From: a virus
Direction: 5' to 3' (one strand)
DNA length: 46,404 nt
Virus record (IMG/VR): IMGVR_UViG_3300009180_000069
Location: 1 to 46,404 of that record
In this document: piece after piece, positions 1-46,404 of the stretch
Layout of the letters: the number at the start of each line of letters is the position of its first letter
How positions within the stretch are numbered: position 1 is the first letter of the stretch
Translations under genes and position numbers: made by a program
Notes under the pieces: model-generated
What the model was told of the DNA's origin: nothing
Seen by the model: the letters and a program-made list of their open reading frames with translations, nothing else
The model's database searches: none

Positions 1-303
1 AAAAATCTTTGTGCCAGACTTAATTGACTGACTCGCTGGATAAAATTGCTGTTGTTGAACTTGACCAGTCGAACTGTTTGTAAAACTTACACCAAGAAAC
101 ACTCCGCAAGGAGTAGCCGTAGTTGTACCGGTGTCCTTTTCGATTGTGCCATCAGAGACGCGTTTAACGAGGTCGCCGTAGAAAATACTTGTGGCATAAC
201 CACTAGCAATTTCCATTTGACGAGTCGCGCCAGCAAAAACCTGACCACCGATCAAATTGACCGGCTTCAAACCATATGGTTTGTCAACAGTAGGATAAGC
301 CAT
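1..303 (-). CDS. Virion structural protein, N-terminal part only (runs off left edge)
   Basis: The reading frame is open from an ATG at 303 to the first base of the window, giving 101 residues that begin MAYPTVDKPYGLKPVNL. The text is rich in Gly, Thr and Ser with many short beta-type stretches and no charged helices. From memory, this N-terminus (PYGLKPVNLIGG, then SGYATSIFYGD) is typical of small proteins encoded beside the capsid gene in uncultured tailed phages, perhaps a head decoration or capsid-associated protein. It follows the scaffold-like gene and the 149-aa gene in the late operon, which fits a head role. An upstream ATG at 315 is blocked by a stop after three codons, so 303 is the start. 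The C-terminus is missing, so a full capsid subunit cannot be excluded. Confidence 0.7.
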   Translation of the reverse strand, partial: MAYPTVDKPYGLKPVNLIGGQVFAGATRQMEIASGYATSIFYGDLVKRVSDGTIEKDTGTTTATPCGVFLGVSFTNSSTGQVQQQQFYPASQSIKSGTKIF

Positions 304-323
304 TTAAGACTCCATAGTTAAAT

Positions 324-773
324 TTATGAACCTTTACCAAAGCTTGTCGATGACTTACTTTCTTTAAAAATAGGCATACGGGCATCACTCTGGCGCATTA
401 AGTTATTGTCCACAGCATCCGTCTGAGCTTGTGTTTGTCTAGCGTAATAATCGCTACGCTGTTCAACAAACTCTTTTGGTGTCTTGCAGAGTATTAACCC
501 GCCAATCTCAATGTTGTCTTTAAAACGACTATTGGGATCGACTAGCAGTTGAAACTGTGGTTGCTCACTTAGCATTACTGGTTCCCAGCCTTCTCTCATT
601 TTGGAAGAGAAATTCTTGGGATCAGCTTGGCTGTTGATTGCAACGCGAATCCAGCGGTAAGCATAGCCCGGCTGTTTGTCGGGTTCCGGTAACAATTCTG
701 CAGGTGCCCACTGCTGAGGGCGCTGTTGAACTGCACGGGTTTCTTGCTCACGTGATAATTTGTTTTCAGCCAT
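324..773 (-). CDS. Conserved phage protein of the head operon, unknown function
   Basis: A 149-residue hydrophilic protein. It has a Gln- and Pro-rich N-terminus (about residues 10-35), a compact middle with the segment YRWIRVAINSQADPKNF, and a polar Ser-rich tail. I recognise no catalytic motif. Its start overlaps the 3' end of the scaffold-like gene by 8 bases, so the two are probably translated together. The partial virion gene follows 20 bases downstream. The position between scaffold-like and capsid-associated genes suggests a head assembly or virion role, but this is context only. Confidence 0.7.
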   Translation of the reverse strand: MAENKLSREQETRAVQQRPQQWAPAELLPEPDKQPGYAYRWIRVAINSQADPKNFSSKMREGWEPVMLSEQPQFQLLVDPNSRFKDNIEIGGLILCKTPKEFVEQRSDYYARQTQAQTDAVDNNLMRQSDARMPIFKESKSSTSFGKGS

Positions 774-1749
774 TTTGGGCCTCCAATTCTGCTACTTTTT
801 TGGCGTACAGCTCAAGAGGGATACCTAATTTCTTGGCTACGTTTTGTTGGGTAAGCGACAACCGAATTTTTTTCGGAGCCGTTGCGCGTTGTGCCGAAGC
901 AACAACGTTGTTGGGGCGGCTTTGCCTTGTAGGTGGGGCATCGCCTGTATCTACTTCAACAATGCCAAAGCGTTTTGGAAAAGCTTTCCGCATTGCTGTG
1001 TCAATTTTGTTGTAGTACTCATCCGTACGAACGTACTCTTGCCCATAGTTTTGCACGAGGCTGTTGTGTACGCTATACGCATAACCTGTCATATCTTCAT
1101 CGCCGGGCCGCTGAAACCACGGGTTACTATTTGCCCAACCAACAACACGATTATCTAAAGTCTCGTGCGGGTCACGCGCAGCAGTTGGCTGAGTATACGC
1201 AGATTGTTCCGGTTCGCGCAAGGGGGTAGGTTTAAAATTATTAACCTGCTCCATTTCCATCTGCGCAGCCATCATTTCTTGCTGAGCAGTGGTAGCGGCT
1301 TCCGTGTCACCAATGTCTAACGCAGACTTAAATTTAGCCTTAGCGTTGTCCATGGCAATTTGTGCCAGTGACTTAGACTTGTCGATGTAGGCGTGTTGCC
1401 CCACATTAACGTACTCTTGCAACCGCTTGTTCTCAGCAGCCAGAGCCTGTGCAGCGCGTTCTAACTCCGTCTTCTCACGGTACAGAGCTTCCGCCTTGCG
1501 CCGCTCATCGTGGCTCTTATGAGTCAGCTCTTTCATCCGTTTCTGGACTTTACTGCTGTACTCGTTCAGTTCCTCGTCAGTCGGGTCAGCTACCTCGCGG
1601 TCTAGGGGTTTACGCCCCCGGTCTTGAGCAGGAGTGTCATCGACAACTTCAATCTCAACGTTCTCATCACCCTCTAACTCAAGGGTAATGTTGTTCTCAT
1701 CCCCAGTTTCATCGGGAAATTTGAACTCATTTTTTTCAAATTCAGCCAT
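766..1749 (-). CDS. Putative capsid scaffolding (assembly) protein
   Basis: A 327-residue protein with the character of a phage scaffold. The N-terminal 50 residues are very acidic. A long charged helical region rich in Lys, Glu, Arg, Ala and Gln (about residues 55-175, KRMKELTHKSHDERRKAEAL) is probably coiled coil. The C-terminal part is basic (RQSRPNNVV through APKKIRLSL), where scaffolds usually touch the coat protein. No enzymatic motif is seen. It lies in the usual place for a scaffold, after terminase and portal and before the capsid-associated genes, and overlaps the following gene by 8 bases. Assignment rests on composition and gene order; a head-associated protein without scaffold function is the alternative. 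Confidence 0.65.
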   Translation of the reverse strand: MAEFEKNEFKFPDETGDENNITLELEGDENVEIEVVDDTPAQDRGRKPLDREVADPTDEELNEYSSKVQKRMKELTHKSHDERRKAEALYREKTELERAAQALAAENKRLQEYVNVGQHAYIDKSKSLAQIAMDNAKAKFKSALDIGDTEAATTAQQEMMAAQMEMEQVNNFKPTPLREPEQSAYTQPTAARDPHETLDNRVVGWANSNPWFQRPGDEDMTGYAYSVHNSLVQNYGQEYVRTDEYYNKIDTAMRKAFPKRFGIVEVDTGDAPPTRQSRPNNVVASAQRATAPKKIRLSLTQQNVAKKLGIPLELYAKKVAELEAQNG

Positions 1750-1758
1750 GGTTATTCC

Positions 1759-2175
1759 TTATTTGCGACGAATGCCACGAGGATCAAGCACGATGCCCTC
1801 GACGGAATCTTCGTTAATCATGCGAAATTCTCGACCATGAATGACTAGTCGTGAACCTGCGTTGGGGCGTACCAAAATAAAGTCGCCTTCTTTGCACCAA
1901 GGGCCTGACGGATACCGTGTTTTGTCGGTATAGCAATCGGGACCTAGCTTAACTACGAACAACACGGTGGTCAGCGTCTCTTCAATGCGAAGGGTTTCAT
2001 CTGACTTAGCGATACCGCTGTCAAACTCCTTGTCAGCTTCAGGAATAGCACAAAGGATGCGCCAGCCCGATGGAACGGGGAGTTGTGTTGCTTTTTCTTC
2101 AGCGGTTGCTGAAAAATTTACTGAGCCAACAATTTGTGGGTTGTTGGGATTAGCACCGATCAAGATTTCACTCAT
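1759..2175 (-). CDS. Phage co-chaperonin, GroES/gp31-like
   Basis: A 138-residue protein that reads as a GroES-type co-chaperonin. After a variable N-terminus comes VPSGWRILCAIPEADKEFDSGI, matching the first GroES strand and start of the mobile loop. Then follow LFVVKLGPDCYTD (the GroES 'G.V.AVG' strand), GPWCKEGDFILVRPNAGSRL (the 'VKVGD.V.F' strand) and a terminal segment with IHGREFRMINEDSVEGIV (the 'L.I..ESDILAIV' strand). Phage versions such as T4 gp31 work with host GroEL to fold the capsid protein. An ATG 33 bases upstream is in frame, but the ATG at 2175 is preceded by GGAAGA and overlaps the upstream stop by 8 bases, so I chose it. It sits between portal and scaffold genes, which fits capsid folding. 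Confidence 0.72.
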   Translation of the reverse strand: MSEILIGANPNNPQIVGSVNFSATAEEKATQLPVPSGWRILCAIPEADKEFDSGIAKSDETLRIEETLTTVLFVVKLGPDCYTDKTRYPSGPWCKEGDFILVRPNAGSRLVIHGREFRMINEDSVEGIVLDPRGIRRK

Positions 2176-2359
2176 TGTCGTGGTCTTCCATTTGTTGCTT
2201 GAGGTCAAGCAGGTCTCGCTCTGCGTAGGCCAAGCCCTCTATTACCCCGCAGAGTTTTTGGTACTCACCAAAATCCTTACAGCGCCCGGTTGCTACATCG
2301 TCAGCCAAGGCGTTCATGCGTTCACGAAATTTTTTGCGTAGAACGTCGATTACATCCAT
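2168..2359 (-). CDS. Small conserved helical protein between portal and co-chaperonin
   Basis: A 63-residue protein, almost entirely charged helix, with no membrane segment. The pattern 'R.NALADDVATG.CKDF.EYQKLCGVIEGLAYAE' looks familiar from phage head operons, where such proteins of about 60-90 aa follow the portal gene. Their function is unknown to me. The gene begins 2 bases after the portal stop and overlaps the co-chaperonin start, so all three are probably translated from one message. A head-completion or portal-accessory role is possible but unproven. Confidence 0.7.
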   Translation of the reverse strand: MDVIDVLRKKFRERMNALADDVATGRCKDFGEYQKLCGVIEGLAYAERDLLDLKQQMEDHDNE

Positions 2360-2361
2360 TA

Positions 2362-4920
2362 TTATTCAGCTCCATTTCTAGGTGTGTTTTGATTGCGTTG
2401 TGTTTCTAAGTCATGCGCCATCTGAGCTTTGCTCTGAGCAACTTGAACACCAATTCTTAAGCCTTCGCGCTCTTGATCTGCTTCAAGCTTGCCTTGGTCG
2501 TAACGTGATTTAAGACCCAGCTTTAAACCTTCGCGCTCGTTATCAGCTTTGAGTTTCTCGCGCTCAAGCGCCATCTTGTCAGCTTTATCGGCTGCATCAA
2601 CCATCATCTGTTTCTCTTTGATGGCGACTTCTTTAGCCTTAAGCTGCAACTCGGCTTGCTGCATCTGCACGAGTGGGTCTTGCGCGGTCTGCGCGGCTTG
2701 TTGCGCACGGGCTTCGGCTTGGTTTTTACCTAAGAGTTGTCCTGCGGCTTGGGCGATCAGTCCAGACATCTGATACTCGATCTCGCGCGAAAGCTTAGCT
2801 TCTGGATCAGGCAGTGACACACCTAACTGTTGCTCCATCTTCTCGCGGTATGCCATCGCTACGTGCTCAGTGATGTGCGCGTTTGCTGCTTGTAGCAGTA
2901 TTTGTGCCTGTGGGTTCTGCCCCATAACTTGAGCAATCTTGGGGTCTTGCATCGCAGCCATGTGAGTGCGGATGTGCGCCTCGTGGTCTTGAAACTGAAA
3001 TGCTTTGACAGGTTTACCCATCAAGATATTCATGTTCTCGGTCACGGGGTCTGTGGGCTTGTGGTCATCTTCCAACGGTACAAGCTTATCGGCTTCCTTG
3101 ATGTTAAGCACCTCTAACATCTGGCGGTGCAACTTGGGTAAGTTGTAAATCTGCGGAGCCATTTGCGCTAACTGAATCACAGCCTGATACTGCACCACAC
3201 GCTGCGCGAGCGTTGATGCGTTCGGGTCACTAACTGGGATAATATCGACGAGGCTGTAGTCGCGCTTGCGTGAGTTACGTGCGCCCTCTTCTGGCTGGTA
3301 GTCGTACTCTGACGGTGAGAAGTCTCGGATTAACCCAGCAAGCAATTTGAACTCTTGCTTCATTGAGAAGTGCATCCGCGCTTGTACAGCAGACATCACC
3401 TTCAGGTTGCGCTCGATCAGCGCGAGCGTTGTGCCTACGGGGGCGTTAGCCGACATGTCGCTAATCTTCATGTCCGGTGCTGCGGCAAACTTCTGTGCTT
3501 CCTCGATGATGATGCCACGCAGACCCAACAATACTTGGCTTGGCTCTTTGTAAGGCAGAGGCATGATGTTGTCGCGCAACGATCCCGAACTTACGTCCAC
3601 ATCGCGGAACTCGCCCGGTGAGATTGGTGTGTCATCACCCTTAATGCGCAAGCCTCGGGTCTTCATACCACCCGGCAGGTTAGACAGCGTACCTGCATCA
3701 ACTAACTGGCGCGTGATACTTGTAGCACTCTTGGCGCTGTTGCCGACTAAGTGCACCAAACCAAAGCCGTATGAGCCAAACCCCGGCACGTACTGGTAAT
3801 GCACAAAGTACTGGCGCGATGCTTTTGGTGTGTACGCATCAGAATCAGCACCATCAAATGCTTTCGGGCGCGGCGAGAGCATAGCTTCTGCTTCGGGGTC
3901 CCAGTTGCGGCGGATTGATAAGATCGTAGTAGAGTCTTTTAGCAGGGTCACAACGTACGGCAGAGCAATCCCAGTCTCTTCACCATCAGCGTTCGTATCT
4001 TCAAAGCCGGGCAAGTTAAGCTCGACGTGCATCTCAAGCAGGAGGGGGCGGTCATCGTATGTCGCGCTAAACCCAGTCTCACGATCCTTGGCTTTCTGAA
4101 TCTCGTCGATCTGCAGGACAGGACCATCTTCAATGTCCACATCCGCGCGGTAGAATCCTGACTCTTGGAGCTTGAGCAACTGGTTCTTAGTCTTTCTCAT
4201 GCGGTGTGTGATGCGCTCACACATGCTGATCTCGCTCGTACCGTATGGCAACACCACATCCTCGGCTGGCACAAACATACTGACTTGCCGCCCAAGGCTT
4301 GGGTCAAAGTAGACCTTCTTAAACGCTGAACCCGCAATCGGCAGGTTCCATAACATCTTCTCGTGCTCTGAGCGGTACTCGCGCATGACCTCAGTCAGCT
4401 CGTAGTTCATGTCATCTTGCACACGTTGTGCTGCGTCTGTTTTCTCAGGTGATATCTTGCCAATGATCTGGGTCTTAACAGGTCCTGCTGCAGGAAACGT
4501 TTCCATGATCGCTTCAGCTTGGAAGCGCACAGCGGCTTCTGCAATCAGTGGGGAGTACACACCGCAGGCACCGGGCCAAGGCTCTGTGCGTTCCTCGTAC
4601 TTTAACCCTAACAACTTAATACCATCGGTATACGTCTGCTCCCAGTCTTTGCGGCTGGCAATGTCGTTGTCGTAGTCAGCAATCAGGTCACCTACCAACA
4701 TGGCAAGCTCTCTATCGTCGATGTACTCGGCGAGGTTTGCGCTAAACGGCACATCCCCGTCATCGCCTTTCTTGTTAGGGATGATTGTGATCTCAACGCT
4801 GCCATCGTCTAGCCGCACCATATCAGGATTGACAATTTCTAACTCTATCTCAGGTGTCTGATCCTCACTGAGCGCATCAATGCCCTGTGGTGCTGCGTAC
4901 AAACTTTTTTCCATCGCCAT
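2362..4920 (-). CDS. Portal protein
   Basis: An 852-residue protein in the place and size range of a large podovirus-type portal. The N-terminal 70 residues are acidic. A helical segment contains DWEQTYTDGIKLLGLKYEERTEPWPGACGVYSPLIAEA (about residues 85-125), a region I associate with this portal family. The mid part carries the clip, stem and wing regions, including GFGSYGFGLVHLVGNSAKSAT and GMKTRGLRIKGDDTPISPGEFRDV. From about residue 740 onward it is a Gln/Ala/Lys/Glu-rich coiled coil with an internal near-repeat (EREGLKLGLKSRYDQGKLEAD, then EREGLRIGVQV), probably the barrel. The portal forms the dodecameric DNA entry channel at one vertex and docks the terminase. It lies 8 bases after the large terminase gene. 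Confidence 0.9.
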   Translation of the reverse strand: MAMEKSLYAAPQGIDALSEDQTPEIELEIVNPDMVRLDDGSVEITIIPNKKGDDGDVPFSANLAEYIDDRELAMLVGDLIADYDNDIASRKDWEQTYTDGIKLLGLKYEERTEPWPGACGVYSPLIAEAAVRFQAEAIMETFPAAGPVKTQIIGKISPEKTDAAQRVQDDMNYELTEVMREYRSEHEKMLWNLPIAGSAFKKVYFDPSLGRQVSMFVPAEDVVLPYGTSEISMCERITHRMRKTKNQLLKLQESGFYRADVDIEDGPVLQIDEIQKAKDRETGFSATYDDRPLLLEMHVELNLPGFEDTNADGEETGIALPYVVTLLKDSTTILSIRRNWDPEAEAMLSPRPKAFDGADSDAYTPKASRQYFVHYQYVPGFGSYGFGLVHLVGNSAKSATSITRQLVDAGTLSNLPGGMKTRGLRIKGDDTPISPGEFRDVDVSSGSLRDNIMPLPYKEPSQVLLGLRGIIIEEAQKFAAAPDMKISDMSANAPVGTTLALIERNLKVMSAVQARMHFSMKQEFKLLAGLIRDFSPSEYDYQPEEGARNSRKRDYSLVDIIPVSDPNASTLAQRVVQYQAVIQLAQMAPQIYNLPKLHRQMLEVLNIKEADKLVPLEDDHKPTDPVTENMNILMGKPVKAFQFQDHEAHIRTHMAAMQDPKIAQVMGQNPQAQILLQAANAHITEHVAMAYREKMEQQLGVSLPDPEAKLSREIEYQMSGLIAQAAGQLLGKNQAEARAQQAAQTAQDPLVQMQQAELQLKAKEVAIKEKQMMVDAADKADKMALEREKLKADNEREGLKLGLKSRYDQGKLEADQEREGLRIGVQVAQSKAQMAHDLETQRNQNTPRNGAE

Positions 4921-4928
4921 AATTATTC

Positions 4929-6470
4929 CTAATAGTAAGCCGCAACACGTGGTCGCATGATTTCGTCTTCAGCGTCACTGTCTAATCGAATGAACCCACC
5001 ACTACGGAACCGGGCAAGTGCCATCGACACGCAGTCAACCATGTCATCGTGATCTGATGCAGGAAATGCCGCAACTTGCTCAACTACCTCTTCGGCCCAT
5101 TTGTAACTTGTGGGATACCACACCATACCAGACCTAAATATATCTGATATTGCGTTAACACGCGCTATTTTATCGCCTGTGCCCCGATGCGGGGTAAATT
5201 CTTGCACCGGTATACCCATGCGCCGCAACTCTTGGAAGAGTGGGGTCCCAGAAGACTTCTTTTCAACGATAAATGAGTCCGGTTGCCATTCTTTGTACTC
5301 GCGCAACGCCAGTTCCTTCAATTCTGGGAACTCAACACGCACGTTAATGGCGTTTAGCAAGATTATGTGGTTCGCCTCACCTGTGTGGCGCTCGTCGTTG
5401 AACACACCCCACGTTAAAAGGGCAGTAAAGTCGGCACGGTTGTTCTTTTCTGCCGCAGCGTCAAGCGTCATGATGATGTATTCGCAGCTAGGGGCGTCAT
5501 CTGCCTCCCATTTGCGCCACCATTCACGCTTAACCAGTGCACCTTCCTCGGCAGTGGGGTTCTGTTGGAACTGCGCGTTCCACTGGAACAGCGGCATCGA
5601 CGCTTTTGTGCGGTGCAGCGCCTCTAGATCGTAAAAATCAGGCCAAAGTGCCTTCTCGTTGTCGGTGTTTTCATTAAATATGGCAGGAAACTCAAACAAT
5701 TCGTACTGATCTGAGTTGGTTATGCGCCCCATGTCCTTGGCAAGCTTGCCAATCAAGTCATTCGGATGCCACCTTGTGTGCACGATAGCCACTTTACCCT
5801 GTGGCATAAGGCGCGTTCGCGCACCGTAAGTAAACCACTCATACACTTTCTCAAATACATCATAATTTCCGTTAATAACGTCTTGTTCTGAGAACGGATC
5901 ATCCACAATCAGGAAGTGCGCACCACGACCAGCAAGAGCCGCACCTACACCACAGGCAAAGTACTCACCGCCCATGTTGGTATTCCACCGCCCGGCGCTC
6001 TTAGAGTCAGCAGCTAGCGTGACTGTCGGAAATATCTGTCTATATGCAGGGCTGCCTACGACGTTACGCACCTTGCGACCAAAGTCCACCGCCAAATCAG
6101 CCGTGTGCGAAACCATCAATACCTTCTTATCAGGGTTTCTACCTAGATACCATGCAGGAAAAAATATAGATACAAGCTGTGACTTGCCATGGCGTGGGGG
6201 TACAGACACACCGATACGATCTTCCTCGTCGCGTTCCATCTTCATAAGCAGGTCAGCAAGTCTGCGGTGGTGTCGCCCAACCTTATAGTTGGAATCCATG
6301 TGCTTACAAAACTCAATCAGATCGTCACGGCAGCTTGCTGAGAACTTGCGTTGCTCCAGCGTATCGGCAATCTTGAGTATTTCGCTTTGTTCTTGAGCAG
6401 AAAATTCATCCAAGCGCGTGAGCAGTATCTCAAGCTCTTCCTCAGTAAAGTCGAGGATGTCATCACTCAT
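4929..6470 (-). CDS. terL: Terminase large subunit (packaging ATPase-nuclease)
   Basis: A 513-residue protein with both terminase domains. The ATPase has a Walker A PPRHGKSQ (residues 91-98), a Walker B FLIVDDPF (186-193) and a coupling region near VAIVHTRWHPNDLIG. The RNase H-like nuclease shows its acidic residues in IIMTLDAAAEKNNRADF (Asp337), SFIVEKKSSGTP (Glu403) and SDHDDMVDC (Asp473, Asp475, Asp476 and Asp479). It cuts concatemeric DNA and pumps it through the portal. The length is close to the usual 450-600. An in-frame ATG at 6494 would add eight residues. I prefer 6470 because it overlaps the small-subunit stop by 8 bases and starts MSDDILDF, a normal N-terminus. Confidence 0.95.
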   Translation of the reverse strand: MSDDILDFTEEELEILLTRLDEFSAQEQSEILKIADTLEQRKFSASCRDDLIEFCKHMDSNYKVGRHHRRLADLLMKMERDEEDRIGVSVPPRHGKSQLVSIFFPAWYLGRNPDKKVLMVSHTADLAVDFGRKVRNVVGSPAYRQIFPTVTLAADSKSAGRWNTNMGGEYFACGVGAALAGRGAHFLIVDDPFSEQDVINGNYDVFEKVYEWFTYGARTRLMPQGKVAIVHTRWHPNDLIGKLAKDMGRITNSDQYELFEFPAIFNENTDNEKALWPDFYDLEALHRTKASMPLFQWNAQFQQNPTAEEGALVKREWWRKWEADDAPSCEYIIMTLDAAAEKNNRADFTALLTWGVFNDERHTGEANHIILLNAINVRVEFPELKELALREYKEWQPDSFIVEKKSSGTPLFQELRRMGIPVQEFTPHRGTGDKIARVNAISDIFRSGMVWYPTSYKWAEEVVEQVAAFPASDHDDMVDCVSMALARFRSGGFIRLDSDAEDEIMRPRVAAYY

Positions 6471-7059
6471 CGGGTGTGTCCCGGGTAATCCCAAGCTCTT
6501 TGTCTACGTCGATGTCATCAATCACCACAACGTCCTGCACATCTTTGTTCAAAATACGGTTGAACTTCTCACGTAGTGTTTTGCGCAAGTCTTCTGTGCT
6601 CTGGTGGGTAATTGTGACTTCCGAACGCTCAGTGAACAGCCCCACATCGGTGATCTTGCCAAGCAGCTCTAATGCACGGATGCGCACCCGTGGGTCTGGG
6701 TTCTCGGACTCCAGCAGCAACTTATTTGTGACAAGGTGTCGAATCTCAATGCTGTGACGCACAACAGCCGAACCAAACTCATCGAGGATACGGCGTGTTT
6801 CTATAAGAGATGCTGGCGGAAGAGCTGCCGCACGTTGGGTAGTAACTTGTTTTGAAGCTTGTTCGGGGTTTGCTGCGTAGGATGTTGCAAGGGCTGCAGC
6901 GATGTCTTGGGCTTCTTGGCTTGCTTCTTCTAACTCGTAGCCATGCCCTGCAAGAATATCTGCCGTGCATGATACCGCCCGCACCCGTTCGTGCAGGTCA
7001 ATCACACCCTGTTGCGGGGTAAGAGGTACACCTTGATCTGGTGTAAGCACTAGCGCCAT
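6463..7059 (-). CDS. Putative terminase small subunit
   Basis: A 198-residue helical protein directly upstream of and overlapping the large terminase, the usual place for the small subunit. The first 100 residues are Ala/Gln/Glu-rich. The second half contains VRIRALELLGKITDVGLFTERSEVTI, which resembles the C-terminal part of small-subunit or terminase-linked proteins, and the end is acidic. No obvious N-terminal HTH can be read, so DNA recognition is not demonstrated. It is the first gene of the leftward late operon, beginning 402 bases from the first rightward gene. The assignment depends mainly on position. Confidence 0.7.
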   Translation of the reverse strand: MALVLTPDQGVPLTPQQGVIDLHERVRAVSCTADILAGHGYELEEASQEAQDIAAALATSYAANPEQASKQVTTQRAAALPPASLIETRRILDEFGSAVVRHSIEIRHLVTNKLLLESENPDPRVRIRALELLGKITDVGLFTERSEVTITHQSTEDLRKTLREKFNRILNKDVQDVVVIDDIDVDKELGITRDTPDE

Positions 7060-7191
7060 GAATGGTTCCTACGCGATGACTTATGCCACGTTCCACATAG
7101 TGTACAACGCTTTTAAATTTTTACAAAAAATTTTTGATATGCCCAATTTAAAAGTGACGGGGGGTGTTCTGGTTAAACAAAGCTTAGTAGT

Positions 7192-7236
7192 AAGGAACGC
7201 TCAAAAAACCAAGTAACATTTAGTACAAGGAACGCT
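7192..7236. repeat. Direct repeat AAGGAACGCT, two copies 35 bp apart
   Basis: AAGGAACGCT occurs at 7192-7201 and 7227-7236, each preceded by AGTA one base before the repeat (context AGTANAAGGAACGCT). The start-to-start spacing of 35 bp is between three and four helical turns. It lies upstream of the late operon in the divergent region, so it may be an activator or repressor site. No function is shown. Confidence 0.6.
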
Positions 7237-7332
7237 TAGGAAACGTGATTATTTGTGGGGAATAGTATACATACGGCGCGGTGGGCTTGACTGACTCAGA
7301 GGCGGGTGGGGGTACGGTGGGGTTCGGCTGAA

Positions 7333-7350
7333 TCCTGACTGTGGTCAGGA
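7333..7350. promoter_or_regulatory. Palindrome copy 1 (TCCTGAC-TGTG-GTCAGGA)
   Basis: First of eleven copies of CCTGAC-N4-GTCAGG, with 7-base arms here. It lies 35 bp upstream of the -35 box of the 7386 promoter, so it could act on that promoter or on the leftward late promoter. Confidence 0.85.
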
Positions 7351-7385
7351 AAACTATGTTACGTCTTGCTATAACTTGTCACTAT

Positions 7386-7414
7386 TTGACATTCCCTGTC
7401 ACTTGGCATATAAT
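7386..7414 (+). promoter_or_regulatory. Perfect sigma70 promoter for the first early gene
   Basis: TTGACA at 7386-7391, 17-base spacer, TATAAT at 7409-7414, so both hexamers match the consensus exactly. It reads rightward into the 167-aa gene starting at 7462. The downstream sequence TATAATTAAGTT is shared with the promoter at 25937. A dyad CAGTC-GATT-GACTG follows at 7423-7436, over or just past the expected start site, and could be an operator. Host RNA polymerase should recognise it. Confidence 0.88.
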
Positions 7415-7422
7415 TAAGTTGT

Positions 7423-7436
7423 CAGTCGATTGACTG
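7423..7436. promoter_or_regulatory. Dyad CAGTC-GATT-GACTG at the promoter start site
   Basis: A perfect 5-base inverted repeat around GATT, located 8-22 bases after the -10 box of the 7386 promoter. The position fits a repressor operator or a short stem in the leader RNA. It differs from the 11-copy palindrome. Confidence 0.5.
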
Positions 7437-7461
7437 GCACTAACTCTAAAAAGGATCTACC

Positions 7462-7965
7462 ATGAATTACGATACATTCTCACTTTCAAACGCTGCTCGT
7501 TCAACTTTAATTGACGTTGTTAAACTCGGCGAAAAGGCGGGTAATCAATTAGTAAAAGCTGCTGATCAGTTAATCGCTGACGGGTTGTCATTCGTTGCAC
7601 TTGAAACCGAAAAGAAAGGCGGTTCGCCTGAGGTTCGCGCTGAGGTTAAAGCAGCACTGTTTCAAGGTTTGACCAAGCAAGAGCAAGAGATTATCAACGC
7701 CGATGTTAAAACCTTGAATGCCGCACAAAAGGTCGATCGTAACGAAGCAAAGAATAAGATTGATTCTTATCTTCGCAAAGTACGCAACCATATGATGCCT
7801 GAGGTTGAGGGTGATGCTCAGGAAACTAAAACTGAAGTTCAGCGCATTCAAGGTTTGCTAGAAGATGCAATCACCAAATTGCAAAAATTAGCAGAGCCTA
7901 CCTTTGATGTGACGCACGTTATCAAGACAATCAAAGCAGCAAAAGGTGCAATGCCTGCAGTTTAA
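7462..7965 (+). CDS. Early protein of unknown function, 167 aa
   Basis: A 167-residue soluble helical protein, Ala-, Lys- and Glu-rich, with no cysteine, membrane segment or recognisable catalytic motif. The N-terminus MNYDTFSLSNAARSTLIDVV and the C-terminal helix HVIKTIKAAKGAMPAV are its clearest landmarks. It is the first gene behind a perfect promoter, has a good ribosome site (AAGGATCT) before ATG 7462, and is followed by a hairpin, a tiny membrane peptide gene and two terminators. It is therefore an isolated, probably very early and strongly expressed unit. Such genes often encode host-takeover proteins or small DNA-binding proteins, but nothing here proves either. Confidence 0.8.
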   Translation: MNYDTFSLSNAARSTLIDVVKLGEKAGNQLVKAADQLIADGLSFVALETEKKGGSPEVRAEVKAALFQGLTKQEQEIINADVKTLNAAQKVDRNEAKNKIDSYLRKVRNHMMPEVEGDAQETKTEVQRIQGLLEDAITKLQKLAEPTFDVTHVIKTIKAAKGAMPAV

Positions 7966-7980
7966 CCACTCACCACGGGA

Positions 7981-8000
7981 CAGGGTACGAAAGTACCCTG
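7981..8000 (+). other. Perfect 8-bp hairpin with GAAA tetraloop
   Basis: CAGGGTAC-GAAA-GTACCCTG folds into a perfect 8-bp stem with a GNRA-type loop in the message, 15 bases after the 167-aa gene and 7 bases before the ATG of the 31-aa peptide. No U-run follows, so it is not a classical terminator. It could protect the upstream message from decay or affect translation of the small peptide. Confidence 0.75.
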
Positions 8001-8007
8001 CATTACC

Positions 8008-8103
8008 ATGCAACGCAAATTATTAGATTTTTTCTGTTACGTTTTTATTTTCGGCATGATGCTGTTTTTTGCTGATTGGATTTTAGATATACTTGCACAA
8101 TAA
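8008..8103 (+). CDS. 31-aa putative membrane peptide
   Basis: An open frame of 31 codons starting MQRKLLDFFCYVFIFG and ending DWILDILAQ. A basic start is followed by about 20 hydrophobic residues (FFCYVFIFGMMLFFA), so it reads as a single-pass inner-membrane peptide. It lies between a GNRA hairpin and two tandem terminators, on the same message as the 167-aa gene. No strong ribosome site is seen before ATG 8008 (CATTACC), and the hairpin could hide or expose the start. Phages use such peptides for superinfection exclusion or membrane disturbance, but that is inference. It might also be chance. Confidence 0.5.
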   Translation: MQRKLLDFFCYVFIFGMMLFFADWILDILAQ

Positions 8104-8120
8104 TCTTGCACTAACTTATT

Positions 8121-8145
8121 AACCCGCTTCGGCGGGTTTTTTTAT
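8121..8145 (+). terminator. Rho-independent terminator with TTCG loop
   Basis: AACCCGC-TTCG-GCGGGTT followed by a T-run. A 7-bp GC-rich stem with the very stable UUCG tetraloop makes a strong intrinsic terminator, ending the first early transcript. Confidence 0.93.
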
Positions 8146-8146
8146 G

Positions 8147-8177
8147 CCCGCATGGTTTGCGCCATGCGGGTTTTTTT
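8147..8177 (+). terminator. Second, tandem rho-independent terminator
   Basis: CCCGCATGG (8147-8155), loop TTTGCG, CCATGCGGG (8162-8170), then seven T. It is a perfect 9-bp stem directly behind the first terminator. Two terminators in tandem insulate the 7386 transcript from the repeat-rich region that follows. Confidence 0.93.
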
Positions 8178-8188
8178 ACGCCTATTGA

Positions 8189-8206
8189 ACCTGACTGTGG
8201 TCAGGT
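8189..8206. promoter_or_regulatory. Palindrome copy 2 (ACCTGAC-TGTG-GTCAGGT)
   Basis: Copy 2 of CCTGAC-N4-GTCAGG, 12 bases after the tandem terminators, with 7-base complementary arms. No gene follows directly. Confidence 0.85.
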
Positions 8207-8240
8207 CAACTTCGCACCCTGTGATTTTCCGAGCGGCTGC

Positions 8241-8341
8241 GTGACAGTATCCAGAGCAGCGTGGCGTGGGGAGTTGCAGCATGGCTTATTTCACGGCGTC
8301 GCCAAACGCAGCAGAACCCTTGTGACAGTATCCAGAGCAGC
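8241..8341 (+). repeat. 20-bp direct repeat, two copies 81 bp apart
   Basis: GTGACAGTATCCAGAGCAGC occurs exactly at 8241-8260 and 8322-8341, and similarity continues for several bases (TGGCG). The pair lies between palindrome copies 2 and 3. In the +1 frame the repeats make a short open frame with a repeated VTVSRAAWRG, which I take as a by-product of the repeat. Confidence 0.85.
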
Positions 8342-8358
8342 TTGGCGCGGCGATAAAC

Positions 8359-8374
8359 CCTGACCATGGTCAGG
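8359..8374. promoter_or_regulatory. Palindrome copy 3 (CCTGACCATGGTCAGG)
   Basis: Copy 3, a perfect 16-base palindrome, 4 bases before the first 24-bp tandem repeat. Confidence 0.85.
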
Positions 8375-8378
8375 TTCA

Positions 8379-8450
8379 AATGTTCTAATGTTCGTTTTTG
8401 GTAATGTTCTAATGTTCGTTTTTGGTAATGTTCTAATGTTCGTTATTGAG
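8379..8450 (+). repeat. Three 24-bp tandem repeats (iteron-like)
   Basis: Copies at 8379-8402, 8403-8426 and 8427-8450. The first two are identical and the third differs only near its end. Each unit has AATGTTCT followed by AATGTTCG, so six AATGTTC motifs lie in a regular array. The exact reverse complement of the first 20 bases of the unit is found at 8974-8993. Units of about two helical turns resemble plasmid and phage iterons. Confidence 0.9.
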
Positions 8451-8640
8451 TGAAATTGAATGTTCGTTTTACTTATAATTTGAGATGCTTTTGGTGTGTT
8501 TGAATGTTCTAAAAAAGGGCTAATGTTCTGTGAAAGTTCCTATAAAGTTCGCTTTTTTTCTAGGTAAAACGAACATTAGCTTTGGTGAGCAAACGTGACA
8601 GATTACCGCAAGGTACAGCAAGAAGTGATAAGCAGGGTTT

Positions 8641-8696
8641 TACATATTGTTACTTATACTTATATATATTAATAATTTTATTTTATTAGAATAGAA
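8641..8696. other. AT-rich block, possible DNA unwinding element
   Basis: A run of almost only A and T (for example TATATATATTAATAATTTTA at 8661-8680) inside the AATGTTC array. AT-rich blocks next to iterons are where replication origins melt. This is inference from composition. Confidence 0.45.
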
Positions 8697-8890
8697 TGTT
8701 CGTTTTAGGGTCAGGTAGTCCGGCGACTGCGAGCGGAAACTCATTTTGCAGACACCGTTTTCGAACTTTGTTCGGTTTGCAATGTTCTTTTCCTCGCTCT
8801 TTTCCAAGGTGCCCTTTCACCCCAACAAAAATCGAACATGGGAACATTCCCAACGTATCAAGCACTTGCAAGCCACCCATCATAACTATG

Positions 8891-8909
8891 TCAGAACTTC
8901 TCAGAACTT
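8891..8909. repeat. TCAGAACTT direct repeat overlapping the -35 box
   Basis: TCAGAACTT at 8891-8899 and 8901-8909. The second copy ends inside the -35 hexamer of the 8908 promoter. The 10-bp spacing puts both copies on the same face of the helix, as expected for a regulator that blocks or helps RNA polymerase. Confidence 0.6.
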
Positions 8910-8936
8910 GACACCCACTAATAACCATGCTATAAT
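8908..8936 (+). promoter_or_regulatory. Perfect sigma70 promoter for the 9083 gene cluster
   Basis: TTGACA 8908-8913, 17-base spacer, TATAAT 8931-8936. It reads toward the gene at 9083, leaving a leader of about 140 bases that carries five GAACATT motifs and palindrome copy 4. The downstream sequence TATAATAGAGGTT closely matches that of the 9899 promoter (TATAATAGAAGTT). Confidence 0.88.
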
Positions 8937-9052
8937 AGAGGTTAATAGTAAAGCGAACATTTGATTTGAGGAGAAAACGAACATTAGAACATTACACAAA
9001 GCGAACAAAAGAACATTAGGTAAACCGAACAAACGAACATTCAACCAACCAA

Positions 9053-9070
9053 TCCTGACCATGGTCAGGA
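9053..9070. promoter_or_regulatory. Palindrome copy 4 (TCCTGACCATGGTCAGGA)
   Basis: Copy 4, 18-base perfect palindrome ending 12 bases before ATG 9083, directly upstream of the ribosome site AAAGGAG. Confidence 0.88.
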
Positions 9071-9082
9071 AAAGGAGTAACC

Positions 9083-9310
9083 ATGCACGAGGACTCACGG
9101 TACATCTGCACAGCTTGCTACTTCAACCATGTTGAAACTAGGCGAGCACAGCTACAAGTCAGTAAGAAGCTGCGGTTAACCTGCGCACCCTGCGGCGAGT
9201 CAATTGCCAAAGAGGTCAAGCACACCGTTGCACCGATTAACAAGAGTAACTATATGCTGATCACAGACCGCAACACACTTAAACAACTTAACCCAAAGAG
9301 GACAACATGA
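9083..9310 (+). CDS. Small zinc-ribbon-like protein
   Basis: A 75-residue protein with two CxxC pairs: CTAC (Cys9, Cys12) and CAPC (Cys34, Cys37), about 21 residues apart. That is the layout of a zinc ribbon. The rest is basic and polar. It may bind nucleic acid or a protein partner. A clear ribosome site (AAAGGAGTAACC) precedes the ATG, and palindrome copy 4 lies just upstream of that. It is the first gene behind the 8908 promoter, and its stop overlaps the next start as ATGA, so translation is coupled. Function is unknown. Confidence 0.72.
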   Translation: MHEDSRYICTACYFNHVETRRAQLQVSKKLRLTCAPCGESIAKEVKHTVAPINKSNYMLITDRNTLKQLNPKRTT

Positions 9311-9579
9311 GCAGACGGCACGAATTACGTACAAGCACAGGTGCAGATGACGATGCCGAGTACTTGGCATTAGTTGAAGCACTCGAAAACACCGTACACG
9401 ACCACGAGGTCAGCATGATCGCTGCAGCAATGTCATTCGTACTAGGTGCGGTGCTTGCCGAAACAAGTCAGCACAGGATTAGGTCAATCAATTACGTTTG
9501 CAAGACCATCATTGATGTGTACGAGCAGCACGACAAAATTAACCCAACTAAACCTGACCACGGTCAGGACAAGGAGTAA
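9307..9579 (+). CDS. Unknown early protein, 90 aa
   Basis: A 90-residue, mainly helical protein coupled to the previous gene by an ATGA overlap, with AAAGAGGAC ahead of the start. The middle part MIAAAMSFVLGAVLAETSQH is moderately hydrophobic but probably a buried helix rather than a membrane span. The C-terminal residues KPDHGQDKE are encoded by palindrome copy 5, so this coding end has been shaped by, or has absorbed, the regulatory site. No family recognised. Confidence 0.7.
   Translation: MSRRHELRTSTGADDDAEYLALVEALENTVHDHEVSMIAAAMSFVLGAVLAETSQHRIRSINYVCKTIIDVYEQHDKINPTKPDHGQDKE
9553..9568. promoter_or_regulatory. Palindrome copy 5 (CCTGACCACGGTCAGG)
   Basis: Copy 5 lies inside the last codons of the 90-aa gene and ends 13 bases before ATG 9582. 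Confidence 0.85.
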
Positions 9580-9581
9580 AC

Positions 9582-9767
9582 ATGCAGTTCACGGCGGGAA
9601 AGTTACCCAACGGGAAGATTGTTGAGGTGCTTGGCATCACGCCCGACAAGGGCATAAGCGTCTGCTATGACATCTATAGCGACAAGGCGTACGAGTTGCG
9701 GAAATACTTACCACTAACCACGCACTTCATATGGGTGCGTACATTTAACTTTAAGGAACAACGATGA
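9582..9767 (+). CDS. Unknown small protein, 61 aa
   Basis: A 61-residue protein with a beta-rich pattern (NGKIVEVLGITPDKGISVCYDI, then THFIWVRTF) suggesting a small barrel or SH3-like fold. A strong ribosome site AAGGAG precedes ATG 9582, and palindrome copy 5 lies just upstream. The stop overlaps the next start as ATGA. No family recognised. Confidence 0.65.
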   Translation: MQFTAGKLPNGKIVEVLGITPDKGISVCYDIYSDKAYELRKYLPLTTHFIWVRTFNFKEQR

Positions 9768-9856
9768 CCGATGAACAGATAGCTGCATGGGTGGATGCTA
9801 TGGCAGAGAAGTATTACGTTGACCCATTAACAGAACCCGACCCACAGGAGTTTTAA
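9764..9856 (+). CDS. 30-aa peptide coupled by ATGA overlap
   Basis: A 30-codon frame (MTDEQIAAWVDAMAEKYYVD, ending EPDPQEF) that starts in the stop of the 61-aa gene (ATGA), with TTAAGGAAC upstream as a ribosome site. It is acidic, with one amphipathic helix. Coupling and ribosome site argue that it is real; the short length limits certainty. Confidence 0.55.
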   Translation: MTDEQIAAWVDAMAEKYYVDPLTEPDPQEF

Positions 9857-9898
9857 AATAAGTACCAAGTATCAAGTAGTACTAAGTAGTGTGAGGAT

Positions 9899-9927
9899 TT
9901 GACATATAGTGTCAGATAGTCTATAAT
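9899..9927 (+). promoter_or_regulatory. Perfect sigma70 promoter for the 10008 operon
   Basis: TTGACA 9899-9904, 17-base spacer, TATAAT 9922-9927. It reads into the 305-aa, MoxR and VWA genes. The -35 box is overlapped by a dyad GACATATAGTGTC (9901-9913), a likely operator. Palindrome copy 6 lies 45 bases downstream of the -10 box. Confidence 0.88.
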
Positions 9928-9972
9928 AGAAGTTCAGTAGCAGTACCAAGTAAACACAAGTAACCAACCAAC

Positions 9973-9988
9973 CCTGACCACGGTCAGG
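9973..9988. promoter_or_regulatory. Palindrome copy 6 (CCTGACCACGGTCAGG)
   Basis: Copy 6, ending 19 bases before ATG 10008 and preceding the ribosome site AAGGAAG. Confidence 0.87.
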
Positions 9989-10007
9989 ACACAACTAAGG
10001 AAGCATC

Positions 10008-10925
10008 ATGCAAACAGAACTGAGCAACACATCGACACTCTTCACCGCACCTGCGGTGTCCGTACCATCTATCTCATCTGCGGCAATGTTCGTAGAACTT
10101 TCGATTGCTACGTGGGCAGGTCGCAAGCTAGACAAACGTGCCTCTGCCGACATCACCAACAGCAACAACGCAGCACGTGGCGTGGCAAACGTGAACAAGA
10201 AACTTCTCGGTGACTGTGCCGAATTGGATGCGGTGAGTAAGTTTACTGCCAACGTGCGTAACATCCACTACTCGATGACTATGCCTTGGTCTGACATGGG
10301 GCTGCGCTTGGTGTCAACACAGAACTACTTCAAGTACACGCAGCAGATGAGCGCACTACAAACCGAGTTTCACAGGCTTGTAAACATCTTCCTCGATGCG
10401 TATGGGTGGGAGATCGGGCAAGCACAGGTCAAGCTAGGCGACTTGTTCAACCAAGATGAGTACCCGTCAACTGACAGACTGCGTGAGAAGTTTCGGTTCC
10501 AACTGAGTGAGATGCCTGTGCCTGATGTGGGCGACTTCCGACTGGACATTAACAACGAGGCGCAGGAGTTAATCAAGCAGAAGTATGCCGACTACTACAC
10601 AGCACAGCTAAAGAACGCAATGCGTGATGTGTGGCAACGAGCACATACCGCGTTGTCCAAGATGTCTGAACGCCTCGACTATGCCGACAAGGACACAAAG
10701 AAAGTGTTCCGTGATTCACTTGTCGAGAACGTGATGGACATGGTGGACTTGCTCAAGACTTGCAACATCACAGGCGACAGTCAGATGTCAGCTATCGCAA
10801 CATCACTTGAGAACGCCTTACTGGGTGTGACACCTGATGCGCTACGTGCTGACGACTATCTGCGTTACGAAACAAAGCAGCACATTGATACCGTACTGAA
10901 AGCACTACCTTCGCTTGACCTGTAA
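10008..10925 (+). CDS. DUF3150-like helical partner of the MoxR/VWA pair
   Basis: A 305-residue soluble protein, mostly helical, with no cysteine cluster or nucleotide-binding motif. The N-terminus is Ser/Thr-rich. The middle contains AGRKLDKRASADITNSNNAA, and after residue 130 comes a long run of charged helices. In several phages a protein of about 300 aa of the DUF3150 type comes just before a MoxR-type ATPase and a VWA protein. Size, order and helical make-up fit that here, but the family name is from memory and unverified. It probably works with the two following gene products. It is the first gene behind the 9899 promoter and palindrome copy 6. Confidence 0.72.
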   Translation: MQTELSNTSTLFTAPAVSVPSISSAAMFVELSIATWAGRKLDKRASADITNSNNAARGVANVNKKLLGDCAELDAVSKFTANVRNIHYSMTMPWSDMGLRLVSTQNYFKYTQQMSALQTEFHRLVNIFLDAYGWEIGQAQVKLGDLFNQDEYPSTDRLREKFRFQLSEMPVPDVGDFRLDINNEAQELIKQKYADYYTAQLKNAMRDVWQRAHTALSKMSERLDYADKDTKKVFRDSLVENVMDMVDLLKTCNITGDSQMSAIATSLENALLGVTPDALRADDYLRYETKQHIDTVLKALPSLDL

Positions 10926-10950
10926 CACCAAGTAACCACAACCAAACCAA

Positions 10951-10966
10951 CCTGACCACAGTCAGG
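10951..10966. promoter_or_regulatory. Palindrome copy 7 (CCTGACCACAGTCAGG)
   Basis: Copy 7 has 6-base arms; the seventh pair is C/A. It ends 20 bases before ATG 10987 and is preceded by the ACCAAGTAACCACAA words seen at copies 6 and 9. Confidence 0.85.
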
Positions 10967-10986
10967 ACACAACTAGGAGAATTACC

Positions 10987-12066
10987 ATGGCAACAGCCAC
11001 TTCGATGTATGCACTATCGCTAGATCAAATCGCCAACGCTATCAAAATCGGTGGCGGCAAGCGTACCGTACTTGTGCAGGGTCACATGGGTACAGGTAAG
11101 TCATCATTGCTTAAGATGTTGGCACGTGACTTCCCGACTCACACACCTTGCTACTTCGACTGCACGACTAAGGACTTGGGTGACATCAGCATCCCATCGT
11201 TGCAGACTATTGACGAGCAAGGGTTCGTGCGCTTCGTACCTAACGAGGAACTGGGCATTCACTTAGGCAAGCCCATCATCCTGATGATTGACGAGTACGG
11301 CAAAGCTAACCCTGCGGTAAAGAACGCCATGCTGCGCTTGATGCTTGAGCGTAACGGGTGTCATACTGGCTCAATCATATTTGCTACAACTAACTTAGGT
11401 GCAGAGGGTGTCGGTGATTTGCTGCCGCCTCACGCACGTAATCGTATTACTGTGCTGACATCACGTAAGTCTACCAACATGGAGTGGATTGAGTGGGGTA
11501 TCAACAATGACATTGATCACACCTTGCTTGGTTGGTGCAAGGATAACCCACAGTTGTTCTACTCATTCGAGGACATCAAGAACCCTGATGACAATCCGTA
11601 CATCTTTCACCCACAGCAGCAACGTACTGCGTTCGTGACACCACGTTCGTTAGAGGCAGCGAGTGACTGGTTGAAAGATCGTGCAAGCTACGATGACACA
11701 TCGTTAATGGCTTTGTTGATCGGCACTATCGGTGAACGTGCAGCAATGGATTTGAATGCGTTCGTTAAGTTAGCTGATCAGTTGCCAAGCCTTGAGTCAA
11801 TCAAGAAAGACCCGATGAATGCGACTGTGCCGAATACAGCAGCGGCAGTAGCTATGGTCGTGTTTCGCACCTTGACTAACATCGAGCGTGAGTGGGTCGA
11901 TGCGTGGATGGACTACATGGGTAGGCTTGATAAAGAAGCACAGGGTATGTTTGCTAACGGTATCCGCAAGCCCAAGTACTCACGCCAAAACATCGTGATG
12001 ACTAACAAGAAGTTCACTGCATGGGCAATGGCTAACAACTACTTGTTCACAGCAGATAAGAAGTAA
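10987..12066 (+). CDS. MoxR-type AAA+ ATPase
   Basis: A 359-residue AAA+ protein of the MoxR/CbbQ kind. Walker A is GHMGTGKS (residues 32-39), Walker B IILMIDE (97-103), sensor 1 is in IIFATTNLG (Asn136) and an arginine-finger candidate sits in PPHARNRI (Arg151). MoxR-type ATPases use ATP to remodel proteins or insert metal cofactors together with a VWA-domain partner, and a VWA-like gene follows directly. So an ATPase-VWA chaperone pair made early in infection is likely; the target is unknown. Palindrome copy 7 and the ribosome site AGGAGA lie upstream of the ATG. Confidence 0.9.
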   Translation: MATATSMYALSLDQIANAIKIGGGKRTVLVQGHMGTGKSSLLKMLARDFPTHTPCYFDCTTKDLGDISIPSLQTIDEQGFVRFVPNEELGIHLGKPIILMIDEYGKANPAVKNAMLRLMLERNGCHTGSIIFATTNLGAEGVGDLLPPHARNRITVLTSRKSTNMEWIEWGINNDIDHTLLGWCKDNPQLFYSFEDIKNPDDNPYIFHPQQQRTAFVTPRSLEAASDWLKDRASYDDTSLMALLIGTIGERAAMDLNAFVKLADQLPSLESIKKDPMNATVPNTAAAVAMVVFRTLTNIEREWVDAWMDYMGRLDKEAQGMFANGIRKPKYSRQNIVMTNKKFTAWAMANNYLFTADKK

Positions 12067-12073
12067 ACACAAA

Positions 12074-12089
12074 CCTGACCACGGTCAGG
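12074..12089. promoter_or_regulatory. Palindrome copy 8 (CCTGACCACGGTCAGG)
   Basis: Copy 8, ending 24 bases before ATG 12114, between the MoxR and VWA genes. Confidence 0.87.
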
Positions 12090-12113
12090 ACTGAAACAAC
12101 TTAAGGACACATT

Positions 12114-13334
12114 ATGTTAATGATCGGTAAGCAGTTAACAGAAGAACAACGTGTGCAGAAAGCAGTCATCGACATCATGGCACACGAGAAGTACTGGGCT
12201 GTCGCACCCATACTGATGATCGGTAACAAGTCTGTGTGTGACAAGACACCGACTGCGTACACTAACGGGCGTGACGAGGTGTATGGTCGTGCGTTCGTAG
12301 CATCGCTGTCCGATGCCGAGTTGCGCTTCCTTGTATTGCATGAGTGCTACCACAAGCTGTACTTGCACTTGACTACGTGGCGGCATCTGTACGATGAGAA
12401 CGCACGTAAAGCTAACATGGCGTGTGACTACGTGATCAACATCAAGCTAGTTGATTCGGATGGTAAGGAGGGCTTCATCGTCATGCCTAAGTGTGGGTTG
12501 CTCAATGCCAAGTACCGTGACATGGACAGCGCAGAGGTGTTTAACTTGCTCGATGAGGAGGATGACGGTGGCGACGGGGATGGTGGCAAAAGTGGCAACG
12601 GTGGCAATCGTGGTAACGGGCAGGGTCAGCCACAGCAGTCACTCGATGACCATGGGTGGGATGATGCCCAAGAGATGGATGCCGAAGAGAAGAAGAAACT
12701 GTCACAAGAAATTGACGAAGCAATCCGTCAGGGTGTGTTGGCGGCGGGCAAAATGGGTTCGGGTGGTAACCGTGATCTTGATGCGTTGTTGCAGCCACAG
12801 GTTAACTGGCGTGAGGTATTGCGTGAGTACGTCACATCTACCTGTGTAGGTAATGACTACTCTACATGGCGTAGACCGAATCGCCGTTACATCGGTATGA
12901 ACCTGTACTTGCCAAGTGGTATCAGCGAATCAGTAGGTGAGTTGGTACTGGCTATTGATACGTCAGGCTCTATCGGTGGTCGGCAGTTGGCTGCGTTCCT
13001 GACTGAGATTAAGTCAATCTGTGATGTGGTCAAGCCTCAGAAGGTTCGCATCTTGTATTGGGATACTGAGGTATGCCGTGATGAGGTGTACTTGCAAGAG
13101 GACTTGGACAAACTTGTACAGTCAACCAAACCTGCGGGCGGTGGCGGCACGACTGTCGAGTGCGTACCTGCGTACATGGCAAAGCATAGCATCAAGCCTC
13201 AAGCGGTTGTTGTATTGACCGATGGCTACTTAGGTGGCTCATGGGGTGAGTGGGCAGTACCCGTACTGTGGTGCATCTTGGATAACAAGAACGCGCGACC
13301 CACAGTCGGTAAGTATGTACACATTAAGGAGTAA
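12114..13334 (+). CDS. VWA-like protein with N-terminal zinc-peptidase-like domain
   Basis: A 406-residue, two-part protein of the DUF2201 / VWA-like metallopeptidase kind. The N-terminal half has HECYH (residues 76-80), an HExxH zinc motif, followed by NMACDYVIN with a likely third ligand (Asp105). A flexible Gly/Asp/Asn-rich linker (about 150-175) leads to a VWA-like domain with the metal-binding DTSGS (282-286), GGGGTT (342-347) and VVLTDG (367-372). This pairing with a MoxR ATPase one gene upstream is typical of ATP-driven remodelling systems. Whether the peptidase part is active is open. Palindrome copy 8 precedes the gene; copy 9 follows it. Confidence 0.87.
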   Translation: MLMIGKQLTEEQRVQKAVIDIMAHEKYWAVAPILMIGNKSVCDKTPTAYTNGRDEVYGRAFVASLSDAELRFLVLHECYHKLYLHLTTWRHLYDENARKANMACDYVINIKLVDSDGKEGFIVMPKCGLLNAKYRDMDSAEVFNLLDEEDDGGDGDGGKSGNGGNRGNGQGQPQQSLDDHGWDDAQEMDAEEKKKLSQEIDEAIRQGVLAAGKMGSGGNRDLDALLQPQVNWREVLREYVTSTCVGNDYSTWRRPNRRYIGMNLYLPSGISESVGELVLAIDTSGSIGGRQLAAFLTEIKSICDVVKPQKVRILYWDTEVCRDEVYLQEDLDKLVQSTKPAGGGGTTVECVPAYMAKHSIKPQAVVVLTDGYLGGSWGEWAVPVLWCILDNKNARPTVGKYVHIKE

Positions 13335-13415
13335 CCACGTAGTACCAAGTAACCACAAGTAACCAACCTGACCATGGTCAGGACTAACTAAACTAAACCA
13401 AGCTAAGGAAACATC
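13335..13415 (+). promoter_or_regulatory. Intergenic cassette with palindrome copy 9
   Basis: AGTACCAAGTAACCACAAG and AACCAA lead into CCTGACCATGGTCAGG (13367-13382), then a C/T/A-rich spacer and the ribosome site AAGGAAACATC before ATG 13416. The leading words match those at copies 6 and 7, so the cassette was copied or is selected as a unit. The palindrome ends 33 bases before the ATG, the longest gap in the set. Confidence 0.85.
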
Positions 13416-14363
13416 ATGTTGCAATTACACACATTCGATCAGGTCGCTGCACACTATGCAAGTGTTAGACCTGTGATCAGTATTCACCACGACAGGTCAG
13501 ATGACATACGCCCAATCGGGCAACGCCGCTACAAGTGGGAACGCATCATAAAGGTAGACGAGAACACCTATGCCCTGAGTGACGGGCAGTACGATGAGGC
13601 GATGAACAAGCGTGGCTACACACCTGAGTTCTTGCTTGCCCAATACCCTATCTTATGGATACGTAAGCCTGATGGTGATTACGTGCGTATCCGTAACGGT
13701 TCAGGTCCTTACGCACACATAAGTCGGTATACGTTCTTAGGTACGTACTTGCCCAAGGGTATGCACTTTACGATTGACAACGGGTTGCAGTATATCGGTC
13801 TGCATTACTTCGCAACAACCACAGGCGAGGTAAAGCAGTACCGGTTGCCCAAGTCAACGTACACGTGGGATTGGAGTGCTCAGAAGCCTGTAGGAGAAGA
13901 CGATCATATGTACCTGATGTTCAAGGTGTTGCAGGAGGGTAAGTACGAACGTGCGGGTACGCTGTTAGATGTTAAGACACGCCTGATTGATCGTGATCTT
14001 AAGAAGCAGTACAAGGCACAGACCAACGAGTTCTTTGGTTGGTTCACAACCATGTACGCATTACTCCCGCTTACCGGATGGAACGAGCGTGAGGCGAGTG
14101 CTAATGAGATCAACGAGCACGAGGGTCGCAAGGTGCTAGACAACACGTGGTCACCGTTCAGGGGTGAGGTCGATATTAACTTTGTGCGTGACTTGTTGGC
14201 TGAGCCTGAGCACCCCATGCGTACGGCGTTTGCGGTTTTAATCAAGAGTGACATCGGGTATATAGACACAATCAAAACGCCCGAGGAGTTGAAGTTGTTA
14301 CGCAGTCGGTACACACGACTGATGAATAAGTTGTTAAACGTATTTAAAGTTGAACAGGTCTAA
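13416..14363 (+). CDS. Unknown early protein, 315 aa
   Basis: A 315-residue soluble protein that I do not recognise. The first 170 residues are rich in Tyr, Trp and beta-type stretches (YKWERIIKVDENTYALSDG, IRKPDGDYVRIRNGSGPYAH). The rest is helical and charged. No metal cluster, Walker motif or membrane span is visible. It lies behind palindrome copy 9 and, like the next two genes, codes for motifs reading 'entity-TYWV' or 'DGxY', suggesting a family of substrate- or DNA-binding beta modules, but this is weak. Its end is followed closely by the next gene (10 bases between stop and ATG). Confidence 0.75.
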   Translation: MLQLHTFDQVAAHYASVRPVISIHHDRSDDIRPIGQRRYKWERIIKVDENTYALSDGQYDEAMNKRGYTPEFLLAQYPILWIRKPDGDYVRIRNGSGPYAHISRYTFLGTYLPKGMHFTIDNGLQYIGLHYFATTTGEVKQYRLPKSTYTWDWSAQKPVGEDDHMYLMFKVLQEGKYERAGTLLDVKTRLIDRDLKKQYKAQTNEFFGWFTTMYALLPLTGWNEREASANEINEHEGRKVLDNTWSPFRGEVDINFVRDLLAEPEHPMRTAFAVLIKSDIGYIDTIKTPEELKLLRSRYTRLMNKLLNVFKVEQV

Positions 14364-14373
14364 GGAGAATATT

Positions 14374-15282
14374 ATGTCGCACTATAACCATAAAGATGCA
14401 GCAATAAGTAACATAACGCTTGCCCAAAGTACAGATGTATCATCTGAGTTGCTTGAGTTCATGCAAGCCATGTCTAAGAAGAACCCAACATTCAAGTATG
14501 GAGTAGCAGATGACTGTCGCAAAACTACACAGCGCAACGGTGATTACTTATACAAAGAAGTTTGGGTATACCGTGACACAGATGCGTATGCTATGGGTCG
14601 CATCGGGTTCTGCACACCTAACCCATCAGGCAACTCCGATGGTGTCGAGGTGTATACGGTATATAGCCGAGCCATACGCAATGATCGGTTCAATGAAGAT
14701 AGGTGGGCGTACAACGCTGTCACTACGGGAAACTTGAACAAGGCAATCAAGAACGCATCGACATACTTGCGGGTGTACAAGCCTGCCGAATGCGCTGAAG
14801 CAACTAAGGGTAAGTTTGCTGAGCACTACAAGGAAGCCATATATGCGGCGGCAAGAGAGCAAAATGACATCAACCGACAGATACGGTGGGATCACAACAC
14901 CGCGATCACTAACGAGTTAGTACGTGCTATCAAAGACGGATATACGGTGATGAACTCAGAAGTGTCAGAAGTACTTACCAAGTTGATTTTGGCAGACAAC
15001 GAGATGACTAGGCAAGCTGCCCGTAAGCTACAGGCGTATCACGTGCGTGTGTATGAGGAACGAGGTGTACAAATGGCAAGTGTCTTGAACGTGATCGAGA
15101 TCGAGGGCAGCAAAGATGGTGTTGCAGGGGAACATATATCAATGCGTGTAAATGATTTACCGGAAGATATTGCGGGTAAGATTGCCGTGTTGTCTATGGT
15201 TGACTCAGCACATTATGTTGATGGTGTTGGCTTACGTGCGCCCGATGGTACGTACTGGGTGGCACGAGATGATACGCTATGA
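14374..15282 (+). CDS. Unknown early protein, 302 aa, C-terminal module shared with next gene
   Basis: A 302-residue protein. An in-frame start at 14350 exists, but AAGGAG lies just before ATG 14374, so I chose the latter. The N-terminal part is mixed alpha/beta (KEVWVYRDTDAYAMGRIGF), the middle helical. The C-terminal 45 residues (LPEDIAGKIAVLSMVD, then VDGVGL and GTYWVARDD) closely resemble the C-terminus of the next protein, so the two share a duplicated module. The stop overlaps the next start as ATGA. No catalytic motif or known family recognised. Confidence 0.75.
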   Translation: MSHYNHKDAAISNITLAQSTDVSSELLEFMQAMSKKNPTFKYGVADDCRKTTQRNGDYLYKEVWVYRDTDAYAMGRIGFCTPNPSGNSDGVEVYTVYSRAIRNDRFNEDRWAYNAVTTGNLNKAIKNASTYLRVYKPAECAEATKGKFAEHYKEAIYAAAREQNDINRQIRWDHNTAITNELVRAIKDGYTVMNSEVSEVLTKLILADNEMTRQAARKLQAYHVRVYEERGVQMASVLNVIEIEGSKDGVAGEHISMRVNDLPEDIAGKIAVLSMVDSAHYVDGVGLRAPDGTYWVARDDTL

Positions 15283-15689
15283 GAGCCTATGATCCGATCT
15301 ACCGTCTGCTAGACGAAGAAGCTAAGACTGTCGTGGTTGCGACAGACCTCAGTCGATTACTTGACACAACCCGCCCCTTTGCAGGAGGTAATGTATTCAA
15401 GAGAGCCTCACAGCATACATTTATACGTATGTTGACAGGTGATCACGAGGACAACGTATACCGAGTAGAGATAGCCATCGGTTTTGTTAGGGTACTCTGT
15501 CTTGGTATGGAAAGAGTTGACGCTTGCGGTCAAGGGGTATATCATAATTTAGACGAGATACCGGAGTGGATGCAAGAACAGGTTGCGAAGCTCAGTATGT
15601 TAAGTGGAGTACCGCCCACAGAAAATGTTGTGGGTGTAGGCAGACGGATTACCGAGAATACGTATTGGGTTTACAAGCCCCATTCGTAG
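15279..15689 (+). CDS. Unknown early protein, 136 aa, paralogous C-terminus
   Basis: A 136-residue protein coupled by ATGA to the previous gene. Its C-terminal module IPEWMQEQVAKLSMLSG, then VVGVG and NTYWVYKP aligns with that of its neighbour (LPEDIAGKIAVLSMVD, VDGVGL, GTYWV). The N-terminal part is different and shorter. So it looks like a partial duplicate, or a stand-alone copy of a domain shared by both. Function unknown. Confidence 0.72.
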   Translation: MRAYDPIYRLLDEEAKTVVVATDLSRLLDTTRPFAGGNVFKRASQHTFIRMLTGDHEDNVYRVEIAIGFVRVLCLGMERVDACGQGVYHNLDEIPEWMQEQVAKLSMLSGVPPTENVVGVGRRITENTYWVYKPHS

Positions 15690-15714
15690 GATTTGTTATC
15701 TGCGTAACACAACT

Positions 15715-15732
15715 TCCTGACCACGGTCAGGA
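15715..15732. promoter_or_regulatory. Palindrome copy 10 (TCCTGACCACGGTCAGGA)
   Basis: Copy 10, in the 67-base gap before the HTH gene, ending 24 bases before ATG 15757. If that HTH protein binds the palindrome, this copy would give autoregulation. Confidence 0.87.
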
Positions 15733-15756
15733 TGCAAATTAACTAGGAGAACTACT

Positions 15757-16092
15757 ATGGTCAAGCCATACAAAACTAAAGCTGAACGAGCAGTAACAAT
15801 GCTATTACGAGGTGCCTCAACTGCCTCAATCGTTAAGGCACTCAATGTAAGTCCTCAGTACGTGTACAACATCCGATCACGTGTCAACAAGCAAAACAAA
15901 AATCGGGAAACTGTCACAAATTCCGAGCCACAACAATTAGAACTAGAGCTTACGCCCGCACAAACGCAGGCAATAGGGATGCTTAACGCAGCCCGAGAAC
16001 TTAACGAAAAACATCAAACCATTCAAGGTGAGTACGGTAAGCACCAAGAGATGTCCGTATGGCAACGCATCAAAGCTGCCGTAGGGTTCTGA
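15757..16092 (+). CDS. Putative helix-turn-helix DNA-binding protein
   Basis: A 111-residue basic protein. Residues 9-43 (AERAVTMLLRGASTASIVKA, LNVSPQYVYNIRSRV) read as a helix-turn-helix: an approach helix, then a recognition helix with SPQYVYNIRSR. This resembles resolvase-type or DNA-binding early phage proteins. A polar linker (45-65) and a helical C-terminus follow (ELNEKHQTIQGEYGKHQEMS), perhaps for dimerisation. It has its own palindrome (copy 10) upstream, so it is the best local candidate for the protein that reads the palindromes, but that is inference. The next gene starts one base after its stop. Confidence 0.72.
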   Translation: MVKPYKTKAERAVTMLLRGASTASIVKALNVSPQYVYNIRSRVNKQNKNRETVTNSEPQQLELELTPAQTQAIGMLNAARELNEKHQTIQGEYGKHQEMSVWQRIKAAVGF

Positions 16093-16093
16093 C

Positions 16094-16402
16094 ATGGCTG
16101 CGACACCTGAGAAAAAGGTTAAAGCAGCGGTAGTCAAACAACTCAAGGAACTAGGTGCGTACTACTTCTATCCCGTCACAGGCGGGTATGGGGCATCAGG
16201 CGTACCTGATATCGTGGGTTGCTACCAAGGCTACTTCTTTGCCATTGAATGTAAGGCAGGTAAAAACACGCCCACACCATTGCAATTACGAAATATCAGA
16301 GCTATCACGGATGCGGGCGGCATCGTAACAGTCGTAAATGAAACTAACTTAAACGAAGTAACCCAACTCCTGACTGCGGTCAGGATAACAACTAAGGAGT
16401 AA
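16094..16402 (+). CDS. VRR-NUC nuclease
   Basis: A 102-residue stand-alone VRR-NUC domain, a member of the PD-(D/E)XK superfamily. The active site reads GVPDIVG (Asp39), then FFAIECKAG (Glu52, Lys54), then the typical TPLQ (Gln64) helix. Such small nucleases act on branched or damaged DNA in phages, for example resolving junctions before packaging or degrading host DNA. It follows the HTH gene by one base. The last codons (LLTAVRITTKE) are made of palindrome copy 11, so coding and control DNA overlap here. Confidence 0.88.
   Translation: MAATPEKKVKAAVVKQLKELGAYYFYPVTGGYGASGVPDIVGCYQGYFFAIECKAGKNTPTPLQLRNIRAITDAGGIVTVVNETNLNEVTQLLTAVRITTKE
16368..16385. promoter_or_regulatory. Palindrome copy 11 (TCCTGAC-TGCG-GTCAGGA)
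   Basis: Copy 11 lies inside the 3' end of the VRR-NUC gene and ends 21 bases before ATG 16407. It is the rightmost copy in the window. Confidence 0.86.
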
Positions 16403-16406
16403 TACC

Positions 16407-16790
16407 ATGAGCAACACTATCCAAGCAGTCGGCGTTAAAGCAGCAGTCCTGAACAAAGCAGTAGCTATGTTGTCGGCATTGAAAGTTGACTTCATTATCA
16501 AGACCGAAGATGGTGAGTATATCAAGATGGGTAACCTTGAGATTCAAGAACCCAAGACACGTGCAACTAAGCGCAAGTCAGAAGTGCCATACGGTACGTA
16601 CAAGAATTATATCGAGTCGTTTGGCTTTGCCGCAATGCAAGTAGGTGATGTACTTGTCGTGCCGAAAGGTACGTTTGATGCGGAAACCGTTCGTGGCTCT
16701 TTGAGTTCACGTGCGTGTAAGTTGTGGGGCAATGGCTCAACCACTACAGCTATTGTCGGTGACACAATCGAAATCTTGCGTGTTAACTAA
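16407..16790 (+). CDS. Unknown early protein, 127 aa
   Basis: A 127-residue protein with a basic, Arg/Lys-rich hinge (TRATKRKSEVPYGTY) joining an N-terminal alpha/beta part to a C-terminal domain with MQVGDVLVVPKGTFDAETVRGSLSSRACKLWGNG. The C-terminal part, with its alternating strands and SSRACKLWG, could bind DNA, but I do not recognise the family. A strong ribosome site AAGGAG lies before ATG 16407 with palindrome copy 11 upstream. Confidence 0.72.
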   Translation: MSNTIQAVGVKAAVLNKAVAMLSALKVDFIIKTEDGEYIKMGNLEIQEPKTRATKRKSEVPYGTYKNYIESFGFAAMQVGDVLVVPKGTFDAETVRGSLSSRACKLWGNGSTTTAIVGDTIEILRVN

Positions 16791-16799
16791 GGAAACATC

Positions 16800-17078
16800 A
16801 TGGCAACTAAACTAAACACAACAGCAGACTTACGGGCATTTCTGTTAGAAGAAATGATTCAGACCGCTAACGGCTCACGAGAAGCAACAACTGCCAAGGC
16901 GGTATGTAACTACGCGCAACAGGTGTACAACACAATTAACTTGGAGATGCGCCATGCACAGGCTAAACACAAGTATGGATCAGAAAACCTTACCCCTGTC
17001 GCTCTTGACGGAAGCGGCGAACGACTCGATAAACCTGCTGACGTTCGACGAGTGGTCACGCGATCCAAGCAACTCTAA
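16800..17078 (+). CDS. Unknown small protein, 92 aa
   Basis: A 92-residue helical protein with the N-terminus MATKLNTTADLRAFLLEEMI, which resembles small early phage proteins of unknown role. AAGGAAACATC precedes the ATG. Its 3' end overlaps the next gene by 125 bases in another frame, an unusually long overlap. Because the next gene has a good internal ribosome site (GGAG), both may be real. Confidence 0.65.
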   Translation: MATKLNTTADLRAFLLEEMIQTANGSREATTAKAVCNYAQQVYNTINLEMRHAQAKHKYGSENLTPVALDGSGERLDKPADVRRVVTRSKQL

Positions 17079-17511
17079 GTTACCTGTTGTGCCGGAACGG
17101 GTCTACGCAGGGCGTGAGATAGGCATACGCCAACACTTGTATCGTGCGTGGGAACGTGAACAGATGTTCGTTCAGGGGGAAGCCCCTGTCGCCTGTTTCG
17201 GTTCGGTAGCTGTCAGAAGTAGCACAACCAAGTGGCACTACTCGATGAATGTACTTGAGCGGTTCATGCGTAAGCATAAGATATTTATATTTAAGCAAAG
17301 CCAAGTACAAGAACTGCGTGATTACGTTCATCGCAAACGCCGCAAGCCTTGGCATAACTTTAAGGAAGCACTAAAAGATGTCAAGGCAGGGTGGTTGTTA
17401 GGTTATCCCGTAGTGTGGGTGTACGGTAAGTGGTTAAGCGTTACACCTGAACGCTACAAGATGATGATGTGGTTACACACAGAGGAAGTACGACTGAGGA
17501 AATTACCATGA
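16954..17511 (+). CDS. Unknown protein, 185 aa
   Basis: A 185-residue basic protein, rich in Trp and Arg (HRKRRKPWHNFKEALKDV, YPVVWVYGKWLSV). The C-terminal half looks like a compact nucleic-acid-binding fold, but no family is recognised. The ATG at 16954 has TTGGAG 7 bases upstream and lies inside the previous gene. An in-frame ATG at 16975 would shorten the overlap. The stop overlaps the following start as ATGA. Confidence 0.65.
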   Translation: MHRLNTSMDQKTLPLSLLTEAANDSINLLTFDEWSRDPSNSKLPVVPERVYAGREIGIRQHLYRAWEREQMFVQGEAPVACFGSVAVRSSTTKWHYSMNVLERFMRKHKIFIFKQSQVQELRDYVHRKRRKPWHNFKEALKDVKAGWLLGYPVVWVYGKWLSVTPERYKMMMWLHTEEVRLRKLP

Positions 17512-17759
17512 ACAAGGAGAACAAGATGCAATGCAAGGTCAAGATCGGTTCAGCATATGAACCCAAGTGGTTTGAGAAGCGGCAGACAAGTGGTTGGTAC
17601 AGCGGTAAGAACCCGCCGCTTGACCATGATGCGATGCAGTTGCAGTCTGCGTTGCTAGGCACAGGTGTTGCACGTTACTGGAAAACCAAGGTGGCTATCT
17701 GCGTTGCGTGTGCAGTTGTCACGCTGTACATGGCGTGGTGCTATGGGGTGTTTACATGA
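17508..17759 (+). CDS. Small C-terminally anchored membrane protein, 83 aa
   Basis: An 83-residue protein with a polar N-terminus (SAYEPKWFEKRQTSGWYSGK) and one hydrophobic segment near the end (VAICVACAVVTLYMAWCYGV, about residues 61-80). It is therefore probably a tail-anchored inner-membrane protein. I chose ATG 17508 because it overlaps the upstream stop (ATGA) and follows GAGGAAATTACC; an ATG at 17526 after AAGGAG is also possible. Function unknown. Confidence 0.65.
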   Translation: MNKENKMQCKVKIGSAYEPKWFEKRQTSGWYSGKNPPLDHDAMQLQSALLGTGVARYWKTKVAICVACAVVTLYMAWCYGVFT

Positions 17760-18343
17760 GCAACTCAGTAATACAAAGATTGGCTGACCTAGAAAGAATT
17801 GCGTTACAAGCGGGGTTTACAAGAGCCGATTTTAATACCGCAACTTTGTTTCGCGTGATTGAAAAGTTTGATGAACTAACCCGCATTGACCAGCGCATGA
17901 AACTGGAAGCATGGCATAAAGAAGAACTCAAAGAAAACCGTAAACACTTAACAACAATTCGTGATGCAAGGAGCAACAAAATGAATGAATTTAAAATGTC
18001 GTTGTTGGATTATTACGCAGGTCTTGCTATGCAAGGGATGTTAGCTAACCCTGAATTAAAAGACCAAATACTAAACCAAGGGCAGTCGTGGGTTGAAGAG
18101 TCTGCGTGGAAAGTTGCACAAGCCATGATTAAAGCTAAAGAAACTGTACAGCCCTTACGTCATATGCCCCTTAAAGAATTTAAAGAGCTTTCAAATAGAA
18201 CACGCAATGCGCTCTTATCAGAAGCGATTGAAACGTATGGGCAGTTAGTCGATACACCTGCGTTGTTGCTAACAAAAATAGTAAATCTAGGCAAGGTTGG
18301 GCAAGCTGAGATTGCTAAGTTACTTGAGCGTGGCGAAGGATGA
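17756..18343 (+). CDS. Unknown helical protein, 195 aa
   Basis: A 195-residue soluble, charged, nearly all-helical protein coupled by ATGA to the membrane protein gene. No cysteines are clustered and no motif is recognised. The start MSNSVIQRLADLERIALQAG is a typical phage helical N-terminus. It closes this gene cluster: a weak hairpin and U-run follow at 18345. Base composition turns more AT-rich here than in the preceding genes, which may mark a different acquisition. Function unknown. Confidence 0.68.
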   Translation: MSNSVIQRLADLERIALQAGFTRADFNTATLFRVIEKFDELTRIDQRMKLEAWHKEELKENRKHLTTIRDARSNKMNEFKMSLLDYYAGLAMQGMLANPELKDQILNQGQSWVEESAWKVAQAMIKAKETVQPLRHMPLKEFKELSNRTRNALLSEAIETYGQLVDTPALLLTKIVNLGKVGQAEIAKLLERGEG

Positions 18344-18344
18344 A

Positions 18345-18376
18345 CACATCAAGCGAACTGATGTGGGGTGTTTTTT
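18345..18376 (+). terminator. Weak intrinsic terminator
   Basis: CACATCA (18345-18351), loop AGCGAAC, TGATGTG (18359-18365), then GGGTG and six T. A 7-bp stem with a modest U-run separated by five bases suggests partial termination. Confidence 0.45.
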
Positions 18377-18416
18377 ATTTTTATCTTGTGGTCTGTTTGA
18401 TTTTATGGGTGATGCT

Positions 18417-18725
18417 ATGAACGAACGAATAAAAGAGTTGGCTGAACAAGCGGGGCTAGAAGAGCTTGGCGATGGGGATTGGTGTTCGTTAAATCACCCT
18501 GATGTAAGAGCTGAACACCTTGAACGCTTTGCCGAACTTGTATTGCAAAACTACATCAGTCAGATAATGACCACTGAAGAACGTGAGGAAAACATACGGG
18601 CAGATGAGCGTGAGGCTAATGCAAAGTTTCTCGATGACTTTTCTAAGACTCAAATGGTTCCTGTAAAGGACACATGGCGCATGGGCGTGATGGCAGCGGC
18701 TAATGCCGTAAGGGATAAAAAATGA
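18417..18725 (+). CDS. Small conserved phage protein, 102 aa
   Basis: A 102-residue protein beginning MNERIKELAEQAGLEELGDG. This N-terminus, with a later EHLERFAELVLQN, is common to many unrelated phages as a small protein of unknown role. Upstream in-frame starts at 18297 and 18405 exist. ATG 18417 gives the familiar N-terminus, and the longer form would overlap the previous gene and read through a hairpin. The stop overlaps the next start (ATGA). Confidence 0.65.
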   Translation: MNERIKELAEQAGLEELGDGDWCSLNHPDVRAEHLERFAELVLQNYISQIMTTEEREENIRADEREANAKFLDDFSKTQMVPVKDTWRMGVMAAANAVRDKK

Positions 18726-18955
18726 ACAAAATTATTATGTTGTGTGTCTTGTTGGCAATTACGGGCTGTATGCCTAGCGCCAGTCAACTAGATTTTTCTG
18801 TGTTGCCTGATGGGTTAAAAGACTGTACGTTTTTTTATCTTCGTGATGGTAGCGGCACTAACATTACAGTTGCACGATGCCCTAACAGCGCAACTTCCGT
18901 TGTGAGTGGTGGCAAGAGTAAGCGCACATCAATTGCGGTCGAGGAATCAAAATGA
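18722..18955 (+). CDS. Putative small lipoprotein
   Basis: A 77-residue protein with a short signal peptide: MNKIIMLCVLLAITGC, ending in a lipobox-like ITGC (Cys16). The mature part is polar with Cys pairs (DCTFFYLRDG, VARCPNS). So it is probably a lipid-anchored envelope protein, in size like phage Rz1-type or exclusion lipoproteins, though no spanin partner is seen next to it. Coupled to both neighbours by ATGA overlaps. Confidence 0.7.
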   Translation: MNKIIMLCVLLAITGCMPSASQLDFSVLPDGLKDCTFFYLRDGSGTNITVARCPNSATSVVSGGKSKRTSIAVEESK

Positions 18956-19305
18956 GCCGTGAAATTATGCAGCAAGCGTTGGATGCTTTTGAAGACTTAA
19001 AAGCATTTGCAACAGACAATGGCGCTATGCCTGAAAATTGGGATGCCTACTACCCCAAACAATACGATGCTTTAGAAGTCCTACGCCGAGCACTTGCATT
19101 GCCTGAACAAGTAATCACACCAATATCACCCGATCAATACGAGCGGCTTTGCGGCACATGCGGTGCTTGTTTGGGTAAGCCGTGGGTCGGGCTGACTCAT
19201 GAAGAGGCTCAAGAGATTGCTCAAATGCTAGTAGATGACGTTGCTTATTGCAGTACGCATTACGCCATAGCCATTGAAGCAGCATTAAAGGAGAAGAACA
19301 CATGA
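18952..19305 (+). CDS. Unknown small protein with GKPWVGLTHEEA motif, 117 aa
   Basis: A 117-residue protein with a Cys cluster (CGTCGACLG) followed by KPWVGLTHEEAQEIA and a C-terminal ALKEKNT. The WVGLT-EE word and the LKEKNT tail recur in the 106-aa protein at 19771, so both share a short module found in many phage accessory proteins. Coupled by ATGA overlaps on both sides. Function unknown. Confidence 0.65.
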   Translation: MSREIMQQALDAFEDLKAFATDNGAMPENWDAYYPKQYDALEVLRRALALPEQVITPISPDQYERLCGTCGACLGKPWVGLTHEEAQEIAQMLVDDVAYCSTHYAIAIEAALKEKNT

Positions 19306-19586
19306 GCTTTAAAGAACTCGAACAAAAGCACAACCTAGTCAACATGGTGATACTAGCTTGCTGCAAGCACCCTACTGATGCTGACATCAACCCGTTGCTT
19401 GAAGAACGACTTGAACGTTTTTACGAAGACGCCGTTATTGAAGGCATGGCAAAGCAGATGCACTCAAGCGTTGATCGTGCGGTCAATATGATGGGTAAAG
19501 AATGTGATGTGCATGAGTGCCGCAGAAAAGTACGAGAGGCAGATGATGACTCTAGCCTAGCGGGTGCAATTATTTACAGGAGATGA
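19302..19586 (+). CDS. Unknown small protein, 94 aa
   Basis: A 94-residue helical, acidic protein with several Cys and His residues (ACCKH, CDVHECRRK) that might bind metal but do not match a known finger. It follows the previous gene through an ATGA overlap. No family recognised. Confidence 0.62.
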   Translation: MSFKELEQKHNLVNMVILACCKHPTDADINPLLEERLERFYEDAVIEGMAKQMHSSVDRAVNMMGKECDVHECRRKVREADDDSSLAGAIIYRR

Positions 19587-19589
19587 AGC

Positions 19590-19784
19590 ATGAAGTATGA
19601 ACAAGCCAAGCCGTTGATTGAAAAGTTAAAGGTTATTGCAGTGTTGTATTACGCATCGTCAATGCTGCCCATGAAGATATACGAAGCACTTGATGAGTAC
19701 TTGCCCGACATGGATGAAGGTTGCCGTGAGCGTGGGTGCATTGCTGTAGATAATTTTAAGGAAAAGAACCATGGGTCTGTTTAA
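19590..19784 (+). CDS. Unknown small protein, 64 aa
   Basis: A 64-residue protein, mainly one amphipathic helix (MKYEQAKPLIEKLKVIAVLY) and an acidic Cys-containing tail. A ribosome site AGGAGATGAAGC precedes the ATG. Its end overlaps the next gene by 14 bases. No family recognised. Confidence 0.6.
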   Translation: MKYEQAKPLIEKLKVIAVLYYASSMLPMKIYEALDEYLPDMDEGCRERGCIAVDNFKEKNHGSV

Positions 19785-20091
19785 ATCAGGTAAGTCAAAG
19801 GCAGATGATCTGCTATCAATTTTAATACCATCACTTCAATGGCAGATGCAGGAAGAACTCAAAAAACGCCTAGTGGCGCAGATGGAAGATGTTGTGCGTG
19901 AGGCGGCAAACCAAGTGATTGGTTATGGCTATGACGAAGCAATCAAAGAATTAACCGTACAGGTTCGTGCGCCTAAACGCCAGTGGGTCGGGCTGACGGA
20001 TGAAGAGATCAAGAACATACTTGATTGTGGGCGTGGCGGGTTGGTTGATATTAAAAAAGCAGAGCAAATACTCAAGGAGAAGAACACATGA
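19771..20091 (+). CDS. Unknown protein, 106 aa, with WVGLTDEE module
   Basis: A 106-residue protein with a helical N-terminus (LIPSLQWQMQEELKKRLVAQ) and a C-terminal module RQWVGLTDEEIKNIL ending ILKEKNT. That module matches the one in the 117-aa protein at 18952. The ribosome site AAGGAAAAGAACC lies in the previous gene. Coupled by ATGA to the 52-aa gene. Function unknown. Confidence 0.65.
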   Translation: MGLFKSGKSKADDLLSILIPSLQWQMQEELKKRLVAQMEDVVREAANQVIGYGYDEAIKELTVQVRAPKRQWVGLTDEEIKNILDCGRGGLVDIKKAEQILKEKNT

Positions 20092-20246
20092 CACGATTAC
20101 AGATAGCAGCGCAGATACTAGCAGGGATGTGTGCGGGTGATTGGAAATTTGAAATACCCGAAGGCAGTACATGGGATGACGTAGCTATAGCAAGAGCGAT
20201 AGAGTTAGCAGATAAACTGTATGAATACGAGGGTCAAAATGACTAA
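20088..20246 (+). CDS. 52-aa peptide
   Basis: A 52-codon frame starting in the previous stop (ATGA) with AAGGAGAAGAACAC as ribosome site. It begins MTRLQIAAQILAGMCAG and contains helices joined by EGSTWDDVAIARAIELADKL, a pattern I recall from short phage proteins. Its stop lies 4 bases past the next start codon. Real by coupling and ribosome site; function unknown. Confidence 0.62.
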   Translation: MTRLQIAAQILAGMCAGDWKFEIPEGSTWDDVAIARAIELADKLYEYEGQND

Positions 20247-20373
20247 TATGCCGCCACTACCAAGTGACATTCGTGAGTTGGTTTTGTTTATGGTGCAAGA
20301 CGTTCAAGAGAAACTGAACAAGATCGAAGAGATGTTGTGTCTAAGTGATGAGGAAGAAGAAAATGACGCCTGA
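20239..20373 (+). CDS. 44-aa peptide
   Basis: A 44-codon frame (MTNMPPLPSDIRELVLFMVQ, ending in Asp/Glu-rich sequence) that overlaps both neighbours by 8 and 11 bases. It is acidic and helical, with no family recognised. The GAGGGTCAAA ahead of the start is a fair ribosome site. Confidence 0.52.
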   Translation: MTNMPPLPSDIRELVLFMVQDVQEKLNKIEEMLCLSDEEEENDA

Positions 20374-20572
20374 AGACGAAGCCTTTGATGAAATAGAACG
20401 CGCCCAACATCAGCGGGTAGAAGATAACGTGCGCCGCGAGGCGCAGCAGAAAGCCTTTAACTTTGTGATGGACATGGGCAGCATTGACTTAGGCATGATG
20501 ACGTTACGCAAGGCGTATGAGATCGGCTATCGTGCGGGTGTGTACGCAGCGCAGAGGAAGAAAGATGAGTGA
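20363..20572 (+). CDS. Unknown small protein, 69 aa
   Basis: A 69-residue charged helical protein (MTPEDEAFDEIERAQHQRVE, then YEIGYRAGVYAAQRKKDE). The YEIGYRAGVYAA pattern is common at the C-terminus of small phage proteins. An in-frame start at 20345 exists; ATG 20363 has GAGGAAGAAGAAA just upstream and is preferred. Overlaps both neighbours. Function unknown. Confidence 0.62.
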   Translation: MTPEDEAFDEIERAQHQRVEDNVRREAQQKAFNFVMDMGSIDLGMMTLRKAYEIGYRAGVYAAQRKKDE

Positions 20573-20864
20573 AACAAAATTATCTGTAGGAAAGGCTTTA
20601 CAGAAGATTGGGCGTGGTACGGCGAGTGCAATATCAAGGATGACAGGCAGACCAATTAAATCTGTACTGTTAAGTATTCATACGTTGCATACGCAAAGCA
20701 AGATTCACGTTGGTGACTACGAAGTTAACAAGCGTGGTCAGGTAGCTAAGGTATGGGCGTGGGGCGATGGTGATGATGCACGAGAGCCAAACAATGTTAA
20801 ACACAAAGATGGTTTTATCCCCCGCCTTGATGAGGCAGCAGCATGGTTAAGGAATCCAATATGA
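20565..20864 (+). CDS. Putative winged-helix DNA-binding protein, 99 aa
   Basis: A 99-residue basic protein. Residues 8-55 (VGKALQKIGRGTASAISRMT, GRPIKSVLLSIHTLHTQSKI, then HVGDYEVNKRGQVAKVWAWG) follow the plan of a small winged helix: two helices, recognition helix, then a beta wing ending in the aromatic 'VWAWG.GDDA' seen in many phage HTH proteins. It may regulate accessory genes. ATG 20565 overlaps the previous stop by 8 bases; an in-frame earlier start at 20517 is less likely. Confidence 0.65.
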   Translation: MSETKLSVGKALQKIGRGTASAISRMTGRPIKSVLLSIHTLHTQSKIHVGDYEVNKRGQVAKVWAWGDGDDAREPNNVKHKDGFIPRLDEAAAWLRNPI

Positions 20865-21076
20865 TCAAAGCAAACGAACAACAGGTAGGCGGCGCACACT
20901 ACGCAGTCAAGGCTATACAGCCGTGGGACTACATCATTGCAAACAACCTTGGCTATCTTGAAGGTAACGTAGTAAAGTACGTATCCCGTTGGAAAGACAA
21001 GGGCGGCATAGAAGACTTGAAGAAAGCGCAGCATTACTTGCAGAAGTTAATCGAAGTCACGGAGAAATCAAAATGA
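20861..21076 (+). CDS. DUF3310-family protein
   Basis: A 71-residue protein with the pattern of DUF3310: GGAHYAVKAIQPWDYI, then LEGNVVKYVSRWKDKGGIEDLKKAQHYLQKLIE. The conserved HY, QPWDY, VKYV-RWKDK and DLKKA words are all present. Many phages encode it near nucleotide metabolism genes, sometimes annotated as a nucleotide kinase, but the activity is not established. ATG 20861 overlaps the previous stop as ATGA. Confidence 0.85.
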   Translation: MIKANEQQVGGAHYAVKAIQPWDYIIANNLGYLEGNVVKYVSRWKDKGGIEDLKKAQHYLQKLIEVTEKSK

Positions 21077-21336
21077 AAGATAACGTCATAGCACAAGCAA
21101 TCATAGAAGCCGCACAGCATATGGGTAACGGCAATGCTAGTACTAACGGCATGGGCGCAATAGAAGGTCATGCAATGCTAAACAAAGAAGGTTTAAAAGA
21201 GGTAGCGGGGGCGTTGTATTCTGGGTTGGAATCCATAGCGCAAAGCACGGATTCATTAAGTAACCCATTACAAGATATTGCGTATGCCATACAAGCCCTT
21301 GCCAAAGCTATTAAGGGGCTAAAACAAAATGGATGA
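21073..21336 (+). CDS. Unknown small protein, 87 aa
   Basis: An 87-residue protein, Ala/Gly/Ser-rich (HMGNGNASTNGMGAIEGHAM) with a helical C-terminus (DIAYAIQALAKAIKGLKQNG). Small repeated AIEG/LKEV helices suggest a simple helical bundle. ATG 21073 overlaps the previous stop (ATGA). Function unknown. Confidence 0.63.
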   Translation: MKDNVIAQAIIEAAQHMGNGNASTNGMGAIEGHAMLNKEGLKEVAGALYSGLESIAQSTDSLSNPLQDIAYAIQALAKAIKGLKQNG

Positions 21337-21535
21337 TGAAGACCTGCGGGACTTGTTTGCGGGGTTGGCGCTGATAGGTATGTCTAGAGATATTGAAGAC
21401 GAGCGCCGCGCCGCAAAGTGGTGTTATGAAATGGCAGACGCAATGCTTGATGCTAAGTATGCTGAACCTGTATCTGAACCCGAAATGGGTATCACAGCAA
21501 TTAAAAGAAAACGTAAAACAACTAAGGAAGAGTAA
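21329..21535 (+). CDS. Unknown small protein, 68 aa
   Basis: A 68-residue protein with acidic N-terminal helices (MDDEDLRDLFAGLALIGMSR, then AAKWCYEMADAMLDAKYAE) and a basic tail (IKRKRKTTKEE). The pattern 'FAGLAL.G......E......WCYE.AD.ML' is common in small phage accessory proteins. Overlaps the previous gene by 8 bases, and its stop shares a base with the polymerase start (TAATG). Confidence 0.63.
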   Translation: MDDEDLRDLFAGLALIGMSRDIEDERRAAKWCYEMADAMLDAKYAEPVSEPEMGITAIKRKRKTTKEE

Positions 21536-23361
21536 TGGACTTGATCGTGCTCGACATGGAGACGTACTATGACCAAGACTTCAGCTTAAGCAAAATCACA
21601 ACCGAAGAGTATGTACGTGATGACAAGTTTGAGGTGATTGGTCTTGCGATTAAAGTTAACAACAATCAAACCGAGTGGGCGAGTGGCACACATGAACAGA
21701 TTAAAGCGTGGCTCCATACGTTTAAATGGTCAGATGCGATGGTGGTATGCCACAACACCATGTTTGATGGTGCTATCCTTGCTTGGCGTTTTGGTGTCAA
21801 GCCTCGTGTGTGGGCTGATACTCTGTGTATGGGTCGTGCCCTGCATGGTATTGAGGTGGGTGGCTCACTCAAAGCTATGGCTGAGCGTTACAAGGTCGGT
21901 GTCAAGGGTGAAGAAGTTGTAGCAGCCAAGGGTATGCGCCGTGCCGATTTTAACGATGAGAAACTGTCACAATACGGTGACTACTGCATCAACGATGTCG
22001 AAATTACGCACAAGTTGTTTCATCTCATGGCTAAAGGATTCCCGAAGCAAGAGTTCCGCATAATCGACTTGACCCTGCGTATGTTCATTGAGCCTGTGCT
22101 TGACCTGAACCTGCCCTTGCTTGAGCACCACTTGCATGATATTCGTGAACGCAAAGAACAGTTACTCAGCGATGCAAGCGTGACCAAAGATGTACTGATG
22201 TCAAACTTGAAGTTTGCCGAATTGCTCAAGTCGTTTGGGGTTGAGCCGCCGATGAAGGTAAGCCTGACCACAGGCAAAGAAGCACTCGCACTTGCCAAGA
22301 GCGACGAAGGGTTCAAAGCACTTGCTGACCATGAGGATATTAGGGTGCAGACTCTTGTTGCTGCACGACTAGGTACGAAGTCAACGCTTGAAGAAACCCG
22401 CACCCAACGCTTCATTGATATTGCCAAGCGTGGGTTATTGCCTGTGCCGATTCGATACTACGCAGCGCATACAGGGCGGTTTGGTGGTGATGACAAGATC
22501 AACCTGCAGAACTTGCCGAGCCGTGGGGCTAATGCAAACAAGCTCAAGCAATCCATTATTGCCCCAACAGGCTATAAGATCATAGACGCTGATTCAGCAC
22601 AGATCGAAGCCCGCGTTCTCGCTTGGCTTGCAGGGCAGGCTGACTTGGTACAAGGCTTTGCCAACAAGGAAGATGTGTACAAAAAAATGGCATCGGCTAT
22701 CTACGGTGTGGCAGAAGATCAGATCAACAAAGATCAACGCTTTGTCGGTAAGACAACGATTCTTGGTGCAGGGTACGGCATGGGCGCATTGAAGTTTCAG
22801 GCACAGCTTAAGACGTTTGGGTTTGATATAGAACTCGCTGAGGCCCGGAGGATCATTGAGATTTACCGTAAAACAAATGATGACATAGTGCAGCTATGGC
22901 AAGACGCACAGACCTCACTTATTCGGATGGTAAACGGTGAAGGTATGAATCTTGGTATGCCTAGCGGTGTGCTTACAATTAAACCTAAAATGGCAGGAAT
23001 ATGGCTTCCATCCGGCTTGATGATGCGCTATGATGGTCTTGAATTTGAGCAAGGTGAGAAGGGCATCGAGTTTAGTTATGCTACTCGCCGTGGTCGCACC
23101 CGTATATACGGGGGTAAGATTATTGAGAACGTGTGTCAAGCAGTAGCACGTTGCATCATTGCCGAGCAGATGTTGCGTATAGCCAAGCGTTACAAGGTTG
23201 TGTTGACGGTGCATGATGCGATTGCTTGCGTGGTGCGTGATGAAGAAGTAAATGATGCAACACAATTTGTTGAAGAGTGTATGCGTTGGACACCTGACTG
23301 GGCGCAAGGCTTGCCCTTGAATTGCGAGTCAGGTTCGGGTGATAATTATGGGGCGTGTTGA
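21535..23361 (+). CDS. Family A DNA polymerase with 3'-5' exonuclease domain
   Basis: A 608-residue PolA-type replicative polymerase. The N-terminal exonuclease has DMET (Asp7, Glu9), HNTMFD (Asp78) and YCINDVEIT (Asp154). Then come TGRFGGDDKINLQNLPS, motif A DADSAQIEAR (351-360), motif B from RFVGK to GAGYGMG (402-416) and motif C LTVHDAIAC (558-565). All core catalytic residues are present, but motif C reads His-Asp-Ala where HDE is the rule. No 5'-3' exonuclease domain is attached, as in T7. It follows the accessory cluster by TAATG overlap and precedes the RecB-like nuclease by a shared base. Confidence 0.95.
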   Translation: MDLIVLDMETYYDQDFSLSKITTEEYVRDDKFEVIGLAIKVNNNQTEWASGTHEQIKAWLHTFKWSDAMVVCHNTMFDGAILAWRFGVKPRVWADTLCMGRALHGIEVGGSLKAMAERYKVGVKGEEVVAAKGMRRADFNDEKLSQYGDYCINDVEITHKLFHLMAKGFPKQEFRIIDLTLRMFIEPVLDLNLPLLEHHLHDIRERKEQLLSDASVTKDVLMSNLKFAELLKSFGVEPPMKVSLTTGKEALALAKSDEGFKALADHEDIRVQTLVAARLGTKSTLEETRTQRFIDIAKRGLLPVPIRYYAAHTGRFGGDDKINLQNLPSRGANANKLKQSIIAPTGYKIIDADSAQIEARVLAWLAGQADLVQGFANKEDVYKKMASAIYGVAEDQINKDQRFVGKTTILGAGYGMGALKFQAQLKTFGFDIELAEARRIIEIYRKTNDDIVQLWQDAQTSLIRMVNGEGMNLGMPSGVLTIKPKMAGIWLPSGLMMRYDGLEFEQGEKGIEFSYATRRGRTRIYGGKIIENVCQAVARCIIAEQMLRIAKRYKVVLTVHDAIACVVRDEEVNDATQFVEECMRWTPDWAQGLPLNCESGSGDNYGAC

Positions 23362-24029
23362 TGTCTAAAGCGTGGTCGTACAGCGGGATGAAGAAGTTTG
23401 AGTCATGCCCCAAGCAGTTCTACCATATCAAAGTCCTCAAGGAGTACGAGGAACCCCCGACTGATGCCACGATATACGGCAAGGAGTTTCACACCGCTGC
23501 TGAGTTGTACATCCGTGATGCAACACCACTACCCCCACAGTTTGCGTTTGCTAAGCCTGTGCTTGATAAACTCAATGAAATGAAGGGCGATAAGCATTGC
23601 GAATACGAGATGGGGTTGACTGAGAACTTGCAGCCCTGTGCCTTTGACGCACCCGAAGCATGGTGGCGGGGTATTGCAGATTTGGTAATTGTGGATCATG
23701 ATACGGGCATCGCACGTGTAGTGGATTACAAGACAGGTCGCAATGCGAAGTACGCAGACAAGGGGCAGCTTGAGTTAATGGCACTTGCGATATTCAAGCA
23801 CTTCCCATTGGTCGAAGATGTCCGTGCAGGGTTGCTGTTTGTTATCAGTAACGATTTCATTAAAGACCGTTATGTACTCAAGGATGTTGACGGACTGTGG
23901 TTAAAGTGGTTAAAGTCGTACAACCGCATGAAAGCTGCTTATGACACCGATGTATGGAATCCAAAACCAAGTGGTCTATGTAAAAAACATTGTGCGGTGC
24001 TGAGTTGCTTGCACAACGGAAGGGGTTAA
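23361..24029 (+). CDS. RecB/Cas4-like PD-(D/E)XK nuclease
   Basis: A 222-residue protein of the PDDEXK superfamily. The N-terminus has the RecB-type YSGMKKFESCPKQFYH; later comes WRGIADLVIVDHDTG, VVDYKTGR (the D..DYK catalytic core) and KGQLELMALAIF (the Gln-Tyr-type motif helix). Cys16 together with Cys207, Cys211 and Cys216 at the C-terminus forms the four-cysteine set that holds an iron-sulfur cluster in AddB and Cas4-like nucleases. Probable role: DNA end processing or recombination next to the polymerase. ATG 23361 shares one base with the polymerase stop. Confidence 0.87.
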   Translation: MSKAWSYSGMKKFESCPKQFYHIKVLKEYEEPPTDATIYGKEFHTAAELYIRDATPLPPQFAFAKPVLDKLNEMKGDKHCEYEMGLTENLQPCAFDAPEAWWRGIADLVIVDHDTGIARVVDYKTGRNAKYADKGQLELMALAIFKHFPLVEDVRAGLLFVISNDFIKDRYVLKDVDGLWLKWLKSYNRMKAAYDTDVWNPKPSGLCKKHCAVLSCLHNGRG

Positions 24030-24030
24030 C

Positions 24031-24333
24031 ATGGCGTACAAGAATCCGAAAGAAGATCGAAATTACAAGCGTGAGTATGCGTTGTACGGCGGCAAGCCCG
24101 AACACATTAAAGAACGTGCCGAACGCAACAAAGGTCGTGCTACGCTAGTCAAAGAAGGCAAGCTGCAGAAGGGTGATGGTAAAGACGCAGCGCACGTGAA
24201 AGCGATTGATAAAGGCGGCTCGATTAAGCACGGGGTACGTGTTGAAGATGCGAATGTAAACCGCTCATTTAAACGTGATGCAAAGCGCAACCTAGTATCA
24301 GAAGTTAGTAAGCGCGAACGCAAGAAGAAGTAA
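24031..24333 (+). CDS. Small basic protein, possible degenerate HNH endonuclease
   Basis: A 100-residue, very basic protein: YKREYALYGGKPEHIKERAE at the start, GDGKDAAHVKAIDKGG in the middle and NVNRSFKRDAKRN at the end. Phage relatives I recall read 'GDGKDVDHKKPLSKGG...N.R...NRS', a small HNH-type nuclease. Here the DH pair reads AAH, so one catalytic residue may be lost and the protein may only bind DNA. Close to the RecB-like gene (1-base gap). Family assignment is from memory. Confidence 0.6.
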   Translation: MAYKNPKEDRNYKREYALYGGKPEHIKERAERNKGRATLVKEGKLQKGDGKDAAHVKAIDKGGSIKHGVRVEDANVNRSFKRDAKRNLVSEVSKRERKKK

Positions 24334-24365
24334 GTAGTACTAGCAGTACCAAAAATAATAAGACC

Positions 24366-24404
24366 ATGCACACCGTGTTTGGTCGATTTGGCATCGGAGA
24401 ATGA
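24366..24404 (+). other. Possible 12-codon leader peptide overlapping the helicase start
   Basis: ATG 24366 reads MHTVFGRFGIGE and stops at 24402-24404, in another frame than the helicase. GACCA (24362) and TGGTC (24380) form an inverted repeat around it. It may control helicase translation, or it may be the true N-terminus shifted out of frame by an indel. Confidence 0.3.
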
Positions 24405-25944
24405 GTTGGAAATTGTTGACAATAAGGCATTGCTGTTGCGACTGCGTAACCCGCAGAAGATCACGACAGTCATACCTAAGAGCAAAGACCTTGGTGAAGG
24501 TAAAGTACTTGTACGGTGGGGGCTTGATGAAGCGCAGGTCCTCAAGAACATGAAGATACGCAATGTACCAAGTCCTATTTTGGGGCACTACGCTTGGCCC
24601 GGGCAGTACAAGCCTTTTGATCACCAACGAACAACTTCTGCATTCCTCACGTTACACAAGCGGGCCTTTTGCTTCAATGAGCAAGGCACAGGCAAGACCG
24701 GTAGCGTCATATGGGCAGCAGACTACCTGATGCGTGAGAAGCGAATCCGGCGGGTGTTAGTGATTTGCCCTATGTCAATCATGGACATTGCATGGCGGGC
24801 AGACTTGTTTAAGTTTGCAATACACCGCACAGTAGACATCGCATACGGCAACGCAGAGAAGCGCAGACAGATCATTAACGGTAATGCTGAGTTTGTCATC
24901 ATCAACTATGACGGTGTTGAGATTGTACGCGATGAGATTGAACAAGCAAATTTTGATTTAATTGTGGTCGATGAAGCCAACGCATACAAAAACACGCAGT
25001 CAAAACGGTGGAAGGTACTAAATGGGTTGGTTAAAGCTGATACATGGTTGTGGATGCTGACCGGAACCCCTGCAGCACAGTCGCCTGTCGATGCGTACGG
25101 CTTGGCAAAGCTCGTTAATCCCGTTACCGTTCCACGGTTCTTGTCCACGTTTCGTGAGATGGTCATGAACAAGGTCAGTCAGTTCCGGTGGATACCTAGA
25201 CCGAACGCCACGCAGATTGTATTTGAAGCCCTGCAACCCGCTATTCGGTTTACGAAAGACGAGTGCCTTGACCTGCCGGAGATGACGTACGTCAAGCGTA
25301 CAGTCGAGTTGACCAAGCAGCAGCAGAGGTACTATGCCCTGCTCAAGAACCGCATGATTATCGAGGCGGCAGGCGAAGCGATTACATCAGTCAACGCTGC
25401 AGTGAACATGAACAAGCTCCTGCAAATATCTTGTGGTGCGGTGTACTCCGACACAGGTGAAACGATTGAGTTTGACGTTAAAAATCGGTATGCCGCACTA
25501 AAAGAAGTTATTGATGAAACCAACCAAAAGGTTCTGGTGTTCGTGCCTTTCAAGCATGTCATCAATATTTTGGCTGGCAAGCTGCAAGCTGACGGGATTA
25601 CTGCCGAGATCATTTCAGGCGATGTGCCAGTCAACAAGCGCACCGATATTTTTACCCGTTTTCAAACCACGCAAGACCCACGAGTTCTTATAATCCAGCC
25701 CCAGTCAGCCGCACACGGTGTGACGTTAACCGCTGCCGATACGGTAGTTTGGTGGGGACCTGTACCGTCTCTTGAGACATACGCTCAGGCAAACGCACGG
25801 GTGCATAGGTCAGGGCAACGCCACCCCACAACGGTGGTTCAGTTACAAGGCTCATCAGTAGAACGTCATATTTACCAACTTCTTGACAATAAAATAGACA
25901 TTCACTCAAAAGTTATAGATTTATATAAGAATCTACTTGACTAG
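24379..25944 (+). CDS. SNF2-type DNA helicase
   Basis: A helicase of superfamily 2, SNF2 type. It shows YKPFDHQRTT (Q-like motif), GTGKT (103-107), VVDEAN (motif II, 196-201, DEAN not DEAH), LTGTPA (227-232) and QANARVHRSGQ (motif VI, 470-480). It probably moves or remodels DNA during replication or recombination. The start is uncertain. No ATG in this frame fits: TTG 24379 begins MVDLASENEL, and the frame is open upstream to 24334 without a clear ribosome site. An out-of-frame ATG at 24366 makes a 12-codon peptide that ends inside the gene, so a leader peptide or an indel near 24400 is possible. Start taken as 24379 with low certainty. Confidence 0.87.
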   Translation: MVDLASENELEIVDNKALLLRLRNPQKITTVIPKSKDLGEGKVLVRWGLDEAQVLKNMKIRNVPSPILGHYAWPGQYKPFDHQRTTSAFLTLHKRAFCFNEQGTGKTGSVIWAADYLMREKRIRRVLVICPMSIMDIAWRADLFKFAIHRTVDIAYGNAEKRRQIINGNAEFVIINYDGVEIVRDEIEQANFDLIVVDEANAYKNTQSKRWKVLNGLVKADTWLWMLTGTPAAQSPVDAYGLAKLVNPVTVPRFLSTFREMVMNKVSQFRWIPRPNATQIVFEALQPAIRFTKDECLDLPEMTYVKRTVELTKQQQRYYALLKNRMIIEAAGEAITSVNAAVNMNKLLQISCGAVYSDTGETIEFDVKNRYAALKEVIDETNQKVLVFVPFKHVINILAGKLQADGITAEIISGDVPVNKRTDIFTRFQTTQDPRVLIIQPQSAAHGVTLTAADTVVWWGPVPSLETYAQANARVHRSGQRHPTTVVQLQGSSVERHIYQLLDNKIDIHSKVIDLYKNLLD

Positions 25945-25965
25945 CGTAGAATATGTCATTATAAT
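25937..25965 (+). promoter_or_regulatory. Near-perfect sigma70 promoter
   Basis: TTGACT 25937-25942, 17-base spacer, TATAAT 25960-25965. It overlaps the last codons of the helicase and reads into the 132-aa gene. The downstream sequence TATAATTAAGTT equals that at the 7386 promoter, so these two form one promoter class. It probably boosts the SSB-like and primase genes. Confidence 0.82.
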
Positions 25966-25991
25966 TAAGTTTCTGACACTTGGAGAGTATC

Positions 25992-26390
25992 ATGAATGAT
26001 CAACAAATACCCGTAGAAAAACTTGTAAAGATTTACCTCAAAATGCGCGGCAAGCATGATGAGTTACTGCAACAGTTCAAGCAGCAGGAAGAGGCACTTA
26101 AGGATCAGATGACCAAGATCAAAGGTGCATTGCTAGACCACTGCAAAGAACACAATGTCGAGAGCGTGCGTACAACCGAAGGGCTGTTCTTTCGCACGAC
26201 AAAACAAAGCTATTGGACAAACGATTGGGAGTCGATGGGTAAGTTCATCATCGAGCATCAAGCACCTGAGTTGTTCGAGAAGCGGCTGCACCAAGGTAAC
26301 GTAAAACAATTTTTGGAGGAACACCCCGAACTGCTACCCCCCGGACTCAACGTTGAGAGTCAATATTCAGTCACCGTAAGGAGAAAATAA
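25992..26390 (+). CDS. Conserved phage helical protein, 132 aa
   Basis: A 132-residue protein. The N-terminal helix (KIYLKMRGKHDELLQQFKQQ) leads to a pattern SVRTTEGLFFRTTKQSYWTNDWE and later APELFEKRLHQGN, LPPGLN and YSVTVRRK. I recall this set from many phages beside replication genes, function unknown. Possibly it is a DNA-binding or replisome accessory protein. The ATG follows TTGGAGAGTATC; an upstream TTG at 25980 is less likely. It is the first gene behind the 25937 promoter, and its stop overlaps the next start (TAATG). Confidence 0.75.
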   Translation: MNDQQIPVEKLVKIYLKMRGKHDELLQQFKQQEEALKDQMTKIKGALLDHCKEHNVESVRTTEGLFFRTTKQSYWTNDWESMGKFIIEHQAPELFEKRLHQGNVKQFLEEHPELLPPGLNVESQYSVTVRRK

Positions 26391-26665
26391 TGAGTGAAGC
26401 CCCATATGTGCCAGTTGAAGAACTAGCAAAACAACTTACCGTGTCTATCTCGTGTATTCGTGGATGGATACGTCAAGGGAAAGTACCTAAGCATACGTAC
26501 ATCAAAGTCGGTAATACTTATCGGTTCAATATTCCGATGGTTATTGCAGCGTTGACCAAAATCCCTGACCCTGAAGTGAAACCTGTGGATGCTGTTGTTG
26601 AAGTCAGCAGCATTCCTGTGCCTGTTCAGCTTGAGCTGAATTTTAATCCCGACCATGATCTATAA
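26390..26665 (+). CDS. MerR/excisionase-type helix-turn-helix protein
   Basis: A 91-residue protein whose first 50 residues form a winged HTH of the HTH_17 (excisionase/MerR-like) type: VEELAKQLTVSISCIRGWIR, QGKVPKHTYIKVGNTYRFNI. The C-terminal 40 residues are Pro/Val-rich and acidic. Without an integrase in the window it is more likely a transcription factor or a replication-initiator helper than an excisionase. It starts inside the previous stop (TAATG) and precedes the probable ssDNA-binding protein. Confidence 0.78.
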   Translation: MSEAPYVPVEELAKQLTVSISCIRGWIRQGKVPKHTYIKVGNTYRFNIPMVIAALTKIPDPEVKPVDAVVEVSSIPVPVQLELNFNPDHDL

Positions 26666-26676
26666 GGAGAACGACA

Positions 26677-27600
26677 ATGACTTCAATGACTCTGTTTAGC
26701 GGTAAATCCTCAGCCCTTGCTGAGAAGCTTAAAGGTAGCTTATCGGATACCCTGTCCGGTGGCGCAGGAAGTGGTTCACAGAACCGCCGCTTGTCAATCA
26801 AGGGTGGTGTGTTCCGTGAGTTGCTCAATGGTAAAGAGCACCGTGTAAGCGAAGACCGTGCGATGAATATCGTGATTGTCGATGCTGCACCGATCAGCCG
26901 CATGTATTTTGCCGGAAGCTACCAAGAGGGTGAAGTAACCAAGCCCACATGTTGGTCAGCAGATACGCAAACTCCTGCCGAAGATGTACCGCAGGATAAC
27001 AAGCAAGCAGCCCGCTGCATGGATTGCAAGCAAAACATCAAAGGCTCAGGTCAGGGTGAAGGTCGTGCTTGCCGTTTCCAACAACGCTTGGCTGTACAGC
27101 TTGAAGGCGAGATTGAGAAGCGTGAGGTGTACCAGTTGACGTTGCCATCGACATCAATCTTTGGTGCGGGTGACAAGAACAAGATGCCGTTACAAGCATA
27201 TGGTCGTCACCTGAAAGTTCACAATGAAGTACCGTCTGCGATTGTGACTGAGATGCGTTTTGATACTTCAAGCCCAACACCTAAGTTGATCTTCAAACCT
27301 ATTCGCCGCCTTGAAGATGCGGAAATTGAGATTGTTCTTGAGATGCGTGAGCACGAAGACACAGCCAAGGCGATCACACTTACCGTTTCACAGATGGATG
27401 GTGTAGGTGCCGCGAAGAAAGATGATGAGCTGTTCGAGAAGCCCGTAGCAAAAGCTGCGCCAAAGCTTGAAGCACCGAAAGCTGAAGCCGTTGCCGAAGA
27501 GCCTATCGAAGAGCCTAAGAAGATGGCAAAGAAGACCGCAGCAGCACCGGTTGAAGGTAAGGCTGACCTTGCTGATATTGTAGGTGAATGGGACGATTAA
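26677..27600 (+). CDS. Putative single-stranded DNA-binding protein
   Basis: A 307-residue protein. Residues 40-240 are beta-rich and contain four Cys (92, 114, 117, 132) that could bind zinc, as T4 gp32 does. The C-terminal 70 residues are Ala/Lys/Glu/Pro-rich and flexible, ending in an acidic DIVGEWDD, the kind of tail SSBs use to contact partner proteins. Its place between the helicase/HTH and the primase-helicase fits an SSB. No family match could be confirmed, so this is an inference from architecture. ATG 26677 follows AAGGAGAACGAC. Confidence 0.6.
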   Translation: MTSMTLFSGKSSALAEKLKGSLSDTLSGGAGSGSQNRRLSIKGGVFRELLNGKEHRVSEDRAMNIVIVDAAPISRMYFAGSYQEGEVTKPTCWSADTQTPAEDVPQDNKQAARCMDCKQNIKGSGQGEGRACRFQQRLAVQLEGEIEKREVYQLTLPSTSIFGAGDKNKMPLQAYGRHLKVHNEVPSAIVTEMRFDTSSPTPKLIFKPIRRLEDAEIEIVLEMREHEDTAKAITLTVSQMDGVGAAKKDDELFEKPVAKAAPKLEAPKAEAVAEEPIEEPKKMAKKTAAAPVEGKADLADIVGEWDD

Positions 27601-27732
27601 GTAGTTCGGGGCAAAAGCGGATGCTAGACCTAGCATGTAATGTGCAATTGGTTAAACATAGTCACCGGTTAATCGACTAGCTAGTGCAGCGAGTAGCCCC
27701 ACCCCACCCACAATAACAAGCAAGGCGATGCC
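27601..27732 (+). other. 132-bp gap with a palindrome ATGCTAG-AC-CTAGCAT
   Basis: A 16-base dyad (ATGCTAG-AC-CTAGCAT, 27621-27636) lies between the SSB-like and primase genes. No U-run follows, so it is not a clear terminator. The arm pattern 7-2-7 equals that of the early palindrome, but the sequence differs. No convincing promoter is seen. A ribosome site AAGGCGATGCC precedes ATG 27733. Confidence 0.6.
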
Positions 27733-30594
27733 ATGGACACAAAAGAATTTCTAGAAGCAATGCTTGGTGATGAAGGGTATTACTGCATCACAGGTATTGA
27801 AGAACTACACGGTGAAAAGCGAGACCCACTTGTAAAGCAAAAATTTTATACCGATCTTGATGAAGCAGTCGCCGCTGCACTTGAGCTTGATATTCAGGAT
27901 TCAATGAATGCGTACTTTGCATTAGCTACGTTTGAAGAGTCAGGTTCACGGCGTAACAACAACGTCAAACAATTACGATCATTTTTTCTTGATTTGGATT
28001 GCGGTGCAACAAAAGATTACGAAACACAGGCGGAGGCCCTGCAAGGCTTACGTAACTTCTGTAAAGAACTTAAGCTGCCACGCCCCACGATGGTTAATTC
28101 TGGTCGTGGCATTCATGTGTACTGGTCTTTAACTGAACCGGTTGCTCGTGATATATGGTTGCCTGTTGCGGAACGATTGAAAGAATTATGTGTTGACCAT
28201 AGTATGTATGCTGATGCTGCAGTAACATCTGATTCGGCGCGTGTGCTACGTGTTCCCGGGACCCATAACCATAAAGATACACCTGCTAACATCGTAAAGT
28301 TTATTGGTGACCCTGCTCAGGCGGTGTCCTTTGAAAGCTTTCGGGACTTGCTTGGTGTTAATCCGTTAGCCCGTAAACGCTCGTATGTACCCCGTGAAAT
28401 TGACCCCATCATGATGAAGTTGATGGGTAGTTATGTCAGCAAGTTTAAAACGATTATGCTCAAAACAGTCGCAGGTGAGGGCTGTGCACAAATCAAGTGG
28501 GTTGCTGAAAATCAAACCACAATGTCGGAACCAATGTGGCGGGCGGGGTTGTCAATCGCAGCGTTTTGCGAAGACCGTGACAAAGCTATACATAAAATTT
28601 CAACGCAGCACCCTGATTACTCGTATGATTCAACTGAGTACAAAGCATCGCAGATACGTGGACCTTATAGTTGCCAAACGTTTAACAAGTACAACCCAAA
28701 CATCTGCCCTGATTGCAAACACTGGGGTAAGATTACAAACCCGCTTGCTTTAGGGCGGGAATTATCAACGACTGAGGAAGAAGTTATTGTAGAGGACATC
28801 TCTGCTGACTTACCGAATACACCACCGCAGCAGTACACAATACCGAAGTACCCCACGCCTTACGTGCGTGGCAAGAACGGTGGCATATTCAAACGAGTCA
28901 AAAGCGATGATGGTGAAATTGAAATACCGGTGTATCACCACGATTTATATGTCGTGCGCAGGTTAAGAGACCCCGAAATAGGCGAAGCGTTAGTTATGAG
29001 ATTGCACTTGCCTAAAGATGGGGTTCGTGAATTTACGATACCGTATGCAGCAGCTACAGCAAAGGATGAGTTCCGGCGCTACATGTCCATGCACGGTGTT
29101 GCTATTATGAAAATGGATGAACTTATGAACTACGTAACCACATGGGTAAACGATTTACAGATGACAACCGTAGCAGACGAGGCCCGTCGGCAGTTCGGAT
29201 GGACAGACGATAACTTCACATCGTTTGTTGTCGGCAATATGGAAGTCTTTAAAGACAACATTACTGTGAACCCTCCTGCAAGCAATACCGCAGGGTTGTT
29301 TCCAGCGTTCGTACCGAAGGGTACGCTTGAGCATTGGTGCAAGACAATTGATTTTTACAACAAGCCCGGTTTTGAAGTGCACCAGTACATGTTCGGTATT
29401 GGATTTGGCTCTGTGCTGATGCAGTTTATGCCGATCAACGGTTCAATCTTTCACTTGCATAGCAAAGATACAGGCTTGGGTAAGACCACCGCTATGTACG
29501 CAGGTGCATCTATATGGGGCAACCCTGATGTGCTAGTGATGCTTGAGCGTGACACGTACAACTCGAAAATGAATCGTGCTGAGATTTACAAAAACTTGCC
29601 GTTCTATAGCGATGAGATGACTAACACCGCACCGAAAGACCTGAGTGATTTTGCGTATCAGGTTCCGAGCGGGTTGCAACGTAATCGTTTGTCACCCAAA
29701 GGCAACGCCGAACGCTTTCGTGGTGCGCCGTGGAAGTTAACAGTAGGTACGACAGGCAACACCGATATGCTTGAGCGTATCTCATCGTACAAGGCGTTAC
29801 CAAAAGCTGAAGCACAACGGGTACTTTCGTATCGTGCACGTAAGATGGTGTTTGCAACTAAAACCGAGACCGATGTGTTTAGTGCCGACATCAAAGAGCA
29901 CTACGGTCATGCGGGTGTGATGTTTATTCAGTACGTAATGAACAACGTCGAGTCAACCAGAGAGCTTATCTTGGCAACGCAGCAACGCATTGATGCCGCA
30001 GCGGGTTTGCAAGCCGAGAACCGTTTTTGGTCTGTGCAAGCAGCCACCACAATTGCAGGATTGATACTTGCTAAGAAGCTTGGGCTTGTTGCGTTTGATA
30101 TTGCTGCGATGTTTAAATGGATTGTTGAAGTTCTGCAGCAAGCAAAGGCTGACATGGAGTTTATGGGCGGCGATGTTGAAAGTATCTTGACCGATTACTT
30201 GGCTGAGAATTACAACAACGTGCTGCGCATCACCAGTACGCAAGACTTACGTAAAGACGCCAACAACATCGAGAAGGCTGTGCTACCTGAAGCAACACCC
30301 CGCATAGCGTTGGTTGCCCGCTACGAGTACGATGTAAAGACCATGTACTTGATGCCAAAACCATTAAAGACATGGTGCGCTAAGCAGCAGATCAATTACA
30401 CCGCATTGATAGATGGTCTTAAATCAGGTCGCACTAAAGCCAAGCGTGACAAGATACGACTAGGCAAAGGTACGCACGTGAATTTACCTGCTACCGATGT
30501 ATGGGTGCTTGACTTCACGGAGTTCATGGATGAAGGAAAAGAGCAGACACTCGCAACAGCGTCAACACTATTTGAAGAACCGACTCAAGAGTAA
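27733..30594 (+). CDS. PrimPol-helicase fusion (primase-helicase)
   Basis: A 953-residue replication protein. The N-terminal part is an AEP/PrimPol-type primase: FFLDLDCG (Asp87, Asp89), NSGRGIHVYW (His128), SARVLRVPGTHNHK (169-181). A Cys-containing middle (CPDCKHWGKI) may bind zinc. The C-terminal half is a DUF927-like helicase: HSKDTGLGKTT (Lys584), FYSDEMTN (Asp627, Glu628) and KLTVGTTGN with a sensor-like Asn. It would prime and unwind at the fork, working with the PolA enzyme. The domain names for the C-terminal half are from memory. The gene is followed by an overlapping small gene and a terminator. Confidence 0.87.
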   Translation: MDTKEFLEAMLGDEGYYCITGIEELHGEKRDPLVKQKFYTDLDEAVAAALELDIQDSMNAYFALATFEESGSRRNNNVKQLRSFFLDLDCGATKDYETQAEALQGLRNFCKELKLPRPTMVNSGRGIHVYWSLTEPVARDIWLPVAERLKELCVDHSMYADAAVTSDSARVLRVPGTHNHKDTPANIVKFIGDPAQAVSFESFRDLLGVNPLARKRSYVPREIDPIMMKLMGSYVSKFKTIMLKTVAGEGCAQIKWVAENQTTMSEPMWRAGLSIAAFCEDRDKAIHKISTQHPDYSYDSTEYKASQIRGPYSCQTFNKYNPNICPDCKHWGKITNPLALGRELSTTEEEVIVEDISADLPNTPPQQYTIPKYPTPYVRGKNGGIFKRVKSDDGEIEIPVYHHDLYVVRRLRDPEIGEALVMRLHLPKDGVREFTIPYAAATAKDEFRRYMSMHGVAIMKMDELMNYVTTWVNDLQMTTVADEARRQFGWTDDNFTSFVVGNMEVFKDNITVNPPASNTAGLFPAFVPKGTLEHWCKTIDFYNKPGFEVHQYMFGIGFGSVLMQFMPINGSIFHLHSKDTGLGKTTAMYAGASIWGNPDVLVMLERDTYNSKMNRAEIYKNLPFYSDEMTNTAPKDLSDFAYQVPSGLQRNRLSPKGNAERFRGAPWKLTVGTTGNTDMLERISSYKALPKAEAQRVLSYRARKMVFATKTETDVFSADIKEHYGHAGVMFIQYVMNNVESTRELILATQQRIDAAAGLQAENRFWSVQAATTIAGLILAKKLGLVAFDIAAMFKWIVEVLQQAKADMEFMGGDVESILTDYLAENYNNVLRITSTQDLRKDANNIEKAVLPEATPRIALVARYEYDVKTMYLMPKPLKTWCAKQQINYTALIDGLKSGRTKAKRDKIRLGKGTHVNLPATDVWVLDFTEFMDEGKEQTLATASTLFEEPTQE

Positions 30595-30796
30595 TGAATT
30601 ACGCCCAGACGGTGTGTACATTCATATCGACTGGGATAATTTTAAACCCAACATGTCTGTTTTTGTCCCTGCTATCGACACAGAAAATCTCAAAATGCAG
30701 ATGAATCTGATAGCGCAAGACAGAAATTGGCGGTTGGAGTCACGTGAGCGGGTTGAGAACAATTGCTGGGGCGTACGCTTTTGGCGAATGGTGTGA
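30530..30796 (+). CDS. Small conserved phage protein, 88 aa
   Basis: The frame contains ELRPDGVYIHIDWDNFKPN, SVFVPAID, KMQMNLIAQDRNWRLESR and WGVRFWRMV. This pattern of a short protein ('DGVYI.IDW...SVF.PA...WGVRFWR') is familiar in many phages. The conserved part starts at about 30599. Where translation begins is unclear: ATG 30530 lies inside the primase gene, TTG 30572 is another choice. The role is unknown. It is the last gene before the 30852 terminator. Confidence 0.65.
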   Translation: MKEKSRHSQQRQHYLKNRLKSNELRPDGVYIHIDWDNFKPNMSVFVPAIDTENLKMQMNLIAQDRNWRLESRERVENNCWGVRFWRMV

Positions 30797-30851
30797 TAGC
30801 ATATACGAACAAGTGGCTTTCTTGTTGCTTGTTCTCCTTAGTTGTCCCTTG

Positions 30852-30879
30852 CCCCCACCTTAGCCGTGGGGGTTTTTTT
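30852..30879 (+). terminator. Rho-independent terminator ending the rightward operon
   Basis: CCCCCAC (30852-30858), 7-base loop, GTGGGGG (30866-30872), then seven T. It is strong on the plus strand and located between converging operons. On the minus strand it is not preceded by an A-run, so the leftward transcript ends elsewhere or through Rho. Confidence 0.92.
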
Positions 30880-30880
30880 G

Positions 30881-33800
30881 TTAGTTACCCTCGTACTCTT
30901 GCATACTTCTAAGAAACTCAGGCATCCGCGCCTTGCTGATACTGATACCACTCTGCGCCATCATCGTCTCTTTCATATGCTGCTTCATTGAAGCGCGGAT
31001 TGTTTCGGCAGTCACAGCAACACCTTTGTACGGGTGCTTAGCGTTCCACTTCTGAATCTGCTCCATAACTTTTGACGCACCTTCCGAGTCACCCTGCCTT
31101 GTAGCCATGTAGAACTCACGCAGCATCTTGGTACGGTGCTCTGTCTCGTACCGACTGATAGCCTTCTCGTTTGCGTTGATCTCAAGTTGCCGAGTGTATT
31201 CCGCAGGGGCAAAACCAAACGCCTGTGCACCAACGTTCCACGGTGATATTTCGCTTGTGATTGGGTCACCACGTAAAGTGTTAGCGCCCTCTGCACCATA
31301 CCGTGTTGATTTAAGCGCATTGCCTAGCGTAGCGGGAAGCATCTGTTCAAGACCGCGCGAGAAGTGTCCTTCGTTGATCAGGTCAGCACCACGTATCATG
31401 CGTTTAGCCGTACCGTATGCCGGCCCACCAACGAACTCAACTGCCATGTCCAAAGCTGTTTGCTTGTCTGACGAAGACTGCGATGGTTTAAAGATCATGT
31501 CGGTCAGCCCCACACGTGAGCCAATCTCAAGACCCGTTGCTGCGTTGAACAAGCCACCGTACGCTGTGTCCCCTGCGAATTTACGCATGACAGTATCGAA
31601 GTTGTCATCGTCATCGTCTTTGAACATATCGTAAAGCAATCGCACTGCACCATACAGCGGTGCGCCCCGCACACCTGCCATTAGCGTAGCCGAGCCTGAC
31701 ACCCAACCGAGTTGCTTCCATGCTTGCTTACGCACTTCAGGATCAGCACCGGTCATCGCATCTTTTGCGGTCTTGTACAACATGTAGTACTGTGTGACAC
31801 CGTAACGTTTGTACATGAACGCAATGCGCCCAATCGAGCCTTGGGCAATGCTTGGCGCAGCCATGGCAGACGTACCACCGTTAAGCAGTTCAGTCGTGCG
31901 TAAAGCCTTGTCAAACGCTAGGTTCTCTTTTTCTTGACCTGACAACCCACGCTCAGCGGGTTTTGGGTTGTTGTCCAGCCGATCAAGCTCAAGGGTGTAC
32001 GCAGCGGTCAACGCCACCTGCCGGTTCATGCGTTCGGTATGGTGCATCAAATACCCCATGAACGCATTGACTTTCGCTAATTTGCTACCACCCTTGCTCG
32101 TGTCCAATATATCTTTGGTAAGCGAACGCCCAAACTGCCCTGTCTCTTTACCGCGCTCAACCAATGTCTTCAAGCGACGTTTTTCAGGAGATAAGTTGGG
32201 GTCATTGAAGTCATAATTTTCAATTGAGAACCCACCTCTCACTTCCTTACCATTCACCATGTGCGTAGTGCCACTACCTAAAAATGCGCCCCCCGCTGCA
32301 AAAATAGCTTGCGTTGATGCCGCAGGTCCGTATTGCCCCGCAAGATAAGGACCGATTACGATAGGGATAGATGTAAGGTTGACAGCGGCTGATGAGATGT
32401 TTGCACCCAACGTCATACCGAACGTAGCGGTAGTCATCAAGTTTGACCACTCTGCTACATCAGGATTCATTGCAAAACTAGCACGGCGTTGGAATTCTGC
32501 TAAGAACTTGCGGCCCTCTTCCGTTGCACCAGTCGCATTAACATGTTCACGTGCCTTTGTTAACAATGAACGGACCTGACCGGCGGTTTCCATGTTCGTA
32601 ACTTGCCGAGCAAACGTATAAGGCTTGCGACTAAACACATCAAGCACATCTTCGTTAAAGCCGAGCGTACCTTTACGCTTGCGGAACCCCTGCGCGAACG
32701 AGGTCTCAGGCATCATGTCAATCCACTGCTCGATGACCTTATCCATTACGTTTTGGGGTACTTTGTTTATCTGCATCGTATTCACGATGGTGTTCATAAA
32801 CGAACCGGCTGGGGTGTTCTTGTAGTTGAACTCAGATAGTTTTGAGAACTCCTGTATGTGCATAGCCCCTTCTGCTTTGGCTTCTGCAATAGCGTCTGCA
32901 CGATCCTTTGGATTTTCAAATTGCCGCACGATAGGGGTAGGTGCGTTAGGCAGCTCGTAAGACAACCGATACTCGCCCTTACGCTCAAAAGGTATGTAAC
33001 CCTTGATGCTACCCATCTGAGTAAACAGTTTTTGAATGATGCTGGATGCGTGTGCTGAAGTTGCGGGATCGGTAATTGAATCTTTGACCATCGCCCCTAA
33101 GTTTGCTGCCCCATCATCACGCAACTGTTTGTATGTATCAAGGATGTCCTTGTACACAACTTTTGCAGGCGCATCTAATTTGTTAAACTTATCCACAAGC
33201 TCATCAAACGCTTTAAGTTCGGCAGGGTCTTTCATAAATGCTTTACGTGCTCCTGCGATATTAAACAGATCGACCCCTGCACGTGAAGCGGTGTTTGCCA
33301 CATCCTTAAAATTGGTTTTAACCGAATCCGACTGCTTATTCCACCACTTGATCGCATGGTCGTTTACCGCTTCAATTGCCTCTAGGCGTTTGTCTAACCG
33401 ACCATCATGTTTCTGCACAATGTTGTTTAGCTGCGCGGCTTGTGGCAACGTGTTATCCACACTTGCAACTTCAGCAAAGGCTGGCAACGGTAAAGTAGTC
33501 AGCATTGCGCCCTGCGCACCTCTTGGTAACGTAGTAGTAATGCCGTGGTGTATCTCGTTCTTAACCTGATTGCTTGTGTATGGGATGTTGTTAATCACAC
33601 CGTCAATCAAATTGCTCATCACACCCGCGCCAGTACCATTAGCCGATGCCATGTACAACGCTTCGCCTACACGCGAGTCAGGGGCAGGTGAGATAGCCGC
33701 TTCCATCAGTCGGTCAACTTGGTCGAACGCTGATTCGACAGCCTTGGGTTCCGCACCCATTAAACGCCGTACAAAGTTCTTTATGATGTTCGTGAATTTT

Positions 33801-36800
33801 TGTAATGCTGAAATCGCCGTACCATCGGGATTGATTCCGGCAAGCTTGGTACGAAACTCTGGGTTACCCCACGCCTCAGCAACAAACTCTTGCACACTTG
33901 TTGCACCGTAAGCTGAATCAAGGGATGGCTTGACCTTGTTGAACAGAGCCGTAAGCTGTTTGGTAACAGGATGGTTTGCGTTGTCCAGCACGTGTGATAA
34001 CGCACCGTGCACAGTCTCATGAATTAACGTGTGGTTGTTTAACCCAGTCTTTGAGTCCAACGTAATTGTGTTGGTTTCAGGGTCGAACATGCCGGATATA
34101 GGCTTACCCGCATCGTCTTTTAAATTATCAACAACTTTGACTTTGGTATCTGTTACACCACGCATGAGCAACTTGAGGATGCGCCCCGTCAAGCCACCGG
34201 TTTGGGCAGCGAGTGTGTTCAACGCATCAGTAAGATTGCCTGCTTGTAATTGCGCCTGCACGTTGTCGGGTAGGTCCCCGTCTAATGCCTCTTCAAGCTT
34301 TAACTTCTTACCCTTACCTTTACCCCCTGTTGCGGCTACTGGTGCAGGTTGCCCCCATTGAGCTACCAAGTGCGCTATGGCAGAGTTTGCTACCGCATCA
34401 TTCTTGGCTTTTAACCTAGCAACTTCAGCTTCTTGCTCGGCAGCGGTGAGTTTATTGTCTTGCTCTCCTTTGGGTAAAACTTTGGCTTCGGGTGCGGCTT
34501 TGGTTTCAGGCGTAGTTTTGGTTTCAGGCGCAGGAGTTTTGGGCGTGGCTTCGGCTTCCGCTTCTTCCTGCGCAGCCTGTTGTTTTGCTGCTTCAGCATC
34601 AGCCTTTTGCTTAGCGGCTTTAGTTGCAACATCAGCTTTTTGCTTAGCGGCTTTAGTTGCAACATCAGCTTTTTGCTTAGCTGCTTGCTCTTGCGTAGCT
34701 TTTTGCTTAGCGGCTTCAGCTTTAGCGTCAGCTTCGATGTCAGCTTTAGGCGTAGTTTTTGTCGCAGGAGTATTGGCTGCTTTTTTAGCACCACCAACAT
34801 AATCCTTACGTGCGTTTGCAAGGTCGCTAGGTATAAAAAATTCTTTTTCTGGTCTGCGCGAATATGCAGCGGGATTATCCCCTACGTCTTTGCCACCAGT
34901 TTTATTTTGCATATTAGAAACGCGATATTTTTCTACTTCCGCAGTAGGAACATCAACGTACGTCAAACGCCCATTGGGGTGCTCATTTTTTAAATACCAA
35001 TTAGCTTCGTTGATGTCATCAGTAAACCACCGGTTTGACGCTGCTAACGTATTTTTGTAGTTATCAGATTCTTTAATCCAACTAGGAATATTAGGTTTGG
35101 GAGTATTGGAAGTAGTTTCTGCCCGATACAAACGAGTTGTTTTTGGTTGTGGGTAGGGTGCAAACGTACCACCACGTGGTCCTTGCAGATCAATCTGGGC
35201 AAACGGCGGTTGTTTTAATATATCGTTAATTCGTTTTACAGCGGTGCGCGAACGTGGGTCACTGCGAGCGGCAAAAGCTTTACGCGCCTCTTCAAGTTGT
35301 TTGGCAACGTACGCACGATCAGCAGGCTTTGCTAAGTCTTTACCCAAGATATTTTGACGCACCGCAGCATTATTTGGTAAGAACAACCAATCAACCGACT
35401 CCTGATTTATGAGCGTATTGGGTTGAGCATCTGGCAATTCTTGCTCGTTAACCTGTGTACCTACACCCTGCCGAATACCCTCTGCCCGGGAGGGTACTGG
35501 TGTTTGTTTACGTGAAAACAAGTCAAGCTGTTGTTGTTGTGTTGGCTGTCCGGCTTGAATCGGTGAAATAGGTGCAGCACCTTGAGACGCTTTGGATAAC
35601 CCAGCATCCGCCAAGTCACCTTGGGCATCGGTCAGGTCGCGCTGAATGCTTGACTGTTGAGCGATCTTATCTAATTCAGCCTGCTTTTGTGCCTCGCGTT
35701 GTTGCTCAGCAGCGGTGTACCCCATCTCGCTTTGCATTTGCGTCAAAGGAGCGTTTTGCAAAGTTGGAGCGGGCGCAGCGGGCGCAAATTGGAGTGCACC
35801 CTGCCTAGAGTCAGCACCAGCACCGCTTTGCATTTCTGCAAGCGTATCATCGCGTTGTTCGTTTCGTGCTTGCTTATAAGCAGCAATACCTGCTTCTTTG
35901 GGTGGTACACCTACGTCAATAAGCGCCTGTGTTAATTCTCTAGTACGTATTTCTACAGGGTCAGCTTGAAGCGCAACACTGCGCTCCGGCACAATATCGC
36001 CCAGCAAGTCAGGTGATTGAGAGCCGAAAGTTTGTTCTAACTCTGCTTGACGCCGCTCACCAAAGTCCAAAGGCAACGATTCAGGACCGGCAGCGGTGGG
36101 TTCTACTGGTTCAGCAGCGGTGGGGGCCGGCGCTGTTACTGGCGCGGCGGGGCCTTGCATCTCATCAGGCAGCAGGGGGAGTTGTTCTGCACCAGCAACC
36201 CGTCGGTTGTACTCTGTTTTAGCGGCTTCTTCTTGTGCGATTCTAGCTTCACGAGCATTTAATTCACGTTGCGCACGACCTCTTGCGCCTGCACCGCTTA
36301 CGCCACCAAACGCACCGCCAAGCACCGCACCGCCGATCAGGCTGTCTAGGTACTCTTCACGCGCTCCGGCATCTATGGTGCTGATACCCGCTTGCAAACG
36401 CTCAAGAAATTGCTGACCTACTTCAGTAAGACCTTCAACACCAGCAACCTTACCGCCGGTCATGCCTACGTTAGTTAATAAGTTGCGTTGTGCAATCGCC
36501 TTTAACTGCTCTTCTGTAAGTTCTTTACCTGCAGATTTAAAAATCCTGCTGATGCCGGGCATCATTCTAAATGACACAACGTCTAACAACGCTTGTGGAA
36601 CTGCTGCTGCACCCGCAGCTATGATGTCTGTATCAGCTAGTCTGACACCGTTTTCTTGCACTTGCCGAGACAAGTTAGAGCCTGTAAATTGTGCACCCGA
36701 TACCAAACCCGCACCAAGAGCGGCAGCAACACCAGTACCAAGACCAAGCGCACCAGCTACCGGAGCCGTACCAGCTAACACACCTGCAGCAAGCGGTGCT

Positions 36801-37249
36801 AGTGTATAGGCAGCAGACTGCCCAGCAAGTTCTTTAAACTTAAGCCATGGGTTTTCAAGCCAACCTTCTTCAGTACCTTTAAAGGTATTTGCCGCAGCTT
36901 GTTCGCTTTCCGCAGCAGAAGCTTCAGCCTTCTCCGTGTCCATGATGCCGGTACGACCAGCCAGCCGCTTAGTATCCGCAGCAAGCTGATACCCGCTAGA
37001 TTTTGCTGCTGCTAAGAACCCACCTTCGGGAATGGGCTTTGCCGCCTCTTGCGCTGCTTTTTCTGCTGCTTCTTGTATCGCCCTAGATTCTTCTTCACGA
37101 GCTTTGCGCATAGCCGCAAGAGAATTTGGTGCTGGTTCAGATTGCAACGATGGCAGAATATTTGTTTCGATAGCTTTTTGTATATCGTCCCGAGACATCC
37201 CATCGGGAAAATTCATAGGCCCAAAGCCTTCGATGTTAATAGTCTGCAT
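30881..37249 (-). CDS. Giant injected polyvalent-type protein with ART-like and zincin-like domains
   Basis: A 2122-residue protein, probably packaged and injected with the DNA. Two hydrophobic Gly/Ala stretches (about 138-195, 300-325) could help it cross a membrane. Residues about 700-805 resemble an ADP-ribosyltransferase: RLYRAE, then NRWFTDDINEANWYL, then YVDVP and KEFFIP. A Lys/Ala-rich linker (about 810-940) with a repeated KQKADVATKAA follows, then a zincin-like LIHETVHGALSH (His near 1077) with a later QEFVAEAWG. The C-terminal 600 residues (GSIGRIAFMYKRYGVTQYYM) match my memory of the LPD38/PLxRFG region of polyvalent proteins. It starts 8 bases after the upstream large gene. Domain names are unverified; virion localisation is inference. 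Confidence 0.75.
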   Translation of the reverse strand: MQTINIEGFGPMNFPDGMSRDDIQKAIETNILPSLQSEPAPNSLAAMRKAREEESRAIQEAAEKAAQEAAKPIPEGGFLAAAKSSGYQLAADTKRLAGRTGIMDTEKAEASAAESEQAAANTFKGTEEGWLENPWLKFKELAGQSAAYTLAPLAAGVLAGTAPVAGALGLGTGVAAALGAGLVSGAQFTGSNLSRQVQENGVRLADTDIIAAGAAAVPQALLDVVSFRMMPGISRIFKSAGKELTEEQLKAIAQRNLLTNVGMTGGKVAGVEGLTEVGQQFLERLQAGISTIDAGAREEYLDSLIGGAVLGGAFGGVSGAGARGRAQRELNAREARIAQEEAAKTEYNRRVAGAEQLPLLPDEMQGPAAPVTAPAPTAAEPVEPTAAGPESLPLDFGERRQAELEQTFGSQSPDLLGDIVPERSVALQADPVEIRTRELTQALIDVGVPPKEAGIAAYKQARNEQRDDTLAEMQSGAGADSRQGALQFAPAAPAPTLQNAPLTQMQSEMGYTAAEQQREAQKQAELDKIAQQSSIQRDLTDAQGDLADAGLSKASQGAAPISPIQAGQPTQQQQLDLFSRKQTPVPSRAEGIRQGVGTQVNEQELPDAQPNTLINQESVDWLFLPNNAAVRQNILGKDLAKPADRAYVAKQLEEARKAFAARSDPRSRTAVKRINDILKQPPFAQIDLQGPRGGTFAPYPQPKTTRLYRAETTSNTPKPNIPSWIKESDNYKNTLAASNRWFTDDINEANWYLKNEHPNGRLTYVDVPTAEVEKYRVSNMQNKTGGKDVGDNPAAYSRRPEKEFFIPSDLANARKDYVGGAKKAANTPATKTTPKADIEADAKAEAAKQKATQEQAAKQKADVATKAAKQKADVATKAAKQKADAEAAKQQAAQEEAEAEATPKTPAPETKTTPETKAAPEAKVLPKGEQDNKLTAAEQEAEVARLKAKNDAVANSAIAHLVAQWGQPAPVAATGGKGKGKKLKLEEALDGDLPDNVQAQLQAGNLTDALNTLAAQTGGLTGRILKLLMRGVTDTKVKVVDNLKDDAGKPISGMFDPETNTITLDSKTGLNNHTLIHETVHGALSHVLDNANHPVTKQLTALFNKVKPSLDSAYGATSVQEFVAEAWGNPEFRTKLAGINPDGTAISALQKFTNIIKNFVRRLMGAEPKAVESAFDQVDRLMEAAISPAPDSRVGEALYMASANGTGAGVMSNLIDGVINNIPYTSNQVKNEIHHGITTTLPRGAQGAMLTTLPLPAFAEVASVDNTLPQAAQLNNIVQKHDGRLDKRLEAIEAVNDHAIKWWNKQSDSVKTNFKDVANTASRAGVDLFNIAGARKAFMKDPAELKAFDELVDKFNKLDAPAKVVYKDILDTYKQLRDDGAANLGAMVKDSITDPATSAHASSIIQKLFTQMGSIKGYIPFERKGEYRLSYELPNAPTPIVRQFENPKDRADAIAEAKAEGAMHIQEFSKLSEFNYKNTPAGSFMNTIVNTMQINKVPQNVMDKVIEQWIDMMPETSFAQGFRKRKGTLGFNEDVLDVFSRKPYTFARQVTNMETAGQVRSLLTKAREHVNATGATEEGRKFLAEFQRRASFAMNPDVAEWSNLMTTATFGMTLGANISSAAVNLTSIPIVIGPYLAGQYGPAASTQAIFAAGGAFLGSGTTHMVNGKEVRGGFSIENYDFNDPNLSPEKRRLKTLVERGKETGQFGRSLTKDILDTSKGGSKLAKVNAFMGYLMHHTERMNRQVALTAAYTLELDRLDNNPKPAERGLSGQEKENLAFDKALRTTELLNGGTSAMAAPSIAQGSIGRIAFMYKRYGVTQYYMLYKTAKDAMTGADPEVRKQAWKQLGWVSGSATLMAGVRGAPLYGAVRLLYDMFKDDDDDNFDTVMRKFAGDTAYGGLFNAATGLEIGSRVGLTDMIFKPSQSSSDKQTALDMAVEFVGGPAYGTAKRMIRGADLINEGHFSRGLEQMLPATLGNALKSTRYGAEGANTLRGDPITSEISPWNVGAQAFGFAPAEYTRQLEINANEKAISRYETEHRTKMLREFYMATRQGDSEGASKVMEQIQKWNAKHPYKGVAVTAETIRASMKQHMKETMMAQSGISISKARMPEFLRSMQEYEGN
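34605..34670 (-). repeat. 33-bp tandem repeat in the giant protein gene
   Basis: Two identical 33-bp units (34605-34637 and 34638-34670) encode the repeat KQKADVATKAA in the Lys/Ala-rich linker. A third unit starts and then diverges. The repeat is in frame, so changes in copy number would only change linker length. Confidence 0.9.
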
Positions 37250-37257
37250 GGCTTACC

Positions 37258-40200
37258 TTACTTCCAAGTTTGGGTTGCTGGATCGTATGTTGGAATACCG
37301 CCTTTACCTGAAAGTGTAGACATACCCAAAGCTTTTGCGGCGTTAGCATCTAATTCTAGTATACGCAAATCAAACGGTTTACTAGCTCTATCGCGTTCGA
37401 CAGCTATTTGAGCTTGCAAAACTCTAAATGCTTCTTTAGCTTTTGGGTCTGCTTTTGGACCAGTAGCTTGCATACTAAGCATTTCGTACTGACTTGTAAA
37501 CGGTTTAAGAGCCGCATTTATTGCTGCTGTTTTTTGAGCTTCTACCCGAGTAGCTGACTCATTAAACCCTCTGTAAGCCGTTAATGCGTTTTGCGCTCTG
37601 GCATCATCTCGACGCGATTCTAGTTCTGCAACGCGTATTGTCATGTCATTACGCAAGCGAGCTTGGTTAATCTCAAATTCTTGAGCACGTTGAGTACGGT
37701 TATCTTCTGCAATTTGCAGTCGAGTCTTAGCGGCTTCCGCAGTAGCCTCTCTAGACGCACCAGCAGTGATACCAGCAGCTTGAATCTTGCCTTGGAAGTC
37801 CATAACAGTGTTGAAGTACTTGCCATACATCTCAGCAGCAAGTTTTTTATTGCCTTGCTTGAGCGACAACTTGTATTGACTAAATGCATCTTGAGCTTCG
37901 TCAGCTTTCTCAATGGCTTTGCGAGCTTCGGCTTGTGATGAGAAGTATTGCTTACCGCCTGCTTCCGCTAAACGCCTAATGCCATCTGACAAGTTCATGC
38001 CACCCATCATTGCGATACCCCCTGCAATCATGGCTTCGCTCATTACACCGCGTTCTTGCTTTTCAGCACGTTGCAGTTTACGTTCAGTACGTTTTTGCAA
38101 ATCGGCAAGAACAGCTTTGTCTTCAGGATCAAACTCTGCGGCTTTCGCTACGTTTGCTGCGTACGTACCCCAACCAAATATGTCGCCAGCACCGGCAACA
38201 CCGGGAACCGTAGGCACAGCACCAAACCCACCAGCACCGGGAGTGCGAGGTGTAATAGCGTTAACAGGCGCAGTAGTACCAGTACGGGGTGCACCACCAG
38301 CGGGAGTACCAACATCAGTAATACCACCCCCAGCAGGAGGTACAGCGGAAGTAGGAATAATGCCACCACCAACAGGAGCACCAGTGGCAGGAGTAGCCCC
38401 AGCAACAGGAGGTATAGCGGTGATGCCACCTAAATTAGGGTATTGCCCCGGACCTTCTTGAGCGTTGCCCGCATACATTTGTGCGGCAGTGTCAGCACGA
38501 TTTTGTTGATCTTGTGCCATAGCTTGACGTTCGGCAAACAACTCAGTATCTCGGGCTATTTCACGCCCTGATGCATCCCAATTTGCCAATTCTGGAATTT
38601 GCCGGGCTTGTTGATCTTGTGCCACACCTTGACGTTCAGCAAACAACTCGGTATCTCGGGCTATTTCACGCCCTGATGCATCCCAATTTGCCATCGTTTT
38701 ATCGTTTGCCGGTGCCGGTATAACTTGCGAACGGGGTACTTTTGCGCCGCGTAAACCAAACATACCTTCTAACGATGGTTTTTTCTCTTTTACATCTTCC
38801 AGTCTGACATCTGAACCAAACGTATCGTCTTCAGTAGCATCTTTACTACCCCCAGCAAGCGCAACAATCCCCCCGCCAGCCGCCATCACGGGCTGCTCAG
38901 CAATACCACCTTGCCCAGCAACTTCTTGAGCTACCGTCTGTGTTGGCATTTCGCCTTGAGGTTGACGCACACTAGCGCGTCTTGTCATCTCAGCTTTAAC
39001 TTCAGCAAGTGCAACCGCATCTTTTACTGTACGAGCATAAGCTTGTAACTGCCCGTCAGTTAACTGCGACAACTTACTAGATAACGCAGCAGGGCTAGTA
39101 GCCGCCACCGCCCGAGGATCAACAACAGGTTGACCGCCCATAGCATAGCCCTGCACCGCGCCGCCACGGGCATAGCTCATCAAGCCGCCTTCCTTAGCGC
39201 TTTTATTCGTTGCACCATAAGCAGCAAGACCCGCGCCCAATATCTGAGGAGCCATAGCACCCGTGTTCTGGTACATAGTTTGTGAGGCTTGTGACATTGG
39301 TAAACCGCGCATCATGTCAGACTGGAACGCAAGCTGCTTGTATGGGTAGTTCATCTGGTCTTGGTACTGCTGGTAGGCAACGTTTAGACCCTGCTGTTGC
39401 AACGCTTGTTGCTGCGCACCGGCTTGCATCTGTGCTTGGTTGATTGCTTGTTGTTGACCAAACTGAGTCTGACCTAACGCGCCAAGTGTTGAAGCTGCCG
39501 AACCTGCCAAACCTAACCCAGCCAAACCGTACTGACCTGCACCCACCGCGCCTTGAACACCTTGCATACCAATGTTTGCACCAGCAATGCCCATGTTACC
39601 GGCTGTCTGAGCGCCTTGCATACCCAATTGACCACCACCAATCATTAACTGACCGGCTTGGTTAGCACCTTGCATACCAAGACTAGCACCTTGCATACCC
39701 TGTGCTGTACCCGCTAACTGGCGGTCAACACCAGCGAGTCCGACCTGAGCACCTTGCATACCCTGTGCTGTGCCCGCCAATTGCGTATTAACACCTTGCA
39801 AACCTGTCTGTGCGCCTTGAAGCCCAGTCAAATAGTTTTGGTTAGCACCTTGTAAACCTGCGAGTCCAACTCCTGCACCTTGCATACCCAGCGAGGCGGC
39901 AGCTTGCATGTTTCTGTTAGCAACATCATAGGCAGTGTTGTAACCCTGACCAATCGCTTGGTTCATTGCGATATTCTTGTTGCGCTGGTTTTCCGCAAAG
40001 ATTAACGCTTCACGGCTACCACCAAACGCACCTGCTTTAGTTGCGTTGCTCTGCCCCTGTGCACCCGAGATGCCATACTGACGTTGCATTTCAGCTAATT
40101 GTGGCTGCAACGATGCTTGTAAGTAAGGGTTCATGTACCCTTGAACCGCATACGGATTTTGTGCGCCCTGACCGTAGCCCAGACCAGCTTGCATACCCGT

Positions 40201-40836
40201 CATGCCAACCCCGAGGTTAGCACCAGCCAAATTAGCGCCTTGAGCGCCATAGTTCATGCCTTGACCGCCGTAGTACGCCCCGCCTGCCGTGCCAATGTCC
40301 GCACCTTGAGCGCCATATGCAGAACCCATGTTGCCAAACTTAGCGCCACCTTCAACGCCAAGTTGTTGACCTAATTGCCCTGATTTAAAAGCTTCACCAC
40401 CATAAGCATTGATGAGGTCAGCATTAGCAAAAGCGCCTTGTGCGCCTGCGCCTGCGTAAGTATTAGCTAGAGCAGCATTGACCGCAGCAGAGTTTGCGCC
40501 TTGAGAGCCGTAGTTTAGTGAAGCATTTTGCAGTGCTGCTGAGTTTTGATATGCACCAAGCCCGCCCGCGCCCGACTGAAACGCGAAATTAGAAGCATCT
40601 GTAAGTTGTGGTGCAACCTGTTGGTTGGCAATACCCGACATGCCCTGCACTTGCATGGGTGAGAATCCAGCAATTTGCTGACCTTGGTACGGCTGATACG
40701 GGTTGTTATTAATGTTGGTTAGCGCACTTGTCTGCCCCAACATGCTCTCAGCATAGGGCCGCGCGTATTCAGGAATGCTTGTGCTTGTAACCGTTTGGTT
40801 AGTTGGTGCTGATGATGATCCGCCGCCGCCGCTCAT
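37258..40836 (-). CDS. Very large Gly/Ala/Gln-rich virion protein with LQGA/MQGA repeats
   Basis: A 1192-residue protein, low-complexity in its first two thirds. Residues about 90-235 repeat YGAQGA-type words; about 310-445 repeat GLQGAQ / LGMQGA / QLAGTAQGMQGA. The N-terminus has MSGGGGSSSAPTNQTVTSTS, the middle KEGGLMSYARGGAVQGYAMG, and a 35-codon repeat (ANWDASGREIARDTELFAER, twice, about 717-780) follows. The last 330 residues are charged and helical, probably coiled coil. The composition, size and neighbours point to a tail, fibre-base or internal virion protein. The EGGL-YA-GG words recur in the 903-aa protein. No enzyme motif seen. Confidence 0.75.
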   Translation of the reverse strand: MSGGGGSSSAPTNQTVTSTSIPEYARPYAESMLGQTSALTNINNNPYQPYQGQQIAGFSPMQVQGMSGIANQQVAPQLTDASNFAFQSGAGGLGAYQNSAALQNASLNYGSQGANSAAVNAALANTYAGAGAQGAFANADLINAYGGEAFKSGQLGQQLGVEGGAKFGNMGSAYGAQGADIGTAGGAYYGGQGMNYGAQGANLAGANLGVGMTGMQAGLGYGQGAQNPYAVQGYMNPYLQASLQPQLAEMQRQYGISGAQGQSNATKAGAFGGSREALIFAENQRNKNIAMNQAIGQGYNTAYDVANRNMQAAASLGMQGAGVGLAGLQGANQNYLTGLQGAQTGLQGVNTQLAGTAQGMQGAQVGLAGVDRQLAGTAQGMQGASLGMQGANQAGQLMIGGGQLGMQGAQTAGNMGIAGANIGMQGVQGAVGAGQYGLAGLGLAGSAASTLGALGQTQFGQQQAINQAQMQAGAQQQALQQQGLNVAYQQYQDQMNYPYKQLAFQSDMMRGLPMSQASQTMYQNTGAMAPQILGAGLAAYGATNKSAKEGGLMSYARGGAVQGYAMGGQPVVDPRAVAATSPAALSSKLSQLTDGQLQAYARTVKDAVALAEVKAEMTRRASVRQPQGEMPTQTVAQEVAGQGGIAEQPVMAAGGGIVALAGGSKDATEDDTFGSDVRLEDVKEKKPSLEGMFGLRGAKVPRSQVIPAPANDKTMANWDASGREIARDTELFAERQGVAQDQQARQIPELANWDASGREIARDTELFAERQAMAQDQQNRADTAAQMYAGNAQEGPGQYPNLGGITAIPPVAGATPATGAPVGGGIIPTSAVPPAGGGITDVGTPAGGAPRTGTTAPVNAITPRTPGAGGFGAVPTVPGVAGAGDIFGWGTYAANVAKAAEFDPEDKAVLADLQKRTERKLQRAEKQERGVMSEAMIAGGIAMMGGMNLSDGIRRLAEAGGKQYFSSQAEARKAIEKADEAQDAFSQYKLSLKQGNKKLAAEMYGKYFNTVMDFQGKIQAAGITAGASREATAEAAKTRLQIAEDNRTQRAQEFEINQARLRNDMTIRVAELESRRDDARAQNALTAYRGFNESATRVEAQKTAAINAALKPFTSQYEMLSMQATGPKADPKAKEAFRVLQAQIAVERDRASKPFDLRILELDANAAKALGMSTLSGKGGIPTYDPATQTWK
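38503..38693 (-). repeat. 86-bp direct repeat in the 1192-aa gene, offset 105 bp
   Basis: 38503-38588 and 38608-38693 differ at about five bases and code for the repeated ANWDASGREIARDTELFAER segment. The offset is 35 codons, so both copies are in frame. The few mismatches suggest a recent or homogenised duplication. Confidence 0.9.
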
Positions 40837-41240
40837 ATTGATACCCCTAAAATAATGTACTTTTCAGTGAACCCAAAGCGAACTAACAATTTGGCAACCG
40901 AGTCCCTTGTTGCACACTCAATTGTTGTTGCGCCGTTTGCTCGACAAATATTTTCAAGCTGCTTAAACGTGTCTTCGTTAATAATAAATTTACCGCCCGT
41001 GCCCGTTACAAAAGCAACACGTTTTGTTGGCTTGTTGACAAACTCTACCGTCATCGCACCACAAAGTTTTTGCGCGTCATCTGTTGCAACTAACAATAAC
41101 CACTGACCTGTACACACGTACATTTGAATTTGGTCTAGGGTGTAGTCATCCTGAGCGTACTGTTGCGATTCCGCTAAAAAATCTTGAACTAAACCCCAAG
41201 TTTGTGCGGCAAACGCAACAGGTACGTGCTGTATCTTCAT
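40833..41240 (-). CDS. Small GNAT-like protein
   Basis: A 135-residue alpha/beta protein. The order of strands and helices, with ICRANGATTIECATRDSVAK, LLVRFGFTEKYIILGVSI at the C-terminus, resembles the end of a GNAT acetyltransferase ('...G...L...GF......L'). I see no clear acetyl-CoA loop (Q/RxxGxG/A): the nearest is VTGTGGKF. So it may keep only the fold, as seen for some podovirus internal virion proteins. Overlaps both neighbours by 4 bases (ATGA type), so it is made with the large virion proteins. Confidence 0.6.
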   Translation of the reverse strand: MKIQHVPVAFAAQTWGLVQDFLAESQQYAQDDYTLDQIQMYVCTGQWLLLVATDDAQKLCGAMTVEFVNKPTKRVAFVTGTGGKFIINEDTFKQLENICRANGATTIECATRDSVAKLLVRFGFTEKYIILGVSI

Positions 41241-43948
41241 ACTGGCAAGTGTTTACGGGCTTTAGAATCCACTGCAACTTTGTCTTTACCGATAGACTTC
41301 TTGCGCCCACTTTGCACACGTTCCATCATGGCATACAGTCGCTTAGCACCGGCATCTGTAGACCCATTTCCCAGTTCAGAAACAATCCGAGCAGGAACGA
41401 CAAACTCACCATCAGCAAGACGAGCAGGCTGCTTATTACCAATTTGAGCAGGAATATCATCGCTGACTCCATCGCCGGGGCCTTTAAGTAAACGCCCGCC
41501 ATCAGAATAGCCACCAAGATCGTAGATGCCGCCACCCGCAGCGTAGTTTTGGTTAGGTGTACCTTGTAAACTGTTCAAAGCGATCATAGCATCGTAGTCA
41601 CCGCCCTGTGCTTTAGCCATCAACTCTTTCATAGCAGATGGGCTTTTTTGTGCGGCTGCAGCATACGACTGCACGGCAGCTTGGCGGCTGTTAGTAATGC
41701 CACCGCCGTACGCAAAGTTTTGCGGCTTTTGCATTGGGTATTGAGGACCTTGATTGAACTGTGCCATACCATCAATAGCATTATTTTGATCATCAAATCC
41801 AGTGTAGCTAGAGCCAATGCCACCACCTGCTGCGTAGTTAATTAAACCGCCTTCTTTTTTGTCGTTGTGTGATACAAGACCCTCTGAAACATACGTATGC
41901 GCTTGGTCAACATTAAATTTAACCACGCTACCTTCACCAATGTATTCCATACCAACAATGCGTTTGTTATCAGTAATACCGCGAATAACATCGCCAAGTT
42001 TAATGTGCAACATTTGTTTCCATGAGTCATCGACCATTAAAAATTTATGGGTGTCAGACACTTTTATAGTGCTGCTATCTTCAAACTTAAGCAGCAACTT
42101 TGGTTGCGTAATAATGTCTGCGGCAAGTATTTCAAAGTTTCCGTACTCAAGAGTGTCTTGATGAGGGGCGTAAACAAAATCACCAACGCAAATTTCTCCT
42201 GCTTTTTTCTGCTTGCCGTTAGCCATTAAAACTAAAACATCGGGGTCAACGCATCCGCCGCCACCGCCGCCACCGCCACCACCGCCACCGCCACCGCCAC
42301 CACCGCCACCTTGGTCAGCGTTGTACCCGGCACGTTGTTGATCTTGTAATAGTTGCTGTTGCGCTGCTAAGTTCGGCATCGGTACTGGCATGGCTCGTAC
42401 AGGAGCTGTAGCGTAACTACGTGTAGCTGGGTTGTATGTATAAGTAGGAAGCATACCGGGCGCAGCGGGCAAACCGCCGACAGGTGCAATAGACGCGGTA
42501 GGAGCTGCAGGAACCGGTGCATTAGGGTTTGCAGCCATGTACTCAGGAGAAGTCATGATCCCGTAAGTAATTTGATCCGGTGTTGCGTTTGCGTTTGCTG
42601 CAAAACCTGTTTGGTCTGGGGCGCGTCCTAAATATTTTTGGAACAACTGAGTCGTTGTATCGGCATTTGCTGGCAAAGGTGCAGCGGGCGCAGCAGGCGC
42701 GGGGCGCAAATGCTGAGGAACCATCGCTGCTAGTTGCGGTTGAACAACGTACTCTTGCTGTGCGCGTTGCCCCAACATGTTGTTGTAGTCCGTGACCGCT
42801 TGGGGCACTTGATTAACTGGCGCTGTGTACTGCTGTTGTGGGTTAACATACAGGGCTTGCATATTTGGCACAACAACGTTATTTGCTTGCATCGGCGGTA
42901 CTTCAATGTTTCTTGCGTTTGCAGTCGCGGTGCGTGTTGCGGCTAAATAATCAGCTAATACAGGTTGTTTTTTAACTGGCGCGGTAGGTGTTGCAGCGGG
43001 ATCAACAGGCACATCAGCAATACCACCCTCTGCCATGTAACGAGTACCCATGATGCCACCTTCTGCAGCCATAGGCATGAGTTGTGAACCGTAGTCACCT
43101 GAAGCAATCGGTGTTCCCGCAGTCATTGTCTGATTAAAGTACGGTGTGCCCGCACCGGTGTAGTTAGGATTGCGAGTCTGGCTATACGTGTATGGTCGAA
43201 CATACCCAGCGTTGGCTGTCTGCTGTTGTTGAGCAGAGTTACCACCAAACAAATTACCACCCATAAGCGCAGGAGCCAGCGCCGCACCGATAGGCATCAT
43301 GTTGCTCTTAAGGTAGTTGGTGTCAAACTTGGTAGCTTGGAACCCCTTGGTCATAGCATCCCAACCAGTGGGTGCAGTTGCCGCCGTGTTTGCCTTAGCT
43401 GCTGCGCTAATAACATCTGCTGGGTTAGCTGCCCCACTTACTGAACCCTGCAGTGACTGCAATGTTTCAGGCGACAGATTTGCAAAGTTTTCTGGAGTCA
43501 AGAAGTTAACTGCATCTGCGGCGGTGCCTGCTCCAAATGCGGTACTCGCGGCATTCCCCGCTGCTGTTACTTCCGGCACCATCGCTGCTGCGCCAGCATT
43601 CATAATTCCACCAGCCAAGCCCGCGCCACCAAACGCGCCAAGCCCTGCCATCAAGCCTTTGTTCAGGTCTTTAGTAAGGAGTGCTGTGCCACCGCCGACA
43701 ATACCCGCTGCCATAAGAGGACCAACGCCGGGGATCATTGCTAAGCCCGCACCTGCAACCACAGGCAAAATAGCGTCTAAGAACCCAGCTTCAGGCAACC
43801 CCGTCTGCGGGTTAATCGACAGACTACCGCCGTGTTGTTTAGCCATGTGTTGCAGCGCACCAACTTCTTTTGGTGACATGTGCACAAGTACGGAATCGGT
43901 GCCGCGCCCTTGGGCGGCTAAATGCTGGGCTACTTTATCTAAGCTCAT
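41237..43948 (-). CDS. Virion protein with an embedded Hint (intein-like) domain after a poly-Gly tract
   Basis: A 903-residue protein. N-terminal SLDKVAQHLAAQGRGTD is followed by a Gly/Ala-rich hydrophobic stretch (about 57-120) that may touch membranes. Residues about 440-480 (LFQKYLGRAPDQTGF, TSPEYMA) resemble DUF4214. A run of 19 Gly (547-565) precedes a Hint domain (566-695; see separate entry). After it come repeated glycine motifs (EGGLINYAAGGGI, YGGGI, NYAAGGGI) and a conserved C-terminus from GGRLLKGPGDGVSDDIP through ARLADGEFVVPARIVSELGN, a module I recall from many phage virion proteins. Probably an internal or tail-associated protein. It overlaps the GNAT-like and the 83-aa gene by 4 bases. 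Confidence 0.78.
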   Translation of the reverse strand: MSLDKVAQHLAAQGRGTDSVLVHMSPKEVGALQHMAKQHGGSLSINPQTGLPEAGFLDAILPVVAGAGLAMIPGVGPLMAAGIVGGGTALLTKDLNKGLMAGLGAFGGAGLAGGIMNAGAAAMVPEVTAAGNAASTAFGAGTAADAVNFLTPENFANLSPETLQSLQGSVSGAANPADVISAAAKANTAATAPTGWDAMTKGFQATKFDTNYLKSNMMPIGAALAPALMGGNLFGGNSAQQQQTANAGYVRPYTYSQTRNPNYTGAGTPYFNQTMTAGTPIASGDYGSQLMPMAAEGGIMGTRYMAEGGIADVPVDPAATPTAPVKKQPVLADYLAATRTATANARNIEVPPMQANNVVVPNMQALYVNPQQQYTAPVNQVPQAVTDYNNMLGQRAQQEYVVQPQLAAMVPQHLRPAPAAPAAPLPANADTTTQLFQKYLGRAPDQTGFAANANATPDQITYGIMTSPEYMAANPNAPVPAAPTASIAPVGGLPAAPGMLPTYTYNPATRSYATAPVRAMPVPMPNLAAQQQLLQDQQRAGYNADQGGGGGGGGGGGGGGGGGGGCVDPDVLVLMANGKQKKAGEICVGDFVYAPHQDTLEYGNFEILAADIITQPKLLLKFEDSSTIKVSDTHKFLMVDDSWKQMLHIKLGDVIRGITDNKRIVGMEYIGEGSVVKFNVDQAHTYVSEGLVSHNDKKEGGLINYAAGGGIGSSYTGFDDQNNAIDGMAQFNQGPQYPMQKPQNFAYGGGITNSRQAAVQSYAAAAQKSPSAMKELMAKAQGGDYDAMIALNSLQGTPNQNYAAGGGIYDLGGYSDGGRLLKGPGDGVSDDIPAQIGNKQPARLADGEFVVPARIVSELGNGSTDAGAKRLYAMMERVQSGRKKSIGKDKVAVDSKARKHLPV
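41864..42253 (-). other. Hint/BIL-type autoprocessing domain (130 residues, no endonuclease)
   Basis: Domain inside the 903-aa protein. Block A: CVDPDVLVLMANGKQKKAGE with ICVGDFVYA, starting with Cys566. Block B: SSTIKVSDTHKFLM (His in the SxxH place of TxxH). Then KLGDVI and the terminal blocks VVKFNVDQAHTYVSEGLVSH followed by Asn695. All core residues for N-S shift and Asn cyclisation are there. The +1 residue is Asp, not Ser, Thr or Cys, so normal splicing should fail, as in bacterial intein-like domains. No homing endonuclease is inserted. Preceded directly by 19 Gly. Confidence 0.85.
42254..42310 (-). repeat. Poly-glycine tract of 19 codons before the Hint domain
   Basis: Nineteen Gly codons, mostly GGC and GGT on the minus strand, end directly at the Hint Cys codon. 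The DNA is a G/C-rich triplet repeat that could vary in length by slippage without shifting the frame. Confidence 0.95.
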
Positions 43949-44196
43949 ACTTTGACCTTTAAGACATTACCGGCGGTTGTGTCACGGTACACATCGCCAA
44001 CCCGTAGGTCAGCAAGACTGGTTTGGGTCGGGAGTTTATCTATATTCAAGTTTAAACCACTTGCTGCAGAAAATCCCGGATTATCTAGCTGCGAAAAATA
44101 CAGACGCAATACGTTTGTTAACTGCTCAAGGTAACGTTGCTCATACTCAACAGGAGGTGTTGGCAAGTTTGGGGATTGTGTTGTGCCGGTACTCAT
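43945..44196 (-). CDS. Small virion-associated protein, 83 aa
   Basis: An 83-residue protein: Pro/Thr-rich start, a helix (EYEQRYLEQLTNVLRLYFSQ) and a C-terminal beta part (TSLADLRVGDVYRDTTAGNV). I recall such short proteins between two tail genes in related phages, function unknown. ATG 44196 shares a base with the upstream stop; the TTG at 44199 is a less likely start. Four bases overlap with the 903-aa gene. Confidence 0.68.
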   Translation of the reverse strand: MSTGTTQSPNLPTPPVEYEQRYLEQLTNVLRLYFSQLDNPGFSAASGLNLNIDKLPTQTSLADLRVGDVYRDTTAGNVLKVKV

Positions 44197-46325
44197 CAAC
44201 GCCGCCCGTCATTGCGAATATCAATTCTGGGAGTTCCCAATTGCCATTGCACACCAAGTTCTCCAGACTCAATCCTAAAACTCATCTGGCGACCACGCAG
44301 ACGGGTGTACACCTGCCCATCAAAAAGCTGCACGTTGTATGCCCGAACTGCTGTGTAGTTGCTTGCACTTTGCACTTCAGGAATATTTGCTACCCCATAT
44401 GGCGTACCTGAGTTTTGACGGGGTTTGACCGTCATTGTGACAAACGGCTGGTCAATGTTTGAGCCGTTGAAGTTAACGTCAGGCAAGATACGCCACACAA
44501 ACCCGAAGTTATGCCCGTCACCAATGTCAAAGTCAGAAGACTGAATGTAAGCCTCAATTGGCAGTGAAGTTGTGCCAGCAACGTCATTAACGTCAGACTC
44601 GTGGTACAGCACACGGTTGTTGTAATCCGTAGCCATAGGGTATTCCCTAATACCTGAATCAAGCCATGCAGTCCTTGCCATTGTGCCGTAATACCAAACT
44701 TTATCTAGGTAGTTGTAAATGACATACCTGTCGATGGTGTCTGAGTTTAATGAGCAATAGAACCACCAAATCTCGTTGTAACCCTCGTTACCGCCAGCAA
44801 ACACTTGATACGACTGATTCTGGTTGATGTCCTCAAAGACATACTGACGCAGCGAACTAGCCAGCGTGTCAACACGACCTGAGTATTGGTAGAACTTACC
44901 ATTGCCCATCCAGTAGGTCACGTTGTTGACTGTGTAGATTGAATTCGGTGACATGATGGAAATGTTGTCCATCAAAAGCTGGAACGACCACACATACGGT
45001 GCGCCAACATACTGCATTGAGTACAACGCCGAGTCAGTCCAGATTAAAATCTCTTGGCGAGTATTGACGTAAGTAACGATAGATGAGCCGTGCGAAAGCC
45101 CAAACTCACCCGCCTGATTGGTTGGGTCAGGAACCCAGTCGTACTGATTGGCTTGGTCTGACCAGCGTACCAGCATCGGGTTAAAGGCGGAATTAGGTGT
45201 TCCGCTTACATATGGGTTTGCACCAAAACAAATAACAAACCGTTGAATTGACGATGCTGAAATCTCAAGCGTCTTGTTTGGAACGTACTGACCAGCGTAA
45301 CCTTCTGTTGTTGACAAATCATTTAGCAACTTAGCACGGGTAGTCAGCCCATCAGCACTCTTCCAATAGTAAACACCGCCGTTGCGTGGTGCAATAATTA
45401 AGTCTTGACCGTAGTTGTCGTTTGACCAGAGGCGTAACTGAGCGCCAACAGCTTGAGTAGAAGACGCACTACCCCAGCCGCCACGACCCCAGACACCCGC
45501 ACCCCAGCCTGTGCCGATAACGTAAATGTCCAAACCTGTATTGATTTGATACGCAGCAATCCCAACCGTGCCGCCACCAGTGGTTACCGCACTAGTAGAA
45601 AACACGCCCGCCACATTGAATGTGTACTTATCTACAGTAATGACGTTAAAGACTTGCTGCTCAACGTTAAGCTGACCCGTTGTAAACCCGCCTGTAGCGG
45701 TTAACCCGCTAAAGGTCACAAAGTCATTTTTAACCACACCATTAGCAACATCAGTCACGGTAACCGTCGAGCAGCCTACCGCTGCGCTCGTAGCATGAGT
45801 AGCCGCAGTTGTACCGTTGTAACCCCGCACAAGCCCTGTCAGGGTGTTGGTTGACTTGCCTGTGTAGTAGATTTGCTCTGAATCAATCTTGATAATGCCC
45901 GGCGAGTTTTGGAACGACGCACCAGAAGTCAGCACCAAAGATGTTGCTGTAGCTGTGATACCGCCATTGAGCGTACTGTACGCAGTAGCCAACGGGTTGC
46001 CAGTGCTAGGAGGTACAGCGCCCAGCATGGGGTTTACGGTCTTTCTGATTGGGGTGATGTCGTAGTAACCACCACCGTACTCAATGTAATACTTTAAATT
46101 TGTGCCAACCCCAAGGTAGTTTGTACCCTCAAGGTTAATCCAGTTCCACATTGACCGAGCTGTGCCGAGATACGAACCGTTGGATAAGCGAGTCCACCCG
46201 CCGATCTTTTCAACCTGACCCGAGCGAAAACGAATGTGATCGCATTCATACCAACCACCCTCATTGGCGTAGTTAGTACCCTCACGGTTTACACCGGGTC
46301 GAAAGGTCAGTTTCTGTAATGGCAT
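44196..46325 (-). CDS. Large beta-rich tail protein (tail tubular / stabilisation-type)
   Basis: A 709-residue protein almost wholly made of beta strands and turns rich in Gly, Thr, Asn and Tyr. It starts MPLQKLTFRPGVNREGTNYA with ECDHIRFRSGQVEKIGGWTR, a set I associate with the distal head-tail or tail tubular protein of podovirus-like phages. Residues about 115-250 have repeated Thr/Ala/Gly segments (ITATATSLVLTSGASFQNSP, TVTVTDVANG), like surface modules. The rest has WxxG and propeller-like repeats (SALYSMQYVGAPYVWSFQ). Probable role: tail tube/nozzle next to the portal. T7 gp12 or P22 gp10 type are the candidates; the exact family is unverified. Confidence 0.75.
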   Translation of the reverse strand: MPLQKLTFRPGVNREGTNYANEGGWYECDHIRFRSGQVEKIGGWTRLSNGSYLGTARSMWNWINLEGTNYLGVGTNLKYYIEYGGGYYDITPIRKTVNPMLGAVPPSTGNPLATAYSTLNGGITATATSLVLTSGASFQNSPGIIKIDSEQIYYTGKSTNTLTGLVRGYNGTTAATHATSAAVGCSTVTVTDVANGVVKNDFVTFSGLTATGGFTTGQLNVEQQVFNVITVDKYTFNVAGVFSTSAVTTGGGTVGIAAYQINTGLDIYVIGTGWGAGVWGRGGWGSASSTQAVGAQLRLWSNDNYGQDLIIAPRNGGVYYWKSADGLTTRAKLLNDLSTTEGYAGQYVPNKTLEISASSIQRFVICFGANPYVSGTPNSAFNPMLVRWSDQANQYDWVPDPTNQAGEFGLSHGSSIVTYVNTRQEILIWTDSALYSMQYVGAPYVWSFQLLMDNISIMSPNSIYTVNNVTYWMGNGKFYQYSGRVDTLASSLRQYVFEDINQNQSYQVFAGGNEGYNEIWWFYCSLNSDTIDRYVIYNYLDKVWYYGTMARTAWLDSGIREYPMATDYNNRVLYHESDVNDVAGTTSLPIEAYIQSSDFDIGDGHNFGFVWRILPDVNFNGSNIDQPFVTMTVKPRQNSGTPYGVANIPEVQSASNYTAVRAYNVQLFDGQVYTRLRGRQMSFRIESGELGVQWQLGTPRIDIRNDGRR

Positions 46326-46334
46326 ATTTAAACC

Positions 46335-46404
46335 TTAAGGGGAATTTCCGCCGACAGGGTATGTCGCACCCGCAGGAGCTTGTGTAAACGCTGTTTCGCC
46401 CGCT
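46335..46404 (-). CDS. C-terminal end of a further virion gene (runs off right edge)
   Basis: The last 23 codons of a minus-strand gene are seen, reading AGETAFTQAPAGATYPVGGN then SP and a stop at 46335-46337. It ends 9 bases before the start of the 709-aa gene, so it belongs to the same operon. The Ala/Gly/Pro/Thr-rich tail fits a virion protein but says no more. Simply joining the two window ends does not keep this frame in phase with the truncated left-edge gene, so they are different genes or sequence is missing. Confidence 0.6.
   Translation of the reverse strand, partial: AGETAFTQAPAGATYPVGGNSP

Follow-up and report, generated by a model that had tools for sequence, protein, structure and literature searches.

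A predicted SaPI/PICI-like replication origin with facing iteron arrays in a family of uncultured phages

The closest described systems are the replication origins of the SaPI/PICI satellites. These always have an AT-rich region between two sets of iterons, and the pri and rep genes of the elements may be fused (PMC6092414). SaPI Rep recognises the origin iterons via its C-terminal domain, and the DUF927 protein Cch is related to SaPIbov1 Rep (PMC7581432). In iteron plasmids the repeats are helically phased, with IHF aiding opening in R6K and pSC101, and E. coli oriC combines two arrays of opposite orientation with an IHF-regulated complex and a DNA-unwinding element (PMC5043065). Direct repeats are also bound by the transcription regulator BldC, whose molecules line up head-to-tail on tracts spaced by one helical turn (PMC5859096).

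The repeat array described here occupies positions 8379-9041 of the window, which is the whole 46,404-nucleotide (46.4-kb) stretch of viral DNA that was analysed. Judged from its sequence and that of its relatives, the array is likely to be a phage replication origin of the SaPI/PICI-like type. It has two iteron sets around an AT-rich region, as in PICI origins, and the phage encodes a DUF927 helicase homologous to SaPIbov1 Rep and Cch, in this case fused to a PrimPol domain. A PICI origin lies just 3' of rep, whereas this array lies ~19 kb upstream of the primase-helicase gene, and the two are far apart in complete relatives too. The SaPI/PICI elements are satellites, whereas the phages here are apparently lytic and ~60 kb in size; a conserved IHF site, an embedded early promoter and, in the window, longer mirrored arms set the array further apart. 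The array is not filed outright as a SaPI/PICI-type origin, given where it lies relative to rep and given that the binding of its iterons is only predicted. By analogy, it would work like one, as a variant in position, IHF site and promoter.

Iteron plasmids (R6K, pSC101, P1, RK2) share the phased iterons, the AT-rich element and, for R6K and pSC101, the use of IHF (PMC5043065). They mostly carry one direct array, whereas the arrays here are two and opposed, a Rep_3 initiator was found in 0 of 16 relatives, and DnaA boxes show no enrichment, occurring in 1 of 55 arrays with 3 expected. The likeness to oriC extends to the opposed arrays, the IHF site and the predicted unwinding element, but not to DnaA boxes, and the reader of the repeats would be phage-encoded here.

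Order of the repeats and DNA signals in the window

The array and its left boundary contain the following features.

8241-8272 and 8322-8353 (8241-8353 overall), plus strand: left boundary block, in which GTGACAGTATCCAGAGCAGC(G/T)TGGCG occurs twice
8379-8465, plus strand: left outer arm, built of three 24-bp units that each hold two AATGTTC sites at 8-bp spacing, with one more site 24 bp beyond the last pair
8503-8577: left core sites, AATGTTC at 8503 and 8522 and aaaaCGAACATTag in inverted orientation at 8571, as relatives have too
near 8534-8550: degenerate AAAGTTC copies in the left core
8644-8694: candidate AT-rich DNA-unwinding element, containing the least stable 50 bp of the window
8695-8707, plus strand: central site AATGTTCGTTTTA, immediately 3' of the AT run
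8781-8787, plus strand: AATGTTC in the right part of the core
8834-8848, minus strand: doublet GAACATGGGAACATT with 8-bp spacing, by alignment the counterpart of CGAACATTAGAACATT in relatives
8856-8868, plus strand: perfect match to the IHF consensus, WATCAANNNNTTR (TATCAAGCACTTG), 22 bp from the doublet start
8908-8936, plus strand: perfect sigma-70 promoter, TTGACA-17-TATAAT, within the array and facing the early genes
8955-9041, minus strand: right outer arm, which mirrors the left one

All 18 exact copies of AATGTTC/GAACATT in the array fall within 663 bp, and the window holds a single further copy, at 10085. Shuffling the whole window gives 7.5 copies per 46 kb, and 3000 first-order shuffles of the 663 bp averaged 0.19 copies, with a maximum of 3. 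A first-pass annotation had described 18 motifs around an AT-rich block, three 24-bp tandem units and an exact match of one 20-mer on the opposite strand, and each of these was recovered: the motifs enclose the block at 8644-8694, the units start at 8379, 8403 and 8427 (identity 100, 100 and 88%), and the 20-mer AATGTTCTAATGTTCGTTTT is exact at 8379 and 8403 and, on the minus strand, at 8974-8993.

The array is more ordered than that annotation stated. The inverted copies that it mentioned are present, but they belong to a mirror image of the left arm, completed by two degenerate GAACAAA copies at 9003 and 9027. In each arm, site pairs 8 bp apart lie in 24-bp units and are followed by a single site 24 bp inward, at 8379/8387, 8403/8411, 8427/8435 and 8459 on the left and at 9035/9027, 9011/9003, 8987/8979 and 8955 on the right. 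The arms (8379-8465 and 8955-9041) thus mirror each other around the core, which spans 8503-8936, and complementarity between the two 100-nt arms is 77%. Outer arms of this 24-bp type are present too in three relatives (L153, L185 and L137) and a few others. The core is older, and the 24-bp outer arms are a layer added to it. The left boundary block is probably equivalent, judging by eye, to a block in relatives that reads ACCAGTT..GTAGCG(T)TGAGCC and also lies left of the array.

Other signals surround the array. Terminator-like hairpins at 8121-8171 would insulate it from the left. Perfect TTGACA-17-TATAAT promoters occur at 7386-7414 and 9899-9927 as well as at 8908-8936, all rightward and before early genes. 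Rfam and tRNA searches of the window gave no matches. An inverted repeat, CCTGAC-NNNN-GTCAGG, lies upstream of many early genes, in 11 places compared with 0.12 expected (7334, 8190, 8359, 9054, 9553, 9973, 10951, 12074, 13367, 15716 and 16369), and two of its copies bound the iteron array. Some relatives have another palindrome in the equivalent role, with 10 copies of AGGGAATTCCCT in G009, 7 of AAGTAATTACTT in G011 and 5 of AGGGAGCTCCCT in L048. This pattern suggests that the early-gene palindromes may be an operator or a hairpin with a co-evolving partner. Elsewhere in the window, tandem repeats at 38503-38693 (105 bp, 1.8 copies) and 34597-34686 (33 bp, 2.7 copies) lie in large, probably virion, genes.

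A conserved layout across the phage family

The window is a member of a large family of uncultured phages. A scan for the MoxR-like ATPase found 307 encoding stretches among viral contigs; a scan run on 84,980 genomes of bacteria and archaea gave no relative, with no prophages seen, and the family is apparently lytic. Near-complete relatives are ~60-67 kb, and by comparison some 15 kb are probably missing from the 46.4-kb window. Relatives have in common the terminase, portal, DUF3150, MoxR and VWA proteins, a family-A DNA polymerase, a PD-(D/E)XK nuclease and a SNF2 helicase, together with the HTH protein and the primase-helicase described below. The search for cultured relatives found none with the array, and its best MoxR-like ATPase match covering at least 80% of the query was only ~26% identical. 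The part of Pseudomonas phage Rollin that was examined has no AATGTTC array, although the primase-helicase of this phage is 30% identical, and the array is absent from the Pelagibacter-type terminase relatives scanned. The large terminase (4929-6494) is ~45% identical to those of Pelagibacter phages HTVC023P/027P and phage DSL-LC04. The replication genes of these terminase relatives differ, which implies different histories for the packaging and replication modules.

An independent search with the 16-mer AATGTTCTAATGTTCG gave 108 contig stretches, most of them with the array and family marker genes; 20 could not be oriented by marker genes, and of these six hold arrays and the remainder are mostly isolated matches. 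The same architecture is found at the matching genomic position in more than 100 loci. Where both flanks are present, the array sits between two anchors that are normally 1.8-5 kb apart, the gene adjoining TerL (leftward) and DUF3150 (rightward).

6463-7059, minus strand: left anchor, a conserved gene next to that for TerL, probably encoding the terminase small subunit
10008-13334, plus strand: right anchor, DUF3150-like protein, MoxR ATPase and VWA protein

Array statistics were taken from 55 non-redundant arrays with 561 sites, from relatives that are not phylogenetically independent. The sites of the left half are mostly on the plus strand (276 plus and 43 minus, n=319) and those of the right half mostly on the minus strand (186 minus and 56 plus, n=242). 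Outside the 8-bp doublet, distances between same-strand sites peak at 10-11, 20-22, 30-32, 40-42 and 50-53 bp, and with the 24-bp-unit arrays left out the helical phasing has a Rayleigh R of 0.71 at 10.25 bp. The aligned core has a conserved order, from a left arm of direct sites, an inverted site, the TTTcGTGGtaaa block and the AT run to a site directly 3' of that run, the doublet CGAACATTAGAACATT, ATCAA-NNNN-TTR, the right arm and the promoter. From the central site to the doublet is usually 104-124 bp in relatives and 139 bp in the window.

Nearest-neighbour stability reaches -45.9 kcal/mol at 8644, the weakest 50 bp of the window, and in 25 of the 28 records scored (window included) no 50-bp stretch of the record is less stable than the AT run of the array. 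Some of the 28 are short fragments, and nearly all the near-complete genomes agree; the exceptions are G002, with two weaker places, G015, with six, and L030, with one. Across 36 anchored arrays, AT content peaks at one position, at a near-constant distance from the doublet. A DNA-unwinding element beside initiator sites is thus predicted. The IHF consensus, WATCAANNNNTTR, has an exact match in 28 of the 55 arrays, where 1.7 would be expected, and the match usually lies 22 bp from where the doublet starts. A rightward sigma-70 promoter is found at 17 of the 55 arrays compared with 0.28 expected, and a leftward one at none of the 55.

In some sister lineages the motif itself has changed and the layout has been kept. 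G006 and L036 have AAAGTTC instead (9 and 15 copies, with 0 and 1 of AATGTTC), and G019 and G021 have ACTGTTC (10 and 9 copies, with 2 of AATGTTC each); sister arrays with changed motifs also keep the IHF consensus. Because all sites change together, one common trans-acting reader is implied, and the persistence of the motif across genomes of 38 to 57% GC speaks for a phage-encoded one. The comparison with relatives that the first-pass annotation called for has shown that opposed arms, phasing, the AT run and IHF spacing are conserved.

Candidate readers of the iterons

Two proteins of one operon are the best candidates for the reader, as had been proposed before comparisons were made; the comparisons did not separate them.

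26390-26665, plus strand: HTH_17 winged-helix protein with a BldC/Xis/MerR-like fold, in the primase-helicase operon, candidate iteron reader
27733-30594, plus strand: fused PrimPol primase/DUF927 helicase, homologue of SaPIbov1 Rep and SCCmec Cch

The protein at 27733 has 953 residues, with an N-terminal PrimPol-like domain followed by the DUF927 helicase. Over residues ~495-827, the profile of its family matches SaPIbov1 Rep (8tch) at 3.6e-19 and SCCmec Cch (5dgk) at 7.8e-15. Searches with its predicted structure (pLDDT 78) also place 8tch and 5dgk at the top, with fold matches of 1e-14 to 1e-15, ahead of PrimPol domains. This homology supersedes the earlier statement that no initiator with known sites was recognised, and 27733 is likely an initiator-helicase. 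DnaB, Rep_3 and integrase domains were found in 0 of 16 relatives. In the structure model, the C-terminus of 27733 has a winged-helix-like order of helices and strands, which makes this region a candidate iteron reader. It is slightly more diverged in some pairs of lineages with changed motifs (about -0.08), which is not convincing as covariation.

All 20 relatives with sequence for this region encode the HTH protein at 26390, which has a D-x-D tail at its C-terminus and residues of the recognition helix that are invariant. As to covariation with the motif, the recognition helix hardly varies. Fold searches rank BldC and phage Xis best (PDB 6ama/6amk), at an E-value of only 0.03, and weak values are expected for a protein of 91 aa. 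Its residues 80-91 form an acidic tail with D-x-D in all relatives; one clade has QLELDF/QLELNF at this place, which resembles a sliding-clamp binding motif. The phasing of the iterons by about one turn is compatible with head-to-tail binding of the BldC type, although BldC is a transcription regulator and the HTH protein is only a candidate origin binder. A tentative proposal, less likely than a reader in 27733, is that the HTH protein reads the iterons, polymerising head-to-tail on the facing arrays and opening the AT run with IHF, and that its acidic tail recruits the primase-helicase. If true, this would make it a BldC/Xis-type winged-helix replication initiator, a class of origin-binding protein undescribed in the SaPI/PICI, iteron-origin and BldC literature cited here. 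A further small basic protein (24031-24333; R-Q-R-A-R-R ... GKD-H-K ... GG-NKDG) occurs in nearly all relatives; it has no Pfam match and is possibly HNH-like.

Alternative roles and a proposed mechanism

The strong early promoter inside the array weakens the origin reading, as a purely regulatory role is possible. The array could be an early-gene operator or enhancer on which HTH filaments and IHF repress or activate the promoter at 8908, with replication starting elsewhere. The perfect sigma-70 promoter, its matching side in relatives, the right outer arm just downstream of its -10 element and the BldC/Xis/MerR-like fold of the HTH protein, BldC being a regulator that binds direct repeats (PMC5859096), all fit such a role. 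It leaves unexplained the weakest duplex at a fixed spacing and the left arm, far from the promoter, and there is no leftward promoter although the arms point both ways. Autoregulation and origin function may also coexist, as in iteron plasmids, and we regard a solely regulatory array as rather improbable.

Much less credence is given to the remaining readings. Repeat arrays can act as centromeres, and terminase genes adjoin this one, but a look through the early genes, which was not systematic, noticed no ParA/ParB-like protein, and pac sites are not expected to combine a weakest duplex, an IHF site and opposed, helically phased arms; a partition or packaging site is very unlikely. Least probable of all is an attachment or recombination site like lambda attP, in which the iterons would be arm-type sites, IHF would bend the DNA and the HTH protein would act like Xis. 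The IHF site, the opposed arm sites and the Xis-like fold agree with it, but a Phage_integrase domain, and with it a tyrosine integrase, was found in 0 of 16 relatives, and the scan of the 84,980 cellular genomes found no relative and no prophage.

GC skew was set aside as an origin test. The cumulative minimum, at 6783, lies ~1.6 kb from the array, and in 14 of 14 relatives scored it is within 4.6 kb of it. The check that the first-pass annotation had suggested thus places the minimum near the array, but it does not discriminate: genes diverge at the minimum, so that the skew mirrors gene orientation and is given no weight, and third-position skew differs in sign between genomes.

The origin reading made in that annotation is supported by the opposed arms, the phasing, the weakest duplex, the IHF spacing, the concerted turnover of the sites and the SaPI Rep/Cch-type helicase. 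The parts of the model that can be read from sequence are the array, arms, phasing, conservation, weakest duplex, IHF consensus, promoter and helicase homology. On this basis, a phage-encoded protein would bind the AATGTTC iterons as two facing arrays, and host IHF would introduce a bend in the stretch that separates the doublet from the right arm. The resulting complex would open the AT run at 8644-8694, where the self-loading primase-helicase 27733 could enter. Forks started by 27733 and extended by the phage family-A polymerase would then replicate the genome bidirectionally. The reader would most likely be the C-terminal region of 27733, as in SaPI Rep, with the HTH protein as a co-binder or an alternative reader.

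If the origin reading is true, it would map the origin in uncultured ~60-kb phages of a widespread family, whose marker ATPase is encoded by about 300 viral contigs. The fixed layout would yield testable predictions on the site, its reader and the host factor IHF. Lineages that have switched the motif in concert would offer natural differences in specificity by which to find the reader.
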